Assembly: GCA_037442505.1 (NCBI GenBank)
Contig: JBBIPZ010000006.1
Location: forward strand, 40,007-104,006
Direction of reading: 5' to 3'
Source: JBBIPZ01 sp037442505 [NCBI: Deltaproteobacteria bacterium]
GTDB taxonomy: Bacteria; CALINM01
Length of the DNA stretch: 64,000 bases
The notes under the pieces: model-generated
Database searches by the model: none
What the model was told of the DNA's origin: nothing
The model's input: only the letters and a program-made list of their open reading frames with translations
Made by a program: the position numbers and the translations under genes
In this document: positions 1-64,000 of the stretch, piece by piece
Layout of the letters: every line of letters starts with the position of its first letter
Position numbering within the stretch: the stretch's first letter is position 1

Positions 1-556
1 CAACAATGACAGGGATGCCTTTTTGTGCAAGCTCTGCATGACGAAAAAAAGAGCGCCCACCACAACGTCTTCCGGCATAAACCTTTTCCTGTTCTGGCAG
101 GCTAACACCGCTGCAGTTTAGAATCCAGACGAGAGGAATTCTTAACCTTTCAGCAATATCTTGTGCCCTAAATACATTTTCTGCCTGGCCTGGTATCCAT
201 GCACCAGCGAGAATCTTATTATTACTTGCGATTACAGAACACCATTTGCCATTAATCTTTCCCAAACCATTTATAACTCCTGTTGTCCCATACTTATTTT
301 GTTCAGGATTGTATAAACTATTTAATGGAAGCCATGTTCCTTTATCAACAAGATATTCAATTCTTTCCATTGCAGTTTTTTCGCCTCTTTTATGAAGTTG
401 GGCAGTTTCAAGTCCACTCTCTAAAATTTTGTTAGATTTTGCACGAATTTGCTCCATGACTTCCTCAATTTGCCTTGCATTTTCCTGCATTGAGTTAATT
501 GTAGATTCGGATAATGGTTTTCCAATACTATCCATTTCACAAAAATAACGTTTCAT
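1..556 (-). CDS. gcdA: Glutaconyl-CoA decarboxylase alpha subunit (carboxyltransferase), 3' end off window
   Basis: The reading frame is open from an ATG at 556 to the left edge, so only about 185 N-terminal residues are present. The translation starts MKRYFCEMDSIGKPL and contains LVDKGTWLPLNSLYNP, AGAWIPGQAENVFRA, ILNCSGV and EQEKVYAGRRCGG. These blocks match, in order, the N-terminal carboxyltransferase half of the alpha subunit of biotin-dependent glutaconyl-CoA decarboxylase, as I remember the Acidaminococcus protein. In the family this subunit moves CO2 from glutaconyl-CoA to biotin in a Na+-pumping membrane complex. A GGGAGG ribosome site lies about 9 bases before the ATG. The remaining subunits would lie to the left, outside the window. 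A related acyl-CoA carboxyltransferase is the main alternative. Confidence 0.85.
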   Translation of the reverse strand, partial: MKRYFCEMDSIGKPLSESTINSMQENARQIEEVMEQIRAKSNKILESGLETAQLHKRGEKTAMERIEYLVDKGTWLPLNSLYNPEQNKYGTTGVINGLGKINGKWCSVIASNNKILAGAWIPGQAENVFRAQDIAERLRIPLVWILNCSGVSLPEQEKVYAGRRCGGRSFFRHAELAQKGIPVIV

Positions 557-599
557 AAATAAATCTCCCTCCCGTAAAAAAGCGTTTTAAATTTATTTA

Positions 600-628
600 A
601 ATTTAGCACCAGAAAAAAAAGATGTAAA
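600..628 (-). promoter_or_regulatory. Putative sigma-70 promoter of gcdA
   Basis: On the minus strand TTTACA (628-623) and TAAATT (605-600) are separated by 17 bases, about 44 bases upstream of the gcdA ATG. They match 5/6 and 4/6 of the consensus. The predicted leader carries the gcdA Shine-Dalgarno. The divergent region 557-854 shows no gene. Confidence 0.45.
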
Positions 629-790
629 GAAAAATTTTGCACCTTACGTTAAGTGGAAAAGCAGGGCTTTTACTTTTGTTATCGTTATCCTTTACATTTC
701 TACGACGATCTTTTGCGAAAAAAATTAGCAGATTAATAATTGCATAGCTTAACTAAAAATCTTTTCGTAAGTGAAAATTTTTACGATGTA

Positions 791-819
791 TTGTTTTATT
801 ATGCATTTTGATAAATAAT
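791..819 (+). promoter_or_regulatory. Putative promoter of gltB
   Basis: TTGTTT (791-796) and AATAAT (814-819) have a 17-base spacer and lie 36 bases upstream of the gltB GTG. The -10 box is 5/6; the -35 box is weak. I see no riboswitch-like structure in the gcdA-gltB gap (557-854). Confidence 0.35.
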
Positions 820-854
820 AAAGCAGATTTTAAGTAATTTTAACAGGGGGAAAA

Positions 855-3800
855 GTGATTAAAGAGTTTGATTCCTGTGGTGTAGGTTTCATTTGTGACC
901 TAAAAAATCAGCCTTCAAACAATATAATTAGATTAGGCGTTGAAGCTGTAAAAAACTTAACCCATCGTGGTGCAATTGGTGCCGATGGAAAAAGTGGAGA
1001 TGGTTGTGGTTTGCTTTTTGAAATACCAGAAAATTTCTTTAAAAAATGGCTTGCAATGGAAAAAGGCAGAACAATAAAAGCTGATGAACATATTGGCTGT
1101 GGCATGTTTTTTATAAACGATGCGTTTGATATTAATAATGTTAAAGATATTTTGAGTTCATTTAATGTTACCGATGAATTTTTTATTCGAAATTTAGAAC
1201 TTAATGTTGATGCACTTGGTGAACATGCTCTAAAAACACTCCCAAAGATTGTCCAGATTGTTTTTCCTTTTACAGGAGACAAAGACGATGTTGAGTTGAA
1301 ATTATTTCTCACATCAATGATTTTAGAAAATAGATATCCTGATATTCACGTGGCTTCATTATCTGCATATAACATTGTCTATAAAGGTATGTTGATTGCA
1401 CCAAAAATAGATGAGTTTTATCTCGATCTTAATAATAGTGAATTTCTTAGTCGTTATGTTATATTTCACCAACGTTATTCTACAAATACTGTTCCTCGCT
1501 GGAGACTTGCTCAGCCTTTTGGAATGCTCGCCCATAACGGAGAAATTAACACTATTTCAGCAAACAGAAATAATATTAAAACTTTGGAAACATTAGTTTC
1601 TATTGTTTCGAGGGATATTGATTTAAAACCAGTATTTCCATTGATCAATAACAAAGAAAGCGATTCTTGCTCATTTGACAAACTATTGAGGCTACTAATA
1701 TTTTCTGGATATTCTCCAGAGCTTGCTGTTAATCTCCTTGTGCCACCGGCATGGGAAGGATTACCCTTTATCAATAGCCGATTGAGAGCCTTTTTTCAAT
1801 ATAACGAAATGATAATGGATCCATGGGATGGTCCAGCCGCCTTAGTTTTCACTGATGGTAAAACAATTTGTGCCCACCTGGATAGAAACGGACTTAGACC
1901 CCTTAGATTTACAATATACGAAGATGGTTTACTTGTTGCGGGTTCTGAGGCTGGTATTGTTTCAGTTGATTCCAAAATTGTAAAAAATGGGAAATTAGGT
2001 TCAGGAGATACGCTTTCTATAAAACTCTCAACAGGACGGATCAGAAATAGAATGGAGGTTTTAAACGAACTGTCACTAATTATGAATTTTGAAGACAGGT
2101 TACAAAAGGACGTTTATGTAATTAACGAAAAAGATGATTCTAAGCTTGAGAATTTTGATTTTAAAAAATGTTTACCTGCTTTTGGTTATACAGATGAGGA
2201 TATAAAGGAAATAATACCAAATGCAGCAAATCTTGCGAGTGAGTTAACTTTTTCAATGGGTAACGATACCCCTCTACCACTTTTTACAAAAAATCCTCAA
2301 ATATTATTCAACTACTTTAAACAGAGATTTGCTCAGGTAACAAATCCCCCTATTGACCCAATTAGAGAAAAAGGTCTTATGTCATTAACTGTTTATCTGG
2401 GGTGTAGGGGTAATTTGCTCAACTATTTTGATGAAAGACATACCAATAAAATTGTTCTGCAATCTCCTGTTCTAACTCAATCTTCGCTATCAGAGCTTAA
2501 AAATCAAACTAAACTTAGGCTAATAGAAATAAAGACTGTTTATGATGGTGATAGAAAACTTGCTGACGCGCTGGAAAGTCTTGATTTTGAAGTTTACAAT
2601 GCTCTTAAACAGGGTGCACAGATTATCTTACTTAGTGATGTCGATTATAAGGTTGGGAAAAGATTTATTCCATCACTTTTAGCTTTGACAACTGCAGTTA
2701 ATGTATTAAAAAAGCAAAACGCTCTTAAAAAAGTAAGTATTTTAGTACAAAGTGGAGAAGTAAAAAACTCCCACCACCTGGCAATGCTGTTGTCGTTTGG
2801 TGCTTCTGCAATACATCCATGGCTTTCATTCAGTTTTGCCAATACTGTTAACGAGCAGGGGGTGTCAAATTTAAAGAAGGCGTTAGAAGATGGTTTGAGA
2901 AAGATAATGTCTAAGATGGGTATTTCTTGCGTATCATCTTATATTGGTAGCAGCCTTTTTGAAGCTTTATGTTTAAGTAAAGAATTTACCAAGTTTTTTC
3001 CTGAAATTCCGTTCTACCTTTATGGACACAATCTTGATGATATAGACAAAAATTATGAATACTATGCTAAACTTGCTGAAAATGCACAGATACCTGTTGG
3101 TGGTGATTTGAGATTTAAAAAAGATGGAGAATTTCATGCATGGTCTCCATTGCTATTAAAAAAACTAAACAAATTTTTGAAAGAAAAGGATTATAGCTAT
3201 TATCTTGAATATGCTGAAGTTGCAGATAACTATTACACATTTTTTATAAGGCATCTTCTTGATCTGAAAAATGGGAAGCCTATTCCTATAGAAGAGGTTG
3301 AACCTGAAGAATCAATAGTTAAAAGGTTTTTTACAGGAGGAATGTCTTTAGGAGCTTTATCTCCAGAGGCTCACGAAGTAATAATAGAGGCTTGTAATAG
3401 ATTGGGAATGAGATGTAACAGTGGCGAAGGGGGCGAAGATCCCAACAGATACAATACTGACAAGGGTAGTTCTATTAAACAAGTTGCCTCTGGTAGATTT
3501 GGTGTGACGCCAGACTATCTTGCTTCCGCTAAAGAAATAGAGATAAAACTTGCTCAGGGTGCAAAACCTGGCGAGGGCGGACAGTTGCCAGGACACAAGG
3601 TAACACCTTATATTGCTTACTTAAGATGCAGTCAGCCTGGCATTACCTTAATTTCTCCACCTCCTCATCACGATATCTATTCGATTGAAGATTTGGCTCA
3701 GCTAATAAATGATTTAAAACATATCAATCCAACTGCACGTATTGGCGTTAAACTTGTATCAGAGACAGGAATAGGACAGGTTGCATCTGGCGCAGTTAAG

Positions 3801-5162
3801 GCTTTTGCAGATTTTATTCAGATAAGTTCCACAGAAGGTGGCACAGGTGCTTCTCCATATGTATCTATTAAACACGCTGGCAACTACTGGGAGATAGGCC
3901 TGTCTGAGACTCATTTGACTTTGGTAGAAAATGGTTTGCGAGAAAAAGTAACTTTGCGTGTTGATGGTGGTTTTAAAACTGGTAGAGATATTTTAATTGC
4001 AGCACTTTTGGGCGCAGAAGAGTTTGGTTTTGGGACTGCGGCTATGCTTGCTGAAGGATGTATTATGGCAAGACAGTGTCACAAAAACACCTGTCCTACT
4101 GGCATTGCAACGCAGGACCCAGAACTAAGAAAAAGATTTCGTGGCAAAGTTGAAGACGTGATGGCTTTTTTTATGGCTATCGCAAAGGACGTAAGAGAAA
4201 GGTTAGCAAGTATTGGATGCAGAACTTTAGAAGAAATAATTGGTGCTGCAAAATTCTTGTCTGTTAAGGAACAAAATGTTCCTGTTCAGACTGCGGAGTG
4301 GCTCAAAGTTTTGCTTGCAAATTATAACGATGCGCATATTACGCACTGCAAAGTGTATAGAAACGAACCAATTAACTATGAACTTAACAAAAAAATATGT
4401 GACGATGTAATCCCTTCTCTTGAAAATCATCAACCTTTTGTTAAAGTTTATAAAATAAAAAATACCGATAGAAGTATTCCAGTTCGTTTAAATTATTATA
4501 TTTCAAAGTATAGAAAAGATAAGTTTTTACCAGAAGATTTCATAAAGCTACTTTTTGAAGGTTCAGCTGGACAAAGTTTTGGAGCATTTAATCACAGGGG
4601 AGTAACCATAGAACTTATAGGAGAGGCTAATGATTATGTGGGAAAGGGAATGTTTGGTGGTGTTATTGTGATAAAACCATCTGATAACCGGAAAATTAAA
4701 ACACATAAAAACTTTATAGCTGGCAACACTGCACTTTATGGAGCTACTGGTGGCAAAGTTTTTATTGCTGGAACAGTTGGTGAGCGTTTTGCTGTAAGAA
4801 ATAGTGGATGTTTTGCAGTGGTAGAAGGTGGTGGTCATCATTTTTGCGAATATATGACAGGTGGGATTGTCGTTTCTATTGGAGGCGTAGGTTTAAATGT
4901 TGGCGCAGGAATGACGGGCGGAACAATCTATATTTTTGACGAAGCTGACAATCTTGAGAAAAGAATTAATACTGACTATGTCGAACTTAAAAGCTTAGAA
5001 ATTAATGATGTCAACCTGGTGCAAAGGATGCTTAATGAACATTATTACTACACACATAGTCAAAGGGCAAAAGAGCTGTTAGATGATATTGAAAAAATGT
5101 GTGCCAAATTTAAAAAAGTTTTACCAAAAGAATATAAAACCTTAAATAAACCGAAGAATTGA
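855..5162 (+). CDS. gltB: Glutamate synthase large subunit
   Basis: A 1435-residue glutamate synthase. It makes glutamate from glutamine and 2-oxoglutarate. The N-terminal class II glutaminase domain (to about 420) has the nucleophile Cys8 in DSCGVGF, so the propeptide is only seven residues. The central domain is followed by the FMN-binding synthase barrel (about 790-1180, with SGEGGEDPNRY and KPGEGGQLPG). The 3Fe-4S ligands are Cys1069, Cys1075 and Cys1080. A C-terminal GXGXG beta-helix contains VEGGGHHFCEYMTGG. The start is GTG at 855, with AGGGGG four bases before it. No gltD small subunit is nearby, so the enzyme may use ferredoxin or a remote small subunit; that is inference. It is transcribed alone and converges on the HIT gene. 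Confidence 0.95.
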   Translation: MIKEFDSCGVGFICDLKNQPSNNIIRLGVEAVKNLTHRGAIGADGKSGDGCGLLFEIPENFFKKWLAMEKGRTIKADEHIGCGMFFINDAFDINNVKDILSSFNVTDEFFIRNLELNVDALGEHALKTLPKIVQIVFPFTGDKDDVELKLFLTSMILENRYPDIHVASLSAYNIVYKGMLIAPKIDEFYLDLNNSEFLSRYVIFHQRYSTNTVPRWRLAQPFGMLAHNGEINTISANRNNIKTLETLVSIVSRDIDLKPVFPLINNKESDSCSFDKLLRLLIFSGYSPELAVNLLVPPAWEGLPFINSRLRAFFQYNEMIMDPWDGPAALVFTDGKTICAHLDRNGLRPLRFTIYEDGLLVAGSEAGIVSVDSKIVKNGKLGSGDTLSIKLSTGRIRNRMEVLNELSLIMNFEDRLQKDVYVINEKDDSKLENFDFKKCLPAFGYTDEDIKEIIPNAANLASELTFSMGNDTPLPLFTKNPQILFNYFKQRFAQVTNPPIDPIREKGLMSLTVYLGCRGNLLNYFDERHTNKIVLQSPVLTQSSLSELKNQTKLRLIEIKTVYDGDRKLADALESLDFEVYNALKQGAQIILLSDVDYKVGKRFIPSLLALTTAVNVLKKQNALKKVSILVQSGEVKNSHHLAMLLSFGASAIHPWLSFSFANTVNEQGVSNLKKALEDGLRKIMSKMGISCVSSYIGSSLFEALCLSKEFTKFFPEIPFYLYGHNLDDIDKNYEYYAKLAENAQIPVGGDLRFKKDGEFHAWSPLLLKKLNKFLKEKDYSYYLEYAEVADNYYTFFIRHLLDLKNGKPIPIEEVEPEESIVKRFFTGGMSLGALSPEAHEVIIEACNRLGMRCNSGEGGEDPNRYNTDKGSSIKQVASGRFGVTPDYLASAKEIEIKLAQGAKPGEGGQLPGHKVTPYIAYLRCSQPGITLISPPPHHDIYSIEDLAQLINDLKHINPTARIGVKLVSETGIGQVASGAVKAFADFIQISSTEGGTGASPYVSIKHAGNYWEIGLSETHLTLVENGLREKVTLRVDGGFKTGRDILIAALLGAEEFGFGTAAMLAEGCIMARQCHKNTCPTGIATQDPELRKRFRGKVEDVMAFFMAIAKDVRERLASIGCRTLEEIIGAAKFLSVKEQNVPVQTAEWLKVLLANYNDAHITHCKVYRNEPINYELNKKICDDVIPSLENHQPFVKVYKIKNTDRSIPVRLNYYISKYRKDKFLPEDFIKLLFEGSAGQSFGAFNHRGVTIELIGEANDYVGKGMFGGVIVIKPSDNRKIKTHKNFIAGNTALYGATGGKVFIAGTVGERFAVRNSGCFAVVEGGGHHFCEYMTGGIVVSIGGVGLNVGAGMTGGTIYIFDEADNLEKRINTDYVELKSLEINDVNLVQRMLNEHYYYTHSQRAKELLDDIEKMCAKFKKVLPKEYKTLNKPKN

Positions 5163-5180
5163 AGGGAATTATTATAGATA

Positions 5181-5588
5181 CTAGAAACCACCCCTTATAA
5201 GCTCAGCATATTTAACAATTTCACCTTCTTCATATTTTTTGTGGGTCATTCCGATACTTATGCCATCATTTGGGAAGCGTGGGATAAGGTGAAAATGTGA
5301 GTGGAATATTAATTGTCCAGCGTCTGCACCGTTATTCTGAATAAGGTTAATGCTGTCAGTATTTAAAGATTTTTTGATTGCATTTCCAATCTTTTTAGCA
5401 ACTTTTAAAGTTTTGTAGAGAAGCTCATCACTCATATCAAATAGATTTACACAATGTAGTTTGGGTATAACCAATGTGTGACCTTTGCTAACAGGATTAA
5501 TATCTAGAATTGCAATAAAATTATCATCTTCATATATTTTCTGCGATGGAATCTCATTGTTTATTATTTTGCAAAAGATACAGTTCAT
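5181..5588 (-). CDS. HIT family nucleotide-binding protein
   Basis: A 135-residue histidine-triad protein, a family of nucleotidyl hydrolases and transferases acting on AMP conjugates. The triad motif HSHFHLIP is near residue 100, and a CIFCKI segment at the N-terminus resembles the zinc-type Cys pair of the family. The frame is open further upstream, but the ATG at 5588 is preceded by GGAGGT at ideal spacing, so I use it. The gene converges on gltB with an 18-base gap. It is the smaller of two HIT proteins in the window, the other being at 11520. The physiological substrate cannot be read from the sequence. Confidence 0.9.
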   Translation of the reverse strand: MNCIFCKIINNEIPSQKIYEDDNFIAILDINPVSKGHTLVIPKLHCVNLFDMSDELLYKTLKVAKKIGNAIKKSLNTDSINLIQNNGADAGQLIFHSHFHLIPRFPNDGISIGMTHKKYEEGEIVKYAELIRGGF

Positions 5589-5616
5589 ATATACCTCCAT
5601 GCCCTCTTCTTTTCTC

Positions 5617-5645
5617 ATATTAACAATAAAATTTCTTAAATTCAA
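5617..5645 (-). promoter_or_regulatory. Putative promoter of the HIT gene
   Basis: On the minus strand TTGAAT (5645-5640) and TAATAT (5622-5617) have a 17-base spacer, giving a short leader that carries the GGAGGT site of the HIT gene. Confidence 0.35.
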
Positions 5646-5699
5646 CAAATTTCGAAACTTTTATTTCTAACTCTTACATTTCGATATGTAATATTAAAC

Positions 5700-5728
5700 T
5701 TGTAAAAAAAAATGGACACGCTTATAAT
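5700..5728 (+). promoter_or_regulatory. Promoter of the aroA operon, probably leaderless
   Basis: TTGTAA (5700-5705) and a perfect TATAAT (5723-5728) are separated by 17 bases. The aroA ATG begins only 10 bases after the -10 box, and no Shine-Dalgarno sequence precedes it. Transcription would begin within a few bases of the start codon. Confidence 0.6.
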
Positions 5729-5737
5729 AAAAAACCT

Positions 5738-7009
5738 ATGAGTTTATTTCTCAAAGGTGAAATCAGTTTGCCTGGAGACAAATCCATATCTCACAGAGCC
5801 ATTATTTTTGCATCACTTTCTGATGGAATGTGTAAAGTATCTAACTTGGGCTCGGGACGTGATAATAGAAGTACTATCTCAATATTAAGAAATTTAGGCG
5901 TAACTATTAAAAAACAGGCTGATACCTGGCTGATTAAAGGTGTTGGTTTAAGAGGACTTAAAGAACCTACTAATACACTTAATGCCGGAAATTCTGGCAC
6001 AACTATTCGCATAATGACAGGCATTTTGTCTGCACAACCTTTTTTTAGCGTTCTTACAGGGGATAAATATCTTGTAAAAAGACCTATGAAACGTATAATT
6101 GAACCTCTCTCTATGATGGGAGCAAAAATTTATGGTAGGGCGAATAATGAATATCCCCCTTTAGCTATTTTGGGTAATAATAATCTCAAAGGCATTGATT
6201 ATAAGCTTAAAGTTGCAAGTGCGCAGGTTAAGTCTTCTATCCTTTTGGCTGGTTTATATGCAGATGGTATAACTACAGTCACAGAGCCTTATCTTTCAAG
6301 AGACCATACGGAAAGGTTTATGAAATATCTAAATGTTCCAATTAGACAGGAGGGATTTTCGACTACCATTACATATACCGAACATTTACCATCTTTTGAT
6401 CTTGATGTGTGCGGCGATATATCTTCAGCCTCTTTTTTTATCGTTGCAGCAACACTTTTGAAAGATTCTGATATTCTGATTAAAAATGTTGGTCTTAACA
6501 AAACACGCACCGGTATTTTAGACGTTTTGACAGCTATGGGGGCTGATATATCTCTATTAAACATTCACAATAGATGTGGCGAGCCAGTTGGAGATATTCA
6601 CGTTAAGGGTGTAACAAATCTTAGAGGCGTAACGATAAATGGTGATATTATTCCAAGATTAATAGATGAAATACCTATTATTACCGTTGCTGCTGCCTTT
6701 GCTGAAGGCACAACTGTTATCGATGATGCTGCAGAGTTGAGAGTCAAAGAGAGCGATAGAATTAAAGCTATGGTGACAGAACTTAAAAAACTAAATATTA
6801 ATATTGAAGAAACAGAAAGTGGAATGATTATCCATGGTGGCAATATCCCAAAATTTGCAAAGGTTAAAACTTATGGTGATCATCGCATAGCGATGTCATT
6901 ATCCATTTTTGGTTTGTGTTCAGCTAAAGGCGTAGAATTAGATGATAAATCGTCAATTAGTGTATCTTTTCCTCAGTTTTTTGAAAAAATTAAGGAGCTT
7001 ACAGTTTGA
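5738..7009 (+). CDS. aroA: 3-phosphoshikimate 1-carboxyvinyltransferase (EPSP synthase)
   Basis: A 423-residue EPSP synthase. It joins phosphoenolpyruvate to shikimate-3-phosphate in the chorismate pathway. Signature segments appear in order: PGDKSISHRA near residue 13, NAGNSGTTIRIMTG near 83, RVKESDRIKAM near 335 and YGDHRIAMS near 378. It heads an operon with cmk, ispH, rpsA and sppA, a conserved arrangement in many delta- and epsilon-type bacteria. aroE, acting one step earlier in the same pathway, is separate at 15407. No ribosome site precedes the ATG, in keeping with the leaderless promoter just upstream. The stop codon overlaps the cmk start. Confidence 0.96.
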   Translation: MSLFLKGEISLPGDKSISHRAIIFASLSDGMCKVSNLGSGRDNRSTISILRNLGVTIKKQADTWLIKGVGLRGLKEPTNTLNAGNSGTTIRIMTGILSAQPFFSVLTGDKYLVKRPMKRIIEPLSMMGAKIYGRANNEYPPLAILGNNNLKGIDYKLKVASAQVKSSILLAGLYADGITTVTEPYLSRDHTERFMKYLNVPIRQEGFSTTITYTEHLPSFDLDVCGDISSASFFIVAATLLKDSDILIKNVGLNKTRTGILDVLTAMGADISLLNIHNRCGEPVGDIHVKGVTNLRGVTINGDIIPRLIDEIPIITVAAAFAEGTTVIDDAAELRVKESDRIKAMVTELKKLNINIEETESGMIIHGGNIPKFAKVKTYGDHRIAMSLSIFGLCSAKGVELDDKSSISVSFPQFFEKIKELTV

Positions 7010-7683
7010 TTGAGGTTGTAACTATTGATGGACCTTCTGGCAGTGGTAAAAGCACTACGTCGAAACTTTTAGCAAAAAGACTGTCATACAATTTTCTCGA
7101 TACAGGCGCAATGTATAGGGCTTTTGCTTTGTTGGCACTACAAAATAAAGCAGAAAAAGACCGGGCACATTTCTTAGAATTGTTGAAAACATTCAGCATA
7201 TCATTCATTTATTCAGGTGAACTGCAAAGAGTTATTTGTAACGGTAATGATGTTACTGAACTAATTAGAACTCCTGAAGTAAGTATGTGGGCTTCAACGC
7301 TCTCGAAAGAAAAAGAAGTTCGTGAAAAGATGGGACAGCTTCAGCGTGAGATTGGTGAAAAAGGAAGAATAGTTGCAGAAGGGAGAGATATGGGAACTGT
7401 TGTTTTTTATGATGCATTTGCAAAGTTTTTTTTAATTGCTTCTGCAGAGGTTAGGGCAGAAAGACGATATAAGGAGCTTATGGAGAAAAATATTAATGTT
7501 AGCTATTCTGAAGTTTTATCTGATATTATTAAAAGAGATGAGCAAGACAGTAGTAGACAAATTGCTCCTTTAAAACCCGCAGAAGATGCTATAATAATTG
7601 ATACGTCTAAGCTAACAATTACAGAAGTTGTAGAAAATATGTTTTTAAAGGTAAAAGATAAGTATCATTTATGGAAATCTTAG
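7006..7683 (+). CDS. cmk: Cytidylate kinase
   Basis: A 225-residue (d)CMP kinase. It phosphorylates CMP and dCMP with ATP. The P-loop is [12 protein letters not shown] near residue 10; FLDTGAMYRA near 32 and AEGRDMGTVVFYDA near 125 are family motifs. The start is TTG at 7006, overlapping the aroA stop by four bases. AAGGAG (6992-6997) sits eight bases upstream inside aroA, which supports this codon. The gene overlaps ispH by 13 bases, so the three are translationally linked. Confidence 0.95.
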   Translation: MIEVVTIDGPSGSGKSTTSKLLAKRLSYNFLDTGAMYRAFALLALQNKAEKDRAHFLELLKTFSISFIYSGELQRVICNGNDVTELIRTPEVSMWASTLSKEKEVREKMGQLQREIGEKGRIVAEGRDMGTVVFYDAFAKFFLIASAEVRAERRYKELMEKNINVSYSEVLSDIIKRDEQDSSRQIAPLKPAEDAIIIDTSKLTITEVVENMFLKVKDKYHLWKS

Positions 7684-8510
7684 TTGCCAGGTCCGCAGGT
7701 TTTTGTTACGGTGTTAGAAGAGCTATTAAAATTGCAGAAGAAACCTTAAAAAATGACGGTTTATCTTATACGCTTGGTCCGATCATTCATAATCCAAAGG
7801 TTGTTAAGGAACTATGCAATAAAGGTCTTAAAGTGATTGACGACATTAAGAAAATTAAGAAGGGGACTGTTATAATAAGGTCACATGGCATATCTAAGAA
7901 TGAAGCAGAGTACCTTAAAAAAAATCAAAATAACATAAAAACTGTAGACACTACATGTCCATTTGTTACAAAGGCAAGAAATTTGCTAGAGATACTAAAA
8001 AAAGAAAGATATAAAATTTTTTTTCTGGGTGACAAAGAACATCCAGAAGTTAAAGGGCTTTTAAGCTACATTGATGGTGATGCTATAGTATTTTTGAATC
8101 CAGATGAAATACCTGATAACGATTTTAAAAAGGTTGGGCTAATATCCCAAACTACTCAAAAAATTGAACTTTTAAAAACATCTGCCGAAAAATTATTGCA
8201 AAAGAGCGAAGAACTTAGAATTTTTAACACAATATGCAAGACCACTTTTGTAAGGCAAAAAGAGGCGTTGGAAATGTCAAAAAAAGTTGATATGATGATA
8301 GTTCTTGGTGGCAAAAACAGTTCTAACACAAAAAAACTTGCAGAAATATGTAAGGCTGTCCAAAACAGAACATATCATATCGAAGAGCCTGATGAGATTA
8401 AAGATATAGATTTTAATGGTGTAGAAAAGGTCGGAATAACCGCTGGTGCTTCTACTCCAAAAGAGCATATTTTGTTGCTTGTCGAAAATTTAAAAAAATT
8501 ACAAATATAA
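7671..8510 (+). CDS. ispH: 4-hydroxy-3-methylbut-2-enyl diphosphate reductase
   Basis: A 279-residue IspH, the last enzyme of the MEP isoprenoid pathway. It reduces HMBPP to IPP and DMAPP with an Fe-S cluster. The three cluster cysteines are visible: Cys12 in GFCYGV, Cys96 in TTCPFV and Cys189 in NTICKTT. Substrate histidines are at about 40 (GPIIHNP) and 72 (RSHGIS), and GASTPK lies near the C-terminus. In some Firmicutes IspH is fused to an S1 domain protein; here the two genes are separate and adjacent. ispG, which acts just before it in the pathway, is at 33885. Reducing power could come from the ferredoxins encoded in the window. Confidence 0.96.
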   Translation: MEILVARSAGFCYGVRRAIKIAEETLKNDGLSYTLGPIIHNPKVVKELCNKGLKVIDDIKKIKKGTVIIRSHGISKNEAEYLKKNQNNIKTVDTTCPFVTKARNLLEILKKERYKIFFLGDKEHPEVKGLLSYIDGDAIVFLNPDEIPDNDFKKVGLISQTTQKIELLKTSAEKLLQKSEELRIFNTICKTTFVRQKEALEMSKKVDMMIVLGGKNSSNTKKLAEICKAVQNRTYHIEEPDEIKDIDFNGVEKVGITAGASTPKEHILLLVENLKKLQI

Positions 8511-8523
8511 AGGGGAGGAATGA

Positions 8524-10116
8524 ATGGAGTCTTTTGAAGAGCTTTTAAAAGAAAGCAAGTCTGGTTATACAGACGGGCTTGTAAAAGGTAAAATTGTTAA
8601 GAAAACTAAAGATGGAATATATCTCGACCTAAATGCGAAAACGGATAGATTGATTCCTAAAGAAGATTTTCTTAAAGAGGAATGGGAAACTTTAACTGTT
8701 GGGGACGAAATTGAGGTCTTAATATATGGCGGCAAGGCATCATACTCCAAAGCAAGAGGGTTAGTTGCTTTTGAAGAGCTTAAAGAAGCCTTCGCAAAAA
8801 AAATCCCCGTTGGCATTAAAGTTACGAAGGCTATAAAAGGTGGTTATACAGCAAGATATAAAGGCATTGATGTTTTTCTTCCTGCATCTCAATCGGGACG
8901 AAATAAAGAAATAAAGATAAATCAAACTTACGACGCTTTAATCATAAAATTAGAAGAGTCTGACAAAAATGTGGTTTGTTCTATATCTGAATTAGAAAAG
9001 ATAGAAAAAGAATCAGCTTTAAACAAATTTTTCGAAAATACCAAGCTCGGTGATGTGTTAACAGGTAATGTTAAGGCTATCATTGAAAAGGGGATTTTTA
9101 TTGAGCTGGGCGGTGTGGAAGGTTTTATTCCATTTTCAGAACTCACTTATAAGAGAATTAAAAGCCCGAAGGAAATAGTTAAACTAAACGACAAACTAAC
9201 AGCAAAAGTTATAGATTTAGATAGCAATAAGAAAAAAATTACATTAAGTACCAAATCTTTAGAAGAGAAGCCATGGGATGTTTTTATGAAACATTACAAA
9301 GAAGGCGATAAAGTTGAAGGTACGGTAAGGAATTTTATCAATAATGGTGTGTTTGTTGAGATTATCGACGGTGTTGACGGTTTTCTTCATGTTTCTGAAA
9401 TATCATGGACAGAAAGGGTTACAGATCCAAAGAAGTTTTTTAACGTTGGAGACAAAGTTTTGTGTCAGATTAGGTCTATAGACTCAAAGAATAACAAAGT
9501 TTCTCTTAGCTTAAAAGCTGTTCTGGAAAATCCATGGCAGGATTTTGCAAATACTCATCCAGTTGGAAGTATAATTAACTGTAGCGTTAAAGAGATTAAC
9601 GATAAAGGTGTTGTAGTTTCTCTGGAAAACAATTTGGAAGGTTTTATTCCAAATGAAAATTTAAGCTGGAACAAGCAGGATGAATTTAAAAAAAGTATTA
9701 AAGTTGGTCAGGAACTTACTGTTAAATTAATGGAGTCAAATTATGCAAAAAGAAAATTAATATTTAGTATAAAAGACATGAGTGTTGATCCATGGGTTGT
9801 AGCAAAGGAAAAGATAAAAGCAGGAATGGAGGTTGAGGGTACTGTTACTGGTTTTACTGATAAACTTATATTTTTTGAAGTTTTACCTGATGTTGAAGGG
9901 GTTGTGAAAAAAAGTGAATTTGAAAAAGGTAATAAAACTGTTGAAATCAAAACAGGTGACAAAATGATGTTGTTAGTAAAGGACCTTGATTTCAAAAACA
10001 GAAAAATGTTACTTACATATAGAGGATTGGTAATCAAGCAAGAAAAAGAGGCGTTAGCTGAGCTAAAAAATCAAAATACTGCTAAGGTTACTTTAGGAGA
10101 TTTTCTTAAAAAATAG
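8524..10116 (+). CDS. rpsA: 30S ribosomal protein S1, six S1 repeats
   Basis: 530 residues with six consecutive S1 RNA-binding repeats. They can be picked out by their strand cores: KGKIVKKTKDGIYLDL, KVTKAIKGGYTARYKG, TGNVKAIIEKGIFIEL, EGTVRNFINNGVFVEI, CSVKEINDKGVVVSL and EGTVTGFTDKLIFFEV. The number and length agree with a full-size proteobacterial S1, which helps mRNA bind the 30S subunit. A strong GGGGAGG site precedes the ATG. Full S1 repeats are normally needed for structured leaders. The presence of leaderless-looking genes here is therefore not explained by loss of S1. Confidence 0.95.
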   Translation: MESFEELLKESKSGYTDGLVKGKIVKKTKDGIYLDLNAKTDRLIPKEDFLKEEWETLTVGDEIEVLIYGGKASYSKARGLVAFEELKEAFAKKIPVGIKVTKAIKGGYTARYKGIDVFLPASQSGRNKEIKINQTYDALIIKLEESDKNVVCSISELEKIEKESALNKFFENTKLGDVLTGNVKAIIEKGIFIELGGVEGFIPFSELTYKRIKSPKEIVKLNDKLTAKVIDLDSNKKKITLSTKSLEEKPWDVFMKHYKEGDKVEGTVRNFINNGVFVEIIDGVDGFLHVSEISWTERVTDPKKFFNVGDKVLCQIRSIDSKNNKVSLSLKAVLENPWQDFANTHPVGSIINCSVKEINDKGVVVSLENNLEGFIPNENLSWNKQDEFKKSIKVGQELTVKLMESNYAKRKLIFSIKDMSVDPWVVAKEKIKAGMEVEGTVTGFTDKLIFFEVLPDVEGVVKKSEFEKGNKTVEIKTGDKMMLLVKDLDFKNRKMLLTYRGLVIKQEKEALAELKNQNTAKVTLGDFLKK

Positions 10117-10124
10117 GTGTTGAT

Positions 10125-11033
10125 ATGAAAAAGAAACGAATATTCGTAGCATTTTTAGTCATTGCTGTTCTTTTTATTTTTACTGGAATACTTTCAGCTT
10201 TTTTAAATATTGGTTTAGATAAGCCGATTATTGGGGATAGGATAGGCGTTGTAGAAATTAATGGGATTATTAAAAGTTCTGATGATATCTTGAAACAGTT
10301 GTCAGATTTTAATAATGACAAAAAAGTTAAGGCAATCATTTTAAGAATAGATTCACCTGGTGGAGCTGTAGGACCTTCTCAGGAAATATATAGTGAGGTA
10401 ATGAAAATAAGAAAAAATAAGCCTGTTGTAGCTTCTATTGCTACATTAGGTGCTTCTGGGGGGTATTACATTGCTTCAGCAGCAAATAAGATTGTTGCTA
10501 ATCCAGGAACAATTACTGGTAGTATTGGCGTAATCATACAGTTTTACAACTTCCAACAATTATTAACCAAATTTGGTATAAAAGGTAACACCGTTAAAAG
10601 CGGGGAATTTAAAGATACTGGCTCGCCTTTAAGAGATATGACAAAAGAAGAACGTGCTTATATTCAATCCGTTATTGATGATGTTCATAATCAGTTTGTT
10701 GAGGCTGTTTCCGTGGGGAGAAATCTCAAAAAGGAAAATATTATCCCGATTGCAGATGGTAGAATTATAACTGGCAAAAGGGCAAAAGAACTCAAGCTTG
10801 TTGACGAGATGGGAAATTTTAATGATGCTGTTAGTTTAGCAAAAAAACTTGCCAATTTAGAAGGGGATCCTAAACTTTTTTATGCAAAAAAGAAAAAAAC
10901 TTCTTTACTTGATTTGCTAACAGGTTTATCTGACAATGAAAGTAAAAGCAAGATTTTAATGCTGCTTTCAGAGTTAAGAATACCATTTTTTTTAACTAAT
11001 CTGGTAGTGACTGATAGTTTAGTTTATGAATAA
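10125..11033 (+). CDS. sppA: Signal peptide peptidase SppA
   Basis: A 302-residue single-domain (36K-type) SppA, a membrane serine protease that digests cleaved signal peptides. One N-terminal transmembrane segment covers about residues 6-28. The Ser of GASGGYYIASA, near residue 110, and the Lys of GEFKDTGSP, near residue 160, correspond to the Ser-Lys dyad of the Bacillus enzyme. The gene follows rpsA by eight bases and overlaps the next gene by eight, so it belongs to the aroA operon. The C-terminal 60 residues beyond the protease domain are charged and unremarkable. Confidence 0.93.
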   Translation: MKKKRIFVAFLVIAVLFIFTGILSAFLNIGLDKPIIGDRIGVVEINGIIKSSDDILKQLSDFNNDKKVKAIILRIDSPGGAVGPSQEIYSEVMKIRKNKPVVASIATLGASGGYYIASAANKIVANPGTITGSIGVIIQFYNFQQLLTKFGIKGNTVKSGEFKDTGSPLRDMTKEERAYIQSVIDDVHNQFVEAVSVGRNLKKENIIPIADGRIITGKRAKELKLVDEMGNFNDAVSLAKKLANLEGDPKLFYAKKKKTSLLDLLTGLSDNESKSKILMLLSELRIPFFLTNLVVTDSLVYE

Positions 11034-11508
11034 AGTGTTAGTCGGAGTATTTTCTGATACTCATTTGAATAATGTAAATAATCGTTTCATTTCACTCGTA
11101 AATGAAAACTTTGCTCATTGTAATTGCACTATCCATGCTGGAGATATAGTTAATGACGATATTTTATCTGTGATTGAAATGCCTGTTTACGCAGTGAGAG
11201 GTAATATGGATTTTTCGAGCAAATTCCCAATCAAACGAGTGATAACAATTTTGAATAAAAAAATCGGTATCATTCATGGCTATGGACATCCAGACGGTAT
11301 TCAAGAACGTATTAAAAGAGAGTTTGAAAATGATAATTTAGATTGTATCGTGTTTGGCCATACCCATTGCCCCCAAAATGAAGTCATTGATGGAATACTT
11401 TTTTTTAACCCTGGCTCACCATTTGAAAATCGTTGGGCGTCCAAAAAAAGTATAGGATATCTTGAAATTAACGAAAATAGTATAAATGGCATTATTAAAG
11501 AGTTGTGA
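11026..11508 (+). CDS. YfcE/MJ0936-family metallophosphodiesterase
   Basis: 160 residues of calcineurin-like phosphoesterase fold. The metal ligands appear in order: FSDTHLN near residue 10, HAGDIVND near 37, RGNMD near 59, HGYGHPDG near 82 and FGHTHCPQ near 105. This matches the small YfcE/MJ0936 phosphodiesterase family, whose members hydrolyse artificial phosphodiesters in vitro; the natural substrate is mostly unknown. The ATG overlaps the sppA stop by eight bases. The stop in turn lies just before the next HIT gene, so all are probably cotranscribed. Confidence 0.9.
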   Translation: MNKVLVGVFSDTHLNNVNNRFISLVNENFAHCNCTIHAGDIVNDDILSVIEMPVYAVRGNMDFSSKFPIKRVITILNKKIGIIHGYGHPDGIQERIKREFENDNLDCIVFGHTHCPQNEVIDGILFFNPGSPFENRWASKKSIGYLEINENSINGIIKEL

Positions 11509-11519
11509 GAGGCTTGATT

Positions 11520-12005
11520 ATGGAACACATTTTTGCCCCCTGGCGTAAAGATTTTATTGAAAATAAAGAAATAAAAGAAGAGGGATGTATCTTTTGTAAC
11601 AGAGTAAAAAATGAGCCATCCGTTGAAAATCTTGTTGTTTTTAAAAGTTTACATAGCTTTGTCATTTTAAACAAGTATCCGTATAACAATGGCCATCTGA
11701 TGGTGGTGCCATACAGACACACAGCCGATTTTTCCTCTCTGTCAATAGATGAGATGAACGATTTAATGTGCAATATAAAAAACTCTATCGAAAAACTTAA
11801 ACAAGCCTATAATCCTCAAGGCTTTAATATTGGTATGAATCTGGGTATCGTTGCAGGCGCCGGTATAGCAGAGCATCTACATTGGCACATTGTACCAAGA
11901 TGGGGTGGAGACACAAACTTTATGCCAATAACTGGAAAAACAAAAGTTTTGCACGAGATGCTGGAAGACACATACCAAAAGCTGTATCCCTTATACAATA
12001 AATAG
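11520..12005 (+). CDS. HIT family hydrolase/phosphorylase (Ap4A-type)
   Basis: A 161-residue HIT protein with an N-terminal CIFCNR motif and the triad HLHWHIVPRW near residue 125. The triad followed by WGGDTNFMP resembles the Ap4A phosphorylase-like HIT branch found in many thermophiles. A GTG at 11505 is in frame. However, the ATG at 11520 has GAGAGG seven bases before it and leads straight into the conserved EHIFAPWR start of the family, so I use the ATG. It ends the aroA operon; the next gene has its own promoter. Confidence 0.88.
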   Translation: MEHIFAPWRKDFIENKEIKEEGCIFCNRVKNEPSVENLVVFKSLHSFVILNKYPYNNGHLMVVPYRHTADFSSLSIDEMNDLMCNIKNSIEKLKQAYNPQGFNIGMNLGIVAGAGIAEHLHWHIVPRWGGDTNFMPITGKTKVLHEMLEDTYQKLYPLYNK

Positions 12006-12015
12006 TGGTGATGGT

Positions 12016-12043
12016 TTGACTTTTTCGGCAATAAAATTATAAT
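12016..12043 (+). promoter_or_regulatory. Strong promoter before the DUF2769 gene, leaderless geometry
   Basis: TTGACT (12016-12021) and perfect TATAAT (12038-12043) have a 16-base spacer. The ATG starts at 12050, exactly where initiation is expected, and there is no ribosome-binding sequence between. Confidence 0.65.
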
Positions 12044-12049
12044 TGTAGT

Positions 12050-12271
12050 ATGCCAGTTCATTTTGATGAAAATAAGTTAGCTGAGTGTCTTTGTGAAGAT
12101 TGTCAAACATATCCTAAATCGACCTTTCCTAAGGCTGAGGGTGTATTTTGTGCAGTTGGTAGGGAAGGGACAATAGTTGATAGAAAAGGTTGTCTTTGTA
12201 AGCATTGTTTGATATATGAGATTCACGGAATTTGTGGAGCATATTTTTGTATAGATGGACCTGCTGATTAA
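12050..12271 (+). CDS. DUF2769 family small Cys-rich protein
   Basis: A 73-residue protein with eight cysteines, arranged as C-E-D-C near residue 15, a single Cys near 34, then CLCKHC near 48 and two more near 64 and 70. The spacing resembles DUF2769, a family of unknown function found mostly in anaerobes and methanogens. The cysteines suggest a metal or Fe-S site, but this is inference. It lies three bases before the PsiE-like gene, with which it is probably cotranscribed, and appears to be translated from a leaderless transcript. Confidence 0.8.
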   Translation: MPVHFDENKLAECLCEDCQTYPKSTFPKAEGVFCAVGREGTIVDRKGCLCKHCLIYEIHGICGAYFCIDGPAD

Positions 12272-12274
12272 TCT

Positions 12275-12703
12275 ATGGAAGATATTAAAAGAAAAATTAT
12301 TGCGTTGTTATTTAAGTTAGATAGTTTTGTTCATATCATAATAGCCTTTTTCTTACTTATTCTTGCCGTTATAACTGTTATTAAAGCAATGTTTTCATTT
12401 TCTGGTTTTGATCATGCTTCTATTTTACAAGCTGTTAATGATGCTCTCTTAGCCCTGATAATCGTCGAAATTTTATGGCCTGTTCTTAAGTTTCTTAAAA
12501 AAGAAGATTTTTCACTTAATCCCTTTCTCTTTGTAGGCATCATCTCTGCTACACGAAGGTTATTGTTTATTGAAGCAGCTCAGGCAACAAATGAGCAACA
12601 TGGTTACCAGCATCTGATAGAAACAGCATCTAATGTATTCGTAATTTTTGTTTTGATAGTTGTTTATTATATTTATGTAAAAGCTTCCCAAAAAAAAGAA
12701 TAA
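12275..12703 (+). CDS. PsiE-like membrane protein
   Basis: 142 residues with four hydrophobic segments, at about 18-40, 55-72, 80-95 and 112-135. It fits the phosphate-starvation-inducible PsiE family in size and topology, with the LNPFLFVGIISATRRLL segment between helices 2 and 3 characteristic of that group. The molecular role of PsiE is not established. No clear ribosome site precedes its ATG; it may be translated by coupling with the DUF2769 gene three bases upstream. Confidence 0.75.
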   Translation: MEDIKRKIIALLFKLDSFVHIIIAFFLLILAVITVIKAMFSFSGFDHASILQAVNDALLALIIVEILWPVLKFLKKEDFSLNPFLFVGIISATRRLLFIEAAQATNEQHGYQHLIETASNVFVIFVLIVVYYIYVKASQKKE

Positions 12704-12728
12704 ACTTCAGTTTTTTCTTGAAAACTGG

Positions 12729-12734
12729 TAGAAT
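12729..12734 (+). promoter_or_regulatory. Putative -10 box of ribF
   Basis: TAGAAT ends eight bases before the ribF ATG, with no ribosome site between. A -35 candidate TTCAGT at 12706-12711 gives a 17-base spacer but is a weak match. Confidence 0.35.
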
Positions 12735-12741
12735 TGCGTTT

Positions 12742-13659
12742 ATGAAGGTTATTGAAGATCTTGATAAACCCATAGATATTGTTCGTCCTGTAATTGCTAT
12801 TGGAAATTTTGACGGCGTTCATAGGGGACACGTAACTTTAATAAACAAAGTTGTTGAAGAGAGCAAAAATATTGACGGAACACCATCTGTTTTAACGTTC
12901 TATCCTCATCCTTTGACAGTCATTAATCCGTATTTACATATAGAACAAATAACTCCTCTTAACGATAAGCTTGAACTATTAAAATCGCTTGGGATAAAAT
13001 CGGTTATACTTATAAAATTTGATGATCAATTTTCAAATATGTCAGGTGAAGAGTTTGTTAAAGATATATTAGTAAAAAAGATATCTGTAAAAAAGGTTGT
13101 AGTTGGTTATGACTTTAGTTTTGGTAAAAATAAATCTGGAAATACAGAATTGTTAAAAAAATTAGGATTTGAGTTGGGGTTTGATGTTTTTGTCATGGAA
13201 CCTTTGAAAGATAAAGATAGAATAATAAGCAGCACAAAAATCAGAGGATTCATTAAAGAAGGGCTTATAAATGAAGCAAATAATTTTCTAGGCAGACCTT
13301 ATCAGATTAAAGGATTGGTAGTTAAAGGTAGAAAAATTGGAAGATTAATAGGCTTTCCTACAGCTAATCTGCTTGTAACCAATTACCTGATACCGAGTAG
13401 AGGTGTTTATGCAGCCTATACCTTTATTGATGGGGTACGTTTTAGGTCTGTTGTTAGTATTGGACCAGCTCCAACTTTCCATATAACCGACAAAAATTTT
13501 GAAGTGCATCTCTTAGATTTTGAAGGTGACATTTATGGCAAAGAAGTGATTGTAGAAATTAGAGAAAGATTAAGAGGAATAGAAAAATTTAAAGATGTTG
13601 AAGAACTAAGGCTACAAATAAAAAATGATATAGAAAGGACAAGGCGAATACTTAAATGA
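12742..13659 (+). CDS. ribF: Bifunctional riboflavin kinase / FAD synthetase
   Basis: A 305-residue RibF. It phosphorylates riboflavin to FMN and adenylates FMN to FAD. The N-terminal nucleotidyltransferase has AIGNFDGVHRGH near residue 20 and ISSTKIRGFIKEG near 162. The C-terminal flavokinase has GRLIGFPTANL near 203 and SRGVYAAYTF near 223. A TTG 24 bases upstream is in frame, but the ATG at 12742 matches the usual start of the family and fits the -10 box. It heads a run with the DUF2723 gene (four-base overlap) and aroE. FMN for the glutamate synthase and PyrD in this window depends on it. Confidence 0.94.
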   Translation: MKVIEDLDKPIDIVRPVIAIGNFDGVHRGHVTLINKVVEESKNIDGTPSVLTFYPHPLTVINPYLHIEQITPLNDKLELLKSLGIKSVILIKFDDQFSNMSGEEFVKDILVKKISVKKVVVGYDFSFGKNKSGNTELLKKLGFELGFDVFVMEPLKDKDRIISSTKIRGFIKEGLINEANNFLGRPYQIKGLVVKGRKIGRLIGFPTANLLVTNYLIPSRGVYAAYTFIDGVRFRSVVSIGPAPTFHITDKNFEVHLLDFEGDIYGKEVIVEIRERLRGIEKFKDVEELRLQIKNDIERTRRILK

Positions 13660-15407
13660 AAAAGAATTTAGAATGCCTATCGTTTTTAATACCGTTTATT
13701 GTTTACTTGTTTACTACTTCGCCAGAAGTTACTTTTTTTGATAGTGGCGAGTTAATCTCTTCTTCATTTACATTAGGTATAACTCATCCCCCAGGATATC
13801 CTCTATATGTACTGCTATCTCATCCTTTTATTTATCTGCCTTTTGGTAATATTGCGTTTAAGGTTATTCTTTTTTCCACTTTCATGGGGAGCCTTTGCGG
13901 TTATATTACATATAAGATTAGTTCATATGTAATGAAAGAAATGGAACATGGTGATATTTTTTCACTTGTATCATCTTTAACTTTCTCATTCAGTTACACA
14001 GTATGGTCACAATCTGTTGTTGCAGAAGTGTATTGTTTATCAACCTTTTTGATCGCTTTATGCCTTTTACTACTTCTAAAATATATTGATTCTACTTCAG
14101 ACAGATTATTATTCTTGGTTTCTTTTTTATTTGGCATTTCAATAACCGCACATTATACTTCATTGGTTATTTTTCCAATAATGCTTTATGCTGTAGTTAA
14201 GAAAAACAAAAATAAATTGCTTGATGTTAAGTTAATTTTTACATGTCTATTTTTCTTTTTGTTTGGTTTATCTGTACTTTTGTATCTACCTTTTAGGGCA
14301 TGGCAGTCAAATGCTCTCACGTGGGGCGATCCCCAAAACATTTCTCAGTTTTTATGGTTAATATTGAGAAAAGGCTATGCAATTCCAGGTCCTGAACGAA
14401 CTTTTTCTTTATTTATTGAACAAATGAAAAGTTTTAATCTTTTCCGAGAGTTTGGCATAGTTTCTCTGTTTTTCATTATCTTTGGTGTTGTAACGAGCTT
14501 TAAAAAATATAGAAGCTATGTTATTGTAACTACAATAGTTTTGCTCATTCTTAACGTCGGCATCGTAATTTATGGCAACCCGATTGAAGAAAATATTTTT
14601 TTACTCGAAAGCTTTCACGTACCGGGTTATTTAGTGTTAGCCGTTTTTGCTGGTTTTGCATTAAGCTACATTGCTAATACTTTATCTAAATTTAAAATAA
14701 AAAACATACTAACGGCTTTAATTGGTTTGATAATAATTCCTGTCTCTTCATTTGCTTTTAATTATAGTACGAACAACTGGTCTGATTATTACATATCATA
14801 CGATTATGGCAAAAATGTCTTGAAGTCATGCAAATATAATTCTGTTCTTTTTACCTGGGGGGATAGTGGTGCGTTTCCTCTCTGGTATCTTCAATATGTT
14901 GAAAAATATAGAACGGATGTAGTTATACTACATTGTCCTCATTTAGATGCTTACTGGTTCTGGCGTGACAAGATGGGACTCGTTGAAAAAGATAGGCTCT
15001 ACTCAATGTGGGAGACTTCAATTGGACCTGAAAATATGGTTAGATTTATTATTCGTGAGCTTTATGGAAAGAGACCGCTACATGTTGATTACTCCACGAA
15101 GTATTCTATGACATTGCCTGGCTTATATTTCTATCCTGATGGATTTGTTTATACGTTTTCATCAGATTTTGTCAAAGCAAAAAAAGACAACTTTGCCTAT
15201 GCTGTTTTTAGGGGATTGAAAGATTTTGATGAGCTAAAAGACCTTGATACCGAGAAAGCTATATCAATATATGCTTTTTGTCTTTATGACTCAGGTGTTA
15301 GTCTTGTTATGAATAACGATCCCTCTGGCAGGGAATTAATAAAAAAAGCAGTGGATTTATATCCGGGACTGAAACCACAAGCTATATCTGTTATAGGCTT
15401 TTTTTGA
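13656..15407 (+). CDS. DUF2723 family integral membrane protein (glycosyltransferase-like)
   Basis: A 583-residue protein. About ten hydrophobic segments fill residues 5-370 and a soluble domain forms the C-terminal third. Near the N-terminus, DSGELISSSFTLGITHPPGY is the hallmark of DUF2723, a GT-C-like family. Its acidic DSGE motif after the first helix resembles the catalytic loop of polyprenol-dependent mannosyltransferases. Substrate and acceptor cannot be deduced. It overlaps ribF by four bases, and its stop shares one base with the aroE start, so it is cotranscribed with unrelated housekeeping genes. Confidence 0.8.
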   Translation: MKKNLECLSFLIPFIVYLFTTSPEVTFFDSGELISSSFTLGITHPPGYPLYVLLSHPFIYLPFGNIAFKVILFSTFMGSLCGYITYKISSYVMKEMEHGDIFSLVSSLTFSFSYTVWSQSVVAEVYCLSTFLIALCLLLLLKYIDSTSDRLLFLVSFLFGISITAHYTSLVIFPIMLYAVVKKNKNKLLDVKLIFTCLFFFLFGLSVLLYLPFRAWQSNALTWGDPQNISQFLWLILRKGYAIPGPERTFSLFIEQMKSFNLFREFGIVSLFFIIFGVVTSFKKYRSYVIVTTIVLLILNVGIVIYGNPIEENIFLLESFHVPGYLVLAVFAGFALSYIANTLSKFKIKNILTALIGLIIIPVSSFAFNYSTNNWSDYYISYDYGKNVLKSCKYNSVLFTWGDSGAFPLWYLQYVEKYRTDVVILHCPHLDAYWFWRDKMGLVEKDRLYSMWETSIGPENMVRFIIRELYGKRPLHVDYSTKYSMTLPGLYFYPDGFVYTFSSDFVKAKKDNFAYAVFRGLKDFDELKDLDTEKAISIYAFCLYDSGVSLVMNNDPSGRELIKKAVDLYPGLKPQAISVIGFF

Positions 15408-16279
15408 TGAAAGCTAATTTTAACGCTGAGACTAAAATAGTTGGTGTGGCTGGTAATCCAGTACAGCATAGTTTATCACCTATTTTTCAAAATTATATTA
15501 TTAGAAAGAACAAGCTAAACTGGGTATATTTGCCGTTTTGCGTGGATGTAGAAAATTTTGACTCTTTCATTGTAGGTATAAAAGCGCTTGATAATATTGT
15601 TGGATTGAATATAACAGTACCTTTTAAAGAGGCTGTATTACCACATTGTGACGAACTATCTGATGAAGCAGCTCAAATCAAAGCTGTAAACACATTGTTA
15701 TTTAAGCAGGGCAAAATTATTGGATATAATACCGATGTTTCAGGTATAGTGGCAACACTTAAAGATAAGCTTGCAATCTCTTCTTTAAAGGGAAAAAATG
15801 TAGTTTTAGTAGGTGCTGGTGGGGCGGCAAAAGCCGCTTTATATGCACTATGTAAATTGAACTCAGAAAATGTTTATATTATAAACCGCTCTTTAGAAAG
15901 GGCTGCGATATTAAAAAGACAATTTGAGACTAATTTTAAAACTGTAAATGTAGAAAGTTTTAAAGATTTAGATAGATTACTTCTGGGTGTTAAACCCTAT
16001 TTAGTTATTAACTCAACAACAATAGGACTTAAAGGAGAAAAACTACCTATCGATTTCAGAAAATTATGGAAGAAAACTAAAATTTTTGATATGGTTTATA
16101 ATGTAGCTGGAACAACCCCTTTAGTTAAGGAAGCACATAAATGTGGGCTAAAGGGAGTGGATGGTCTTTATATGCTTGTTTTTCAAGGAGTCAAGAGCTT
16201 TAGTTTATGGAGTGGAGTACAGGACTTTATTGTGACTGATGTTTTTAACTATCTGAAAAAGAAGATTAAAAATGGGTAA
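15407..16279 (+). CDS. aroE: Shikimate dehydrogenase
   Basis: A 290-residue NADP-dependent enzyme that reduces 3-dehydroshikimate to shikimate. The substrate-site motif NITVPFKE near residue 65 supplies the catalytic Lys; YNTDVSG near 107 supplies the Asp. The nucleotide site is GAGGAAKAALYAL near 136, followed by INRSLERA. QHSLSPIFQN is the N-terminal substrate loop. The ATG at 15407 forms a TGATG overlap with the preceding stop. The gene overlaps the diguanylate cyclase downstream by eight bases. Confidence 0.95.
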   Translation: MKANFNAETKIVGVAGNPVQHSLSPIFQNYIIRKNKLNWVYLPFCVDVENFDSFIVGIKALDNIVGLNITVPFKEAVLPHCDELSDEAAQIKAVNTLLFKQGKIIGYNTDVSGIVATLKDKLAISSLKGKNVVLVGAGGAAKAALYALCKLNSENVYIINRSLERAAILKRQFETNFKTVNVESFKDLDRLLLGVKPYLVINSTTIGLKGEKLPIDFRKLWKKTKIFDMVYNVAGTTPLVKEAHKCGLKGVDGLYMLVFQGVKSFSLWSGVQDFIVTDVFNYLKKKIKNG

Positions 16280-17189
16280 AATACTTTTAATAGATGACGA
16301 TTTCGAATTTGTAAGTATGATGCAGCTTATGTTATCGCTTTACAATTTTGAGATTGACGTTGCTCACTGTGGAGAAGAGGGCTTAAAAAAAATTAAAAGT
16401 GATGGTTATGATGTTGTTATTTTAGATGTTATGATGCCTAATATGTCAGGTTTTGAAGTATGTAGAGAGATTAGAAAAGTAAAAGAAAGCTCTCAACTGC
16501 CTATAATTTTGCTTACTGCAAAAGGTGAAAAAGATGATATTATTGAAGGGATAAATTGCGGGGCTAATGACTATATAACAAAACCTTTTGAATCAGAAAT
16601 TCTAATTGCCAAGATTAATGCCCTTGTAAAATTAAAGGAACTTCAGGACGAGTTAGAAAAGAAAAACAGGTTGTTAGAAAGTTTAGCTATTACCGATGGG
16701 CTGACAGGTGTTTATAATTATCGATTTTTCCATCAAAAACTTAAAGAAGAGTTCGAAAGGGCAAAAAGATACGAAACACCGTTGGCGTGTATTATGATTG
16801 ATTTAGATTTTTTTAAAAACATTAACGATAAATACGGCCATATGGTAGGGGACAGTGTTTTGGTTGAGTTGGCTTCTAAAATTATTGAAAACATTAGAAA
16901 AAACGACATTTTTGCTCGTTATGGTGGGGAAGAGTTTGTGCTACTTTTGCCTCATACTTCTGATAGTGGCGCCTACAATGAGGCAGAACGTATTAGAAAA
17001 GCTATAGAAAATCATTCATTTAATCATGTTGCTCAAGGTGAGATTAAAATTAGTTTAGGCATAGCCAATTATCCATCAGATTTTATAAAGACACCCGATG
17101 AGCTTTTGAAGTTTGCGGATAACGCCCTGTATAAAGCTAAAAAAAATGGCAGGAACAGGACCGAGGTTTTTTCCATAAAGGATGTTTAA
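16272..17189 (+). CDS. Response regulator with GGDEF diguanylate cyclase output
   Basis: 305 residues. The N-terminal receiver domain has its phospho-acceptor Asp52 (ILDVMMP), with DDD at 8-10 and Lys of TKPF near 103. A short linker coiled coil leads to a GGDEF domain with RYGGEEF near residue 218. RKND five residues before GGEEF forms the RxxD inhibitory site, so product inhibition by c-di-GMP is expected. The active site is intact, so it should make c-di-GMP when phosphorylated. It overlaps aroE by eight bases, and the next gene begins immediately after its stop. The sensor-like protein downstream is a plausible partner but lacks kinase residues. Confidence 0.92.
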   Translation: MGKILLIDDDFEFVSMMQLMLSLYNFEIDVAHCGEEGLKKIKSDGYDVVILDVMMPNMSGFEVCREIRKVKESSQLPIILLTAKGEKDDIIEGINCGANDYITKPFESEILIAKINALVKLKELQDELEKKNRLLESLAITDGLTGVYNYRFFHQKLKEEFERAKRYETPLACIMIDLDFFKNINDKYGHMVGDSVLVELASKIIENIRKNDIFARYGGEEFVLLLPHTSDSGAYNEAERIRKAIENHSFNHVAQGEIKISLGIANYPSDFIKTPDELLKFADNALYKAKKNGRNRTEVFSIKDV

Positions 17190-19205
17190 ATGAAGAAATG
17201 TCTTGTTGCTGATAACAACATGTTTTATCTGGAGTTTTTTAAAGATGTGTTTACAAGTTATGGCTATGAAGTAAAAGCAGTTAATGATGGTATTGCTGCT
17301 TTAGAGGCTGCAAGGATCGAAAAGTTTGACTTATTCTTACTTGATTATGTAATGCCAAAAGTTGATGGTATTAGACTTGCAAAATATCTGAGAGAATTTA
17401 ATTCTTATAAAGACACACCAATAATCCTAATAACCGCTGCAGCACTTGAGAGTGTTACTATAAGCGAAAACGAACATCTTATTGATGTCTTTATCGCTAA
17501 ATCACCTTTCGATAAGATGAAGCAGATTTTTAGCGAAATAATACCCAATATAGACAGTTTCAAGAAAGATCGTAATAAGACTGTTTTCGGACTTGAAAAT
17601 ATTTATCCCAGGCAGATTGTTAAAGAGTTGCTTGTAATTGAACTTAACTATTCTATGATATTCCAGAACCTGATTGAAGGCATATTAGAGTTAGACGATA
17701 ATGGTGTAGCTGTATTTGCAAACAACTCCTTCTGCAAAATTATGTCGAAAAGGGAGCATGAAATAGTTGGACTTCCCATAGAAATTATATTAGATTTTAA
17801 AACTAATCCAGATTTAAAAGATGCCTTCGAAAGTTTAAAAAATCATACATCTACACATAGAGAAAATGTAGTTGTTAATATTGGCGATAAAACAGTACAT
17901 TTTTCTTTTTACAATATTATTGTTAAAGAAAATCGGAAGCAAGGTTATTTTGTTGTTCTGCAGGATATAACAAATATACGTAATAAAGTGTTACAGATCA
18001 GTGCACTGTTTAATATTACTCAAGCCTTTTTGATGAATTTAGAATATAAAAACGTTCTTCAATACGTTATATTTGAATTAAGACGTCTCATAGGCGCAAC
18101 TAATGTGTCGCTTTTATTTGCTTGTAATGGAATTTTTAAGGGCGAGAAGTTGATGGCTTTTGATAGAAAATTAAAAGAAACTGAAAAGAAAAAAATTGAA
18201 TTCTGGATAAACAAAATAGAGGAATGGAAAAAAAGTGGTTTAGTAAACATTAAAAGTTTTTCTAAATTGAATAAAATAAAATTTGACAACCATCCTATAT
18301 TAATGTTGCCTCTTGCCTTCAAGGAAACTTTTTTGGGCACTTTAATTGGCTTTAGAAACACCAATGATGATTTCGAAGATGAAGAAGTTAAGTTTTTTGA
18401 AGCTGTAGGCAATCAACTATCAGTATATATGGCTAATGAGGAGCTTCTTGCATCAGCAAATAAAAAAAGCCTATTTTTAGAGAATGAAGTTGACAGATCA
18501 ACTTCAACTGAGGATGCAATATTCAAAATATCAATTTCTAGATGGCAAGAAAAAAACAAAAAAAATCTTATAAAGGATATTGTTGAGAGATTAAATACTT
18601 CCTTATCTACGATTAATAGTTGTATAGAAGTACTCGACAAATATGGTGTTTTTGAACATAATGATCTAAGAAAGGTGTGCAACAATATATCATGCTCTTA
18701 CGACAATTTAGTTAATTTAAAAGAGGACCTTTCAGTATTAAATAAAATAGGAATTCAGGAAGAATCAGAATTTCATGTATTTAGTATAGAAATGCTATTA
18801 AAGAGGGTTGCAAATGATATTACATTTGCTGACATTGATTTTCCAGCTACCTATCCTAACATTCAGCGTATCGGAGATTTTGAAAAAATATCATATTTCT
18901 TTAAACAGTTGTTGCTGGAATTGATAAAAAAGGGGGCAAAGTCTATAAAGATATATTTTGTAGAAGATTCTCAAGCAAATTGTTTAAGTATAAGTTTTTC
19001 TTTACCAATAGACGTCTCTGTTCAAGGATTATTAAACGAAGACTGGCAAGATATAGTTGAAAATCTATACTATGTTTACTGGGAGCTGAAATCATCATTA
19101 GAAATTTTAAATACTAAAGTTACTTGCTCTTTAGTAGAAGAAAGATATAAAATAGATATAATATTTCCAAACTCAAGAGAAGGAGAGCGAAATGAAAAAA
19201 TCTGA
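17190..19205 (+). CDS. REC-PAS-GAF signalling protein with degenerate histidine-kinase tail
   Basis: 671 residues. Receiver domain 1-120 with Asp52 (LLDYVMP); a PAS domain around 150-260 (FQNLIEGILELDDNG and ANNSFCKIM); a GAF domain around 270-430; then a region shaped like a histidine-kinase dimerisation and ATPase module, 440-660. In that region the H-box position reads DIVERLNTSLSTI, with no His. The N-box position reads LLLELIKKGAKS, with no Asn, and no DxGxG glycine boxes follow. I infer a pseudokinase or scaffold that could tune the diguanylate cyclase encoded just upstream. The last 14 bases overlap the HU gene. Confidence 0.75.
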   Translation: MKKCLVADNNMFYLEFFKDVFTSYGYEVKAVNDGIAALEAARIEKFDLFLLDYVMPKVDGIRLAKYLREFNSYKDTPIILITAAALESVTISENEHLIDVFIAKSPFDKMKQIFSEIIPNIDSFKKDRNKTVFGLENIYPRQIVKELLVIELNYSMIFQNLIEGILELDDNGVAVFANNSFCKIMSKREHEIVGLPIEIILDFKTNPDLKDAFESLKNHTSTHRENVVVNIGDKTVHFSFYNIIVKENRKQGYFVVLQDITNIRNKVLQISALFNITQAFLMNLEYKNVLQYVIFELRRLIGATNVSLLFACNGIFKGEKLMAFDRKLKETEKKKIEFWINKIEEWKKSGLVNIKSFSKLNKIKFDNHPILMLPLAFKETFLGTLIGFRNTNDDFEDEEVKFFEAVGNQLSVYMANEELLASANKKSLFLENEVDRSTSTEDAIFKISISRWQEKNKKNLIKDIVERLNTSLSTINSCIEVLDKYGVFEHNDLRKVCNNISCSYDNLVNLKEDLSVLNKIGIQEESEFHVFSIEMLLKRVANDITFADIDFPATYPNIQRIGDFEKISYFFKQLLLELIKKGAKSIKIYFVEDSQANCLSISFSLPIDVSVQGLLNEDWQDIVENLYYVYWELKSSLEILNTKVTCSLVEERYKIDIIFPNSREGERNEKI

Positions 19206-19467
19206 TATTGTAAACGAACTTTCGAAATCGGTAAACATTTCACAAAAAAAATCAGCTGAAGTTGTTGATTTTATTTTTGAGAAGATGAGAGGCTCAATCC
19301 TTAAGGGCGAAAGGATTGAAGTTAGAGGTTTTGGTACTTTTTTTGTTAAAAGTTACAAGCCAAGAAAGGGCAGAAATCCTAAAACTGGCATTTTAGTTGA
19401 TGTTCCTCCCAAAAGACTCCCATTTTTCAAGATGGGTAAAGAACTGAAAAAAGCACTCATAAAATAA
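19192..19467 (+). CDS. HU/IHF family DNA-binding protein
   Basis: A 91-residue histone-like protein with the family signature GFGTFFVKSYKPRKGRNPKTG in its central beta-arm. The N-terminal KKSDIVNELSKS helix is IHF/HU-like. AGAAGGAGAG a few bases before the ATG makes an excellent ribosome site inside the end of the preceding gene. It bends or compacts DNA as a dimer. Whether it behaves as HU (homodimer) or as an IHF subunit cannot be told from one gene. Its place at the end of a signalling operon is unusual but may simply reflect compact packing. Confidence 0.92.
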   Translation: MKKSDIVNELSKSVNISQKKSAEVVDFIFEKMRGSILKGERIEVRGFGTFFVKSYKPRKGRNPKTGILVDVPPKRLPFFKMGKELKKALIK

Positions 19468-19494
19468 CATAAACTGTTCAAGAAATGAGGTTTT

Positions 19495-19710
19495 ATGACA
19501 AAAAATAAAAAGCTTGTTATAAATTTTAACAGGTGTAAAGGATGTCAACTTTGCGTCAGTTTTTGTAATAAAAAGGCTTTAGCCTTGGGAAAGAAAATAA
19601 ACAAGTTAGGCTATCGTTGTATAGTTCTGGAAAATGAAGATGCATGTGTATCTTGTGGTTTGTGTGCCGAGATATGTCCTGATGCAGTTATAGAAGTCTG
19701 GAGGATTTAA
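19495..19710 (+). CDS. korD: 2-oxoglutarate:ferredoxin oxidoreductase delta subunit (ferredoxin-like)
   Basis: 71 residues with two 4Fe-4S motifs, CKGCQLCVSFC near residue 14 and CVSCGLCAEICP near 51. It is the first gene of a four-gene oxidoreductase cluster, and its stop overlaps the korA start (TAATG). In the family this subunit passes electrons between the TPP/Fe-S core and external ferredoxin. GAGG precedes the ATG by about five bases. The order D-A-B-C is that of the oor genes of Epsilonproteobacteria. Confidence 0.9.
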   Translation: MTKNKKLVINFNRCKGCQLCVSFCNKKALALGKKINKLGYRCIVLENEDACVSCGLCAEICPDAVIEVWRI

Positions 19711-20759
19711 TGGAGAAGCTTTTTTTAAGAGGAAGTGAAGCACTCGCTTTAGGTGCTATAGATGCTGGATTAAAATTTTATGCTGGGTATCCTATTACAC
19801 CGCAAAATGATATCCCGGAATTTTTGTCCAGAGAATTACCAAAAGTTGGTGGCAAGTTCATTCAGGCTGAAAGTGAAGTTGCATCTATCAATATGTTATT
19901 GGGTGCAAGTGCCTGTGGCATAAGGGTTATGACCTCTTCTTCAAGTCCCGGTATTTCACTAATGCAGGAAGGCATATCTTATTTAGCTGGTTCAGAACTA
20001 CCAGCTGTAATTGTGAACGTAACACGGTGGGGACCAGGACTTGGTGGTATTGGAGCTTCTCAAGGGGATTATTATCAGGCTACTAAAGGTGGAGGACATG
20101 GAGATTACTTTACACCCGTGTTTTCGCCTTTTTCTGTTCAAGAAATGTATGATTTGATTATTAAGGCCTTCGATGTTGCAGATAGATATAGAACGCCAGT
20201 GATATTTTTGTCAGATGTTATGGTTAGTTTGATGAAGGAGCCTGTTGAAAGAAAATTTGCTAGTGGAGTTAACCTTCCAGAAAAGCTATGGGCTTTTGGT
20301 GAACAAAAGGGTGAAAAACAAAAAATAATTAAGTCTTTGTATCTAAAAGGTCACGATCTCGAACATCATAACTGGAAACTTTATAAACGTTTTCAAGAAA
20401 TCAAAGAAAAAGAAATTTTGGTTGATAAATATATGTGTGATGATGCGGATACAATTATCGTTGCCTTTGGTATGGTTGCAAGAATTGCAAGAACAACTGT
20501 TGATATAGCGAGAGAATCTGGCATTAAATTAGGTTTATTTAGACCTGTAACATTGGTACCTTATCCAGAGGACGATCTCGAAAAACTTGCTGAAAAATGC
20601 AACAAGTATCTTGTTGCAGAGATGAATACGGGACAGATGCTTTATGATGTTAAAAGGATATTAGGTAAATCTGTTAACATTGGATTTTATGGCAAACCAA
20701 GTAGTTATGCACCAACGCCAGAAGAGCTTTTAAATAAAGTTAAGGAGCTTTATTTATGA
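19710..20759 (+). CDS. korA: 2-oxoglutarate:ferredoxin oxidoreductase alpha subunit
   Basis: 349 residues. The N-terminal pyruvate-ferredoxin-oxidoreductase domain I contains GYPITPQNDIPEF near residue 30, QAESEVASINMLLGAS near 53 and TSSSSPGISLMQEG near 76. The C-terminal domain II holds LFRPVTLVPYPE. With korB it forms the thiamine-diphosphate enzyme that interconverts 2-oxoglutarate and succinyl-CoA plus CO2 with ferredoxin. This is oxidative in the TCA cycle and carboxylating in the reductive cycle. Substrate assignment rests on the four-subunit oor-like organisation; a branched-chain keto-acid enzyme cannot be fully excluded. Confidence 0.9.
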   Translation: MEKLFLRGSEALALGAIDAGLKFYAGYPITPQNDIPEFLSRELPKVGGKFIQAESEVASINMLLGASACGIRVMTSSSSPGISLMQEGISYLAGSELPAVIVNVTRWGPGLGGIGASQGDYYQATKGGGHGDYFTPVFSPFSVQEMYDLIIKAFDVADRYRTPVIFLSDVMVSLMKEPVERKFASGVNLPEKLWAFGEQKGEKQKIIKSLYLKGHDLEHHNWKLYKRFQEIKEKEILVDKYMCDDADTIIVAFGMVARIARTTVDIARESGIKLGLFRPVTLVPYPEDDLEKLAEKCNKYLVAEMNTGQMLYDVKRILGKSVNIGFYGKPSSYAPTPEELLNKVKELYL

Positions 20760-21508
20760 AAATGATTTATAAAAAGCCAGATGTGTTAAAAGATGTTGCC
20801 TTTCACTTTTGCCCGGGTTGTAATCACGGAAATGCGCATAAGTTAGTTGCAGAAACAATCTCAGAATTAGGCATTCAAGATAATTGCATAGCTGTTATTG
20901 GTGTGGGATGTGGAGTTTTTTTATACGATTACATTGATGTAGATTCACTGGAGGCTCCGCATGGCAGAGGTCTTGCCGTTGCTACGGGAGTTAAAAGAGC
21001 GCGTCCTGAAAGGATTGTTTTTACATATCAGGGTGACGGAGATCTGGCTGCGATAGGTATGGCAGAAACGGTTCATGCTGCTAACAGAGGAGAAAACTTG
21101 ACTGTTATTTTTATAAATAACACTATTTATGGTATGACAGGTGGTCAGATGGCCCCAACTACGCTTTTAGGACAAATCGCAACGACTGCACCTTATGGAA
21201 GAGAGTTCCAGCGTGATGGTTATCCAATAAGGATGGCAGAAATGCTTGCCACTTTAGAAGGGGTTGCTTACTCAACTCGTGTAGCTTTTACAACACCAAA
21301 ACAGATAATTGATGCAAAAAAGGCAATAAAAAAGGCATTTGAGATGCAAATCAATAATATGGGGTTTAGTTTTGTAGAAGTGTTGTCTGCATGTCCTACC
21401 AACTGGAATATGCAACCGCTCGAAGCATTGAAAAGGGTAGCAGAAGAAATGATACCATTTTTTCCCTTGGGGACATTTAAAGAAAGGAGTATTTCTGATG
21501 TCCTTTAA
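20756..21508 (+). CDS. korB: 2-oxoglutarate:ferredoxin oxidoreductase beta subunit (TPP-binding)
   Basis: 250 residues of the TPP-binding subunit. FCPGCNHGNAHK near residue 18 and GVGCGVFLYDY near 49 belong to the cofactor and Fe-S region. TYQGDGDLAAIG, with its downstream Asn (INNTIYGMTGGQ), forms the Mg-TPP motif. It overlaps korA by four bases and korC by eleven. The LEAPHGRGLAVATG segment is typical of this branch. Confidence 0.93.
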   Translation: MKMIYKKPDVLKDVAFHFCPGCNHGNAHKLVAETISELGIQDNCIAVIGVGCGVFLYDYIDVDSLEAPHGRGLAVATGVKRARPERIVFTYQGDGDLAAIGMAETVHAANRGENLTVIFINNTIYGMTGGQMAPTTLLGQIATTAPYGREFQRDGYPIRMAEMLATLEGVAYSTRVAFTTPKQIIDAKKAIKKAFEMQINNMGFSFVEVLSACPTNWNMQPLEALKRVAEEMIPFFPLGTFKERSISDVL

Positions 21509-22076
21509 AAATTCACATTTTTATAAAGATTTTGTTTTTGCTGGCTTTGGTGGACAAGGGATTTTGATCTCAGGAACATTGTTGTGTTATGCCGCTTTAA
21601 AAGAAGGAAAAGAAGTTACATTTTTCCCCTCTTATGGCGTAGAAATGAGAGGAGGGGCGGCAAATTGTTATGTCGTTATATCAGATAAAAAAATTGGGTC
21701 TCCAATTCCTTCTACGCCTGAGTATGCTATTATTATGAGTTCTCCAGCTCTTGATAGATTTCAGAACGTTGTCAAGAAAGGGGGAGTGTTATTCATTAAT
21801 GATGACATTGTTCAAAAGGAAGATGTGGTTCGTGATGATGTGAATAAATTGTTTATTAGCGCTAATAAAATTTCTAATGATGTCGTCGGTAATGATAAGC
21901 TTGCCAATATGGTGATACTTGGTTATGTTGCTGCTATGGCTGATGTTGTTCAAGTTCAAAGCCTTATTGCATCTATCAAAGACGTGGTTAGTGAGAAACA
22001 TAAAAGATTTATACCTCTAAACGAAAAGGCTATTATTGCAGGCGCAGAACATTATAACTCAAGCAAAGGTGACTAA
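21498..22076 (+). CDS. korC: 2-oxoglutarate:ferredoxin oxidoreductase gamma subunit
   Basis: 192 residues of the gamma domain. FAGFGGQGILISG near residue 13 and PSYGVEMRGGAANC near 48 are the standard signatures. It completes the enzyme encoded by the three preceding genes. An AAGGAG-type site lies just before the ATG, within korB. The stop is two bases before the next ATG, which links the regulator gene to the operon. Confidence 0.93.
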   Translation: MSFKNSHFYKDFVFAGFGGQGILISGTLLCYAALKEGKEVTFFPSYGVEMRGGAANCYVVISDKKIGSPIPSTPEYAIIMSSPALDRFQNVVKKGGVLFINDDIVQKEDVVRDDVNKLFISANKISNDVVGNDKLANMVILGYVAAMADVVQVQSLIASIKDVVSEKHKRFIPLNEKAIIAGAEHYNSSKGD

Positions 22077-22078
22077 TT

Positions 22079-22663
22079 ATGAAGAAAGAAAAAATAGTCA
22101 AAGTTGGTCAAAAGATTAAAGAAATTAGAGAAAAACTCTCACTATCACTAAAAGATCTATCTGACAAGACAGGTTATTCTGAGTCTATCTTGTCCCAGAT
22201 TGAAAATCATCTTATTTCGCCTCCACTTGGGGCTTTACTAACCATATCAAATGCTTTGGGTTTGAGCGTTGGTAAGCTTCTGGGAGAAAAAACAGAAGCA
22301 CCATTTGTGATCGTAAGGGAAGGCGGAGAACAACCGATATCAAGGGTCGCCTCAAAAGAGGGCGTTAATTATGGCTATACTTATATGTCGCTTGGATTAG
22401 GAAAAAAAGAAAGACATTTTGAACCGTTCCTTATAACATTAGAACCTACACCTATAAAGCCAGCAGGTCTTTCTGTTCACAAAGGTGAAGAATTTATTTA
22501 TGTTCTAAAAGGAAAAATGGAGGTCCAGCTAAAGGATTTTAAAGAAATACTTAACGAAGGAGATTCAATTTATTACGATTCTAACATTCCTCACAGAGTT
22601 TCTTGTGTAGGTGATACTGCAACCAAAATACTGGCTATCATCTGGGGAGCGGGTGAAAAATAA
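22079..22663 (+). CDS. XRE-type transcriptional regulator with C-terminal cupin domain
   Basis: 194 residues. The N-terminal helix-turn-helix (about 7-65) reads LSLKDLSDKTGYSESILSQIE. The C-terminal cupin_2 domain (about 110-190) carries HKGEEFIYVLKG and PHRVSCVG, which retain several small-molecule/metal-site residues. Such regulators sense metabolites in amino-acid, polyamine or keto-acid metabolism. Its place directly behind korDABC suggests control of that enzyme or of the adjacent peptidase, but no operator can be assigned. Confidence 0.88.
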   Translation: MKKEKIVKVGQKIKEIREKLSLSLKDLSDKTGYSESILSQIENHLISPPLGALLTISNALGLSVGKLLGEKTEAPFVIVREGGEQPISRVASKEGVNYGYTYMSLGLGKKERHFEPFLITLEPTPIKPAGLSVHKGEEFIYVLKGKMEVQLKDFKEILNEGDSIYYDSNIPHRVSCVGDTATKILAIIWGAGEK

Positions 22664-23837
22664 TTATAAAGAAATTTATGATAGAATAGCTAAACTACAA
22701 TGCGCACTTCAAAAACATTCTATAGACGCTGCAATAATTGCTCAAAAAATCGATTTGTTTTATTTTACTGGAACCCTACAACAGGGTTTGCTTTTTGTCT
22801 CCAATGAAGGCGAGCCTTTACTCTTTGTAAAAAGAGATTTTGATAGGGCAAAGATTGAATCCCCTTTAAAGTATATTTACAATTTAAAGAGTATGAACAA
22901 TTTGCCACAGTTTCTAAATGAGCATAATTATAAAACACAAACAATTGCCTTTGAGCTTGATGTAATTCCATATAACCTTTATAGACGTTATTCAGCAATT
23001 TTTCCAAATGCTCACTTTGTTGATTTATCAACAGAAATACGTAAAATCAGAATGATTAAAAGTAAAACTGAAATAGAAAAGATTAAAAAATCTGGTGAGC
23101 TTATTGAGGAGTCTTTTTTAGAGCTTAAGAAGAATATTAGAATTGGTATGAAAGAAATTGATATTGCTTGCGAATTAGAGTATTTAGCAAGAAAAAAAGG
23201 ACACATGGGCTTGGTTAGAATGCGAGCTTTCAATCAGGAAATGTTCTTTGGTCATATCTTATCTGGCACATCAGGCTTACTTACTTCTTATGTCGAATCA
23301 CCAACAGCTGGAGAAGGGCAGGGGGCTTTTTTTTCACAGGGTGCCGGGGACAGAGTTGTCAAAGAAAACGAGCCTTTAAGTATCGATTTTGTTTTTTGTT
23401 ATGAAGGTTATCTCGTCGATATGACAAGAATATTTTATGCAGGAGAGCCATCTAAAGAATACAGAAATATTTACAATGTCGCAAAAGAAATACATCAAAC
23501 GATTGTTGAAAACGCTCTACCCGGCATAACTTGCAACGAAATTTATTTAAAAACACTTAATATTGTTTCCAAACATAAATTAGAAGATATTTTTATGGGA
23601 CCGAAAGGTAAGCAGGCACCATATATCGGCCATGGCGTTGGACTTGAATTAGATGAATTACCGGTTCTTGCAAAAAATATTGATGACAAGATTGAAGAAA
23701 ACACTGTTTTCGCTTTAGAACCAAAATTTTTTATACCTGAAGTTGGCATTGCTGGTATTGAAAATACATATTTAATGACAGATAAAGGCGTTTTACTCTT
23801 GACAAAATATTCTGATGATATTCAAATAATAATATGA
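22653..23837 (+). CDS. M24 family metallopeptidase (Xaa-Pro aminopeptidase-like)
   Basis: 394 residues. The N-terminal creatinase-like domain covers about 1-135 and the M24 pita-bread domain about 145-390. The five metal ligands are visible: Asp in SIDFVFCYEG, Asp in VDMTRIF, His in IGHGVGLELDE, Glu in FALEPKF and Glu in GIENTYLM. This fits proline-specific aminopeptidases. I chose the GTG at 22653 because GGGGAG lies just before it and it overlaps the regulator gene by only 11 bases. The frame is open upstream without a good site. The actual dipeptide or proline-containing substrate is not evident. Confidence 0.87.
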   Translation: MKNNYKEIYDRIAKLQCALQKHSIDAAIIAQKIDLFYFTGTLQQGLLFVSNEGEPLLFVKRDFDRAKIESPLKYIYNLKSMNNLPQFLNEHNYKTQTIAFELDVIPYNLYRRYSAIFPNAHFVDLSTEIRKIRMIKSKTEIEKIKKSGELIEESFLELKKNIRIGMKEIDIACELEYLARKKGHMGLVRMRAFNQEMFFGHILSGTSGLLTSYVESPTAGEGQGAFFSQGAGDRVVKENEPLSIDFVFCYEGYLVDMTRIFYAGEPSKEYRNIYNVAKEIHQTIVENALPGITCNEIYLKTLNIVSKHKLEDIFMGPKGKQAPYIGHGVGLELDELPVLAKNIDDKIEENTVFALEPKFFIPEVGIAGIENTYLMTDKGVLLLTKYSDDIQIII

Positions 23838-24427
23838 AGATTTTTAAATCTTTTTTTTTCGCAACCTTTTTCTTTCTTTTAACGTTGTCACTTTGTTTTG
23901 CAGATATTTATAGATACGAAGATGAAAATGGTGTCATACATTTTACCGATACCCCTTCTCACAAAGGATTCAAGCTGTATTTAAGGACTGGCTTTTTTAA
24001 CGTGAAAGATTATAAAGACTTCTTTAAAAAATATGATTCTATAATCTATAACTATTCAAATAGTTACGGAGTGGATTATCCTCTTGTAAAGGCGGTTATA
24101 AGAGCTGAATCCGGTTATAATCCTAAGGCAGTTTCACGCAAGGGGGCTATGGGTTTGATGCAGTTGATGCCAGAGACAGCTTCGCTTTTTGAATGCGAAA
24201 ATCCCTTTGACCCTGAAAGCAACATTCGCACAGGTATTAAATATCTTAAATACTTAATGAATTATTTCAACGGCAGGATTGAACTCGCATTAGCAGCTTA
24301 TAATGCTGGACCAAAAAATGTCATAAAGTATGGATACTCTATTCCACCATTTAACGAAACAAAAACTTATGTAAAAAAGGTTTTGGATTATTATAAAATG
24401 TATTCAAATTTAAGCAAGGCGGAATAA
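23834..24427 (+). CDS. Lytic transglycosylase (SLT) with DUF4124 N-terminal domain
   Basis: 197 residues, exported. The signal peptide spans residues 1-23 (ending SLCFA). A DUF4124 beta motif follows (IYRYEDENGVIHFTDTP), then a goose-type lysozyme-like SLT domain from about 75. The catalytic Glu92 sits in IRAESGYNPKAVS, followed by GAMGLMQLMPETA and AAYNAGP. It cleaves the glycan strand of peptidoglycan to 1,6-anhydro ends in the periplasm. It overlaps the peptidase gene by four bases. Confidence 0.93.
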   Translation: MKIFKSFFFATFFFLLTLSLCFADIYRYEDENGVIHFTDTPSHKGFKLYLRTGFFNVKDYKDFFKKYDSIIYNYSNSYGVDYPLVKAVIRAESGYNPKAVSRKGAMGLMQLMPETASLFECENPFDPESNIRTGIKYLKYLMNYFNGRIELALAAYNAGPKNVIKYGYSIPPFNETKTYVKKVLDYYKMYSNLSKAE

Positions 24428-24429
24428 AG

Positions 24430-25374
24430 GTGGAAAGAGACTATTTAAAAGAAGGTTTAAGTTTAATCAACAAAGCAAATTATGAGGAAGCAGAAAAAAT
24501 ATTAATCGAAGCTACTAATGCTTTCCCTGAAAATGAAAAACTGCTTAATTTGCTTGGATGGGTATTTTATCAGAGAGAAAAATATAAAGAACTTATTGAT
24601 GTATATAAAAAACTTGTCAAGCTTAATCCTCAACAGAGTTTTTCGATGTTTTACAATTTAGGCAGGGCATACTATATGATTAATGACTATCGCTCTGCCA
24701 TAGAAACCTTTACTAAAACACTGGAACTTGCCCCAAACCATAAAAATGCTCTCTTTTATATTAGTGCCTCTTATGAAAAATTAGGAGATATCAAAACATC
24801 GAAGAAATTTCTCACTAAGCTGATAAATCAAGGTAAATTAGATGAAGAGATAAAAGATATTTCAATTCAGGAAGGTTTAAAAGAGTACACATTACAAGAT
24901 TTTGTTGAATTTATAAAAACAAATAAAATTCATGAGAATGTTTTATTTAGTAAAGCGTCTTTATTTGGGACATGGAGTATTAACAACGACTTCCTGTGCA
25001 AATGGTCTGGCCGAAGTGAATTTGAAAATTTTATTGAACACATAGTTTTTAAAGATGAAGGAAGTGTTGTTTTGAAAGGCAATTCAATAGTAGTTTTATT
25101 ATCAGCTGATGATGAAATTATGGTTGCAGGTAATAGTCTCATAGGGGTAGATAATTATTTTGAATGTGGATTTAACAAGTCCAATATAATCAAAATTAAA
25201 GGACCCAGAAAGGTCATTATTCAACTAACTCCATGTTTTGTTGAAGATATAAAAGAAGCAGATGTTATTAAAAGAGAAAATGTTATGGCATTGATAGGTA
25301 ATTTAAAGATAAAAGCTAATAATGAAAAGTTTTTGTCAATTCAAAAAGGTTCTGGCATAGCAATATTAGTTTAA
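24430..25374 (+). CDS. TPR protein with C-terminal AIM24-like domain
   Basis: 314 residues. Residues 1-150 form about four tetratricopeptide repeats (ALEIFTK-like helices; YYMINDYRSAIETFTKTLEL is the clearest). The remaining 160 residues are beta-rich, with FKDEGSVVLKGNSIVVLL and GNSLIGVD, like the AIM24/TIGR00266 domain of bacterial cytosolic proteins. No signal peptide is present, so it is cytoplasmic. The start is GTG at 24430 with AAGGCGG upstream. Function is unknown; TPR units usually bind protein partners. Confidence 0.65.
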   Translation: MERDYLKEGLSLINKANYEEAEKILIEATNAFPENEKLLNLLGWVFYQREKYKELIDVYKKLVKLNPQQSFSMFYNLGRAYYMINDYRSAIETFTKTLELAPNHKNALFYISASYEKLGDIKTSKKFLTKLINQGKLDEEIKDISIQEGLKEYTLQDFVEFIKTNKIHENVLFSKASLFGTWSINNDFLCKWSGRSEFENFIEHIVFKDEGSVVLKGNSIVVLLSADDEIMVAGNSLIGVDNYFECGFNKSNIIKIKGPRKVIIQLTPCFVEDIKEADVIKRENVMALIGNLKIKANNEKFLSIQKGSGIAILV

Positions 25375-25376
25375 CA

Positions 25377-25934
25377 ATGCTTAATTTACCAAACATAATA
25401 ACCTTAGCTCGTATATTTTTTATCCCTTTTGTAATATACTTTTTGTATCATCCCACCAAAAACAAATGTTTATATGGTGCCCTTATTTTTTTATTTGCAG
25501 CTTTAACAGACTGGGTTGATGGTTATGTCGCAAGACAAAGAAAAGAAATTACCAACTTTGGCAAGTTTTTAGACCCTCTTGCAGACAAACTTCTTGTTAT
25601 GACAGCTTTAATTTTACTTTTACATCACAGGTGGGTTCCATTGTGGGCAGTTTTATTGATATTTATTAGAGAAATCACAATAATGGGATTGCGTGACATT
25701 GCAGCTCAGCAGGGAGCTGTTATAGCAGCATCTTTCTCTGGTAAGATAAAAACATTTCTTCAAATGATAGCAATATTTTTTCTACTATTACATTACCGAT
25801 ACCATATTGGAGAGCCTTATTACTTGACTCTCGATTTTCATTCACTTGGTTATGATATGTTAATTTTGGCTGTTGTGGCAACTGTCTGGTCTGGGATTGA
25901 TTACATCTGGAAACTTAGAAGATTCCTTAAGTAA
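25377..25934 (+). CDS. pgsA: CDP-diacylglycerol--glycerol-3-phosphate 3-phosphatidyltransferase
   Basis: 185 residues with five or six membrane segments. The CDP-alcohol phosphotransferase motif runs DWVDGYVARQRKEITNFGKF and continues LDPLADK, preserving D..DG..AR....G...D...D. MLNLPNIITLARIFFIP is the standard N-terminus of PgsA. It makes phosphatidylglycerol phosphate in the inner membrane. It ends the long plus-strand run and is followed by a perfect 12-bp hairpin shared with the convergent nucleosidase gene. Confidence 0.94.
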   Translation: MLNLPNIITLARIFFIPFVIYFLYHPTKNKCLYGALIFLFAALTDWVDGYVARQRKEITNFGKFLDPLADKLLVMTALILLLHHRWVPLWAVLLIFIREITIMGLRDIAAQQGAVIAASFSGKIKTFLQMIAIFFLLLHYRYHIGEPYYLTLDFHSLGYDMLILAVVATVWSGIDYIWKLRRFLK

Positions 25935-25936
25935 TG

Positions 25937-25968
25937 ATAGACATTTGCAAAGTCTCGCAAATGTCTAT
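25937..25968. terminator. Hairpin between convergent pgsA and nucleosidase genes
   Basis: A perfect 12-bp inverted repeat (ATAGACATTTGC at 25937-25948 and its complement at 25957-25968) has an eight-base loop. It spans the convergent intergenic gap and the stop codon of the minus-strand gene. No long T tract follows on either side, so it may be a weak bidirectional terminator. Confidence 0.6.
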
Positions 25969-26627
25969 TCATTAAGCAATGATTCTAAAAAACCAAACAC
26001 TACTTTATTCAGATGATTATTAAAGTTGTAAACGTTTTGAGAAAATTCTTTTGTAAAATCAGTCGTGGAAGTGTCTGTAACAACTTTAAAAACAGCACAA
26101 CTAACGCTATTTATAATACACGTCTTTACAACGCCTGCCCCCTCCCAATCTGCTATAGTTATTCCAATTTTATGTAAAGAATCTTTTTTAGTTTCAGAAT
26201 CAGCATTTTGATCGGCAGAGCCAAGTACCGCTAAAGGTATATTGATGTTTTTTGCTATATTTACTAAGTCTGGTTCTATCCCCAAAATAGGCGTTTTTTC
26301 ACGTATACTTCTAAAATCGTATTCAACTAAGGTAGTAACAAAATAAACATCTTTAGGAAATACCTTTGGACAAACACCTCCTGCAGAACCAGCATTTATT
26401 ATTAAGTCAGGTTTATATATGTCGATTAAATGCTGTGTGCATGCAGCAGCACGAACCTTTCCTAATCCTGAAACAGCGAAAAAAAGCTCTAAATTTTTAT
26501 ATAATAATTTTGAACAAAAAAAAGGTTTTTGTGTTACTTCTTCAATATTTGATGTAAAACACTCTGTAAAGCCTTTATACTCCTTTTTAAGTGCAAATAT
26601 AATGCAAACTTTTTTATACTCTTTCAT
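25965..26627 (-). CDS. MTA/SAH nucleosidase-like protein (phosphorylase superfamily)
   Basis: A 220-residue member of the PNP/UDP family. Matching features are ALKKEYKG near residue 13, with a catalytic-type Glu; VSGLGKVRAAA near 53; INAGSAGGV near 77; and ADWEGAGV near 164, equivalent to the DMEGAA motif. The general-acid Asp is in VTDTSTTDF near 188. Members remove adenine from methylthioadenosine, S-adenosylhomocysteine, 5'-deoxyadenosine or futalosine. The radical-SAM gene directly upstream produces 5'-deoxyadenosine in many family members, so clearing that product is a reasonable inference. Futalosine hydrolase (MqnB) is the main alternative. It overlaps the radical-SAM gene by 14 bases. 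Confidence 0.8.
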   Translation of the reverse strand: MKEYKKVCIIFALKKEYKGFTECFTSNIEEVTQKPFFCSKLLYKNLELFFAVSGLGKVRAAACTQHLIDIYKPDLIINAGSAGGVCPKVFPKDVYFVTTLVEYDFRSIREKTPILGIEPDLVNIAKNINIPLAVLGSADQNADSETKKDSLHKIGITIADWEGAGVVKTCIINSVSCAVFKVVTDTSTTDFTKEFSQNVYNFNNHLNKVVFGFLESLLNE

Positions 26628-27642
26628 CCATTAACTCTTTTAATTTTTTTGTGTTCATCTCTAAAGAAAAAACGTCATACCAAACATCTTCGTTTTCCAT
26701 ACATAGATAAATTAAAACAGAGGGGGAAAAACTTTTTATCACATCAACCATTTTTTTATATATATGAACTCTACGTTTTCTAAAATAACGCTTTTTTCCG
26801 TCGAGTGCTCTAATAAATTCGTTATTAAATATCTTTGTATCAGGATAAAGCTCTGTGGCAATTTGTTTAAGTTCAGGCAAAAACCTTAAAGTCCCCAAAC
26901 TTATCCAGACTATATCATTATGTTGAATATTTTTGAAAATTTTTTCAATTGTTTTAGAGTATTCTTCCTCCCATCCATCATAATAAATAATTGGATCAAA
27001 GTGAAACGATACTCTATACCCACTTTGATTAATTTTTTTTGCAGCTATAATTCTTTCATCTATGCTTGCTGTATTTAATTCTTCCATACTGCTAACAGTA
27101 AAACTATTTAATGACCATGAAAAAACGATGTTTTTATATTTATTTGTGAAAAAAGGTTCTGGTATATAATTAGACTTTGTTTTCAACTCAAGCGTAATAT
27201 CTTGATTTTTCGAGAAAAAATCAAGCAGTGGTTCTAAATACAATCTTGTTTCCGGAATTGCAAAACTATCAGAAAACTCACCTGTTCCGATTCTTTTAAT
27301 ATTCTTTCCTTTAATACTATCCAACTCATCGAGCATATCGTCAATATTAACATATACTGTAATATTACGAGTTTTAAAATAGGCATTAAGAATGCAGTAT
27401 GTACATGAGAATGGACAATTTTCTACAGGCGCAAGAACATAATAACCGCAACAAACGTATTTTGGAGTTCCTGGGCATGGATTAAGAAACTTGCCTTTAT
27501 TAACCTTATAAATAATTTTTCTTACTCCATCATCGGGTATTTCTTTTTCATTATCAATAATTTTGTATTTAAAATTATTTATTTCTAGAAAATTTTTAGA
27601 ATATGGAACCGCATCTTTTAATACGTATATTTCATAATGCAT
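26614..27642 (-). CDS. SPL-family radical SAM protein (spore photoproduct lyase homologue)
   Basis: 342 residues. The radical-SAM cluster motif is CPFSCTYC (Cys76, Cys80, Cys83), preceded by GTPKYVCCGYYVLAP. GTGEFSDSFAI and ELKTKSNY, which follow, are found in spore photoproduct lyase relatives. The true enzyme repairs a thymine dimer in spore DNA. No other sporulation gene is in the window and the context is Gram-negative, so the substrate here is probably something else. The ATG has AAGGA upstream. It lies between the ParB-like and nucleosidase genes in one operon. Confidence 0.85.
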   Translation of the reverse strand: MHYEIYVLKDAVPYSKNFLEINNFKYKIIDNEKEIPDDGVRKIIYKVNKGKFLNPCPGTPKYVCCGYYVLAPVENCPFSCTYCILNAYFKTRNITVYVNIDDMLDELDSIKGKNIKRIGTGEFSDSFAIPETRLYLEPLLDFFSKNQDITLELKTKSNYIPEPFFTNKYKNIVFSWSLNSFTVSSMEELNTASIDERIIAAKKINQSGYRVSFHFDPIIYYDGWEEEYSKTIEKIFKNIQHNDIVWISLGTLRFLPELKQIATELYPDTKIFNNEFIRALDGKKRYFRKRRVHIYKKMVDVIKSFSPSVLIYLCMENEDVWYDVFSLEMNTKKLKELMDERV

Positions 27643-27662
27643 AAATAATTTTTTCCTTAATG

Positions 27663-28529
27663 TTAGATAACATTAAAAATTTGTTCCCAGACATCTTTCT
27701 TTTTTTCTAAATTTATATTTAAATCCTGCAGACATTTTTTTAGTTCATCTAAACTTTTAAAAAAAATCTCTATTTTCATGGTTTTTGTTTCAAAATAAGG
27801 TGTTTCGACCAGATGTATCTTTTTTGGAAGCGATAAACTGTTTTTTAATGTATTGTAAATCTCTAAAGTCTTTGTATATTCAGGCATGAGAGATTTTCTA
27901 ATTTTGTATAATATATCAACCTTTGTCAAAAGTCCGCTATCATTGGTTATCTCTGATAATATTTCTTTGAAGCTTTTTTTATTAACCTTTATTTCAGTTA
28001 TTAAATAATCAAACACTTCTTTCTGAAGGCTAATGCTTAGCTTATATGCTATTGTGAAATTCGCAAACTGAATAATCTCATCTTGATTTAAATAAAGGAG
28101 TTTCAAAGCAAGATCAGGAGACATTTTGTTTTCGTTGAGTTGCGTTAATACTATATCAGGCAAATTAAGAATTGGCAGATATTTGCTCAAATTATCTTCA
28201 TCAAAAAATTTTGCATCTTTTGAATCTTTGAGAAAATTTAATATTAGAAGTTTGTCGACAAATCTAAGATTAGCAACACCTTTGATAGATAAAACAAATT
28301 CTAAAAGTGCGTTCTTATTCTCAAAGACTATAGCTTTAATAAATTGACATTGCTCAAATTCATTTTTATTAAAAAAATAAAAAACAGGATAGTTATTGTA
28401 ACCATCAAAAAAAAAGATAGGGTAGGGCGGTGTAGGTTCAGAATTAAAAATTAATAAATAATCTTTTGAGAAAACGATTGAATTGAGAGCAATTTCTTTA
28501 AGTTGTATATCGTTCCAGAATGTTTTCAT
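27663..28529 (-). CDS. Diverged ParB-like protein
   Basis: 288 residues, with no confident named family. The N-terminal 80 residues have the pattern of a ParB/sulfiredoxin-type fold (TPPYPIFFFDGYNNYPVF, then IKAIVFEN) but lack the GERR motif. A following helical region, PILNLPDIVLTQLNENKMS then PDLALKLLYLN, closely resembles the ParB/Spo0J helix-turn-helix segment (LPEEVQELLREGKLS-type). The ATG at 28547 is in frame, but GAGGA sits upstream of the ATG at 28529, which I prefer. It overlaps the glycosyltransferase by 32 bases. DNA binding is plausible; a partition role is unlikely because there is no parA. The pairing with the SPL protein is the useful clue. Confidence 0.5.
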   Translation of the reverse strand: MKTFWNDIQLKEIALNSIVFSKDYLLIFNSEPTPPYPIFFFDGYNNYPVFYFFNKNEFEQCQFIKAIVFENKNALLEFVLSIKGVANLRFVDKLLILNFLKDSKDAKFFDEDNLSKYLPILNLPDIVLTQLNENKMSPDLALKLLYLNQDEIIQFANFTIAYKLSISLQKEVFDYLITEIKVNKKSFKEILSEITNDSGLLTKVDILYKIRKSLMPEYTKTLEIYNTLKNSLSLPKKIHLVETPYFETKTMKIEIFFKSLDELKKCLQDLNINLEKKKDVWEQIFNVI

Positions 28530-29325
28530 AAACTTTGGCTTCCTCATATTTTAATTTCTTTTTCAATCCTTTAATCATTATATAACACTTTTCTTGTAAT
28601 TTCTTTGTTATTAATCTCTTTTTAACTTCAGATACACAATTAGTGTCCAAAAGTTTTTTTAGACAATAAATTCTATATCTGTCAAGATAAGGAATGTTTT
28701 GAGATAACTGGTCGTAATGGCCTCCCCTTTTAATAACAAGTTTTTTATTTATCAGATAGATGTGTTCTTTTAATGAAATCCTCAGCCATAAGTCATAGTC
28801 TTCACAGGCTGGCATTCTTTCATCAAATCCACCAATTTCCTCAAATAGTTTTTTCTCAAGCATAACTGCTGAAGGTGAAACAACACACAAATCTAATGAA
28901 CGTTCAAAAACATCCCCTGAAGGTTTTTTATGTTTATTCATAGGATTTACTTTTTTGCCATTTCTAATCCAATATTCATCTGTCTGGCATATACTTATCT
29001 GATTTTCTATTAAAAATTGATACTGAATTTTCAATTTATTTTTTAACCATAAATCATCTGAGTCTAAAAATGCAATATATCTACCATTTGCAGCCTTAAC
29101 AGCCCTGTTTCTTGCATAAGATGGCCCTTTATTTTCTTTAGAATATATGTAATTAATAGGGTAGTATTGTTGCATTTGTCTAATAAGTCCATATGTGTTG
29201 TCTGTTGAGCCATCGTCATAAACTATCACTTCAAAGTTTTTAAATGTTTGGTTAAAGACTGACAATAGCGCTTCTTTCAAAAAATTCTTTCTATTGAATG
29301 TGGGAATAATTACTGAAATTTTCAT
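28498..29325 (-). CDS. Glycosyltransferase family 2
   Basis: 275 residues with the GT-A fold. VIIPTFNRKNFLKEALLS opens the protein. VIVYDDGSTDNT near residue 33 binds the nucleotide, and AFLDSDDLWL near 86 carries the DxD metal motif. GGFDERMPACEDYDLWLRI near 168 is the acceptor-side ED motif. It probably adds a sugar to cell-surface polysaccharide or LPS; specificity cannot be read. It leads the minus-strand unit with the ParB-like, SPL and nucleosidase genes. A perfect TATAAT lies seven bases before its ATG, with no ribosome site. Confidence 0.88.
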   Translation of the reverse strand: MKISVIIPTFNRKNFLKEALLSVFNQTFKNFEVIVYDDGSTDNTYGLIRQMQQYYPINYIYSKENKGPSYARNRAVKAANGRYIAFLDSDDLWLKNKLKIQYQFLIENQISICQTDEYWIRNGKKVNPMNKHKKPSGDVFERSLDLCVVSPSAVMLEKKLFEEIGGFDERMPACEDYDLWLRISLKEHIYLINKKLVIKRGGHYDQLSQNIPYLDRYRIYCLKKLLDTNCVSEVKKRLITKKLQEKCYIMIKGLKKKLKYEEAKVYENILERYTT

Positions 29326-29332
29326 ATATCTT

Positions 29333-29338
29333 ATTATA
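29333..29338 (-). promoter_or_regulatory. -10 box of the glycosyltransferase unit, leaderless geometry
   Basis: On the minus strand a perfect TATAAT (29338-29333) is followed after seven bases by the ATG at 29325. The -35 region is T-rich without a good match. Confidence 0.5.
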
Positions 29339-29382
29339 AAACCATCTAACCTTCTTAAAAAAGAGAAAATTTAGCCGTCAGT

Positions 29383-29410
29383 TTGCACGAATTTATATAG
29401 TTGTTATAAT
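29383..29410 (+). promoter_or_regulatory. Promoter of the metallo-hydrolase gene
   Basis: TTGCAC (29383-29388) and perfect TATAAT (29405-29410) have a 16-base spacer. The first in-frame ATG is at 29417, six bases beyond the -10 box. Confidence 0.6.
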
Positions 29411-29416
29411 TGAATT

Positions 29417-30139
29417 ATGAAAATTAAGTTTCTAAATTTGAATTTTATGAACACGTTTTGTATATCATTATTTTTCATTTTTTATGTTCTTATTTCAAAA
29501 ATTGAAGGAATGGAGGCAGATAAAATGAAAAATATACACTGGTTAGGACACGATACTTTCAAAATAAATGGCGAAAAAACAATTTACACAGATCCTTACA
29601 ACATAAAACATACTGACACTGCTGATATAATATTAATAACTCATGAACATTTTGACCATTGTTCTCCCGTAGATGTAAAAAAACTTCAAGGGCAAAATAC
29701 AGTTATTATAGCCACAGAAGATTGTTCTTTAAAGTTGAGAGGTGCAATTAAAACAATAAAGCCTTTTGACAAAATTTCTGTTAATGGTATTGAAATAGAA
29801 GCGGTTCCTGCCTACAACATAAATAAAACATTTCATCCAAAAACAAAAGGCTGGGTTGGGTATATATTTAAAATTAATGGTCAAAGAATATATCACGCCG
29901 GGGATACTGATTATATTCTGGAAATGAAAAACTTTAGTGATATAGATGTAGCCTTGTTGCCAGTTTCTGGAACGTACGTTATGACTGCTGAAGAAGCTGC
30001 AAAAGCCGCCTTAGAAATTAGACCGAAAGTTGCAATACCAATGCATTATGGATCTATTGTTGGCTCAATAAATGACGCACAAAAATTTGAAGAGTTGCTT
30101 AGAAATAAGATTAAAACAATTATTTTAATGCAGGAATAA
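29417..30139 (+). CDS. UPF0173-type metal-dependent hydrolase (MBL fold), two possible starts
   Basis: A metallo-beta-lactamase-fold protein with WLGHDTFKING, THEHFDHCSPVD, HAGDTDY and MHYGS, typical of UPF0173/UlaG-like hydrolases. Two starts compete. The ATG at 29417 lies on the promoter's expected initiation point and adds a 36-residue hydrophobic leader resembling a signal peptide or membrane anchor (240 residues total). The ATG at 29525 has GGAGG eight bases upstream and gives a 204-residue cytoplasmic protein that begins where the family normally begins. Both may be used. The substrate is unknown. It stands alone between the divergent glycosyltransferase and the convergent pseudogene. 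Confidence 0.8.
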   Translation: MKIKFLNLNFMNTFCISLFFIFYVLISKIEGMEADKMKNIHWLGHDTFKINGEKTIYTDPYNIKHTDTADIILITHEHFDHCSPVDVKKLQGQNTVIIATEDCSLKLRGAIKTIKPFDKISVNGIEIEAVPAYNINKTFHPKTKGWVGYIFKINGQRIYHAGDTDYILEMKNFSDIDVALLPVSGTYVMTAEEAAKAALEIRPKVAIPMHYGSIVGSINDAQKFEELLRNKIKTIILMQE

Positions 30140-30154
30140 TGTTTAATTAATAGT

Positions 30155-30666
30155 TTATCTAACAAAAAATAAAATCAAGTTTAAGGCAATTCTATGAATA
30201 GTTTTCCAATCTGGAGTTAACCAGAATTTACGAATTTTAACCAATAAAAACAAGTTTTTATCTTCATTTAAATAGATTGATGAGTTGTTATTTAATAATA
30301 CTGGTTTATAACAACTTGATATTATTGCCTTTTCTATTAAATTCCGGATAATATCTGTTAAACAATCATTATTTTTTAAGAATATAAAATGTTCAGATGG
30401 TATTGTATTAACAATATTTGGCAGGTCATTTGGTTGGTAAATTTGACCTATCAAGCTTTTATCAAAAAGCTCTCTTTCATCTACAACAGAAAATAGAAGT
30501 GTCCTTTTTAAAGGTTTAGAACAACTTATATTTGTAAAACCTTCAGTGTAATGTTTAGTATCTGATAGCTTCTAAGTTTTTGATTAATTTGACATGCTGA
30601 AATTAGTATAAAAAGTATAACAGAAATGATAAAACACTTAATGAATTTGCGTTTAGTCAAGGTCAT
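30155..30666 (-). pseudogene. Frameshifted lipoprotein gene (YajG-like)
   Basis: An ATG at 30666 opens a lipoprotein signal peptide, MTLTKRKFIKCFIISVILFI followed by LISAC, ending the frame at a TAA about 135 bases later. A different frame, open from about 30570 to the TAA at 30155, continues with HYTEGFTNISC, LLFSVVDERE and IIRNLIEKAIISSCYKP. Together they make one lipoprotein of about 165 residues; the internal VVDER segment and late amphipathic helix recall YajG-like lipoproteins. A one-base deletion (or two-base insertion) near 30530-30575 would explain the break. It could be a true pseudogene or a sequencing error in AT-rich DNA. The downstream part alone has a TTG at 30454, but no ribosome site was seen. 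Confidence 0.65.
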
Positions 30667-30738
30667 AATAATTCCAAGTTAAATATAAAATAGAAAGAAA
30701 ATGAAATAAAGCATATAGGCAATACCAATCAAACCATA

Positions 30739-30775
30739 ATATTATGTAAACCTTTTAAAAAAGTTTACATAATAT
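30739..30775. terminator. Long hairpin downstream of rlmB
   Basis: A perfect 13-bp inverted repeat (ATATTATGTAAAC at 30739-30751 and its complement at 30763-30775) encloses an AT-only core that can pair further. It lies 30 bases after the rlmB stop, at the end of a six-gene minus-strand run, so termination is the likeliest role. No clear T tract follows it on the minus strand. Confidence 0.55.
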
Positions 30776-30804
30776 AGATTATGCGTTTATATAATTTGTT
30801 TAAT

Positions 30805-31497
30805 TTATACTTCCTTCAATCTCTCCTGTAAAAATCTCTGATAAAAGACGATTGCGGAGCAAGATGAAACGTTTAATGAAGAAGCTGCTGACACCATCTC
30901 TACAGATATTATAAAGTCACATCGTTTTTTTGTTAAAGATGATATGCCTTTGCCTTCACTACCTAAAACGATAACACTCTTTTTGTCAAATGATACTTCA
31001 GACAATTTTGTAGGACCATTTGCCTCAAAACCATACACCCAAAAACCAAAATCTTTAAGTTCTGATATAGCCTGATTGATGTTTGTTACCTTGGAAATTG
31101 ATAAAATAGCTGCAGCACCAGCTGATGCCTTAATTGCAGCCGAAGTTATTTCACAAGCTCTTTCTTTTGGAATAATCACAGCATCAATATTAAAAGCCAA
31201 TGCGTTTCGCAAAATAGCCCCGAGGTTTCTGGGGTCCTCAATATGGTCAAGGATACATACTGTATTATATCTTTCTGGCTGAAATTCAGAATAAGGAAAA
31301 AACTCTAATTCTGCACATATACCTTGATGGTCATTAGTTTTAGAAATCACAGAGATATCTTTACCTGGTATCTTTTGAATCTTAATATTTAAGTCAATTT
31401 TCTCAAGATTAATGTTCTGAGATATATACAACTTTTTTATTAATTTAGGCTTATACTTTAAAAAAGATAAAACAGGATGAATACCGTATATAATCAC
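30805..31497 (-). CDS. rlmB: SpoU-class 2'-O-ribose rRNA/tRNA methyltransferase (RlmB/TrmH)
   Basis: 230 residues with the trefoil-knot SPOUT domain. ILDHIEDPRNLGAILRNAL near residue 87 contains motif 1 (N and R of NxGAIxR); VLGSEGKGIS near 177 is motif 2; SAASSLNVSSCSAIVFY near 203 is motif 3. A short N-terminal L30e-like substrate-binding segment (IYGIHPVLSFL) fits RlmB, which methylates 23S rRNA G2251 in E. coli. The start is GTG at 31497, overlapping the pyrF stop in a GTGA arrangement. It ends the operon. Confidence 0.9.
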   Translation of the reverse strand: MIIYGIHPVLSFLKYKPKLIKKLYISQNINLEKIDLNIKIQKIPGKDISVISKTNDHQGICAELEFFPYSEFQPERYNTVCILDHIEDPRNLGAILRNALAFNIDAVIIPKERACEITSAAIKASAGAAAILSISKVTNINQAISELKDFGFWVYGFEANGPTKLSEVSFDKKSVIVLGSEGKGISSLTKKRCDFIISVEMVSAASSLNVSSCSAIVFYQRFLQERLKEV

Positions 31498-32180
31498 AAC
31501 CGCCTCAATCTATCGAAAAAAGATGATGGTTTGGCAAGCTCTAAGATAGGTCTACCAACAACAATGTAGTTAGCACCTTTTTCTATAGCTTCTTGTGGTG
31601 TCATCGTTCTTTTTTGATCATCACTACCTTTTGAAAACCTTATTCCAGGCGTAACTATTAAAAAATCATCTCCACATATACGTCTAATTTTTTCTATTTC
31701 GTGTGGCGACGAAATAACACCATCTATGCCTGCATTTTTGCCAAAATTAGCTAAATAAGGAACAAGACTTTCGACTGATTGGTTAAAATTTAAATTTTTT
31801 AGTGAATTATCATCCATACTTGTCAAAACTGTTACACCTAAAATTTTAGGGCCATTTAGCCGTTTTGATATAGTAGAGGCTCTTTTTAACATCTCTTCAC
31901 CGCCCCAGATATGAACTGTAAGCATGTGAACATTCAGTTTTGCTGCAGATTCTACGGCTTTTTCCACTGTGTTAGGTATATCATGTAGCTTTATATCGAG
32001 AAAAACTTTATAGCCTTTGTCTTGAACTCTTTTAACAATATCATGACCAAAATATATAAATGTTTGAAAACCGATTTTTACAATATCGATAAAGTCCCTT
32101 AAATCTTCTAACAAATATTCGATCTTTGCTTCATCAATAGTATCAAGGGCAAGGATAATCTTATTAAATTTTTTTTGCAT
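31494..32180 (-). CDS. pyrF: Orotidine 5'-phosphate decarboxylase
   Basis: 228 residues. The catalytic charged network lies in FLDIKLHDIPNTV near residue 60, and the phosphate site in TPGIRF near 183 and VVGRPI near 212. It converts OMP to UMP. The other pyrimidine genes of the window, pyrD and pyrK, are 30 kb away. It overlaps proS by 17 bases and rlmB by four. Confidence 0.96.
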   Translation of the reverse strand: MQKKFNKIILALDTIDEAKIEYLLEDLRDFIDIVKIGFQTFIYFGHDIVKRVQDKGYKVFLDIKLHDIPNTVEKAVESAAKLNVHMLTVHIWGGEEMLKRASTISKRLNGPKILGVTVLTSMDDNSLKNLNFNQSVESLVPYLANFGKNAGIDGVISSPHEIEKIRRICGDDFLIVTPGIRFSKGSDDQKRTMTPQEAIEKGANYIVVGRPILELAKPSSFFDRLRRL

Positions 32181-33888
32181 TTTTAATCTCGTTCGTTATA
32201 AAATTTAAAATGCCTTCATAATCAAGCAGATATTTTTCTTTGTTTTTTCTTATAATCAGTTCAAATTTACCTTCTTTTTTAAATGTATTGCCAACATTAA
32301 TCCTATATGGTACTCCAATTAAATCAGCATCTTTAAATTTGACACCAGGTCTTTCATCACGATCGTCAAATAATACATCAATATCCAATAGTTTAATATC
32401 ATTGTAAAGTTTGGCTGAAATATCTTTAATTTCATTATCATTTATGTTTGTTGGAACTATAATTATTGAAAAAGGAGCTATTGGAAGTGGAAAGATTATC
32501 CCATCATCATCATGATTTTGTTCAATTGCTGCTGCCACAGTTCTTGTTACACCAATTCCATAACATCCCATAATCATATAGTTTTCATTGCCTTTTTCGT
32601 CTAAATAAACCGCATTCATAGCTTTGCTGTATTTTGTACCCAACTTAAAGATATGCCCTACTTCAATACCTCTTTTACTATATAACCTGCCTTTTTCACA
32701 ACGTGGACAAACGTCCCCATCTTTTGCCTCAGAGATATCTGCAAATTCTGAAACTTCTATATCCCTGCCAAAATTTGCATTAATGAGGTGATAATCTACT
32801 TCGTTTGCACCAGTAACAAAGTTTTTTAAACCCAATAATGATATATCTGCGATTACTCTAATATTGCTAACACCATAAGGTCCCATATAACCAACTGGAA
32901 GTTTAAGCTGATAATTGATTTCTTCATCGGTAGCCAATCTTATTTCATTAGCTTTCAAATGATTTTTTACTTTAATTTCGTTTGCTTCTCTATCTCCTCT
33001 AACCAATACCATGTGTAATACAGAATCAACTAAATAGACTAACGTTTTGACTGTCTTTTCTTTGGGGAGATTTAAAAAGTTTGATACTTCATCAATACTT
33101 TTTTTATTAGGGGTAGTAACCTTTTCTAAACTTTTTTCAGGCTCATCTATATTTGATAAAGCAACTTGTTTACTGACCTCAGTTTTTTCTCTGTTTGCAG
33201 CATATTTACAACTATCACACAGGAAAATAAGGTCTTCACCACTATCAGCGATCACCATAAATTCATGAGAAAAATTTCCACCAATATTACCAGTATCTGC
33301 TTCAACAGCTCTATAATTAAGCCCACAACGTTCAAAGATTCTACAATAAGCCTCATACATTTTCATATACGTTGTTTCAGCACCCTTTTCATCCACATCA
33401 AAACTATATCCATCTTTCATCGAAAATTCTCGCGCACGCATCACGCCAAATCTCGGGCGTATTTCATCTCTAAACTTGGTTTGAATTTGATAAAGATTTA
33501 AAGGCAACTCTCTATAAGAACGCACATTGTTTTTTACTAAATCTGTTATAACTTCTTCGTGCGTTGGTCCATAGCAGAAATCTCTCCCTGCCCTGTCTTG
33601 AAACCTTAACAATTCCTTACCATAAAAACTCCATCTGCCACTTTCTTCCCAAAGTTCTTTAGGTTGTACAGATGGCATTAAAACCTCTAAAGCACCTGCT
33701 CTTTCCATCTCCTCCCTTATTATCTTTTCGACCTTTTTAACCGCTTTAAGGCCATAAGGTAAAAATGTGTATATTCCACTTGCCAATTTTCTTATCATGC
33801 CTGCCCTGACCATCAGTTTATGACTAATAATCTCAGCATCTGCAGGATTTTCTTTTAAAGTAGGCAAAAAATACTCGGTAAATTTCAT
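32164..33888 (-). CDS. proS: Prolyl-tRNA synthetase
   Basis: 574 residues of class II synthetase, bacterial (ProS1) type. Motif 2 is FRDEIRPRFGVMRAREFSMKD (about 137-157), and motif 3 includes MGCYGIGVTRTVAAA near 430. The inserted editing (YbaK-like) domain lies between them, about 225-385, and includes VLVRGDREANEIKVKNHL. An anticodon-binding domain covers the last 110 residues. The ATG overlaps the ispG stop by four bases. Confidence 0.97.
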   Translation of the reverse strand: MKFTEYFLPTLKENPADAEIISHKLMVRAGMIRKLASGIYTFLPYGLKAVKKVEKIIREEMERAGALEVLMPSVQPKELWEESGRWSFYGKELLRFQDRAGRDFCYGPTHEEVITDLVKNNVRSYRELPLNLYQIQTKFRDEIRPRFGVMRAREFSMKDGYSFDVDEKGAETTYMKMYEAYCRIFERCGLNYRAVEADTGNIGGNFSHEFMVIADSGEDLIFLCDSCKYAANREKTEVSKQVALSNIDEPEKSLEKVTTPNKKSIDEVSNFLNLPKEKTVKTLVYLVDSVLHMVLVRGDREANEIKVKNHLKANEIRLATDEEINYQLKLPVGYMGPYGVSNIRVIADISLLGLKNFVTGANEVDYHLINANFGRDIEVSEFADISEAKDGDVCPRCEKGRLYSKRGIEVGHIFKLGTKYSKAMNAVYLDEKGNENYMIMGCYGIGVTRTVAAAIEQNHDDDGIIFPLPIAPFSIIIVPTNINDNEIKDISAKLYNDIKLLDIDVLFDDRDERPGVKFKDADLIGVPYRINVGNTFKKEGKFELIIRKNKEKYLLDYEGILNFITNEIKNAKKI

Positions 33889-34970
33889 TTCTTACTTCTC
33901 CTCCATTCGTTTTCTATATTTCTTAGTTCCGATAAAAAAGTTTTAACTAAAAGATTAAAATCACTGATCTTATTGATAACTTTGCCTTTTTTAAATATTA
34001 TACCGCCAGTTTTAGCACCAGCAACACCTATGTCAGCTTCAATAGCTTCACCAGGTCCGTTGACAGGACAACCCATTACTGCAACCTTTATAGGCGCTGT
34101 CATCTTTGCCAGCTCTTTTTCAACCAGCTTGGCGAGTACAATTACATCAATCTCACGTCTGGCACAAGTTGGACATGATATTAATGCAGGGCCTAAGTTT
34201 CGAAGTCCCAACGATTTTAAAATTTCTTTAGCAACGACAATTTCATCTGCTGGATCTGCCGTTAAAGAAACCCTTAACGTATCTCCGATTCCTTTTAATA
34301 ATAGATTTCCTATGCCAATAGAAGACCTGATTGTGCCAACAAGTTTAGTTCCTGCTTCTGTTATGCCCAAATGTAAAGGAATATCAGTTAATTTGGCAAA
34401 TTCTTCGTAAGCAAGAATAGTAGTTAAAACATCTGTCGATTTCAAAGAAACTTTAATCTTATAAAAATTTTTATTTTCAAAAAAGTTGACATAATTTATA
34501 GCGCTTTCAACGAGTGCTTTTGCTATATTTTTTTCGTATTTTTTTCTTAGAAGACTGTCAAGAGAACCAGAATTAACACCTATTCTTATAGCACAATCGT
34601 GATCTTTTGCTGCTGAAATAATCTCTTCTAACTTTGCTTTGTTTTTTATATTTCCAGGATTGATACGCACACAACTGACGCCACTTAATATAGAGCTGAT
34701 AGCCAGTTTATAATCAAAATGAATATCAGCAATTACTGGTATCGGAGAAGCCTTTATAATCGCATTCAAAGAGCTTGCCGCTTCGTCATCAGGAACAGCA
34801 ACCCTGATAACCTCACAACCAAAGCGATACAACTTATTTATTTGCTTCAACGTTTTTTTAGCATCACGGGTATCTGTATTGGTCATTGATTGAATAGATA
34901 TTGGGCTATTCCCACCTATACCAACGTTACCCAAGTAGAAATTTCTTGTTTTTCTTCTTTTTATAAGCAA
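33885..34970 (-). CDS. ispG: 4-hydroxy-3-methylbut-2-en-1-yl diphosphate synthase (GcpE)
   Basis: 361 residues. The penultimate MEP-pathway enzyme, converting MEcPP to HMBPP with a 4Fe-4S cluster. PISIQSMTNTDTRD near residue 24, CVRINPGNI near 100 and the C-terminal cluster cysteines in SCPTCARREID and MGCPVNGPGEA are all present. It takes electrons from ferredoxin or flavodoxin. The order ispG-proS is common in bacteria. The start overlaps nothing; the channel gene upstream ends one base before. Confidence 0.96.
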   Translation of the reverse strand: MLIKRRKTRNFYLGNVGIGGNSPISIQSMTNTDTRDAKKTLKQINKLYRFGCEVIRVAVPDDEAASSLNAIIKASPIPVIADIHFDYKLAISSILSGVSCVRINPGNIKNKAKLEEIISAAKDHDCAIRIGVNSGSLDSLLRKKYEKNIAKALVESAINYVNFFENKNFYKIKVSLKSTDVLTTILAYEEFAKLTDIPLHLGITEAGTKLVGTIRSSIGIGNLLLKGIGDTLRVSLTADPADEIVVAKEILKSLGLRNLGPALISCPTCARREIDVIVLAKLVEKELAKMTAPIKVAVMGCPVNGPGEAIEADIGVAGAKTGGIIFKKGKVINKISDFNLLVKTFLSELRNIENEWRRSKK

Positions 34971-34971
34971 T

Positions 34972-36459
34972 TTAGTCCAACCCGAAAAATTTTTTTAATT
35001 TTGATATAAAATCTTGTTTTCTGCTTTTTATTTCAGTTTCTCTTTGTTCTAATTTTATTAATGTGACATTTCTTAATTGTCTCTCTACAATCAGATTTGT
35101 AAGAGCCTCAACAAAACTACCGTTCTGAATAAATGGAGAAATGTTTTCTTTTGTAATTTCGAGAAGGTGTACTTCCCTTCTTGCAATTATAGTAGCCGTT
35201 CTTTTTTCGCCTGTCAATAGAGACATTTCACCAAATATTTCACCCTTATAAATACTACCGACTTTTTTATTATCAATATATACATCAAGCTCGCCATCAA
35301 TGACAAAAAACAAAGAATCCCCAGAATCATCTTGCCTTACAACGACTTCTCCGTTACCATAAACCTTGTATGATGATTTGTTAACAATACTCAATAAATC
35401 TTCATCAGAAAGTAGATTGAAAATGTCTATATTTTTAAGAAAAGCCTTTATTTCTTCAATGTTTGGTTCGAAAATTTTAACATGTTTCTTTTCAATAATC
35501 TCTCTATGAGGATAAGGAATTGAATATCCTTCTCTAATGATAGCATACCAGGCTTGAGTTAATATATCATCTCTAATAATATCTTTTTTTGAATAATCAT
35601 TCACAAAAAATCTCATCCGCATTTCCATAAAGTTGTCAGAAAAGTTTGCAGTATATACTTTTGGCTCTGGAGATTTAGATATCTCTGGATGCGAATTTAA
35701 AATATTTATAAGCATATCCTTGGCTTTTAAAGGAGGAACTTCATAACCAATACCTACATTTATATTTAATGCACATTTTTCTAAATCGTCCTTTCTTCCA
35801 TATGAATAAATTATATTTTGCAAAAGGATATTGTTTGGGATAATGATTTTCTCGTTTTCTAAAGTTTTTAAGATTGTGTACCTGAACCCTACACTTTCTA
35901 TCTGTCCAAGTATATTTTTATCTTTTAGGTTAATCCACGTATCTTTTTTTAAATTTTTATCAGTCTGGACAGAAAAACCAGAAATAATATTGGAAAGAGT
36001 GTTTTGCATCGCAAAAGCAATTGCAGCAGTCAAAACTGCAGATGTTGTTAAAATTGATGAAACTTCGATATTAAAAATAATTTTTAGCGATGCTAACGCA
36101 AAAACTAAATAAACTAAAAGTCTAACGACATCTTTTATTATCGGTGGTACTTCCTTTTTAGTTTTAAAATAAATAAAAAAATCAACGATTATATAATTAA
36201 TGAAATTAGAAAAACAAATAATTGCAATAATTTCTTGCAGTTTTTTTATAAGTTTACCGTAAAAAAATATGTTACTAAGTTGAACTTCAAAAAAGAGCAA
36301 AAATAACCCCAAAATGCACAATTTCATTGTGCCAATAACATTAGAGTGCGATAACTGTTTTTTGTAAAATTTAATTAAAGCAAAGACTGTGGTGAAAAAT
36401 ATAAGTATTACCAGCATTAAGATAAGTTTGTTGATAAGGATAAAACGAACATCTATCAT
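34972..36459 (-). CDS. MscS-type channel with C-terminal cyclic-nucleotide-binding domain
   Basis: 495 residues. Four or so membrane segments lie in residues 5-140. The pore helix and upper beta domain follow (AAIAFAMQNTLSNIISGFSV near 145-165), then the MscS vestibule to about 320. Residues 355-475 form a cyclic-nucleotide-binding fold with the phosphate cassette GEIFGEMSLLTGEKRTATI, in which the Glu and Arg that hold cNMP are present. This matches the bacterial cyclic-nucleotide-gated (bCNG) subgroup of MscS channels, which tend to respond to ligand rather than tension. No cNMP cyclase gene is nearby. Confidence 0.88.
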   Translation of the reverse strand: MIDVRFILINKLILMLVILIFFTTVFALIKFYKKQLSHSNVIGTMKLCILGLFLLFFEVQLSNIFFYGKLIKKLQEIIAIICFSNFINYIIVDFFIYFKTKKEVPPIIKDVVRLLVYLVFALASLKIIFNIEVSSILTTSAVLTAAIAFAMQNTLSNIISGFSVQTDKNLKKDTWINLKDKNILGQIESVGFRYTILKTLENEKIIIPNNILLQNIIYSYGRKDDLEKCALNINVGIGYEVPPLKAKDMLINILNSHPEISKSPEPKVYTANFSDNFMEMRMRFFVNDYSKKDIIRDDILTQAWYAIIREGYSIPYPHREIIEKKHVKIFEPNIEEIKAFLKNIDIFNLLSDEDLLSIVNKSSYKVYGNGEVVVRQDDSGDSLFFVIDGELDVYIDNKKVGSIYKGEIFGEMSLLTGEKRTATIIARREVHLLEITKENISPFIQNGSFVEALTNLIVERQLRNVTLIKLEQRETEIKSRKQDFISKLKKFFGLD

Positions 36460-37838
36460 ATATAAATCTCTTGCATTTCTTTGACAGTATTGACAGGGAC
36501 AGCAGTCATTTTTTCAAGCTCTTTTTTAAAGGCTTGTTTAACACCATTTTCACCGTGTATTAAGTAAACTTTTGATAGTGAATTAATCGAACTGATCCAA
36601 TTTAGAAGTATTTTCTTATCGGCATGAGATGAAAATCCATTTATTGTGCATATTTTGGCAGCAACTTTAATCGGTTCCCCATATATATAAACAGTTTTTT
36701 CGCCGTCAACTATCTGCCTTCCTAAAGTACCTTTAGCTTGAAATCCAATAAAAATGACACAGTTTTTATCATCCCATAAGTTATGTTTTAAGTGATGAAG
36801 TATTCTTCCACCATTACACATTCCAGAACCAGCAATTATAATCGCCCTACCCTTAATGTTATTAATTGCTTTTGAATCCTCAGTAGATTTAGAAAAAATA
36901 AGATATGGAAAATAAAATGGATCCCCTCCAGACTTTATAATTTTTTGAGCTTCTTCGTCAAAGTACTCTAAATGTTTTTTATAAAGATTTGTAGCAAGTA
37001 TTGCCAGTGGACTATCTAAAAAAACACGGCAGGGTTGTAATGTTTTTTTGATATACATCTCCCTTAATATGTATAGTAACTCTTGAGCCCTCTCAAGAGC
37101 AAAAGAAGGGATTATTATATTACCACCTCTCGAAAACGCATAATATATGGCATTTTCAAATTCTTTATAGGTTTCATCAAAATTTTTATGTTCCCTATCA
37201 CCATAAGTTGTTTCAATAAATAAAACATCTGCATCAGAAGGTTTTTCAGGGTCATTAACTATTGGTTTGTTCCTGTTTCCCAGATCACCAGAAAATATTA
37301 TTTTTTTTGTATGACCAGATTCTATAACAGAGATTTCTATAAACGCAGAGCCCAAAATATGGCCAGCATCTTTTAATGTGACGGTAACGTTATCATTAAG
37401 TTTTATCGGTGTATGATATGGAACAGAATAAAAGTAATCAGTGGTCCTTATAACATCTTCTTCAGTATATAAAGGTTCCTTTGCCTTCTCTCCGCGTCGC
37501 AACGCCTTTTTCATTTGAGCGTGATAGTCTTCTTCCATCACTTTTGCAGCATCAAGTAACATAATTTTAGTCAAGTTTGCAGTCACTTCTGTGCAGATTA
37601 TCCTGCCTTTAAAACCGCTTTTTACAAGTAACGGAAGTCTGCCAGAGTGGTCAAGATGAGCATGAGTAAGAAAAACAGCATCTAAATTTTGAATATTAAA
37701 AGGAAAAGCCCTATTATTTCTGCTATTTTCCTCTCCCTGATAAAATCCACAATCAATCAAAAAACAGCTTTGCTCAGTTTCCACAAAGAAACATGAACCA
37801 GTTACTCCTTCTACCCCGCCGTATGGTATTATCTTCAT
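36456..37838 (-). CDS. Beta-CASP metallo-beta-lactamase ribonuclease-like protein
   Basis: 460 residues from the ATG at 37838. The MBL core has HAHLDHSG (residues 59-66), HILGSAF and SGDLGN. The beta-CASP insertion follows, and the C-terminal RNA-specificity part has SGMCNGGRILHHL and FSSHADK. Bacterial members of this YSH1/CPSF73-like group are thought to process RNA, though few are characterised. An upstream in-frame ATG at 37877 would overlap the divergent ntrY region; the start at 37838 matches the normal MKIIPYGG beginning. It heads the minus-strand unit that ends at rlmB. Confidence 0.88.
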   Translation of the reverse strand: MKIIPYGGVEGVTGSCFFVETEQSCFLIDCGFYQGEENSRNNRAFPFNIQNLDAVFLTHAHLDHSGRLPLLVKSGFKGRIICTEVTANLTKIMLLDAAKVMEEDYHAQMKKALRRGEKAKEPLYTEEDVIRTTDYFYSVPYHTPIKLNDNVTVTLKDAGHILGSAFIEISVIESGHTKKIIFSGDLGNRNKPIVNDPEKPSDADVLFIETTYGDREHKNFDETYKEFENAIYYAFSRGGNIIIPSFALERAQELLYILREMYIKKTLQPCRVFLDSPLAILATNLYKKHLEYFDEEAQKIIKSGGDPFYFPYLIFSKSTEDSKAINNIKGRAIIIAGSGMCNGGRILHHLKHNLWDDKNCVIFIGFQAKGTLGRQIVDGEKTVYIYGEPIKVAAKICTINGFSSHADKKILLNWISSINSLSKVYLIHGENGVKQAFKKELEKMTAVPVNTVKEMQEIYI

Positions 37839-37848
37839 AACTATTAAG

Positions 37849-37877
37849 TTGTTAGCTTTATCAAAAAAATGTATCAT
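37849..37877 (+). promoter_or_regulatory. Promoter of the ntrY-ntrX-recO unit
   Basis: TTGTTA (37849-37854) and TATCAT (37872-37877) have a 17-base spacer. The ntrY ATG at 37887 follows nine bases later, so the leader would be a few bases at most. Confidence 0.45.
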
Positions 37878-37886
37878 AAAACTACT

Positions 37887-40061
37887 ATGTTAGAAAAGAA
37901 AAAAACTCATGAATTAGAAAAAAGAAAAAAAGAAAAGATAGCTATTTTAATTATCTTAGCATTACTTATATGTCTTTTTGTTGCTCAAATGATAATTGCA
38001 AAGGTCCCTTCTTATGTCCCTTTTGGTTCTGAAATAACTGTTTTTATTCTCATTAACGTTAATCTTGTATTATTAATTGTACTACTTTACCTTGTTATCA
38101 GAAACTTTTTTAAAGTTTTCCTGGAATATAAAAAAGGATTGGGGGCAAGGATAAAGTATAGATTGGTTTTTGCGTTTATGATTCTCTCCATAGCCCCTTC
38201 ATTTATACTTTTTTTTATATCATCTGCATTTATCTCTACAAGTATAGAGCGATGGTTTAATATTAATATTGAGCGATCTCTTGATGAGTCTTTAAAGGTT
38301 GCAAAAACATTTTACAAGAACTCTTCTGATAATGCACTTTTTTATGCGAAGAGACTTAGCTCAATCGTCAGGGAAAAAAAACTTCTTGATCAGGAAAATT
38401 TAACATTCCTAAAAAACTTTGTCAGAGAAAAGAAAAAAGAGTATAACTTAGAGTCAGTAGAGGTATTTTCTGCCATTAAAGAACAACTCGTTTTAGAAAT
38501 TCCCTCAGAAACAAGACCTACTGATCCTAACGCAGCTATTATACAAGATGCCCTGAATGGAAAAGAAGCTATAATAATTGAAGAAACCACTACTGGAGAT
38601 ATAATTAGGGCTTCTGTTCCAATTTTTTCAACATTTATTGCTACTGAACCAGTGGGAATTATCGTAGTAAGTTACCATATACCTCATAGTATGGTCAGCA
38701 AGATGCAAATTATATCAGAAACTTACGAGAAGTATGGCAAAATTTTAATGTTCAAAAAGCCATTAAAATCAGTACTTATAATAATGCTTTTAATTACAAC
38801 ACTCCTGATAATTTTCACTTCAATATGGTTTGGACTTTATATGGCTCGTCAACTAACAGAACCATTGGAAGAAATGACAGAGGTAGCCAAAGAAGTTTCA
38901 AATGGCAATATGAATGTTCGTGTAGAGATAGATAAAAAAGATGAGGTTGGACAGCTGGCTGATGCATTTAATAAAATGCTTTCAGATATAAAAACCAAGA
39001 GTGATATCATAGAAGCTCAATCTAACTATCTGAAAGTCCTTATGAACAAAGTATCTGCAGGCATTCTATCGGTAAACCAGGAATTAAGAGTGGCGGCTTT
39101 TAACGAAATGTTTAAAAAAATTTTTCAAATTAATGATCCTTCAAATAAACTTCTTACAGATATTTTTAATAATGTATCAGGCGGCAAAGATATAATAGAA
39201 CTTTTGATTTCAGGAAAAAAAGGGGTACAAAAAGAAAAAATTGTTCAAGTAAATATTAACAACAAAGACAAATATATTAAATGTGACACTTCTCCAATGT
39301 TTGATGAATATCAGAATTTAATCGGAGTAGTCGCAGTCTTTGAAGATATTACAGAAAGTATTAGATACCAAAAAATGCTTGCATGGCGTGAAGTTGCAAG
39401 AAAAGTTGCACATGAGGTTAAAAATCCTCTTACACCTATTCAATTATCGGCAAATAGACTTAAGAAAAAATATGAACATTATGTTCCAAATGAAGAGAAG
39501 GAAACTTTTAATAGTTGCATAGATATGATTATTTCTCAAGTAGATGACATTAAAAATCTAATAAATGAATTTTCTTCCTATGGGAGAATGCCATCACTTA
39601 AATTTGAGTATAAAAATGTAAACGAGATTCTTGCTAATGTTTATAGCCTTTTTAAAGAGTCACATAAAAATATTGAATTTATTACTGACTTTGATAATAA
39701 TATTCCTTTGATCAAATGTGATGAAAATCAACTTAAAAGAGCTATTATAAATATAGTTACAAATGCAGTGGAAGCACTCCAAAACATAGAAAATGGAATA
39801 ATATCAATTAGTTCTAAATATATAGCTGAACTGGATAAAGTAACAATATCAATTAAAGATAATGGTAAAGGCATAAAAGATGAGCACAAAAACAGACTTT
39901 TTGAACCATATTTTTCAAGAAAACAAGGTGGAACAGGTCTGGGATTGTATATTGTGAATACAATAGTTACAGGACATAATGGTACAATAGAAGTTTTAGA
40001 TGCATTTCCAACTGGTGCAGAATTTGTAATGACCTTACCTGTTAAAGAGGATAAACTATGA
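37887..40061 (+). CDS. ntrY: NtrY-like sensor histidine kinase
   Basis: 724 residues. Three N-terminal membrane helices (to about 115), a periplasmic or extracellular sensor to about 290, a fourth helix and a HAMP domain (TEPLEEMTEVAKEVSNG near 330). A PAS domain follows (about 375-480). The kinase core is complete: H-box VARKVAHEVKNPLTPIQL, N-box NIVTNAVEAL, G1 DNGKGI and G2 GGTGLGLYIV. This is the NtrY architecture, linked in other bacteria to nitrogen, redox or envelope signalling. The ATG at 37887 is used rather than 37869 because the promoter lies between them. It overlaps the regulator by four bases. Confidence 0.9.
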   Translation: MLEKKKTHELEKRKKEKIAILIILALLICLFVAQMIIAKVPSYVPFGSEITVFILINVNLVLLIVLLYLVIRNFFKVFLEYKKGLGARIKYRLVFAFMILSIAPSFILFFISSAFISTSIERWFNINIERSLDESLKVAKTFYKNSSDNALFYAKRLSSIVREKKLLDQENLTFLKNFVREKKKEYNLESVEVFSAIKEQLVLEIPSETRPTDPNAAIIQDALNGKEAIIIEETTTGDIIRASVPIFSTFIATEPVGIIVVSYHIPHSMVSKMQIISETYEKYGKILMFKKPLKSVLIIMLLITTLLIIFTSIWFGLYMARQLTEPLEEMTEVAKEVSNGNMNVRVEIDKKDEVGQLADAFNKMLSDIKTKSDIIEAQSNYLKVLMNKVSAGILSVNQELRVAAFNEMFKKIFQINDPSNKLLTDIFNNVSGGKDIIELLISGKKGVQKEKIVQVNINNKDKYIKCDTSPMFDEYQNLIGVVAVFEDITESIRYQKMLAWREVARKVAHEVKNPLTPIQLSANRLKKKYEHYVPNEEKETFNSCIDMIISQVDDIKNLINEFSSYGRMPSLKFEYKNVNEILANVYSLFKESHKNIEFITDFDNNIPLIKCDENQLKRAIINIVTNAVEALQNIENGIISISSKYIAELDKVTISIKDNGKGIKDEHKNRLFEPYFSRKQGGTGLGLYIVNTIVTGHNGTIEVLDAFPTGAEFVMTLPVKEDKL

Positions 40062-41320
40062 ATACCAAAATAGCAGTTGTTGATGACGAAGCAGCAATTA
40101 GAAACACCTTAAAAGGCGTACTTGAAGACGAAGGTTATGATGTTTTAACGGCAGAAGATGGCACAACGGGATTAAGACTGATACGCGAAAACATCCCGGA
40201 TTGTGTGCTGCTTGATATCTGGATGCCTGGTCTTGATGGTATAGAAGTACTTAACAAACTGAAAGAGGAGCTGCCACAGATTCCTGTAATAATAATGTCA
40301 GGCCACGGTACAATTGAAACAGCAGTTAAAGCAACGAAAATAGGTGCATTTGATTTTATAGAAAAACCAATTTCCCTGGAAAAACTTTTATTATTGATAA
40401 ACAATGCGGTAAATTACTACAAAATTTTAAATGAAAATTTATACTTAAAAAAACAAATTGAAAAAGATGCAGAAGTAATTGCTTATTCCCCCAGAATGCA
40501 AAAACTATTATCACAATTATCCTCATTAGCAAAATCTAATATGACAATAATCCTATCGGGCGAAGAGGGTACTGGCAAATCATTTTATGCACGTTTTATT
40601 CATAACTATAGCCAGAGAGCAAGGAACAGCTTCATTGATTTTAATGCTCCCCTTTCTTCTGACCCAAAGACATTTAGAGATAAAATTATTTTAGCTTCGG
40701 AGGGGACACTTTATATAAAAAATTTTACACATCTATCTGAAGAGTTCCAAAAGCTTATCTTACAAAATAAAGAAAAATTTAGAATGATTTTTTCAACTTC
40801 AATAATTGGTGAAGACGTTATAAAAAGTGTCTCTAAAGACTTTTTATTTAACTTAAATGCAACTCATATAAGCATTCCTAATTTAAATGAAAGAAAAGAA
40901 GATATTCCATACTTTATTCAGTTTTTCACTCGAAAATTTTCAAAAATTTACACTAAGAAAATTCGCTTTAGTGATGAAGCAATGAAAGTGCTGACAAATT
41001 ATCAATGGCATGGCAACATTAAAGAGTTAAAAAACTTAGTAGAGCATATCTTTTTAACATTTAGTTCTGAAGTTGTCACCCATAGAGACCTGCCTGATTA
41101 CATTGTCAGAAATTGTAAACTTTCACTTATAAGCGAACAACTCTTTCAGCATAACCTGTTGTCTGAAGCCCAAAAATCCTTCGAAAAGGAGTTTATAAAG
41201 ATAAAACTTATAGAAAGTTGTGGCAATTTAAAAAAAACATCAGAAATTACGGGTGTTGAACAAAGCGAACTACAGAAAAAAATTAAATTTTATAATCTAT
41301 CAAATTATGTTAAACAGTGA
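40058..41320 (+). CDS. ntrX: NtrX-like response regulator with degenerate AAA+ domain
   Basis: 420 residues. Receiver domain with Asp53 (LLDIWMPG). The AAA+ domain keeps the Walker A motif GEEGTGKS (168-175) and the sensor II segment WHGNIKELKN near 317. A C-terminal Fis-type helix-turn-helix spans about 380-415. Between residues 195 and 220, where sigma-54 activators carry ESELFG....GAFTGA and the Walker B GTLFLDEI, it reads LSSDPKTFRDKIILASEGTL then YIKNF. The GAFTGA loop is missing, with about 20 residues deleted, and the acidic Walker B pair is gone. It is unlikely to drive sigma-54 open-complex formation and may instead be a DNA-binding repressor or sigma-70 regulator. It is paired with ntrY. 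Confidence 0.85.
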   Translation: MNTKIAVVDDEAAIRNTLKGVLEDEGYDVLTAEDGTTGLRLIRENIPDCVLLDIWMPGLDGIEVLNKLKEELPQIPVIIMSGHGTIETAVKATKIGAFDFIEKPISLEKLLLLINNAVNYYKILNENLYLKKQIEKDAEVIAYSPRMQKLLSQLSSLAKSNMTIILSGEEGTGKSFYARFIHNYSQRARNSFIDFNAPLSSDPKTFRDKIILASEGTLYIKNFTHLSEEFQKLILQNKEKFRMIFSTSIIGEDVIKSVSKDFLFNLNATHISIPNLNERKEDIPYFIQFFTRKFSKIYTKKIRFSDEAMKVLTNYQWHGNIKELKNLVEHIFLTFSSEVVTHRDLPDYIVRNCKLSLISEQLFQHNLLSEAQKSFEKEFIKIKLIESCGNLKKTSEITGVEQSELQKKIKFYNLSNYVKQ

Positions 41321-42047
41321 AGTAAAAGATTATGGAAGCATTTTAAGCGTCAAAAATTATCGAGAAACAGACAAGCTACTTCATATTTTTTTACAAAATC
41401 ATGGAATTATCACAGCTTTTGCATATGGTGCAAAAAACAGCAAGAAGCGTTTTGGAGGAAATTTAGAGCCGTATCAACTACAATTTTTTAATATTTCACA
41501 AAAAAGACATAATTATGTGCTTAACGAAGTTAAAATAACAAAACTTTTTTTAGAAATCAGGAAAAACCTTACTTCTATAGAAATGCTACAAAATATTTCC
41601 AAACTTTTAATTAAAATACCCATTATTGAAAGCAAGAACACATTTAAATTTTATTATTTTTTGCTGACAAAACTCAACTATACAAAAAACAATGAAGATA
41701 TGTTTAAAGCTTATTATCTATTTCTCATCTTTCTTTTATCAAAAGAAGGAATTTTTCCACAAAAAACAAACTGTTTTAATTGTGAAAGTAGGGAATCAAC
41801 TAATTTTCTCATCTCAAGTATAAATGAACCACATTTTTTATGTGGCAATTGTTTAACTGATGTAGATTTAAATACCACATTATTAGATGAAAACACATCA
41901 ACCTTTATCAAACTTTGTATGAAATCACCAAAAGCACTATTTGACAAATCTTTTACACCCAAAGCTTATTATACATTAAGTAATATTGTAAACATGTTAA
42001 TTGCAGAAAATTTCCATATTTCGTTGACAAAGATAGAATATAACTAA
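41307..42047 (+). CDS. recO: DNA repair protein RecO
   Basis: 246 residues. The N-terminal OB-fold is recognisable (KDYGSILSVKNYRETDKLLH and AFAYGAKNSKKRFGG). The helical C-terminus carries a zinc site, CFNCES...CGNC, near 165-187. RecO loads RecA at gaps with RecR. The ATG at 41307 overlaps the ntrX end by 14 bases and has no ribosome site. A TATAAT at 41291-41296 lies ten bases upstream inside ntrX and could be an internal promoter. A TTG at 41253 is also in frame but would add 18 residues not typical of the family. Confidence 0.88.
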   Translation: MLNSEVKDYGSILSVKNYRETDKLLHIFLQNHGIITAFAYGAKNSKKRFGGNLEPYQLQFFNISQKRHNYVLNEVKITKLFLEIRKNLTSIEMLQNISKLLIKIPIIESKNTFKFYYFLLTKLNYTKNNEDMFKAYYLFLIFLLSKEGIFPQKTNCFNCESRESTNFLISSINEPHFLCGNCLTDVDLNTTLLDENTSTFIKLCMKSPKALFDKSFTPKAYYTLSNIVNMLIAENFHISLTKIEYN

Positions 42048-42086
42048 AGATACTGGCTATATACAGAACAGTTTTGTAAGTTTATA

Positions 42087-42159
42087 TGGAGATGAGGGGA
42101 TTCGAACCCCCGACCTAAGCGTTGCGAACGCTTCGCTCTCCCAACTGAGCTACATCCCC
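42087..42159 (-). tRNA. tRNA-Ala(CGC)
   Basis: A 73-base cloverleaf on the minus strand. The acceptor stem is GGGGATG with CATCTCC, including the G3-U70 wobble that identifies alanine tRNA. The D stem is GCTC/GAGC, the anticodon stem AAGCG/CGCTT with loop TTCGCAA (anticodon CGC), and the T loop TTCGAAT. The discriminator base is A; CCA is not encoded. It reads the rare GCG codon. It lies between recO and the Mla locus, convergent to recO. Confidence 0.95.
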
Positions 42160-42167
42160 ATCTAAGT

Positions 42168-42197
42168 GTGTGCTTATAACTTAGTTTCAAAGCACAC
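42168..42197. repeat. Inverted repeat between tRNA-Ala and the Mla lipoprotein gene
   Basis: GTGTGCTT (42168-42175) and AAGCACAC (42190-42197) form a perfect 8-bp stem with a 14-base loop, about 25 bases after the lipoprotein stop and 8 bases upstream of the tRNA 5' end. It may terminate the minus-strand operon or the convergent recO transcript; no T tract is obvious. Confidence 0.4.
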
Positions 42198-42222
42198 TAT
42201 TTATTATTTCATAGTTAAAATT

Positions 42223-43050
42223 TTATTTCAATAAGCTGGCTGCCTGTTCTAAAAAATAATCACGCTTTTGCCTGTTATTGCCCGCAACTGCCAATTCATA
42301 ACCCTGGTAATAGTAATAAAATGCTGATTCTTTGTCACCAATTTGTTTGTAAGCAGTTCCCAGGAATTCTAAGTCCCATGCTATAGCTTCCCTATTAGCC
42401 GTCTTTCTGTCTATCGCAAGTGCTTTTTTCGCAAAATTTATGGCATCTGGATAATTTTGAGATTTATAGCTTAAATGGGCTTTAAGTTTATTTACGTAAC
42501 TTAGTTGTTCATAGTTTTTTTCTCTTCTGGCACTTTTTTCAGCCTTATCTAAATATTCTGATACTTTCTCAACCATATTACCTGACATTTCTAATAAAGC
42601 CAATAGGTTGTAATATGATGCTTCTAAATCATCTGGAAGTTTTTCTATCGATTTTAAAACTTCTGTTGCCTCACCCAATTTTTTTATCTCCCACAAGTAT
42701 AAAGCTTCACTATAAAGAACATACGGCAAATAATCTAACATTTCCTTTGAAGCTGTTTCTTTAGCCTCTTTGATAAAATAATAGGCATCATTTTTTCTAT
42801 CAACAGCAAGCATTAGTTGTGATTTTTGTAAAAGTGCCTTAATTTTGATATTTGGAAGATTGTTTGCTTTTGCTGCAAGAATCGCATCATCAATATAAGC
42901 GATGCTGTTTGCATAATCTCCTTTTAAAAATGCCTTATTGGCGCGTTCAAGCATTTTGTTAGCATCCCTTTCGTACAAAGATGATTGTTGTTTCGCGGTG
43001 CTACACGCTATTATGATAATAAATGATAAAAATAGTGTAATTTTTTTCAT
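42223..43050 (-). CDS. TPR lipoprotein of the Mla locus
   Basis: 275 residues with a lipoprotein signal peptide, KKITLFLSFIIIIAC, whose Cys16 would be lipidated. The mature part is alpha-helical with tetratricopeptide-like repeats (KAFLKGDYANSIAYIDDAI, then YPDAINFAKKAL and AFYYYYQGYELA). It overlaps mlaD by four bases and is last in the locus. In other bacteria this position often holds an auxiliary outer-membrane lipoprotein; a TPR protein there is less common. I infer a role linking the MCE protein to an outer-membrane partner. Confidence 0.75.
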   Translation of the reverse strand: MKKITLFLSFIIIIACSTAKQQSSLYERDANKMLERANKAFLKGDYANSIAYIDDAILAAKANNLPNIKIKALLQKSQLMLAVDRKNDAYYFIKEAKETASKEMLDYLPYVLYSEALYLWEIKKLGEATEVLKSIEKLPDDLEASYYNLLALLEMSGNMVEKVSEYLDKAEKSARREKNYEQLSYVNKLKAHLSYKSQNYPDAINFAKKALAIDRKTANREAIAWDLEFLGTAYKQIGDKESAFYYYYQGYELAVAGNNRQKRDYFLEQAASLLK

Positions 43051-44042
43051 TTTTCTTGTTCTCCTATTTTAGGAAGAGACGGCAGCAGCACATTAGGAGC
43101 AGGTTCTGGCGGGAGATTTCTCCTGATTATCCAGTTTTTCTTAACAGAATCAGTAATATCTTTGCTATCATCAGAAATATCCTGAACATTATCTATAATT
43201 GGCCTAATTTTGGGAGACTCTTTTGCAACATCTTTGCTGATTTTATTGACATTTTCCATTACTTTTCTTGTTTCACCGATAAGCAATGGCACTTCCTCTT
43301 TAAGATTTCTTGTCAATTTTTCAATATTTTCGAGAGATTTTTTTACCTCTTCCGTCATTTGAGATAGTTTTTCCGTTTCTTTTGCAACATTGCTCGTAGC
43401 TGCGTTGGCATTTTTTAAAACTGGCCTTGTTTCTTCAAGCAGGGTTTCAGCTTTTAAAGTTGCCTTATTAAGTTCACCTGTAAACCTTGCAGTATTTTTG
43501 AGTATTTTCGTCACGTCACCGTGTGGGTTTGTTATATATTCGACAAAGTTTTTTACATCCAGCGCAACAGGCTTAAGCTCCAGGACAATTTCCTGTGCGA
43601 TATCTTCAAGACCTTTAGCTTTTAAATATGTTATTTCCGATTTGTCTGATAAAACTGGTTTATCAAGAGAACCAAAGCTTATTTCTATTATGCTTTCGCC
43701 AATATAGCCTTCCTTTTTTAAAGAAGCTGTAGAATCCTGTCTTATCCATTTTTGGTAACGCTTTTTTATTTCCATCTCAACTATGACACGAGCGTTTTCA
43801 TCAAGAACAATTTTGTTAACTTTACCTATTCTAAAACCAGCCAGCTTAACTGACATACCCTCTGAGTAACCAAAAGCAGAGTTTGTCGTAAAAAACAAGT
43901 GCATCTTAGGGGAAAATAAATCTTTTTCCTTCCCTAAATAAAAGATTATCAGAGTAAGAATAACAATTGCAGAAATTACGAAGAGAAAAACTTTGCTACC
44001 AATATGTCTAAAGCGAGGGTCTAAATCTTGCAAAGTTGCCAT
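43047..44042 (-). CDS. mlaD: MCE-domain lipid transport protein (MlaD-like)
   Basis: 331 residues. One membrane anchor (about 17-38) is followed by the MCE domain, 45-135, with GYSEGMSVKLAGFRIGKV. A long coiled-coil tail of LKNT/VAKETEKLS-type heptads runs to about 305 and ends in a proline-rich segment. MCE proteins form hexameric rings that carry phospholipid across the periplasm. The long helical tail resembles needle-like members such as LetB-, PqiB- or mycobacterial-type MCE proteins more than short E. coli MlaD. It sits between the pseudo-ATPase gene and the lipoprotein gene. Confidence 0.88.
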   Translation of the reverse strand: MATLQDLDPRFRHIGSKVFLFVISAIVILTLIIFYLGKEKDLFSPKMHLFFTTNSAFGYSEGMSVKLAGFRIGKVNKIVLDENARVIVEMEIKKRYQKWIRQDSTASLKKEGYIGESIIEISFGSLDKPVLSDKSEITYLKAKGLEDIAQEIVLELKPVALDVKNFVEYITNPHGDVTKILKNTARFTGELNKATLKAETLLEETRPVLKNANAATSNVAKETEKLSQMTEEVKKSLENIEKLTRNLKEEVPLLIGETRKVMENVNKISKDVAKESPKIRPIIDNVQDISDDSKDITDSVKKNWIIRRNLPPEPAPNVLLPSLPKIGEQEK

Positions 44043-44050
44043 ATCATCAC

Positions 44051-44707
44051 CTAAATATTTATAATTTTGTTAAATTTAAGAGCTTCAAGCTCATTTAATT
44101 CGTTTTCTGACCGACTGGTAATGATTGTTATCCTGTCAGTTCTTTCATTATGAAATTCCGCAATTTTACCTGAAAAGTAATCTTTTTTATCTTCATCAAG
44201 TTCGCTAAACACGTTACCATAGTAAATTATAGCAGGTTCTAACATTTTTGCCCTTGCAAAAATTGCGAGTTTCCTTTCGAAATTAGAAAGAAAGGCAGGT
44301 AGCTGATTAAATTTTTTTTCTATCCCAAGTTCCTCAAGGATGCTGTACGCCTTATCAAAAACGAGATCTTCTTTTATGTTATCTCTATAAAATACAGGCA
44401 AATAAACATTTTCTATAACTTTAAGATTGTTTATTAGAGGATATAAAAAACATACAGATGCAAAGCTTTTTTGCCATTTTTCTTTGTCTTCATTTGTAAA
44501 AGCCTTAAAATCTTTTCCCAAAAAAGTTGCTTCCCCTTCATAATCTGTGGGAATAAAGTGAAGAAAATCGATCAAAGCCTTATTGTAAAAATCTCTCGAA
44601 AATATAAGAGCAACAGTATCTCCGTCCTCAAACATTAAACTCAAAGGCGGCGTTTTTTCGCCTTCAAAATTAATAATCAGTTTATAAAATTTTAGTTTCA
44701 CTGCCAT
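44051..44707 (-). CDS. Degenerate ABC-type protein at the MlaF position
   Basis: 218 residues that align along an ABC ATPase but lack its catalytic residues. After GDTVALI the Walker A site reads FSRDFYNK (36-43) instead of GPSGSGKS. The signature reads LSNFERK (140-146) instead of LSGGxxxR. Walker B reads IIYYGNVFSELD (160-171), with Gly-Asn in place of Asp-Glu. The switch His is replaced, at ITSRS near 196. The frame is intact, ten bases overlap mlaE, and conservative substitutions elsewhere argue against decay. I infer a structural pseudo-ATPase that docks on MlaE; energy would have to come from elsewhere or be unnecessary. Confidence 0.75.
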   Translation of the reverse strand: MAVKLKFYKLIINFEGEKTPPLSLMFEDGDTVALIFSRDFYNKALIDFLHFIPTDYEGEATFLGKDFKAFTNEDKEKWQKSFASVCFLYPLINNLKVIENVYLPVFYRDNIKEDLVFDKAYSILEELGIEKKFNQLPAFLSNFERKLAIFARAKMLEPAIIYYGNVFSELDEDKKDYFSGKIAEFHNERTDRITIITSRSENELNELEALKFNKIINI

Positions 44708-45486
44708 ATGAGTACCAGAAAATCTAAGATTACATTTAAAAGAAAGACATACAAAAAACAGCTCAATACAGACTTTGTTGCCATCTGAGGTATTTCAGTA
44801 GCACTCTTTTTTATTGATAAACCATAAAAACAACAAATAAGAGGTATTGTAATACCAAAAGCAATATTTTTTAACGAAAACAAAACTAAATCAAAAATAG
44901 ACATATTAAGAAACAAAGCATCGTAAAAGTCTGCAAATGAAACTTTTTCAAAGAGAAATAGCGTGAAAGAGCCAGTAATAACTGAGACAAACGCCGCTAT
45001 TAACGTAATTGTAAATAATGAAATTGTGAATGCAACTAATCGAGGAAAAACTATGTAATAAACTGGCTCTATCCCAAGTGATTTTAGCGACAGAACCTCG
45101 CCATTTATCTTCATCAGTCCTAACTCAGAGGTGATTGCGGTGCCGCTTCTTGCAATCATTATTACCGCAATAAAAAGTGGTATAGCTTCTCTAATTATTG
45201 CCACCAACAAAATCTTACCAATCAGGTTAACACCGCCAAGCCCCTTTATAAATGCTGCCATCTGAGTCACAATTACGATGCCTAACAATATACCTAATTG
45301 AACTGTAAGTCTAAGTGCTTCTACACCAGAGAAATATATTTGTTTATAAACAATCTTCCTGACAGCCAAATAACCCTTTGGAAAGTTTTTTATAAACTCA
45401 TCTATAACAATCACAAGAAAAGATATAAGGTTATAAATTCCACCAAATAGCTTTTCAAAAAGATATTCCAAAAATGCCTTAATCAT
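44698..45486 (-). CDS. mlaE: MlaE-family permease
   Basis: 262 residues with five or six membrane helices. The conserved coupling region reads REAIPLFIAVIMIARSGTAI and SELGLMKINGEVLSLKSLGI near 108-150, closely following the MlaE pattern. It forms the inner-membrane channel of the phospholipid transporter with MlaD and, normally, MlaF. There is no Shine-Dalgarno before its ATG; CATAAT on the minus strand at 45497-45492 lies five bases upstream. It heads the mla genes. Confidence 0.88.
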   Translation of the reverse strand: MIKAFLEYLFEKLFGGIYNLISFLVIVIDEFIKNFPKGYLAVRKIVYKQIYFSGVEALRLTVQLGILLGIVIVTQMAAFIKGLGGVNLIGKILLVAIIREAIPLFIAVIMIARSGTAITSELGLMKINGEVLSLKSLGIEPVYYIVFPRLVAFTISLFTITLIAAFVSVITGSFTLFLFEKVSFADFYDALFLNMSIFDLVLFSLKNIAFGITIPLICCFYGLSIKKSATEIPQMATKSVLSCFLYVFLLNVILDFLVLIWQ

Positions 45487-45563
45487 AAGAGATTATGTTA
45501 AGAATAGAAAAAAAAATTTTTTTTATAACCCCCTCCTTTTTTATCAAGTTGTTTTTAAGTTTT

Positions 45564-45953
45564 CTATTTTTTATTTTCCCTGTAATTTTTTACAGCTGCT
45601 TCAATTGCCTGTTGGGCAAGAACTGAACAATGTATCTTTGCGGGTGGCAACCCCCCAAGAGCCTCTGCAACGGTATCATTAGTTACTTTAAGAGCCTCTT
45701 CAATTGTTTTGCCTTTAATCATTTCTGTTACCATACTGCTTGATGCAATTGCTGCTCCACAACCAAATGTCATAAATTTGGCATCCTCAATCACTTCGTT
45801 TTCACCTATCTTTAAATATAACCTCATAACATCTCCACACGAAGGATTACCAACTTCTCCTATTCCATTGGCATCGGGAATCTCTCCCATGTTTCTGGGA
45901 TTTAAAAAATGTTCCATAACTTTCGGACTGTAAGGTCCCTGTGCATCCGCCAT
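45564..45953 (-). CDS. iscU: Fe-S cluster scaffold IscU/NifU-N
   Basis: 129 residues with the three scaffold cysteines at 39 (NPSCGD), 65 (TFGCGAA) and 109 (KIHCSV), and the stabilising Asp41. It assembles 2Fe-2S and 4Fe-4S clusters for transfer to apo-proteins. The length fits a stand-alone IscU/NifU N-domain. AGGAGG precedes the ATG. The gene follows the NifS-like gene by 22 bases; that partner lacks the PLP lysine, so the sulfur source is uncertain. Confidence 0.95.
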
Positions 45954-45975
45954 AAAAAGCCTCCTTATTTAAAAA

Positions 45976-47211
45976 TTATTTATCTACCTTTGTCATTTTT
46001 GGCGTGTGTCCTTTTATCTTATCAAGATAGAATGGCGACATCTGCCATAATCTTTGGACAATTCCCGGAAAAATTTCAAGTACATAATCTATCTCTTCTT
46101 CAGTATTTTTTACGCCGAGACTAAACGTAAGTGATCCGGTGCATATATCAGATGGAACTCCGATCGCCTTTAAAACTGGGGAAGCAATAAGCTCTTCTTC
46201 ATCTCTTGCGCGAAGATTGGAACTGCACGCAGAACCACTCGATACCATCACACCCATGTAGTTAAGCATAAGGAGCAAAGACTCGCCTTCTGCAAACTCA
46301 ATCCAAAAACTCAGGTTGTTAGGTAATCTTGATTTTAAAGAGCCTGTGAAATGGAGAAAATCAATCTTTTCTTCTAAACCTTTTTGTAATCGATCTCTTA
46401 ACTTCTTAAGATATTCAATTCTTTCCTGCATTTCTATATCTGCAAGCTCGCAAGCCTTTGCAAAACCAACAATTGCAGGCATATTCTCCGTGCCTGAACG
46501 AAGCCCTTTTTCTTGGAAACCACCTTCTATCAACGGAGAAATAAGAACACCATTCTTAACATAAAGTGCAGCCACGCCTTTTGGACCATAAAGACTGATG
46601 GCAGAAAATGTTAATAAATCTACCCCCAGCTCATTTACATCTATATTCGTCAGTCCAGCCGCTGCAGTAGCGTCTGTGTGAAAGATTATTTTGTCATTAT
46701 AAGATTTAACAAATTTGACGAGATCTTTTATATTTTGAATGACACCTATTTCGTTATTTGCAAGCTGGATAGAAACCAGTCTCGTTTCTGGAGTTAATAA
46801 ATTTCTCAGTTGAGTTTCATCCACAAAACCATCATTATCGACATCAACAAAAGAAGCCTTGAATCCAAACTTATTAACTAATGTAGATACAGGAGAAGTT
46901 ATACTAAAATGCTCTATATTTGAAACAATCATATGATTGCCCTTGTAGATATTAGAAAAAGCCACACCTTTTAATGCCAGGTTATTTGACTCCGTAGCAG
47001 AGGCACAAAATGTTATCTCTTCAGGCTTAGCATTAATGAAATTGGCAACAACTTTCCTTGCATCATCAAGGGCCCTCACAGCTTCATTCCCAACTTTTAT
47101 TATGTGGGAAGATGGATTGCCAAATTTTTCAATAAAATAAGGTTTCATTGCTTCAAACACCCGTTCATCAACGGGAGTTGCATTTGCATAGTCCATAAAA
47201 ATTTCTTTCAT
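45976..47211 (-). CDS. NifS/IscS-like protein lacking the PLP-binding lysine
   Basis: 411 residues aligning along its length with cysteine desulfurases. FMDYANATPVDERV opens it, His101 (NIEH), Asp180 (FHTDAT), the RSGTENMP segment at 238-245 and the loop Cys329 (SSGSACSS) are present. However, the Schiff-base motif SxHKxYGPKG reads SAISLYGPKG: residue 205 is Ile instead of His and residue 206 is Ser instead of Lys. The Gln that contacts PLP (ATQ) is Ala183. Each change needs more than one base and the frame is intact, so error is unlikely. It should not bind PLP covalently or release sulfur. It sits directly before iscU. A role as a scaffold partner or Cys ligand donor is inferred. Confidence 0.8.
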   Translation of the reverse strand: MKEIFMDYANATPVDERVFEAMKPYFIEKFGNPSSHIIKVGNEAVRALDDARKVVANFINAKPEEITFCASATESNNLALKGVAFSNIYKGNHMIVSNIEHFSITSPVSTLVNKFGFKASFVDVDNDGFVDETQLRNLLTPETRLVSIQLANNEIGVIQNIKDLVKFVKSYNDKIIFHTDATAAAGLTNIDVNELGVDLLTFSAISLYGPKGVAALYVKNGVLISPLIEGGFQEKGLRSGTENMPAIVGFAKACELADIEMQERIEYLKKLRDRLQKGLEEKIDFLHFTGSLKSRLPNNLSFWIEFAEGESLLLMLNYMGVMVSSGSACSSNLRARDEEELIASPVLKAIGVPSDICTGSLTFSLGVKNTEEEIDYVLEIFPGIVQRLWQMSPFYLDKIKGHTPKMTKVDK

Positions 47212-47243
47212 AATACCAATTACTCCTGCATTTTTATAAAGAC

Positions 47244-47249
47244 ATTATA
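47244..47249 (-). promoter_or_regulatory. Putative -10 box of the NifS-like/iscU unit
   Basis: A perfect TATAAT on the minus strand (47249-47244) lies 32 bases upstream of the start, just past the truA stop. The leader includes AGGAG before the ATG. The -35 region is weak. Confidence 0.35.
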
Positions 47250-47255
47250 TCACAA

Positions 47256-47990
47256 TCAATAAAAAACTTCATACAGATATAATCCCTGAGGAGGGGCAGT
47301 CCTTCCAGCTTTTCTTCTATCTCTTTGTTCTAAAATATTTTTAAAATCATCCAAGCTAATCTTACCCCTCCCTACATCAACCATCGTCCCTACAATTATT
47401 CTAACCATATTATGCAAAAAACCGTTTGCCGTAATTGTAAAGATTAATTTATCTCCCTCTTTTAGCCAGTTTGCTTCATAAACTGTTCTTACAGGGTTTT
47501 TTCGTGAACAGATGCTTGCGCGAAATGAAGAAAAATCAAGGGTTCCTACAATCATAGAAGCTGCTTTATTCATTAAATCAATATCAAGTGGATAACTTAT
47601 TTGCCAGCAAAAGTTTCGAAAGAGTGCCGTTGGCGTTTTAGAATTAAGTATAACATAGCGATAACTTTTCTTTTTTGCGGAAAAGCAAGCATGAAAGCCG
47701 TCAGGAACTATCTCAACCCTCTTAATCCTTATGTCAGGTGGCAATAAACTATTTAAACCAAAAAGATATGCTTCCAATGGAAGATTTTTTTTTGTGCTGA
47801 AATGAAAATACTGATTTATTGCATGTACGCCTGCGTCTGTTCTGCCAGAGCCAAAAATATACACCTTCTCATCAAGTAACGTTGATAATTTTTCTTCGAT
47901 AACTTCTTGAATGGTTATTTGTCCCTTTTGCCTCTGCCAACCGTAGTAGTTACTTCCGTCATACTCCACATTAACTTTAAAATTAGGCAT
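47256..47990 (-). CDS. truA: tRNA pseudouridine(38-40) synthase
   Basis: 244 residues with the catalytic Asp in GSGRTDAGVHA near residue 52, plus the YDGSNYYGWQRQ N-terminus and FLHNMVRIIVGTMVDVGRG near 190. It modifies positions 38-40 of many tRNA anticodon stems. It is divergent from the ferredoxin gene. TATAAA on the minus strand (48004-47999) lies eight bases before the ATG, with no ribosome site between. Confidence 0.95.
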   Translation of the reverse strand: MPNFKVNVEYDGSNYYGWQRQKGQITIQEVIEEKLSTLLDEKVYIFGSGRTDAGVHAINQYFHFSTKKNLPLEAYLFGLNSLLPPDIRIKRVEIVPDGFHACFSAKKKSYRYVILNSKTPTALFRNFCWQISYPLDIDLMNKAASMIVGTLDFSSFRASICSRKNPVRTVYEANWLKEGDKLIFTITANGFLHNMVRIIVGTMVDVGRGKISLDDFKNILEQRDRRKAGRTAPPQGLYLYEVFY

Positions 47991-47998
47991 AATTGCAT

Positions 47999-48004
47999 TT
48001 TATA
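47999..48004 (-). promoter_or_regulatory. Putative -10 box of truA
   Basis: On the minus strand TATAAA (48004-47999) is followed by eight bases and the truA ATG, again with a leaderless geometry. No strong -35 box is visible. Confidence 0.35.
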
Positions 48005-48048
48005 AAATAGTTGCTAAAATTGAAATATAATTTAAAGGAGGATTAAAG

Positions 48049-48234
48049 ATGAAGGCTAAAGTTGATCAAGATACCTGTATAGGCTGTGGTTTATGCGCAG
48101 ACATCTGTCCAGAGGTATTTGAGTTAAAGGAAGACAAAGCTCACGTAAAGGTTTCTGATGTTCCTGAAGACAAGCTTAGCCTTGTTAAAGAAGCTGCTGA
48201 TAGTTGTCCAGTGGATGCTATAACTGTAGAGTAA
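48049..48234 (+). CDS. Single-cluster 4Fe-4S ferredoxin
   Basis: 61 residues with CIGCGLCADICP near residue 11 and a distal Cys in SCPVDAI near 54. Together they hold one 4Fe-4S cluster, as in Desulfovibrio- or Thermotoga-type ferredoxins. AAGGAGG precedes the ATG. A TATAAT at 48026-48031 is close upstream. It could donate electrons to IspG, IspH, KorABCD or GltB, but none is specifically linked. Its stop codon directly abuts the spoT stop with no intervening base. Confidence 0.92.
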   Translation: MKAKVDQDTCIGCGLCADICPEVFELKEDKAHVKVSDVPEDKLSLVKEAADSCPVDAITVE

Positions 48235-50352
48235 TTATCTTATTCTTTCTGTAGAATAGACGCCTTTAACTTTACCAATAGCTTGTATAACTTTAGAGAG
48301 CTGATCTGTATCGATAACAAGGACTTCAAACTTGCAAATTGCTTTTTTATCTTGAGTTGTAAATATCTTTGCTTCCGAAATGTTTATGTTTAAAGCTGAA
48401 ATTGCTGAAGATATATTGGAAAGAAGTCCTGGCTCGTCTACACAATTAACTTCAATCTTTATTGGTCGTGCAATCTTTTTGTTATCATCCCAATAGGCGT
48501 CAATTAGCCTTTGTGGTTCTGCATTTAAAATGTTTGGACAATCTGCCAGATGTATCGTTATTCCTCTACCACGAGATATGTAACCAGTTATGCTATCACC
48601 TGGTATAGGATTACAACATTTAGCAAATCTGAACAATAAACCATCTAACTCTTTTATAACAATCCCTTCTTTGGGTAAAGATTTTTTAGCTGAAGTTTCT
48701 TCTGATTTTGACTCCTTTTTTATATCTGGCTTAACCTCATGGATTATCTGAAGAGCTGAAAGTTTGCCATATCCTATAAAAGATAACATCTCTTCTTCTG
48801 ATTTTAAATTAAACTTTTTCAGGATGTTAGAGAACTCCTGCTTGGAAAGTTTCGAAAGATTAACATCATATTTTTTTAATGCTTTATCAAGAAGATCACG
48901 CCCTATCTCTATACTTCTTTCATACTGTTGTTGTTTAACAAACTGTCTTATCTTTGTTTTAGCCTTACTCGTTTTTACAAATTTTAGCCAATCCGCCGAA
49001 GGTCTTTGTTGAGGAGAAGTAAAAATCTCTACAATATCTCCGGTCTTAAGAGGCTGTCTTAATGGAACAATTTTGCCATTAACCTTGGCACCAATGCAGT
49101 GGTGTCCAATCTCAGAATGAATTGAATAAGCAAAATCAACAGGTGTGCTGTCTTTTGGTAATACCTTAACCTCGCCTTTAGGAGTGAATATGTATACTTC
49201 GTCTGTATATAGATCAGTCTGAAATTTATCTAAGAAGTCTTTGGCATCCTTAGTTTCCTGCTGAATCTCCAATATCTGTCTAAGCCATGCCAATCTTTCT
49301 TCGTCTTTAACAATCTTTACCTTTCCTTCTTTATATTTCCAGTGAGCAGCAATACCATATTCTGCAATTCTGTGCATCGCCTCTGTTCTAATTTGAATTT
49401 CAATCCTTTCGCCATCAGGACCGATTACTGTAGTATGAAGTGATTGATACATATTGGGTTTTGGAACAGCAATATAATCTTTTATTCTACCAGGAATTGG
49501 TTTCCATTTAGAATGCACAATTCCGAGAGTAGCATAACAATCGTTTGAATCTTTCACAATAACTCTAAAAGCAATTAAGTCATATATCTGATCTAATCCA
49601 ACCTTTTGACGTTCCATCTTTTGTTGAATACTGTAAAGATGTTTAGGCCTTCCTTTAACAGCAGCTTGAATACCATTTTCTTTTAGCAAATCTTCAAGCA
49701 TTTTTTTGACTTTTTCAACATAAACCTCTCTTTCTTTGAAAATCTTGTCAACTTCAGCCTTTAATGACTCATAAACTTGAGGTTTTAAATATTTAAACGA
49801 TAAGTCTTCAAGTTCACTTTTTATCTTAGAAATACCCAACCTGTTAGCTATCGGTGCAAAAATATCAAGAGTCTCTTTAGCAATCTTTTCTCTTTTTTCT
49901 GGATTCTGAAAATTTAGTGTTTGCATGTTATGCAATCTATCAGCAAGCTTTATTAGAATTACACGGATATCCTTAGACATTGCAAGCAACATTTTACGGT
50001 AGTTTTCAGCTTTGCGCTCAAGTTGTCCAGAAAACTGAATTTTACTTATTTTTGTGACACCATCTACAAGTTGAGCCACTTCTTCGCCAAACATTTCTTT
50101 AAGTTCATCATAGGTTGTGAGTGTATCTTCCAATACATCGTGCAAAAGACCAGCTGCGATGGTATTCTCATCCATCTTAAGGTCTGCAAGTATCAATGCT
50201 GCGGCAATTGGATGATTGAGGTAAGGTTCTCCAGAAAGCCTCACCTGATCTTTGTGGACCTTTGCAGATAAAACATACGCCTTCTTAATAATTTCCTGCT
50301 TTTCTGGCGGTATGTAGTTTGAAACTTTATCAAGTATCTCTTTTAAACGCAT
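48235..50352 (-). CDS. spoT: Bifunctional (p)ppGpp synthetase/hydrolase
   Basis: 705 residues with the full Rel/Spo layout. The HD hydrolase has HDVLEDT (71-77) and an intact LADRLHNM. The synthetase has YQSLHTTVIGPDGERIEIQI and AEYGIAAHWKYKEG. A TGS domain near 385-450 (VYIFTPKGEVKVLP) and an ACT domain at the C-terminus (KIEVNCVDEPGLLSNI) complete it. With HD and synthetase residues intact it should both make and degrade (p)ppGpp. It is the last gene of a long minus-strand array and follows rpoZ, a neighbour it shares in many bacteria. (p)ppGpp binding at omega is one known target in E. coli. Confidence 0.95.
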   Translation of the reverse strand: MRLKEILDKVSNYIPPEKQEIIKKAYVLSAKVHKDQVRLSGEPYLNHPIAAALILADLKMDENTIAAGLLHDVLEDTLTTYDELKEMFGEEVAQLVDGVTKISKIQFSGQLERKAENYRKMLLAMSKDIRVILIKLADRLHNMQTLNFQNPEKREKIAKETLDIFAPIANRLGISKIKSELEDLSFKYLKPQVYESLKAEVDKIFKEREVYVEKVKKMLEDLLKENGIQAAVKGRPKHLYSIQQKMERQKVGLDQIYDLIAFRVIVKDSNDCYATLGIVHSKWKPIPGRIKDYIAVPKPNMYQSLHTTVIGPDGERIEIQIRTEAMHRIAEYGIAAHWKYKEGKVKIVKDEERLAWLRQILEIQQETKDAKDFLDKFQTDLYTDEVYIFTPKGEVKVLPKDSTPVDFAYSIHSEIGHHCIGAKVNGKIVPLRQPLKTGDIVEIFTSPQQRPSADWLKFVKTSKAKTKIRQFVKQQQYERSIEIGRDLLDKALKKYDVNLSKLSKQEFSNILKKFNLKSEEEMLSFIGYGKLSALQIIHEVKPDIKKESKSEETSAKKSLPKEGIVIKELDGLLFRFAKCCNPIPGDSITGYISRGRGITIHLADCPNILNAEPQRLIDAYWDDNKKIARPIKIEVNCVDEPGLLSNISSAISALNINISEAKIFTTQDKKAICKFEVLVIDTDQLSKVIQAIGKVKGVYSTERIR

Positions 50353-50362
50353 TTAAATTTTT

Positions 50363-50554
50363 TCATTTTTGCCTAACTATAATCTTTCCTTGCGCAATCT
50401 CTCTCAGTGCGGTAACAATTTCTTTGTTCTTTGTGTCAACGAGGGGAGATGCACTGTTCTTTTTAAACTGTTTTGCACGCTTTGATGCAATGTGACACAA
50501 AGCAAAACGGTTAGGAACTTTTTCTAAACAATCTTCTACTGTGATTCTTGCCAT
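50363..50554 (-). CDS. rpoZ: RNA polymerase omega subunit
   Basis: 63 residues: [20 protein letters not shown], then HIASKRAKQ and [13 protein letters not shown]. It matches the short omega, which helps assemble the RNA polymerase beta' subunit. The ATG at 50554 is preceded by GGAGGT; a start 12 bases upstream would add MEVS and has no better site. It lies between gmk and spoT in the usual order. Confidence 0.93.
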
Positions 50555-50556
50555 AC

Positions 50557-51174
50557 TTACCTCCAAAAACAGTTTTTATATTCTTCCCATAGTTTTTTAG
50601 CACGCAACTTTTCAGCTTTGCAAATATAGATTAAATTTTCAATAGAATGCTCAAGCTCTCCAGTTCTGTTTATTATAACATAATCATAAAAATTTATCTT
50701 TTCAATTTCTTCTTTAGCATTTTGCAATCTTTTTAATATGACCTCATCAGTATCAGTGGCACGGCTGTTTAAACGTGATGATAATACGCTAAAAGTTTCT
50801 GGAACAATAAAGACCATAACAACGGAAGTGCCAAATATATTTTTAACATTTAAGGCACCTTTTACGTCAATTTCTAAAACCACGTTTTTGCCTGATGCAG
50901 TAATTCTTTCGAGTTCCTTTTTTGCTGTACCATAATAGTTACTGTGCACCTCAGCCCATTCAACAAATTCACCTTTTGCAATCATTTCTTTGAATGTCTG
51001 TCCACTAACAAAATAGTAGTCTTTACCATTTATTTCGTTCGATCTCATAGCCCTTGTCGTATAAGAGATAGACAAATCAAAACTACTATCTCTGCTTAAA
51101 AACTCTTTAACAACACTACTCTTTCCAGAACCTGATGGGCCTGATATAACAAGAATAAAACCTTTACTCCACAT
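50557..51174 (-). CDS. gmk: Guanylate kinase
   Basis: 205 residues. P-loop [12 protein letters not shown] near residue 10, GMP-site residues in [20 protein letters not shown] and [13 protein letters not shown]. It phosphorylates GMP to GDP, also limiting ppGpp precursors. It overlaps yicC by 11 bases and ends two bases before rpoZ. Confidence 0.96.
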
Positions 51175-52033
51175 TCTGCACCTGCTCCCTAATTTTTTCT
51201 ATCTCACCTTTAATTTCGATAGTTAATTCCGAAATGAAGGCATCTTGAGATTTTACAGAAAGCGTATTTATCTCTCTCAACATTTCCTGCGTATAAAAGT
51301 CTAATTTTTTACCACAACTATCACCTAGTTTCAGAATTTTCTTAAAATTTGTAAGGTGCTGATTTAATCTACCTATCTCTTCGCTAACATCAATCTTATC
51401 GAGCATATATGCAACTTCTTGTTCGAGACGCTCTCTTTGGATATCCGTAGCCAGTAACTCCTCAATTCTGTTTTTAATCTTAATTTTCAATTTTTCCTTT
51501 AACTTGGGCAAATGTTTTTCGACTTTTTTAACTAAAGTTGACAAACGATTAACTCTCTTCGAGATATCTTTTGCCAAAAAAGCACCTTCAGTTTGCCTTG
51601 ATTTAGCAAAGCTTTTCAAACACTCTTTAAAGTTATTCAGCAAAATGGTTTCAAAATCTTTATTTATTTCAAAGTTCTCTTTGTTCTGAACAAACAAATC
51701 CTTAAATAGCATAATATCACTTAAAGTTGGTGCCTTTTTTATACCGATCCATTTGTTTAATTCGGTAAGATAGGCATAAACCTCCTTAAATTTTGTTTCG
51801 TTAATTACAGATTTAACAGAGTTGTCAAGAACAGAAAAGAAAATTTCTACCTTGCCTCGCTGGACAACATTAGATACCTCTTTTTTTAAAATGTTTTCAA
51901 GATAAGCAAGAGAGCGTGGCAGTTTAACAAACACATCAAGATATTTGTGATTATAAGATTTTATTTCAGTAGAAACCGTATACGCTCCTGTAGAAAACAC
52001 TTTAGAGGCATAACCAGTCATACTATGTATCAA
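51164..52033 (-). CDS. yicC: YicC family endoribonuclease-like protein
   Basis: 289 residues. The N-terminal YicC domain starts with SMTGYASK. The C-terminal DUF1732 segment contains ERLEQEVAYMLDKIDVSEEI and SCGKKLDFYTQEMLREINTL, the region implicated in the family's RNA-cleaving activity. It is next to gmk in many genomes. It overlaps the DUF4416 gene upstream by four bases and gmk by 11. Confidence 0.92.
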   Translation of the reverse strand: MIHSMTGYASKVFSTGAYTVSTEIKSYNHKYLDVFVKLPRSLAYLENILKKEVSNVVQRGKVEIFFSVLDNSVKSVINETKFKEVYAYLTELNKWIGIKKAPTLSDIMLFKDLFVQNKENFEINKDFETILLNNFKECLKSFAKSRQTEGAFLAKDISKRVNRLSTLVKKVEKHLPKLKEKLKIKIKNRIEELLATDIQRERLEQEVAYMLDKIDVSEEIGRLNQHLTNFKKILKLGDSCGKKLDFYTQEMLREINTLSVKSQDAFISELTIEIKGEIEKIREQVQNVE

Positions 52034-52566
52034 AGTTTTTCTCCTTTTAACTGTATTTTAAGAATATTTCTAACATTTGTAAAAAAATCTAAAAACAAGC
52101 TACTACTATAGTCAGGATACGTCCAGGGAAGGGACACATATCCCGCATCTTTTTTATAAATCAGCGTCAAATCTGCATATACACCTTTATCGAGATATAT
52201 TCTGTGAGTATAATCTTTGCCAGTCAAAAGCACAACACGTGATAGCGCAACATATCCCGGATCAATATTAACAACACGTCTGCCAGAATTAGAAAAACGT
52301 TCTTCGAGTTCGTAAGCTTTTAGTTTAATTTCAATTAGTTCCGAAGGAGAGATCAATTTTTTCATAGAAAAAAGCCTTCTTTTCAAATCTTTACCAAACT
52401 CAGCTTCGTAATAATTTGTAATGTCAAAAGATAATAAATCAGTCTCGCAATCAATTTCCCCATATATTTTACTTATTTCGCATATAGCATTTTCAAGGGC
52501 TTCTATACTACTTGCGAAGACGCTAAAAAAGGGTTTAACTTTTTGAGGTTCTTTTCTTACGCTCAC
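52030..52566 (-). CDS. DUF4416 family protein
   Basis: 178 residues from the GTG at 52566. This start overlaps the rfaE1 stop by four bases (GTGA) and has GGAG eight bases upstream; an ATG at 52614 would overlap rfaE1 by 52 bases. The sequence VKPFFSVFASSIEAL opens the domain, and VNIDPGYVALSRVVLLTG then YADLTLIYK and LPWTYPDY are its typical segments. DUF4416 is of unknown function and occurs in Deltaproteobacteria and thermophilic phyla, often near gmk or yicC. Confidence 0.82.
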   Translation of the reverse strand: MSVRKEPQKVKPFFSVFASSIEALENAICEISKIYGEIDCETDLLSFDITNYYEAEFGKDLKRRLFSMKKLISPSELIEIKLKAYELEERFSNSGRRVVNIDPGYVALSRVVLLTGKDYTHRIYLDKGVYADLTLIYKKDAGYVSLPWTYPDYSSSLFLDFFTNVRNILKIQLKGEKL

Positions 52567-53573
52567 AAAAGATGCTCCAGTTCTTTTTTTACCTTCTTGT
52601 CCATTGCCTTCCATCTAACTAATATTTCATTAACTGTCGTTGTGGCTGTTCCCATCTTTCCAACAACTACTGAAGCGGCGATATTTGAAATTATCGCGCT
52701 TTTTTGAAGGTCTATTCCAGCGCTTAAAGCGCAAGCAATAGTCGCAATCACTGTATCCCCTGCTCCACTTACGTCAAAAACTTCCTGCGCGAAGGTAGGA
52801 ATTCTTATATGTTTGTTGTCGGTAAATAAGCTCATTCCCTCTTCTCCACGAGTAATTAGAAGATTTTTAAGATTTAAGTGTTTTTTTAGTTTTTTCCCAA
52901 CGTTGATTAAGTCATTTTCGTTCTCACTTAATTCAACGTTAACAGCCTCAAATGCCTCTTTCTTGTTTGGCGTTACAAGAAAAAAACCCTTGTATAGTTC
53001 TATATTTTTAACCTTGGGATCTGCAAGCAAAAGAATCTTTTTCTTGCCAATCTCATTAAATACTGTCTCTTTAACATTTTTGCTAATAAAACCTTTTGCA
53101 TAATCCGAGAAGATAATAACGTTATATTTTTTCAGCTTATCTTTTATTACCTGGCTGATTTTCTTGATAATATCTTTATTAGCTTCGACTATATCTTCCT
53201 TATCAACTCTAACTATATGTTGATGTTGAGCTATGACCCTCGTTTTTAGTGTTGTAGGTCTTTTGTTGTCGAATATTATTCCATCGGTATCAATATTCAT
53301 ATCGTTAAGTATAGCAAAAAGCTTTTTCCCAAACTCATCGTTTCCAACAACACCACACACAGCCACTTCCCCACCCAGGGCTTTAATATTCAAAGCAACA
53401 TTCGCAGAGCCTCCAGGCATAAAGCTTTCTTTTGTAACTCTGACTACAGGTACAGGCGCCTCTGGTGAAATACGATCCACCTTGCCCCAGATAAAATGAT
53501 CAAGTATAAGATCTCCCAATACAAGCACTCTACCCTTTTTAATATTTTTGAGTAAATCATTCATTCTGCTCAT
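52563..53573 (-). CDS. rfaE1: D-glycero-beta-D-manno-heptose-7-phosphate kinase (RfaE/HldE N-terminal type)
   Basis: 336 residues of ribokinase fold. GDLILDHFIWGKVDRISPEA near residue 20, MPGGSANVALNI near 52 and DVSGAGDTVIATIACALSAG near 265, which has the catalytic Asp, match the kinase half of HldE. It prepares heptose-1,7-bisphosphate for ADP-heptose and LPS core. The separate nucleotidyltransferase (rfaE2) is not fused. The ATG has GAGGT six bases upstream. Confidence 0.9.
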   Translation of the reverse strand: MSRMNDLLKNIKKGRVLVLGDLILDHFIWGKVDRISPEAPVPVVRVTKESFMPGGSANVALNIKALGGEVAVCGVVGNDEFGKKLFAILNDMNIDTDGIIFDNKRPTTLKTRVIAQHQHIVRVDKEDIVEANKDIIKKISQVIKDKLKKYNVIIFSDYAKGFISKNVKETVFNEIGKKKILLLADPKVKNIELYKGFFLVTPNKKEAFEAVNVELSENENDLINVGKKLKKHLNLKNLLITRGEEGMSLFTDNKHIRIPTFAQEVFDVSGAGDTVIATIACALSAGIDLQKSAIISNIAASVVVGKMGTATTTVNEILVRWKAMDKKVKKELEHLL

Positions 53574-53576
53574 TAG

Positions 53577-54386
53577 CTACCTCGCAACAATTTTTGAATA
53601 AAATTCAGGCTTCCTGACATCTAAAAAGGGAAATATCTTCCTTACCCTTTTAATCTCATTCAGGTCAACACTTGCAATGTATAATCCTTCTGGTTTGCCA
53701 GCAGGTTCATTAGCAACAACGCCATCTGGAGATATCAAGAAACTGTTTCCATAAAACTCTTGTAGCTTTTCTTCACCTGTCCTGTTCACTCTCAAAATAA
53801 AGACATTGTTAAGAAATGCATGTGTATAAATTACTGCACGCCACCGCTTTTGTGTACTAAATGCTGAAGCAGTTGGCGTAACAATTAACTCTGCGCCTTT
53901 TAGCGTAAGAATGCGATATCCTTCAGGAAAGAAATTGTCAAAACAAATCTGAACGCCCATTTTGCCTAAGGAAGTATCAAAAACAGGAAAATCCTTGCCA
54001 GAAGAAAAATAATAAGTTTCCTCCCATAAAGGTATATTTGGAACATGAACCTTACGATAAATTCCTGATAATTTACCGCAATCAACAACTGCACATGAGT
54101 TATAGTATTTGTTTCTATAACGTTCAAAGAAAGGCGCAAATATCACAAGATTATTTTTCTTCGATTCTTCTTTCATAATTGATACAGTCTCACCAGAAGC
54201 GCTCTCTGCAAGAGCAAAGTTATCCTCGTTAATCTCAGAGGGAAACCATCTGGTTGCAAACAGTTCGGGGAAGGCAATAAGATTTACCTCCTTTTCAACT
54301 GCAATCTTAATAAATTTTAGGGCACGTTCAATATTGTCTTGTTTTTTTTCTTTCGCTGACATCTGTACTGCTGCTACTTTGAACAT
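53577..54386 (-). CDS. Carbon-nitrogen hydrolase (nitrilase superfamily)
   Basis: 269 residues. The catalytic triad is visible as Glu41 (FPELF), Lys112 (YRKVHVPN) and Cys148 (VQICFDN). The EETYYFSSGKDFPVF segment resembles N-carbamoylputrescine amidase (AguB) and related amidases. Substrate specificity within the superfamily cannot be settled. An ATG at 54386 with AGGAGG upstream is preferred to the TTG three bases earlier. It lies three bases before rfaE1. Confidence 0.85.
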   Translation of the reverse strand: MFKVAAVQMSAKEKKQDNIERALKFIKIAVEKEVNLIAFPELFATRWFPSEINEDNFALAESASGETVSIMKEESKKNNLVIFAPFFERYRNKYYNSCAVVDCGKLSGIYRKVHVPNIPLWEETYYFSSGKDFPVFDTSLGKMGVQICFDNFFPEGYRILTLKGAELIVTPTASAFSTQKRWRAVIYTHAFLNNVFILRVNRTGEEKLQEFYGNSFLISPDGVVANEPAGKPEGLYIASVDLNEIKRVRKIFPFLDVRKPEFYSKIVAR

Positions 54387-54403
54387 CAATTGCCTCCTGA
54401 GTA

Positions 54404-56515
54404 TTAAGTATTGAAATCATTTTCTATGCTGATGTCATAAGTCACAACTCTGTTACGACCAGTTTTTTTTGCCTTATATAATGCCTTATCAGCCTTTTCT
54501 ATCAAATTTGGTTTATCTTTTGCATCGTCAGGAAAACAAGCCAGTCCTATACTTGTGGTAACATTAAGTTTTCCGCCGCTAAACAGTATCTCTTTTTTTT
54601 GTATTGTTTCTCTTAAACGTTCAGCAAACTTTAATCCTCCTTCTTTACCTGTCTGCACCATAATCACGGCAAACTCTTCTCCACCATAACGTGCAACTAT
54701 ATCTACTTTTCTTGCTTCTGCTTTTAAACATTGAGATATATTTTTCAAAACAAGGTCTCCAACTGGATGTCCGTAAGTATCGTTAACCTTTTTGAAAAAA
54801 TCTATGTCTAGCAACATAAAAACGAGTTTTTCATTATACCTGATAGCTCTTTCCAGCTCTTCACTCAACTTTTCTTGAAAAAATCTGTGATTGTAAACAC
54901 CAGTTAAACCATCAGTGGTTGCCATAAGATTCACCTTTTCAAATAACATAGCGTTAGATATTGCAATAGATGTCTGGTTTGCTAATATCTCAAGGACATT
55001 TTTTTCGTATTCTGAAATATTAGCTTTATTAAAACCAAGCATAAAAATACCAATCACTCTATCTTCAATCAAAAACGGGTAAATAGTTATCCTGTCAAGA
55101 TTAGGTAACTTAACACTTTCATCTATAAGAGGGTTGATCTTTTTCTTTTCCTTATATTTTTTAATGTCAAGATACTGTTTATGTCTGGATACCCAATACA
55201 TAAGACTATCTTTTGGAACAGTTTTTCCGATAATCTCATCCTTAAAACCAGCAACGGCTTTAATCTTTAAGACATCCTCTTCAAATAATCCAACTACAGC
55301 AATGTCATAACTTATAAATGTACCGATTAATGACAAAAAACCGTTTAAATTATCCCCAAGGCTGACAAAAGATAGCATTTTCTTACTTGCTTGATAAAGC
55401 GCTGCAAACTCCTGATTTTGCTGTTGTATTTGTTGAAATAACTGGGCGTTTTCAAGGGCATCTTCGATTTCACCACAAGAAATTTTAACAATCTTTTCGC
55501 CTTCCTTAGAAAATGCATCCTCCTGAAGAGAATCTAAAATTAACACACCAACTAACTTTTCTCTCCAAAATACTGGCATTCCAAGAAAAGATCTTATAGG
55601 AACATCTTTGTCATAATAATTTAAAGCATCAGATCTACTTCTTAGGCTACCAAAATTTATTGACTTTTTATGTTTACATATCCAGCCTATAATACTTTCT
55701 TCGACCTTAATATCTTCGTTATGCCTGATAAAATCATTATCTGATATCGCTTCAAAAACACGAAAATAGTTCCCATCTTCTTTGAGTTTTAAAAAAGCAA
55801 CGGTGTAAGGGTCCATTAACTCTTTTATCTCCTGCAAAACCTTTAGCACCTTTTCTTCAAAAAAACTAAATGTGTTATAAAGGTTTTCTACCCTTTTCTC
55901 TTCTTTTAGAGCAAGAACAGATTTTTCTTCTTCATCATCAAAGAACGTTTTTACACCTTCTTCAATCTCTTGCAGTCTGCTTTTCAGATTATACTTCTTT
56001 TCTCTTTCGACTTTTAACATATAACCAAAAAAAGAAAACACTGCTGCCATCACCATAAATACTACAAAAGTAGGTAAATCGCCATGCCATGGTGCACTAT
56101 AAAGAAATATATACTGTGTGATAAGTGTAGCAAGTAGATAAAAAATAGCTATATAAAGATTAAAGAAGGCAAACGAAACGGTAAATAGCAAAAAATAAAA
56201 AGAAAGAAAAAACTGCGATGGTTTTACAAAATTAATCAGCAGCAATGCTACAAAAAACCAGCCTGCACAGAAAAACTGTGTAAATTTATAATCTTTTAAT
56301 GTTGAATCCTGCTTCTTAGCCTTGAATATTGTATAACTATCGCCAATAAAAAAAAATGAAACCAACACAAATATAAAAAGATTAATATAGCTACTGTAGC
56401 CAAAGGTTTCTTTTTCTGTAACAATACTAAGATTTAAACCAAAGGCGTAAAAAAAACTTATTGATAAAAATATCAGTTTTAAGAGTTTTTTTTTATTTTT
56501 TGATATGTTTGTCAT
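54404..56515 (-). CDS. Membrane-anchored diguanylate cyclase with two GAF domains
   Basis: 703 residues. Six or so membrane helices fill residues 12-165, a linker coiled coil follows, then GAF domains near 205-345 (DEEKSVLALKEE to ILDSLQEDAFSKEG) and near 365-510. The GGDEF domain reads RYGGEEF near residue 608. The RKVD motif five residues upstream forms the RxxD product-inhibition site. The active site is complete, so it should synthesise c-di-GMP. It is the second intact GGDEF protein of the window, after 16272-17189. It overlaps ftsB by 23 bases. Confidence 0.9.
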   Translation of the reverse strand: MTNISKNKKKLLKLIFLSISFFYAFGLNLSIVTEKETFGYSSYINLFIFVLVSFFFIGDSYTIFKAKKQDSTLKDYKFTQFFCAGWFFVALLLINFVKPSQFFLSFYFLLFTVSFAFFNLYIAIFYLLATLITQYIFLYSAPWHGDLPTFVVFMVMAAVFSFFGYMLKVEREKKYNLKSRLQEIEEGVKTFFDDEEEKSVLALKEEKRVENLYNTFSFFEEKVLKVLQEIKELMDPYTVAFLKLKEDGNYFRVFEAISDNDFIRHNEDIKVEESIIGWICKHKKSINFGSLRSRSDALNYYDKDVPIRSFLGMPVFWREKLVGVLILDSLQEDAFSKEGEKIVKISCGEIEDALENAQLFQQIQQQNQEFAALYQASKKMLSFVSLGDNLNGFLSLIGTFISYDIAVVGLFEEDVLKIKAVAGFKDEIIGKTVPKDSLMYWVSRHKQYLDIKKYKEKKKINPLIDESVKLPNLDRITIYPFLIEDRVIGIFMLGFNKANISEYEKNVLEILANQTSIAISNAMLFEKVNLMATTDGLTGVYNHRFFQEKLSEELERAIRYNEKLVFMLLDIDFFKKVNDTYGHPVGDLVLKNISQCLKAEARKVDIVARYGGEEFAVIMVQTGKEGGLKFAERLRETIQKKEILFSGGKLNVTTSIGLACFPDDAKDKPNLIEKADKALYKAKKTGRNRVVTYDISIENDFNT

Positions 56516-56816
56516 CTGTTAATAACAGCCTGTCATCCTGAAATGTATAAAAAATTTCTCCTTTATATCCCTTTTTTATATTTTTCCTTACCTCCCCTTC
56601 TAAATAGTGAGGATCGTTTTTTAGAGCAAAAAGCTCTTGTTGTAATCTCTGTTTATCAGATGATATAGCCTCTTTTTGAAGGGAGAGTTTAACTCTTTCC
56701 TTTCTTGCATTCAACCAGTATTTTATACCTCTTGAATCGTTGTATGTTTTGTATCCAAGAAAAACAATAAATACAAAGAGAATAAAGCGTAATATATACC
56801 GCATGAACTTATTCAT
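56493..56816 (-). CDS. ftsB: FtsB/DivIC family septum protein
   Basis: 107 residues with one N-terminal membrane helix (FMRYILRFILFVFIVFLGYK) and a coiled coil of about 35-75. A conserved tail, NDPHYLEGEVRKNIKKGYKGE, identifies the family. It joins FtsL and FtsQ in the divisome. The ATG overlaps the exbD stop by eight bases. FtsB genes usually sit near eno or ispD; its place after exbB/exbD is unusual and may reflect function at the same envelope site. Confidence 0.85.
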   Translation of the reverse strand: MNKFMRYILRFILFVFIVFLGYKTYNDSRGIKYWLNARKERVKLSLQKEAISSDKQRLQQELFALKNDPHYLEGEVRKNIKKGYKGEIFYTFQDDRLLLTDDKHIKK

Positions 56817-57249
56817 TTTTCTTAGGTCTTGTTGCTATTGCAATCTTTTCTATACCTACCTTTTTTGCTATGTCCATAATTTTGACAACTTCACCTTGCG
56901 AAACACTTTCGTCCGCCTGTATGATAACAACTAAGTCTTTATTATTAACAAACCTCTGATAGACAGCCATCTCGATATCTTCTAAACTTAGTTGTTTATT
57001 TTCAACTACAAAGTTACCAAAAGTGTAACCATCCTTTTGATACGCCTTTGTAATAAACACCCTGAACTCGTTTTTCTCTTTAACGCCTTCCTTAGTCGAT
57101 GCTTGTGGCAATTTAAGCTTTAAGGCTGGCATGCCAATAAAATTAAGAGATAAAGCAAAAAATATAATCAGGTTAAAAACCGTATCAACTATTGGAGTAA
57201 AATCAACAAAAACAGAGTTTTGTTTATTTTTCGTTGGTCTGAAATTCAT
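56809..57249 (-). CDS. exbD: ExbD/TolR family proton-channel subunit
   Basis: 146 residues. One membrane helix carries the channel Asp22 in DFTPIVDTVFNLIIF. A periplasmic domain ends in VVIIQADESVSQGEVVKIMDIAKKVGIEKIAI. With ExbB it converts proton flow into force on an outer-membrane partner. Here there is no TonB or TolA gene nearby; the next gene in the array encodes a TPR protein that could take that role. Exb- versus Tol-type cannot be resolved. Confidence 0.88.
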   Translation of the reverse strand: MNFRPTKNKQNSVFVDFTPIVDTVFNLIIFFALSLNFIGMPALKLKLPQASTKEGVKEKNEFRVFITKAYQKDGYTFGNFVVENKQLSLEDIEMAVYQRFVNNKDLVVIIQADESVSQGEVVKIMDIAKKVGIEKIAIATRPKKNE

Positions 57250-57254
57250 ATCTG

Positions 57255-57860
57255 TTAGTCTGCCTCTTCTGCTATATCTATTAGCATTACTGCTGTATTT
57301 TCCATTTCTGCGATAAGTTTATTTGCTTTCGTATCTAAATACCGATGAAATATCACACTTGGTATAGCGACAGTTAGTCCAAAAGCGGTTGTGTTAAGTG
57401 CCTCAGAAATACCTCCAGCAAGTTTTGCAGGATTAACTACTGGTTCAACTCCAATTATAGAAAATATTTTTATCAATCCGGAAATCGTACCAAGTAATCC
57501 TAAAAGTGTGCTAATTCCTGCAATGGTGCCTATATAATCAATATAGCTTTCCAACTCTATAACCTCCAACTTGCCAACCTCTTCAACGCTCTGTTTTATA
57601 CTTGTTTTTCCTTTTCCAGCATTTTTTGCCACAACAATTAATATCTTTGCCATAGGGGATGGATACCTTTGGCAAAGAGGGAAAACGTCTTTGTATCTTT
57701 TCTCTTTAAAAAGTTTTACAGCATGATCCACGAGCTGCTTAGGAATATTACGTTCTCGTTTTAATGTTATAGCCTTATAAATGAAAAAAGCCAGTGATAG
57801 AATCGAACATAAAAGTATGGGGTGCATAAATATTCCACCCTTAAGGTAGAAATCTATCAT
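57255..57860 (-). CDS. exbB: ExbB/TolQ/MotA family proton-channel subunit
   Basis: 201 residues with three membrane helices. The family motif region is YIGTIAGISTLLGLLGTISG (residues 108-127), followed by GGISEALNTTAFGLTVAIPS, which carries conserved Gly/Thr/Pro residues. It forms a pentamer around the ExbD dimer. It overlaps the TPR gene by four bases and precedes exbD. Confidence 0.88.
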   Translation of the reverse strand: MIDFYLKGGIFMHPILLCSILSLAFFIYKAITLKRERNIPKQLVDHAVKLFKEKRYKDVFPLCQRYPSPMAKILIVVAKNAGKGKTSIKQSVEEVGKLEVIELESYIDYIGTIAGISTLLGLLGTISGLIKIFSIIGVEPVVNPAKLAGGISEALNTTAFGLTVAIPSVIFHRYLDTKANKLIAEMENTAVMLIDIAEEAD

Positions 57861-59431
57861 TTATTGTCAGCCTCCTTTGGTATTCCTAATTTTTCATAGC
57901 ATAAATCAATGAAAATTTGTAGCTCTTTTTTGTGTTCTGGATTATTTGTTTGTTCAAATAACCTCTCAGCGCGCCACTTAAGCTCTTCATAGTCTCCCTT
58001 CAAGGCATACAGTCTAATCATTTCCATCAAAATCTTTTCTTCATGCTGTTTAAATATTAATGCTTCTTCCAGCAACTTTATAGCAATGTAATACTTTTTC
58101 TCTATCTTGTAAATATTAGCCAAATTTAAATAACTGTTCAAAAGATCTTCTTTCTTTACCTTTTTGCCAGACTTAATTACATTTTCATATAAGTGCTTAG
58201 CAAAACTTTTGTTCTTGTTTTTAATAATATTAGCATAAAAAAAGTTAAAAGGATAATAGTTAAAAAGCGAATAAACCTCAATTAATCTTTTTATGGATGG
58301 ATTACCTATAAAGTTTCTTTTCTGCATCGCATTGATAGAATCTTTAAAAAACGTATTTGTCCAAACAACTTTACTACTATAATCAAAAAAATCTATATAA
58401 CCGCCATAAATAAATTTCGTCAAAGCAATAAGAAACAACAGTTCTTCACTGCCTATATCCAGATTAAGTTTTGCTGCATATGCAACATTAGAACCGCTCT
58501 GTAAATCAAGTTTTATGTGCTGAAGAAAAAAACGTGAAAATGTCTCGTCGTTGAAAAAACTGTCTTTAATAACATAATGTTTGTTTGTTTTGATAGACAA
58601 CATAGCCTTTAATCTTTGCTTTGTGTCTTCATGACATTTATCAATAATATTGTTAGCAATTTTATAGTTATTATCATTTAAAGCTGAGTAAAAGGCATTT
58701 TCTAACGAGATTTTGCGTATTTTTTCGCTTTCAGATGCCATCAAAAAACAATTAGTAGCCTTTAAAAACTCACCTTTATAGAACGCAGCTTCTCCTATCA
58801 AAAACAAGATAGGTGGTGGCAAATCTTTATAATCACTTATTTTGTCTAAAACTACATTAGCATCTTTAAAATGAAGGAAAATCCTCGCCTGACTGTAAAG
58901 TGGTAATGGTATTACAGATAAATCAACTACTTCATTACTGAAAAACAAATCAAAAAAACCGCTAAAAAAAACCTTTATAGCATCATCTTTAACAAGAGTA
59001 AACATTCTCTTTGTGTTGTCTGTTTCGCCATTCAATGCGAACTGAATAGCCTTTCCCAAGAAAACAAGGTCTGAAGCAGGAGAAGGATAAGAAAAAAACA
59101 GTTCTAAATCAACCGACTGAGTTCCCATTAAGAAAAGTGTAAGATACAAACTACAAAATGTTTTAAGCTCTCCGTGAGAGCCAAAACAAACCTCAAAATC
59201 ATTATTGCGAACAAGATTGTAAATTTTTTCTGAATCCTCAGGCGACAGTTCCTGTTGTATTTCCTCAAAATATAACAAATGAAATGATTCCAGGAATTTT
59301 TTCTCTTCCGCTTTAACATATTCATATAAAGGAGTGTTTTCATACGGCAAAGAATTAATCTTTGTTATCTGTTGAGCATAAACGCTATTAGACACAATAA
59401 GAAACAATATAAAAATTAAAAATCTTCTCAT
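57857..59431 (-). CDS. Exported helical-repeat (TPR-like) protein preceding exbBD
   Basis: 524 residues with a signal peptide ending in NSVYA. The mature protein is predicted almost wholly helical. Clear TPR-like units are seen in the C-terminal third: KEDLLNSYLNLANIYKIEKK then YYIAIKLLEEALIF, and MIRLYALKGDYEEL. Its partners exbB and exbD follow in the same operon, with four-base overlap. I infer a periplasmic adaptor driven by the ExbBD motor, a role like that of TolB/YbgF or of TPR helpers in TonB systems, but the family is not recognised. Confidence 0.65.
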   Translation of the reverse strand: MRRFLIFILFLIVSNSVYAQQITKINSLPYENTPLYEYVKAEEKKFLESFHLLYFEEIQQELSPEDSEKIYNLVRNNDFEVCFGSHGELKTFCSLYLTLFLMGTQSVDLELFFSYPSPASDLVFLGKAIQFALNGETDNTKRMFTLVKDDAIKVFFSGFFDLFFSNEVVDLSVIPLPLYSQARIFLHFKDANVVLDKISDYKDLPPPILFLIGEAAFYKGEFLKATNCFLMASESEKIRKISLENAFYSALNDNNYKIANNIIDKCHEDTKQRLKAMLSIKTNKHYVIKDSFFNDETFSRFFLQHIKLDLQSGSNVAYAAKLNLDIGSEELLFLIALTKFIYGGYIDFFDYSSKVVWTNTFFKDSINAMQKRNFIGNPSIKRLIEVYSLFNYYPFNFFYANIIKNKNKSFAKHLYENVIKSGKKVKKEDLLNSYLNLANIYKIEKKYYIAIKLLEEALIFKQHEEKILMEMIRLYALKGDYEELKWRAERLFEQTNNPEHKKELQIFIDLCYEKLGIPKEADNK

Positions 59432-60252
59432 TTTTTACAAATAATCTTTAAAATTTCTGCTCCAATTAAAAATATCAATGCACTGTAATAGTTCCACGTC
59501 ATAAAAACTATAAATATACTCATAGAACCGTAAACAAGATTGTAAGTTGGGATATACGCAACATACCATGAGAATGCCTTTATCGCTAATAACCACATTA
59601 TTATTATAAAACAAGAAACAAAAAGAACTCTTTTTTTACCAAGTTTTCTGCCAATAGAGATAGATAAAATGGCCGATACCGTTATTATTTGTAAAACAAA
59701 AGCAGCGATTGGCAAAATAAATTTAACACGATTTAAAACTACTTTAATAAAATAAAATTCTTGATTGTTAGAGAGTTTTTTTAGAAATATTAGAGACATA
59801 TCAGCAAGCATAAAAACAAACACTATCAACACTAAAAAAATTATTAAAAAAAAGTAAACAAATAGTGCCTCTATGGAAGACCTTTTTCTCACCCCTATGT
59901 CTTTGAAAATATCTCGTAAGCTTTTGTCAATAGAGCTAAAAACAAAAGTGCTACTAAAAAGCAAAACTATTAAACTAAAAAAGTTTAGAGAATAGCTTGA
60001 TTTCTGAAACCAACCTGTTAGCTTAAGCCAAAAATCATAACTTAAGTTTGGTACGTACGGGCTTATAAAAATGTAAATCTTCTTGATAACTGTCTGATTA
60101 GAGCCTGTAACAAAACCAGCTAACGTTGTTATTAAAAACAATAATGGGACAGAAGACAACAGCGAAAAGTATGCAATAGAGGCGGCGTTACTGAACACAC
60201 CATCTTTTTTCATATTTTTGAATAGTGTAACAATGAAAGAAAAGGCCTTCAC
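59428..60252 (-). CDS. YihY/virulence factor BrkB family membrane protein
   Basis: 274 residues and six membrane helices. AASIAYFSLLSSVPLLFL near residue 24, TFVFSSIDKSLRDIF near 105 and PTYNLVYGSMSIFIVFMTWNY near 235 are characteristic. The family was earlier named RNase BN by mistake. Its function is unsettled. The gene overlaps its neighbours by four bases on both sides. Confidence 0.88.
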   Translation of the reverse strand: MKAFSFIVTLFKNMKKDGVFSNAASIAYFSLLSSVPLLFLITTLAGFVTGSNQTVIKKIYIFISPYVPNLSYDFWLKLTGWFQKSSYSLNFFSLIVLLFSSTFVFSSIDKSLRDIFKDIGVRKRSSIEALFVYFFLIIFLVLIVFVFMLADMSLIFLKKLSNNQEFYFIKVVLNRVKFILPIAAFVLQIITVSAILSISIGRKLGKKRVLFVSCFIIIMWLLAIKAFSWYVAYIPTYNLVYGSMSIFIVFMTWNYYSALIFLIGAEILKIICKK

Positions 60253-61145
60253 GTCTTTATAGATCCGATTAAATCGTCAACCGTCAATTTTTCCACAGTT
60301 AAATAATCTTTAAATTCGTCGATAAGCTTCCACAAGATAGATGGGTTAGTAAAGTTTGCAGTACCAATCTGCACAGCCTTTGCCCCGACAATCATATACT
60401 CTAATGCATCATTTAAAGACATTATACCACCACATGCAACCACAGGAATTTTCAACACTTTTACACACCTGTAAACGTTATACATTGTAAGCGGTTTGAT
60501 TGCAGGACCAGAAAAACCACCAAAAACATTTGCCAGCTTGGGAACTTTCCGTTTAATATCCACAGCCATCCCCAGATAAGTATTAGCAACAACAACTGCA
60601 TCTGCACCACCTTTTTCAGCAGCCAATGCAATTGAAGTTATGTCATTTGTATTTGGCGTTAACTTAACCCACAAAGGCTTTTCTAAAACATTTTTTACCT
60701 CACTTACAAGATATTGAACCGTATTAACATCAGTCCCAAAACATATCCCGCCTTCTTTTATGTTGGGGCAGGAAATATTCATTTCCAATGCCGTTATTAA
60801 AGTCTCTTTATTAAATAGTCTTGCAAGTTCAACATATTCTTCAAAAGTATTCCCAAAAAAGTTAACAACAATGTGTGTTTTAATATCTTTTAAATCATTA
60901 AGTAACGATTTAAACTCGTCGTAACCGATATTTTCTAAGCCTATGGAGTTCAACATCCCACCCGAAACTTCACATATTCTTGGCGGTTTATTGCCCTTAC
61001 GTGGTGTAAGAGAGACGCCTTTAGTTACTATAGCACCCAATTTCGATAAATCACCAAAATCACTGTATTCAAGCCCGTAACCAAAGGTACCAGAAGCAGG
61101 CATAAAAGGATTTTTAAGTTCAATATTGCCAATATTTACTTTCAT
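60249..61145 (-). CDS. pyrD: Dihydroorotate dehydrogenase, class 1B catalytic subunit
   Basis: 298 residues of FMN barrel. NPFMPASGTFGYG near residue 13, the catalytic Cys loop NISCPNIKEGG near 125, KLTPNTNDI near 163 and GGIMSLNDALEYMIVGAKAV near 240. It oxidises dihydroorotate to orotate. The class 1B assignment is supported by pyrK two bases upstream; together they pass electrons to NAD+. Confidence 0.95.
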   Translation of the reverse strand: MKVNIGNIELKNPFMPASGTFGYGLEYSDFGDLSKLGAIVTKGVSLTPRKGNKPPRICEVSGGMLNSIGLENIGYDEFKSLLNDLKDIKTHIVVNFFGNTFEEYVELARLFNKETLITALEMNISCPNIKEGGICFGTDVNTVQYLVSEVKNVLEKPLWVKLTPNTNDITSIALAAEKGGADAVVVANTYLGMAVDIKRKVPKLANVFGGFSGPAIKPLTMYNVYRCVKVLKIPVVACGGIMSLNDALEYMIVGAKAVQIGTANFTNPSILWKLIDEFKDYLTVEKLTVDDLIGSIKT

Positions 61146-61147
61146 AC

Positions 61148-61903
61148 TTAACCAAAAATCTCCTTAACATTAAAAACAGGACCCTTTTTACATATTTTAA
61201 TATAGCCATTTGAAGTATCAACAGCACAACCTAAACACACGCCAAATCCACAAGCCATAACTGTCTCAAATGAAGCATAAATGTCACAAAAACTGTAATT
61301 TTGACCGATTTCATAAATTCTTTTAATAAAGGGTTCGGGACCACATGCGTATACATTAAGCCTATCATTCTGGACGTCATTGAGATATTTTTCGAACAGT
61401 TCTGTTACAAATCCCTTGTTATAAAGAGAACCGTCATCTGTGGTTATGCTTAAGTTATATAAATTCATAAGTTCGTTTAATAAAAATGCTTCCTCAGCAT
61501 TTTTATATCCAGCAAAAAAATGCTCAACATTCATAAATCTATTCAAGTTAAAAACAGGTACAATACCAAGTCCACCTGCCACAACTACGTTTTTTCCAGA
61601 ACTACAAACAGGAAAAGAGTTGCCTAATACTCCCCATACCTTCAAAGAAAATGGCAGTTTGTTATTGGCTAACAGTTCAGTCCCTTTACCAACAACTCTA
61701 AACACCAATTTGAGAGTTTGCTTTTCCAGATCAAAAATACTAAACGGACGGGGCAAAAAAGGCGTAAGATAGTTTTCAAAAGAAAGCATCACAAAGTTGC
61801 CCGGTTTATATTCCCCTATGTGGTCCTTGAGAGCGATATGCAGCTCGTAAGTGTTATTATTTAGCTGTTTTCTATCAAAAACAACTCCATCAGTTACTTT
61901 CAA
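61148..61903 (-). CDS. pyrK: Dihydroorotate dehydrogenase electron-transfer subunit
   Basis: 251 residues. The FAD site RPFSIFD is near residue 53 and the NAD domain has VAGGLGIVPV near 110. The 2Fe-2S ligands are CGFGVCLGCAVD and, some twelve residues later, CKKGPVF near 217-240. It forms the PyrDK heterotetramer. It starts with TTG at 61903, with GGGGAG six bases upstream. Confidence 0.93.
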   Translation of the reverse strand: MKVTDGVVFDRKQLNNNTYELHIALKDHIGEYKPGNFVMLSFENYLTPFLPRPFSIFDLEKQTLKLVFRVVGKGTELLANNKLPFSLKVWGVLGNSFPVCSSGKNVVVAGGLGIVPVFNLNRFMNVEHFFAGYKNAEEAFLLNELMNLYNLSITTDDGSLYNKGFVTELFEKYLNDVQNDRLNVYACGPEPFIKRIYEIGQNYSFCDIYASFETVMACGFGVCLGCAVDTSNGYIKICKKGPVFNVKEIFG

Positions 61904-61949
61904 TAAAACTCCCCTTGAGATAAATTTACAATTAATTTTATCAGAACTT

Positions 61950-62621
61950 CTAATGTTTTTGCGTTAAAAGTTTAACATCCTTTAAAAGATAAAAATTATA
62001 GCCCGCTTTCTTAAGAATATCAACAATCTCTGGAAATGCTTCTTTTGTTTTCCATCCTCTACCATTTATGTGAAATATTAAAATATCTCCAGACTTAGTT
62101 CTATTAACAACACCATCAACCAGTTTAGATTTAGTAAGATTTTTATCAGGATCCCCACTTGGAAACGCCCAATGAACAACCTTTAAACCTGAATTCTCGA
62201 TAACTTCAAGGTTTTTACGTGTATATTCCCCGTAAGGGAAACGAAAAAACATCGGTTTTCTACCTGTAACCTCTTGAATTAACATCTGATTTTTCTTAAT
62301 ATCCGCTACGATATCACTATCTTTTAAAGTCCTAAAATCAGAATGCGAATACGAATGGTTTTCAATCTCGATAAAATCGTATTTAGAAATGTAACTAACA
62401 TCATCTTTGTTTCTTTCGATGAATTTACCGCTTAAAAAGAGCGTCACAGGAATCTTATTCTCAATAATAAAATCCAGAAGCTTTATATCAAAGTATGCAG
62501 GTGTTTTAGTTTCACAGGCATCAAAGGTAAACACCACCGCCTTATCAGTAGCTGAAAAATTCGTATATATTTGTCCGTAAAACATAGCAGTTAGTGCAAT
62601 TATTTTAAAAATTTCAATCAT
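61950..62621 (-). CDS. Polysaccharide deacetylase (NodB domain)
   Basis: 223 residues from the ATG at 62621. A hydrophobic N-terminus of about 20 residues may be an export signal. The NodB motifs are VVFTFDACET near residue 29, the His pair in NHSYSHSD near 97 and FRFPYGEYT near 128. These enzymes remove acetyl groups from chitin-like, peptidoglycan or other polymers. The exact substrate is unknown. An ATG nine bases earlier overlaps the -10 box, so it is not used. It is the first gene of the minus-strand array and has no ribosome site. Confidence 0.85.
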   Translation of the reverse strand: MIEIFKIIALTAMFYGQIYTNFSATDKAVVFTFDACETKTPAYFDIKLLDFIIENKIPVTLFLSGKFIERNKDDVSYISKYDFIEIENHSYSHSDFRTLKDSDIVADIKKNQMLIQEVTGRKPMFFRFPYGEYTRKNLEVIENSGLKVVHWAFPSGDPDKNLTKSKLVDGVVNRTKSGDILIFHINGRGWKTKEAFPEIVDILKKAGYNFYLLKDVKLLTQKH

Positions 62622-62628
62622 ACTCAAC

Positions 62629-62658
62629 ATTATATGTTATTTTGTAAAAAAAAACCAA
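62629..62658 (-). promoter_or_regulatory. Promoter of the deacetylase-led array, leaderless geometry
   Basis: On the minus strand a perfect TATAAT (62634-62629) lies exactly seven bases before the ATG at 62621. TTGGTT (62658-62653) gives an 18-base spacer and is a weak -35. Confidence 0.5.
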
Positions 62659-62689
62659 TCAAAGACCTTTTCAAAACCTTTACAAAGTT

Positions 62690-62716
62690 TTTAAAATCAT
62701 TGGAAATGATTTTAAA
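62690..62716 (+). terminator. Hairpin with T-rich tail, plus-strand orientation
   Basis: TTTAAAATCATT (62690-62701) and AATGATTTTAAA (62705-62716) form a perfect 12-bp stem with a three-base loop. GTTTTTCTATTTT follows on the plus strand. This looks like a Rho-independent terminator reading towards the GC-rich segment, yet no plus-strand gene precedes it within 14 kb. Confidence 0.5.
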
Positions 62717-62739
62717 GTTTTTCTATTTTAAATCATCGG

Positions 62740-64000
62740 ATTGAATTTTGGCTCCCCGTGTGCAACCCTCTTTATAACCGTTCTCCACTCGGATGTCAAT
62801 CCGAAAGCGTATCATTCAACGAGTTATCAAAGAGCACGCCGTTCCGGCAGGCCGGAAGCGGTGTTGACCTGGATTTCATCCCTCTGCCTGACAATCACCA
62901 GATTTCATGGCTTGCTCCCGGACTTCTTGACTTCATAGATCATATCATGGTGAAGCCGCTGAAGATCGCGCTGCGTCAGTTCCTTCAGGGATCGGATCGG
63001 TTTCTTGAGGGCCAATCGCTCTTGCGCCAGCAGATAGAGGTCGTCTTTGGAAATCCCAAGCTCGCCCGCGCGTGCATAGATCGGCTTGTATAGACTTTCC
63101 TTCCATTTATCAGGGGCACTCCTGCGGATCTTGGGTCTTGCCATCGCGACCTGGGCCTGAAGCCATTGAATCGCGCGGTCGGAATCTTGGACTGGAATCT
63201 CCTTGTAGCTGTTCACGTTGAATTCGTTTTTCAGGCTGCTCCAAATTCGTTGCGCGGCACGCTGCGTGTCTTTGCCCGCCGTCGTGTGGATATCGATATA
63301 ATCCTTCACCAGGTCCTGGATTTTGCGAGCCACCGTGTTTGAAATGTGTCTGCCGCCCGGATCGGTCTGAACAACCACCTTGCGAACCACTCGTTTGGTA
63401 CGGATGTTCAAGTCCCGTCCGGCAACCATGTTGCCATTTCCTGAAACCGCCTGAATGACCTGGGGCGAATCGCTGGAAAGCGGCGTGAGCGTATTCATCT
63501 CTTCGACTTTCGAGAACCATGTGTCACGATGCTTTCGGAGCTCGCTCTCGGAAAACTTACGTCCTCTTGGATGCTGATCGTTGTAGTGTTCAACATCCGC
63601 GTGGCAATCAAAGCACAGAGGTATACAGTTCTCAAAGCAGTCCTCTCCTCCTTTGGAGGTGGGCCGAATGTGGTTCGTCTCGATCCTGACACCACAGAAC
63701 CTGTGGCAGATGCAACAGCAGCATCCCGAGGCAACGAGCGCCACATCAACGACTTCTTTTGATAAACTCATTGCCACCTCCGGAAATCCATCGGCTCTTG
63801 CACTCCGGACCAGGATGCCGCAGATGACAGGGAAATATGACTCCGCTCTGGCTTACGGGTATTGTCAAACTCAAGGAGCCTTGAAGGCACCATTCTCATT
63901 GCCTCCACTTGAACATCCTATCCACCTGGAGGACGGTATTCGTCGAAATATGACCCAAGGTCATTGGCCGAGAATTATTGCAGAACGATTCGACATACAC
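62740..64000. other. GC-rich segment of foreign composition
   Basis: From about 62740 to the window end the base composition changes abruptly from AT-rich to clearly GC-rich, with G/C-ending codons in its only gene. The boundary is sharp, just after the hairpin at 62690-62716. No integrase, transposase ends or tRNA repeat is seen at the edge. It may be a horizontally acquired island or a misassembled or contaminant join. The stretch 62740-62904 holds an imperfect inverted repeat (TTCCGG at 62842-62847 and CCGGAA at 62852-62857). I find no supportable gene in 63772-64000. Confidence 0.7.
62905..63771 (-). CDS. HNH endonuclease fused to an ORF6C-like phage regulatory domain
   Basis: 288 residues from the ATG at 63771, with GGAGGTGG at good spacing; a GTG six bases earlier overlaps that site. 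Residues 15-65 carry an HNH nuclease: CCICHRFCG, ETNHIRPTSKGGEDCFENC and PLCFDCHADV, a zinc-type HNH with two Cys pairs. Residues about 105-120 read AVSGNGNMVAGRDLNI, a beta motif often seen in phage and defence proteins. The C-terminal part (RKIQDLVKDYIDIHTT, LKNEFNVNSYKEIP) resembles ORF6C of phage antirepressor-like proteins, followed by KPIRSLKELTQRDLQRL. Its codon use is unlike every other gene here. A role in phage regulation or defence is inferred. Confidence 0.75.
   Translation of the reverse strand: MSLSKEVVDVALVASGCCCCICHRFCGVRIETNHIRPTSKGGEDCFENCIPLCFDCHADVEHYNDQHPRGRKFSESELRKHRDTWFSKVEEMNTLTPLSSDSPQVIQAVSGNGNMVAGRDLNIRTKRVVRKVVVQTDPGGRHISNTVARKIQDLVKDYIDIHTTAGKDTQRAAQRIWSSLKNEFNVNSYKEIPVQDSDRAIQWLQAQVAMARPKIRRSAPDKWKESLYKPIYARAGELGISKDDLYLLAQERLALKKPIRSLKELTQRDLQRLHHDMIYEVKKSGSKP

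What the first reader, a model, noticed from the sequence alone, without database searches (positions are those of the whole stretch)
45976..47211. Cysteine desulfurase homologue next to iscU with no PLP lysine
The gene encodes a full-length NifS/IscS aligned protein whose catalytic SxHK motif is SAIS (Ile205, Ser206) and whose PLP-contact Gln is Ala183, while the mobile-loop Cys329 and the fold motifs remain. Codons at 46594-46599 are AGT and ATC, each at least two changes from Lys and His, so this is not a single error. As I recall, Archaeoglobus fulgidus IscS also lacks this lysine and was found bound to IscU. A bacterial counterpart in an operon with an intact scaffold suggests Fe-S assembly with sulfide as the sulfur source, or a structural partner that supplies a Cys ligand.
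Basis: partly seen in the sequence, partly recalled or inferred. Interest (0 to 1): 0.75.

Follow-up and report, generated by a model that had tools for sequence, protein, structure and literature searches.

The report
Lysine-less IscS partner of IscU
A bacterial gene that should make the sulfur-releasing enzyme for iron-sulfur cluster building has lost the enzyme's key active-site residues but kept its loop cysteine and its partner gene, and relatives in several lineages look the same, often in genomes where no other cluster scaffold was detected.

Summary
It is no local mutation: all three held genomes of the nearest phylum carry a 69-72% identical Lys-less orthologue, under purifying selection where measurable. 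Among 120 aligned homologues 30 lack the Lys; in all 30 Lys206 and Arg362 are gone while Cys329, His101 and Asp180 stay. The Lys-less proteins come from at least three phyla; one Lys-less clade is compatible with the data, not proven; A. fulgidus IscS groups with three of them. Nineteen of 30 lie beside iscU. SUF was detected in 3 of 28 such genomes against 230 of 358 others; in 13 of 28 the Lys-less IscS-IscU pair is the only scaffold detected. A Lys-bearing desulfurase is present in 29 of 29 genomes, beside mnmA in 3 of 3 of the nearest phylum. Best reading: a desulfurase-dead platform and cysteine donor for IscU, sulfur coming as sulfide or from elsewhere. Inactivity and sulfur source are inferred. 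The type is known from A. fulgidus and M. acetivorans IscS1; breadth and sole-scaffold role look new.

The parts
45976..47211 (-). Lys-less IscS/NifS homologue, 411 aa
   Evidence: ORF; TIGR03402 411.8 bits, below its cut-off 530.75; PF00266; AlphaFold model mean pLDDT 82.4, Z 48.6 to 4eb5 A. fulgidus IscS-IscU
46594..46599 (-). codons ATC AGT: Ile205 Ser206 in place of His-Lys
   Evidence: sequence; Lys 90 of 90 in Lys+ rows, 0 of 30 in Lys-less rows
46663..46665 (-). codon GCA: Ala183 in place of Gln
   Evidence: sequence; Gln 90 of 90 Lys+, 6 of 30 Lys-less
46126..46128 (-). codon ACG: Thr362 in place of a conserved Arg (recalled as the substrate-carboxylate Arg)
   Evidence: sequence; Arg 88 of 90 Lys+, 0 of 30 Lys-less
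46225..46227 (-). codon TGC: Cys329 of the mobile loop, kept
   Evidence: sequence; Cys 30 of 30 Lys-less, 90 of 90 Lys+
45564..45953 (-). iscU, 129 aa, with the three cysteines and NPSCGD
   Evidence: TIGR03419 204.1 bits, PF01592; three Cys in 18 of 18 IscU compared from beside Lys-less iscS
47256..47990 (-). truA upstream; same order truA-iscS-iscU in L001, truA-iscS in L002 (contig ends there)
   Evidence: PF01416; ORF lists

Best explanation
The gene encodes a conserved IscS-family protein that has given up cysteine desulfuration and serves as dimeric platform and cysteine donor for IscU. Shown: loss of Lys206, His205, Gln183 and Arg362 with retention of Cys329, the fold and the iscU neighbour, here and in close relatives; purifying selection between two of them; in 13 of 28 genomes no other scaffold detected. 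Inferred: the protein cannot release sulfur from cysteine by itself; it holds IscU and offers Cys329 as a cluster ligand, as published for A. fulgidus IscS; cluster sulfur arrives as sulfide, from the medium or set free by the Lys-bearing desulfurase, which in the nearest phylum sits beside mnmA and probably serves tRNA thiolation.
For: Lys-less orthologues in 3 of 3 genomes of the nearest phylum and in 4 of 4 of another small phylum; 30 Lys-less proteins with K206 and R362 lost in 30 of 30 but C329, H101, D180, R238 kept in 30 of 30; dN 0.086, dS 1.64 between the G001 and G002 copies; 19 of 30 beside iscU; SUF in 3 of 28 versus 230 of 358; 13 of 28 genomes with a single IscU, beside the Lys-less gene, and no SUF hit; Lys+ paralogue next to mnmA in 7 of 29 (G001, G002, G003, G014, G166, G303, G301); A. 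fulgidus IscS, reported inactive and a Cys ligand donor (PMC7585200 passages), also lacks Arg at 362; H2S rescues an E. coli iscS mutant but not an iscU mutant (PMC13015791 abstract).
Against: No biochemistry. His101 and Asp180 (recalled PLP contacts) are invariant, so some PLP or ligand binding may persist. COX1-family hits are not rarer in Lys-less genomes: any hit in 12 of 28, strong in 7 of 28, against any hit in 172 of all 386, so a tie to anoxic, sulfidic life is not borne out. A Lys-bearing desulfurase is present in all 29 genomes, so sulfur in trans is possible. Completeness of the genomes is not stated; missing SUF or a second IscU may be gaps. G004, G095, G363 and G151 have a Lys-bearing desulfurase beside its own IscU/NifU.
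Confidence: 0.57

Rival explanations
1. Persulfide relay in trans: Cys329 receives a persulfide from the Lys-bearing paralogue or another sulfur carrier and passes it to IscU; the protein is a sulfur relay, not only a ligand donor.
For: Cys329 is invariant (30 of 30; GSAC in 29, GSSC in one) and a Lys+ desulfurase is present in 29 of 29 genomes.
Against: The A. fulgidus structure is reported with the Cys as cluster ligand (PMC7585200 passages). I did not search for rhodanese or TusA-type carriers.
Confidence: 0.23
2. Non-canonical enzyme: PLP is bound without a Schiff base, or the protein pairs with the Lys+ paralogue in a mixed dimer, and some sulfur or other chemistry remains.
For: H101, D180 and R238 stay invariant, which a purely structural role would not obviously need.
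Against: Positions 183, 205, 206 and 362 drift to many residues, not to one fixed substitute; the A. fulgidus protein is reported inactive.
Confidence: 0.12
3. The protein has moved to a role outside Fe-S assembly.
For: 11 of 30 are not beside an iscU in the stretch read, three of these near contig ends.
Against: 19 of 30 are beside iscU, in 13 of 28 genomes the only IscU found.
Confidence: 0.06
4. Decaying gene or sequence error in the window.
For: None beyond the missing residues.
Against: Full-length frame; Lys-less in 3 of 3 nearest genomes; dN/dS about 0.05 between two of these.
Confidence: 0.02

Closest known systems
Archaeoglobus fulgidus IscS (IscS 2; PDB 4eb5, 4eb7, 4hvk, 4r5f)
   Same: Type I fold, no catalytic Lys (Asp199 by the title of 4r5f), complex with IscU, loop Cys kept, Leu at the position of Arg362; reported without desulfurase activity and as Cys ligand donor (PMC7585200 passages)
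   Different: Asp at the Lys site, Ser in the window; its C-terminal 127 residues group with the SSND trio, not with the window; A. fulgidus has SmsCB by a figure legend in PMC12192291, while G001-G003 gave no PF01458 hit. Only the C-terminal third of its sequence was compared
Methanosarcina acetivorans IscS1
   Same: Reported to lack the catalytic Lys, in an iscSU pair (PMC7585200 passages)
   Different: Archaeal; sequence not compared here; the genome has two further iscSU pairs, IscS2 active
MIS system (MisS-MisU), e.g. Helicobacter pylori MisSU
   Same: Two-gene system, sole Fe-S biogenesis proteins in H. pylori (PMC10653786 passages)
   Different: Described as having a cysteine desulfurase; the founding 2022 paper was not held, so how Lys-less forms relate to it is unknown
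E. coli / mitochondrial IscS-IscU core
   Same: Fold (3lvl Z 49.0) and IscU partner
   Different: Active PLP enzyme (established knowledge); E. coli also has SUF (control)
SMS (SmsC-SmsB)
   Same: Uses sulfide with no desulfurase component (PMC12192291 passages): a works-like comparison for the sulfur source
   Different: Unrelated scaffold proteins; PF01458 not found in 25 of 28 Lys-less genomes

Membership tests
Cysteine desulfurase (type I, NifS/IscS), as an enzyme | Class V aminotransferase fold over the full length | tested here: met
   PF00266 239 bits; model Z 48-49 to IscS structures
Cysteine desulfurase (type I, NifS/IscS), as an enzyme | PLP lysine in SxHK | tested here: not met
   SAIS
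Cysteine desulfurase (type I, NifS/IscS), as an enzyme | Conserved Arg recalled to hold the substrate carboxylate | tested here: not met
   Thr362
Cysteine desulfurase (type I, NifS/IscS), as an enzyme | Mobile-loop Cys | tested here: met
   Cys329
Cysteine desulfurase (type I, NifS/IscS), as an enzyme | Sulfur release from cysteine | not testable with these tools
   needs protein
NCBIfam NifS TIGR03402 / IscS TIGR02006 | Score over the curated cut-off | tested here: not met
   411.8 vs 530.75 and 348.4 vs 643.2 bits
A. fulgidus-type Lys-less IscS | No Lys, loop Cys kept, iscU partner | tested here: met
A. fulgidus-type Lys-less IscS | Common descent with A. fulgidus IscS after loss of the Lys | tested here: inconclusive
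   30 Lys-less rows as one clade not rejected (p-AU 0.68, lnL 18 higher), but the quick tree had two groups and in the C-terminal tree starred branches force at least two changes
A. fulgidus-type Lys-less IscS | Cys as cluster ligand, no PLP | not testable with these tools
   needs protein
IscU-type scaffold (for the neighbour) | NifU_N domain, three Cys | tested here: met
   PF01592 174 bits; three Cys
IscU-type scaffold (for the neighbour) | Score over the cut-off of the iscU equivalog TIGR01999 | tested here: not met
   163.4 vs 192.4; it passes TIGR03419 NifU_clost instead
MIS (MisS-MisU) | Placement in the MIS clade | not tested
   defining paper not held, no reference sequences used

The most novel reading that the evidence does not exclude
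A widespread class of prokaryotic Fe-S assembly systems works without a desulfurase of its own: a Lys-less IscS and IscU form the only housekeeping scaffold of these cells and build clusters from sulfide, while the true desulfurase is kept for tRNA thiolation.
Probability: 0.38. Interest if true: 0.8.

Novelty: new variant of a known kind. Interest (0 to 1): 0.62.

Why it matters
The standard picture couples IscU to a desulfurase. A conserved IscS without the catalytic residues, often with no other scaffold detected in the genome, would mean that the role of the IscS dimer as platform and ligand donor is separable from sulfur release, and that direct use of sulfide may be a living strategy in bacteria and not only in archaea. 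It makes the question of what IscS does besides making persulfide testable, with thirty natural variants at hand.

Tried and rejected
Rejected: sequence error or decaying gene (orthologues; dN/dS). Rejected: a purely local oddity (30 Lys-less proteins). Not upheld: a link with anaerobic life. COX1-family hits were strong (E below 1e-50) in 7 of 28 Lys-less genomes, weak in 5, none in 16 (0 of 3 in G001-G003), i.e. any hit in 12 of 28 against 172 of all 386; for this I lowered the novel case from 0.40 to 0.38 and the best explanation from 0.58 to 0.57. Two independent losses of the Lys were suggested by the quick tree and by starred branches of the short C-terminal tree, but the clade test found a better tree with all 30 together; I claim neither.

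Dropped rows: L085 and L008 came out Lys-less but are distant proteins (29% and 26%) whose motif is misaligned; they are not counted. L063, L060 and L007 (under 34% identity, scored Lys+) were left out of the alignment and tree, as were type II-like L207-L209, L220, L221, the partial L236 and duplicate loci. The read proteins are the best hits of a profile built from Lys-less proteins, so 28 of 386 is a lower bound, not a frequency, and other genomes of the 358 may hold unread Lys-less copies. In G090's phylum (2 genomes) one is Lys-less and the hits of the other, G099, were not read. The tool does not name the G genomes; treekit.origins gave a domain only for loci of the contig scan.

Literature: eight searches, seen as listings of at most 20 rows, and one that returned nothing showed me no report of a bacterial Lys-less IscS; the library lacks most subscription papers and the MIS founding paper was not held.

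Full report
Observation. The reading frame at 45976-47211 (-) is complete, 411 aa. The bases at 46594-46599 read ATC AGT on the coding strand, Ile205 Ser206, where IscS proteins have His-Lys. Gln183 is Ala; Cys329 is in SGSACSS. I add Arg362 to Thr; from memory this Arg holds the carboxylate of the substrate cysteine. After 22 bp comes iscU: over the cut-off of TIGR03419 NifU_clost (204.1 vs 187.9), under that of TIGR01999 iscU (163.4 vs 192.4). The IscS-like protein scores below the curated cut-offs of NifS (411.8 vs 530.75) and IscS (348.4 vs 643.2).

Nearest relatives. No genome is held for the window. A scan of genome contigs gave eight loci, two of them close: L001 (70%) and L002 (69%), from two bacterial MAGs. 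A genome search added G003 (72%). All three lack the Lys (SPTS, SPTS, SPIS). The collection holds three genomes of G001's phylum and all three carry it. That the window's host belongs to this phylum is inferred from the likeness. Gene order truA-iscS-iscU is shared by the window and L001; in L002 the contig ends in iscS. G001 against G002 gives dN 0.086, dS 1.64, so that pair is under strong purifying selection; comparisons with the window are saturated or near it at synonymous sites, with dN 0.23-0.26.

A family. A profile of 13 Lys-less proteins (A1) was searched in 386 genomes around G001, a broad unnamed sample, and in the small phyla of G090 (2 genomes) and G045 (4 genomes). I read the DNA of the best hits, not of all: 113 distinct desulfurase-like frames. 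With five distant ones left out and 12 from the paralogue search added, 120 were aligned. Thirty lack the Lys: the window and one protein in each of 29 genomes, 28 of these in the 386 set. They include 3 of 3 genomes of G001's phylum, 4 of 4 of G045's and 1 read of 2 in G090's. Domain is told only for the contig-scan loci (Bacteria); beside the G045 gene lies a protein whose best NCBIfam match is DNA polymerase III subunit delta', below its cut-off, which speaks for a bacterium. At the Lys site stand Gln 10, Ser 7, Arg 4, Asp 3, Val 2, His 2, Asn 1, Thr 1.

Pattern of loss. Forty columns are one residue in 97% or more of the 90 Lys-bearing proteins. Of these, K206 and R362 are kept in 0 of 30 Lys-less proteins, Q183 in 6, T11 in 9, H205 in 11, G214 and S324 in 15, Y5 in 18, N152 in 19; the other 31 are kept in 27 or more, and D7, E74, H101, H178, D180, R238, N243 and C329 among others in 30 of 30. 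So the Lys end of the pocket is dismantled family-wide and the loop cysteine is not. Position 332, three after the Cys, is Lys, Asn or Arg in 29 of 30, but Gly in 58 of 90 Lys-bearing proteins, so the loop itself is altered. H101 and D180, which I recall as PLP contacts, are retained; this is the best reason not to call the PLP site dead.

Tree. With the trait columns left out, a quick tree put 27 Lys-less rows in one group (SH-aLRT 90) with two Lys-bearing rows inside (L170, L173, which lack Arg362), and three SSND rows apart. A test found a tree with all 30 together 18 log units better (p-AU 0.68); one origin is allowed, not proven. The C-terminal 127 residues of A. fulgidus IscS group with the SSND trio (SH-aLRT 96, 126 columns) and have Leu at 362; by BLAST score alone a Lys-bearing protein, L096, is first, and in that short tree starred branches force at least two changes of the Lys label.

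Partners and paralogues. Nineteen of 30 Lys-less genes lie within 1 kb of an iscU on the same strand (18 downstream, 1 upstream), against 26 of 81 frames scored Lys-bearing; three of the other 11 (L002, L076, L191) end within 650 bp of a contig end. Of IscU beside Lys-less genes, 18 of 18 compared keep the three cysteines; 11 of 18 have HCSN where 15 of 20 partners of Lys-bearing genes have HCSV. SUF core (PF01458, which also rings in M. jannaschii) was found in 3 of 28 Lys-less genomes in the 386 set (G301, G235, and weakly G266) against 230 of 358 others (Fisher p 2e-8, genomes not independent); against 54 genomes in which I had read only Lys-bearing copies it is 25 of 54 (p 0.001). PF01592 searches of all 29 genomes leave 13, of 28 tested for both families, with one IscU only, next to the Lys-less gene, and no SUF hit: G001, G003, G090, G059, G045, G014, G205, G102, G131, G100, G190, G166, G303. 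G101 was not tested for SUF. Other scaffolds were not searched for.

In 28 of 29 genomes a Lys-bearing type I desulfurase is also present (in G102 cut by a contig end), and in the 29th (G235) a type II one. It is followed by mnmA in 7 of 29: G001, G002, G003, G014, G166, G303 and G301 (Pfam check on two); in G151 an iscS-iscU-mnmA run with Lys exists. A division of labour, one desulfurase for tRNA thiolation and a Lys-less one for IscU, is an inference from this anatomy.

Against. G004, G095, G363 and G151 have a Lys-bearing desulfurase with an IscU/NifU beside it, so there the Lys-less gene is not the only route. In G232, G216, G343, G334, G072, G089, G070, G095 and G363 no IscU lies next to the Lys-less gene in what was read, and IscU hits lie elsewhere. 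COX1-family hits are as common in Lys-less genomes (12 of 28) as overall (172 of 386). Genome completeness is not given.

Structure. The model (8 sequences, mean pLDDT 82.4; residues 31-36, 233-241, 328-341 and 400-411 under 50) matches IscS structures over its length: E. coli IscS-IscU 3lvl Z 49.0, A. fulgidus IscS-IscU 4eb5 Z 48.6, rmsd 2.1 over 373. These are tied and say nothing on function. By sequence the best PDB match is a Lys-bearing 'cysteine desulfurase' series, 9wep and variants; A. fulgidus IscS comes next.

Known background. PMC7585200 (passages): A. fulgidus IscS lacks activity because the essential Lys is Asp, and provides a Cys ligand to the cluster; M. acetivorans IscS1 also lacks the Lys. 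PMC13015791 (abstract): H2S rescues an E. coli iscS mutant but not an iscU mutant. PMC12192291 (passages): SMS uses sulfide, anaerobically; MIS is described as having a desulfurase. PMC10653786 (passages): MisSU are the sole Fe-S biogenesis proteins of H. pylori. PMC12442378 (passages): MIS and SMS definitions. My searches showed no report of a bacterial Lys-less IscS (listings only), in a library without most subscription journals.

Verdict. By the sequence features testable it resembles A. fulgidus IscS; it fails the definition of a cysteine desulfurase at the lysine. Sulfide as the sulfur source is the leading but unproven reading.

Noticed in passing
window 63000-64000: GC is 0.53, against 0.29-0.38 in the other windows profiled from 42000; the frame at 62905-63777 (-) looks by eye like an HNH-type protein. 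A foreign island or misjoined end is possible.
   Followed up: no
L170 and L173 (G368:C22, G105:C130): Two near-identical Lys-bearing desulfurases that lack Arg362 and fall inside the Lys-less group in the quick tree: an intermediate, a reversion or a misplacement.
   Followed up: partly
IscU partners, position 111 of the window's IscU in the alignment: HCSN in 11 of 18 IscU beside Lys-less genes, 1 of 20 beside Lys-bearing ones: possible co-change next to the third cysteine. The window's own IscU has Val.
   Followed up: partly
window 45976-47211, residues 332-342; L061, L001, L002, L064: Seven-residue insert shortly after the loop Cys in the window's group and L064, absent from the other eight rows of A1.
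   Followed up: no
L064:7899-9101, L066:2959-4167, L195:5135-6331: A flavodiiron-type protein (NCBIfam flavorubredoxin models below cut-off; Pfam ODP plus flavodoxin) lies within 3 kb of the Lys-less iscS-iscU pair in three genomes.
   Followed up: no
window 19710-22076 (+): Three frames that look by eye like a 2-oxoacid:ferredoxin oxidoreductase set.
   Followed up: no
L215 (G151): An iscS-iscU-mnmA run with Lys in a genome that also carries a Lys-less copy with a GSSC loop elsewhere.
   Followed up: no
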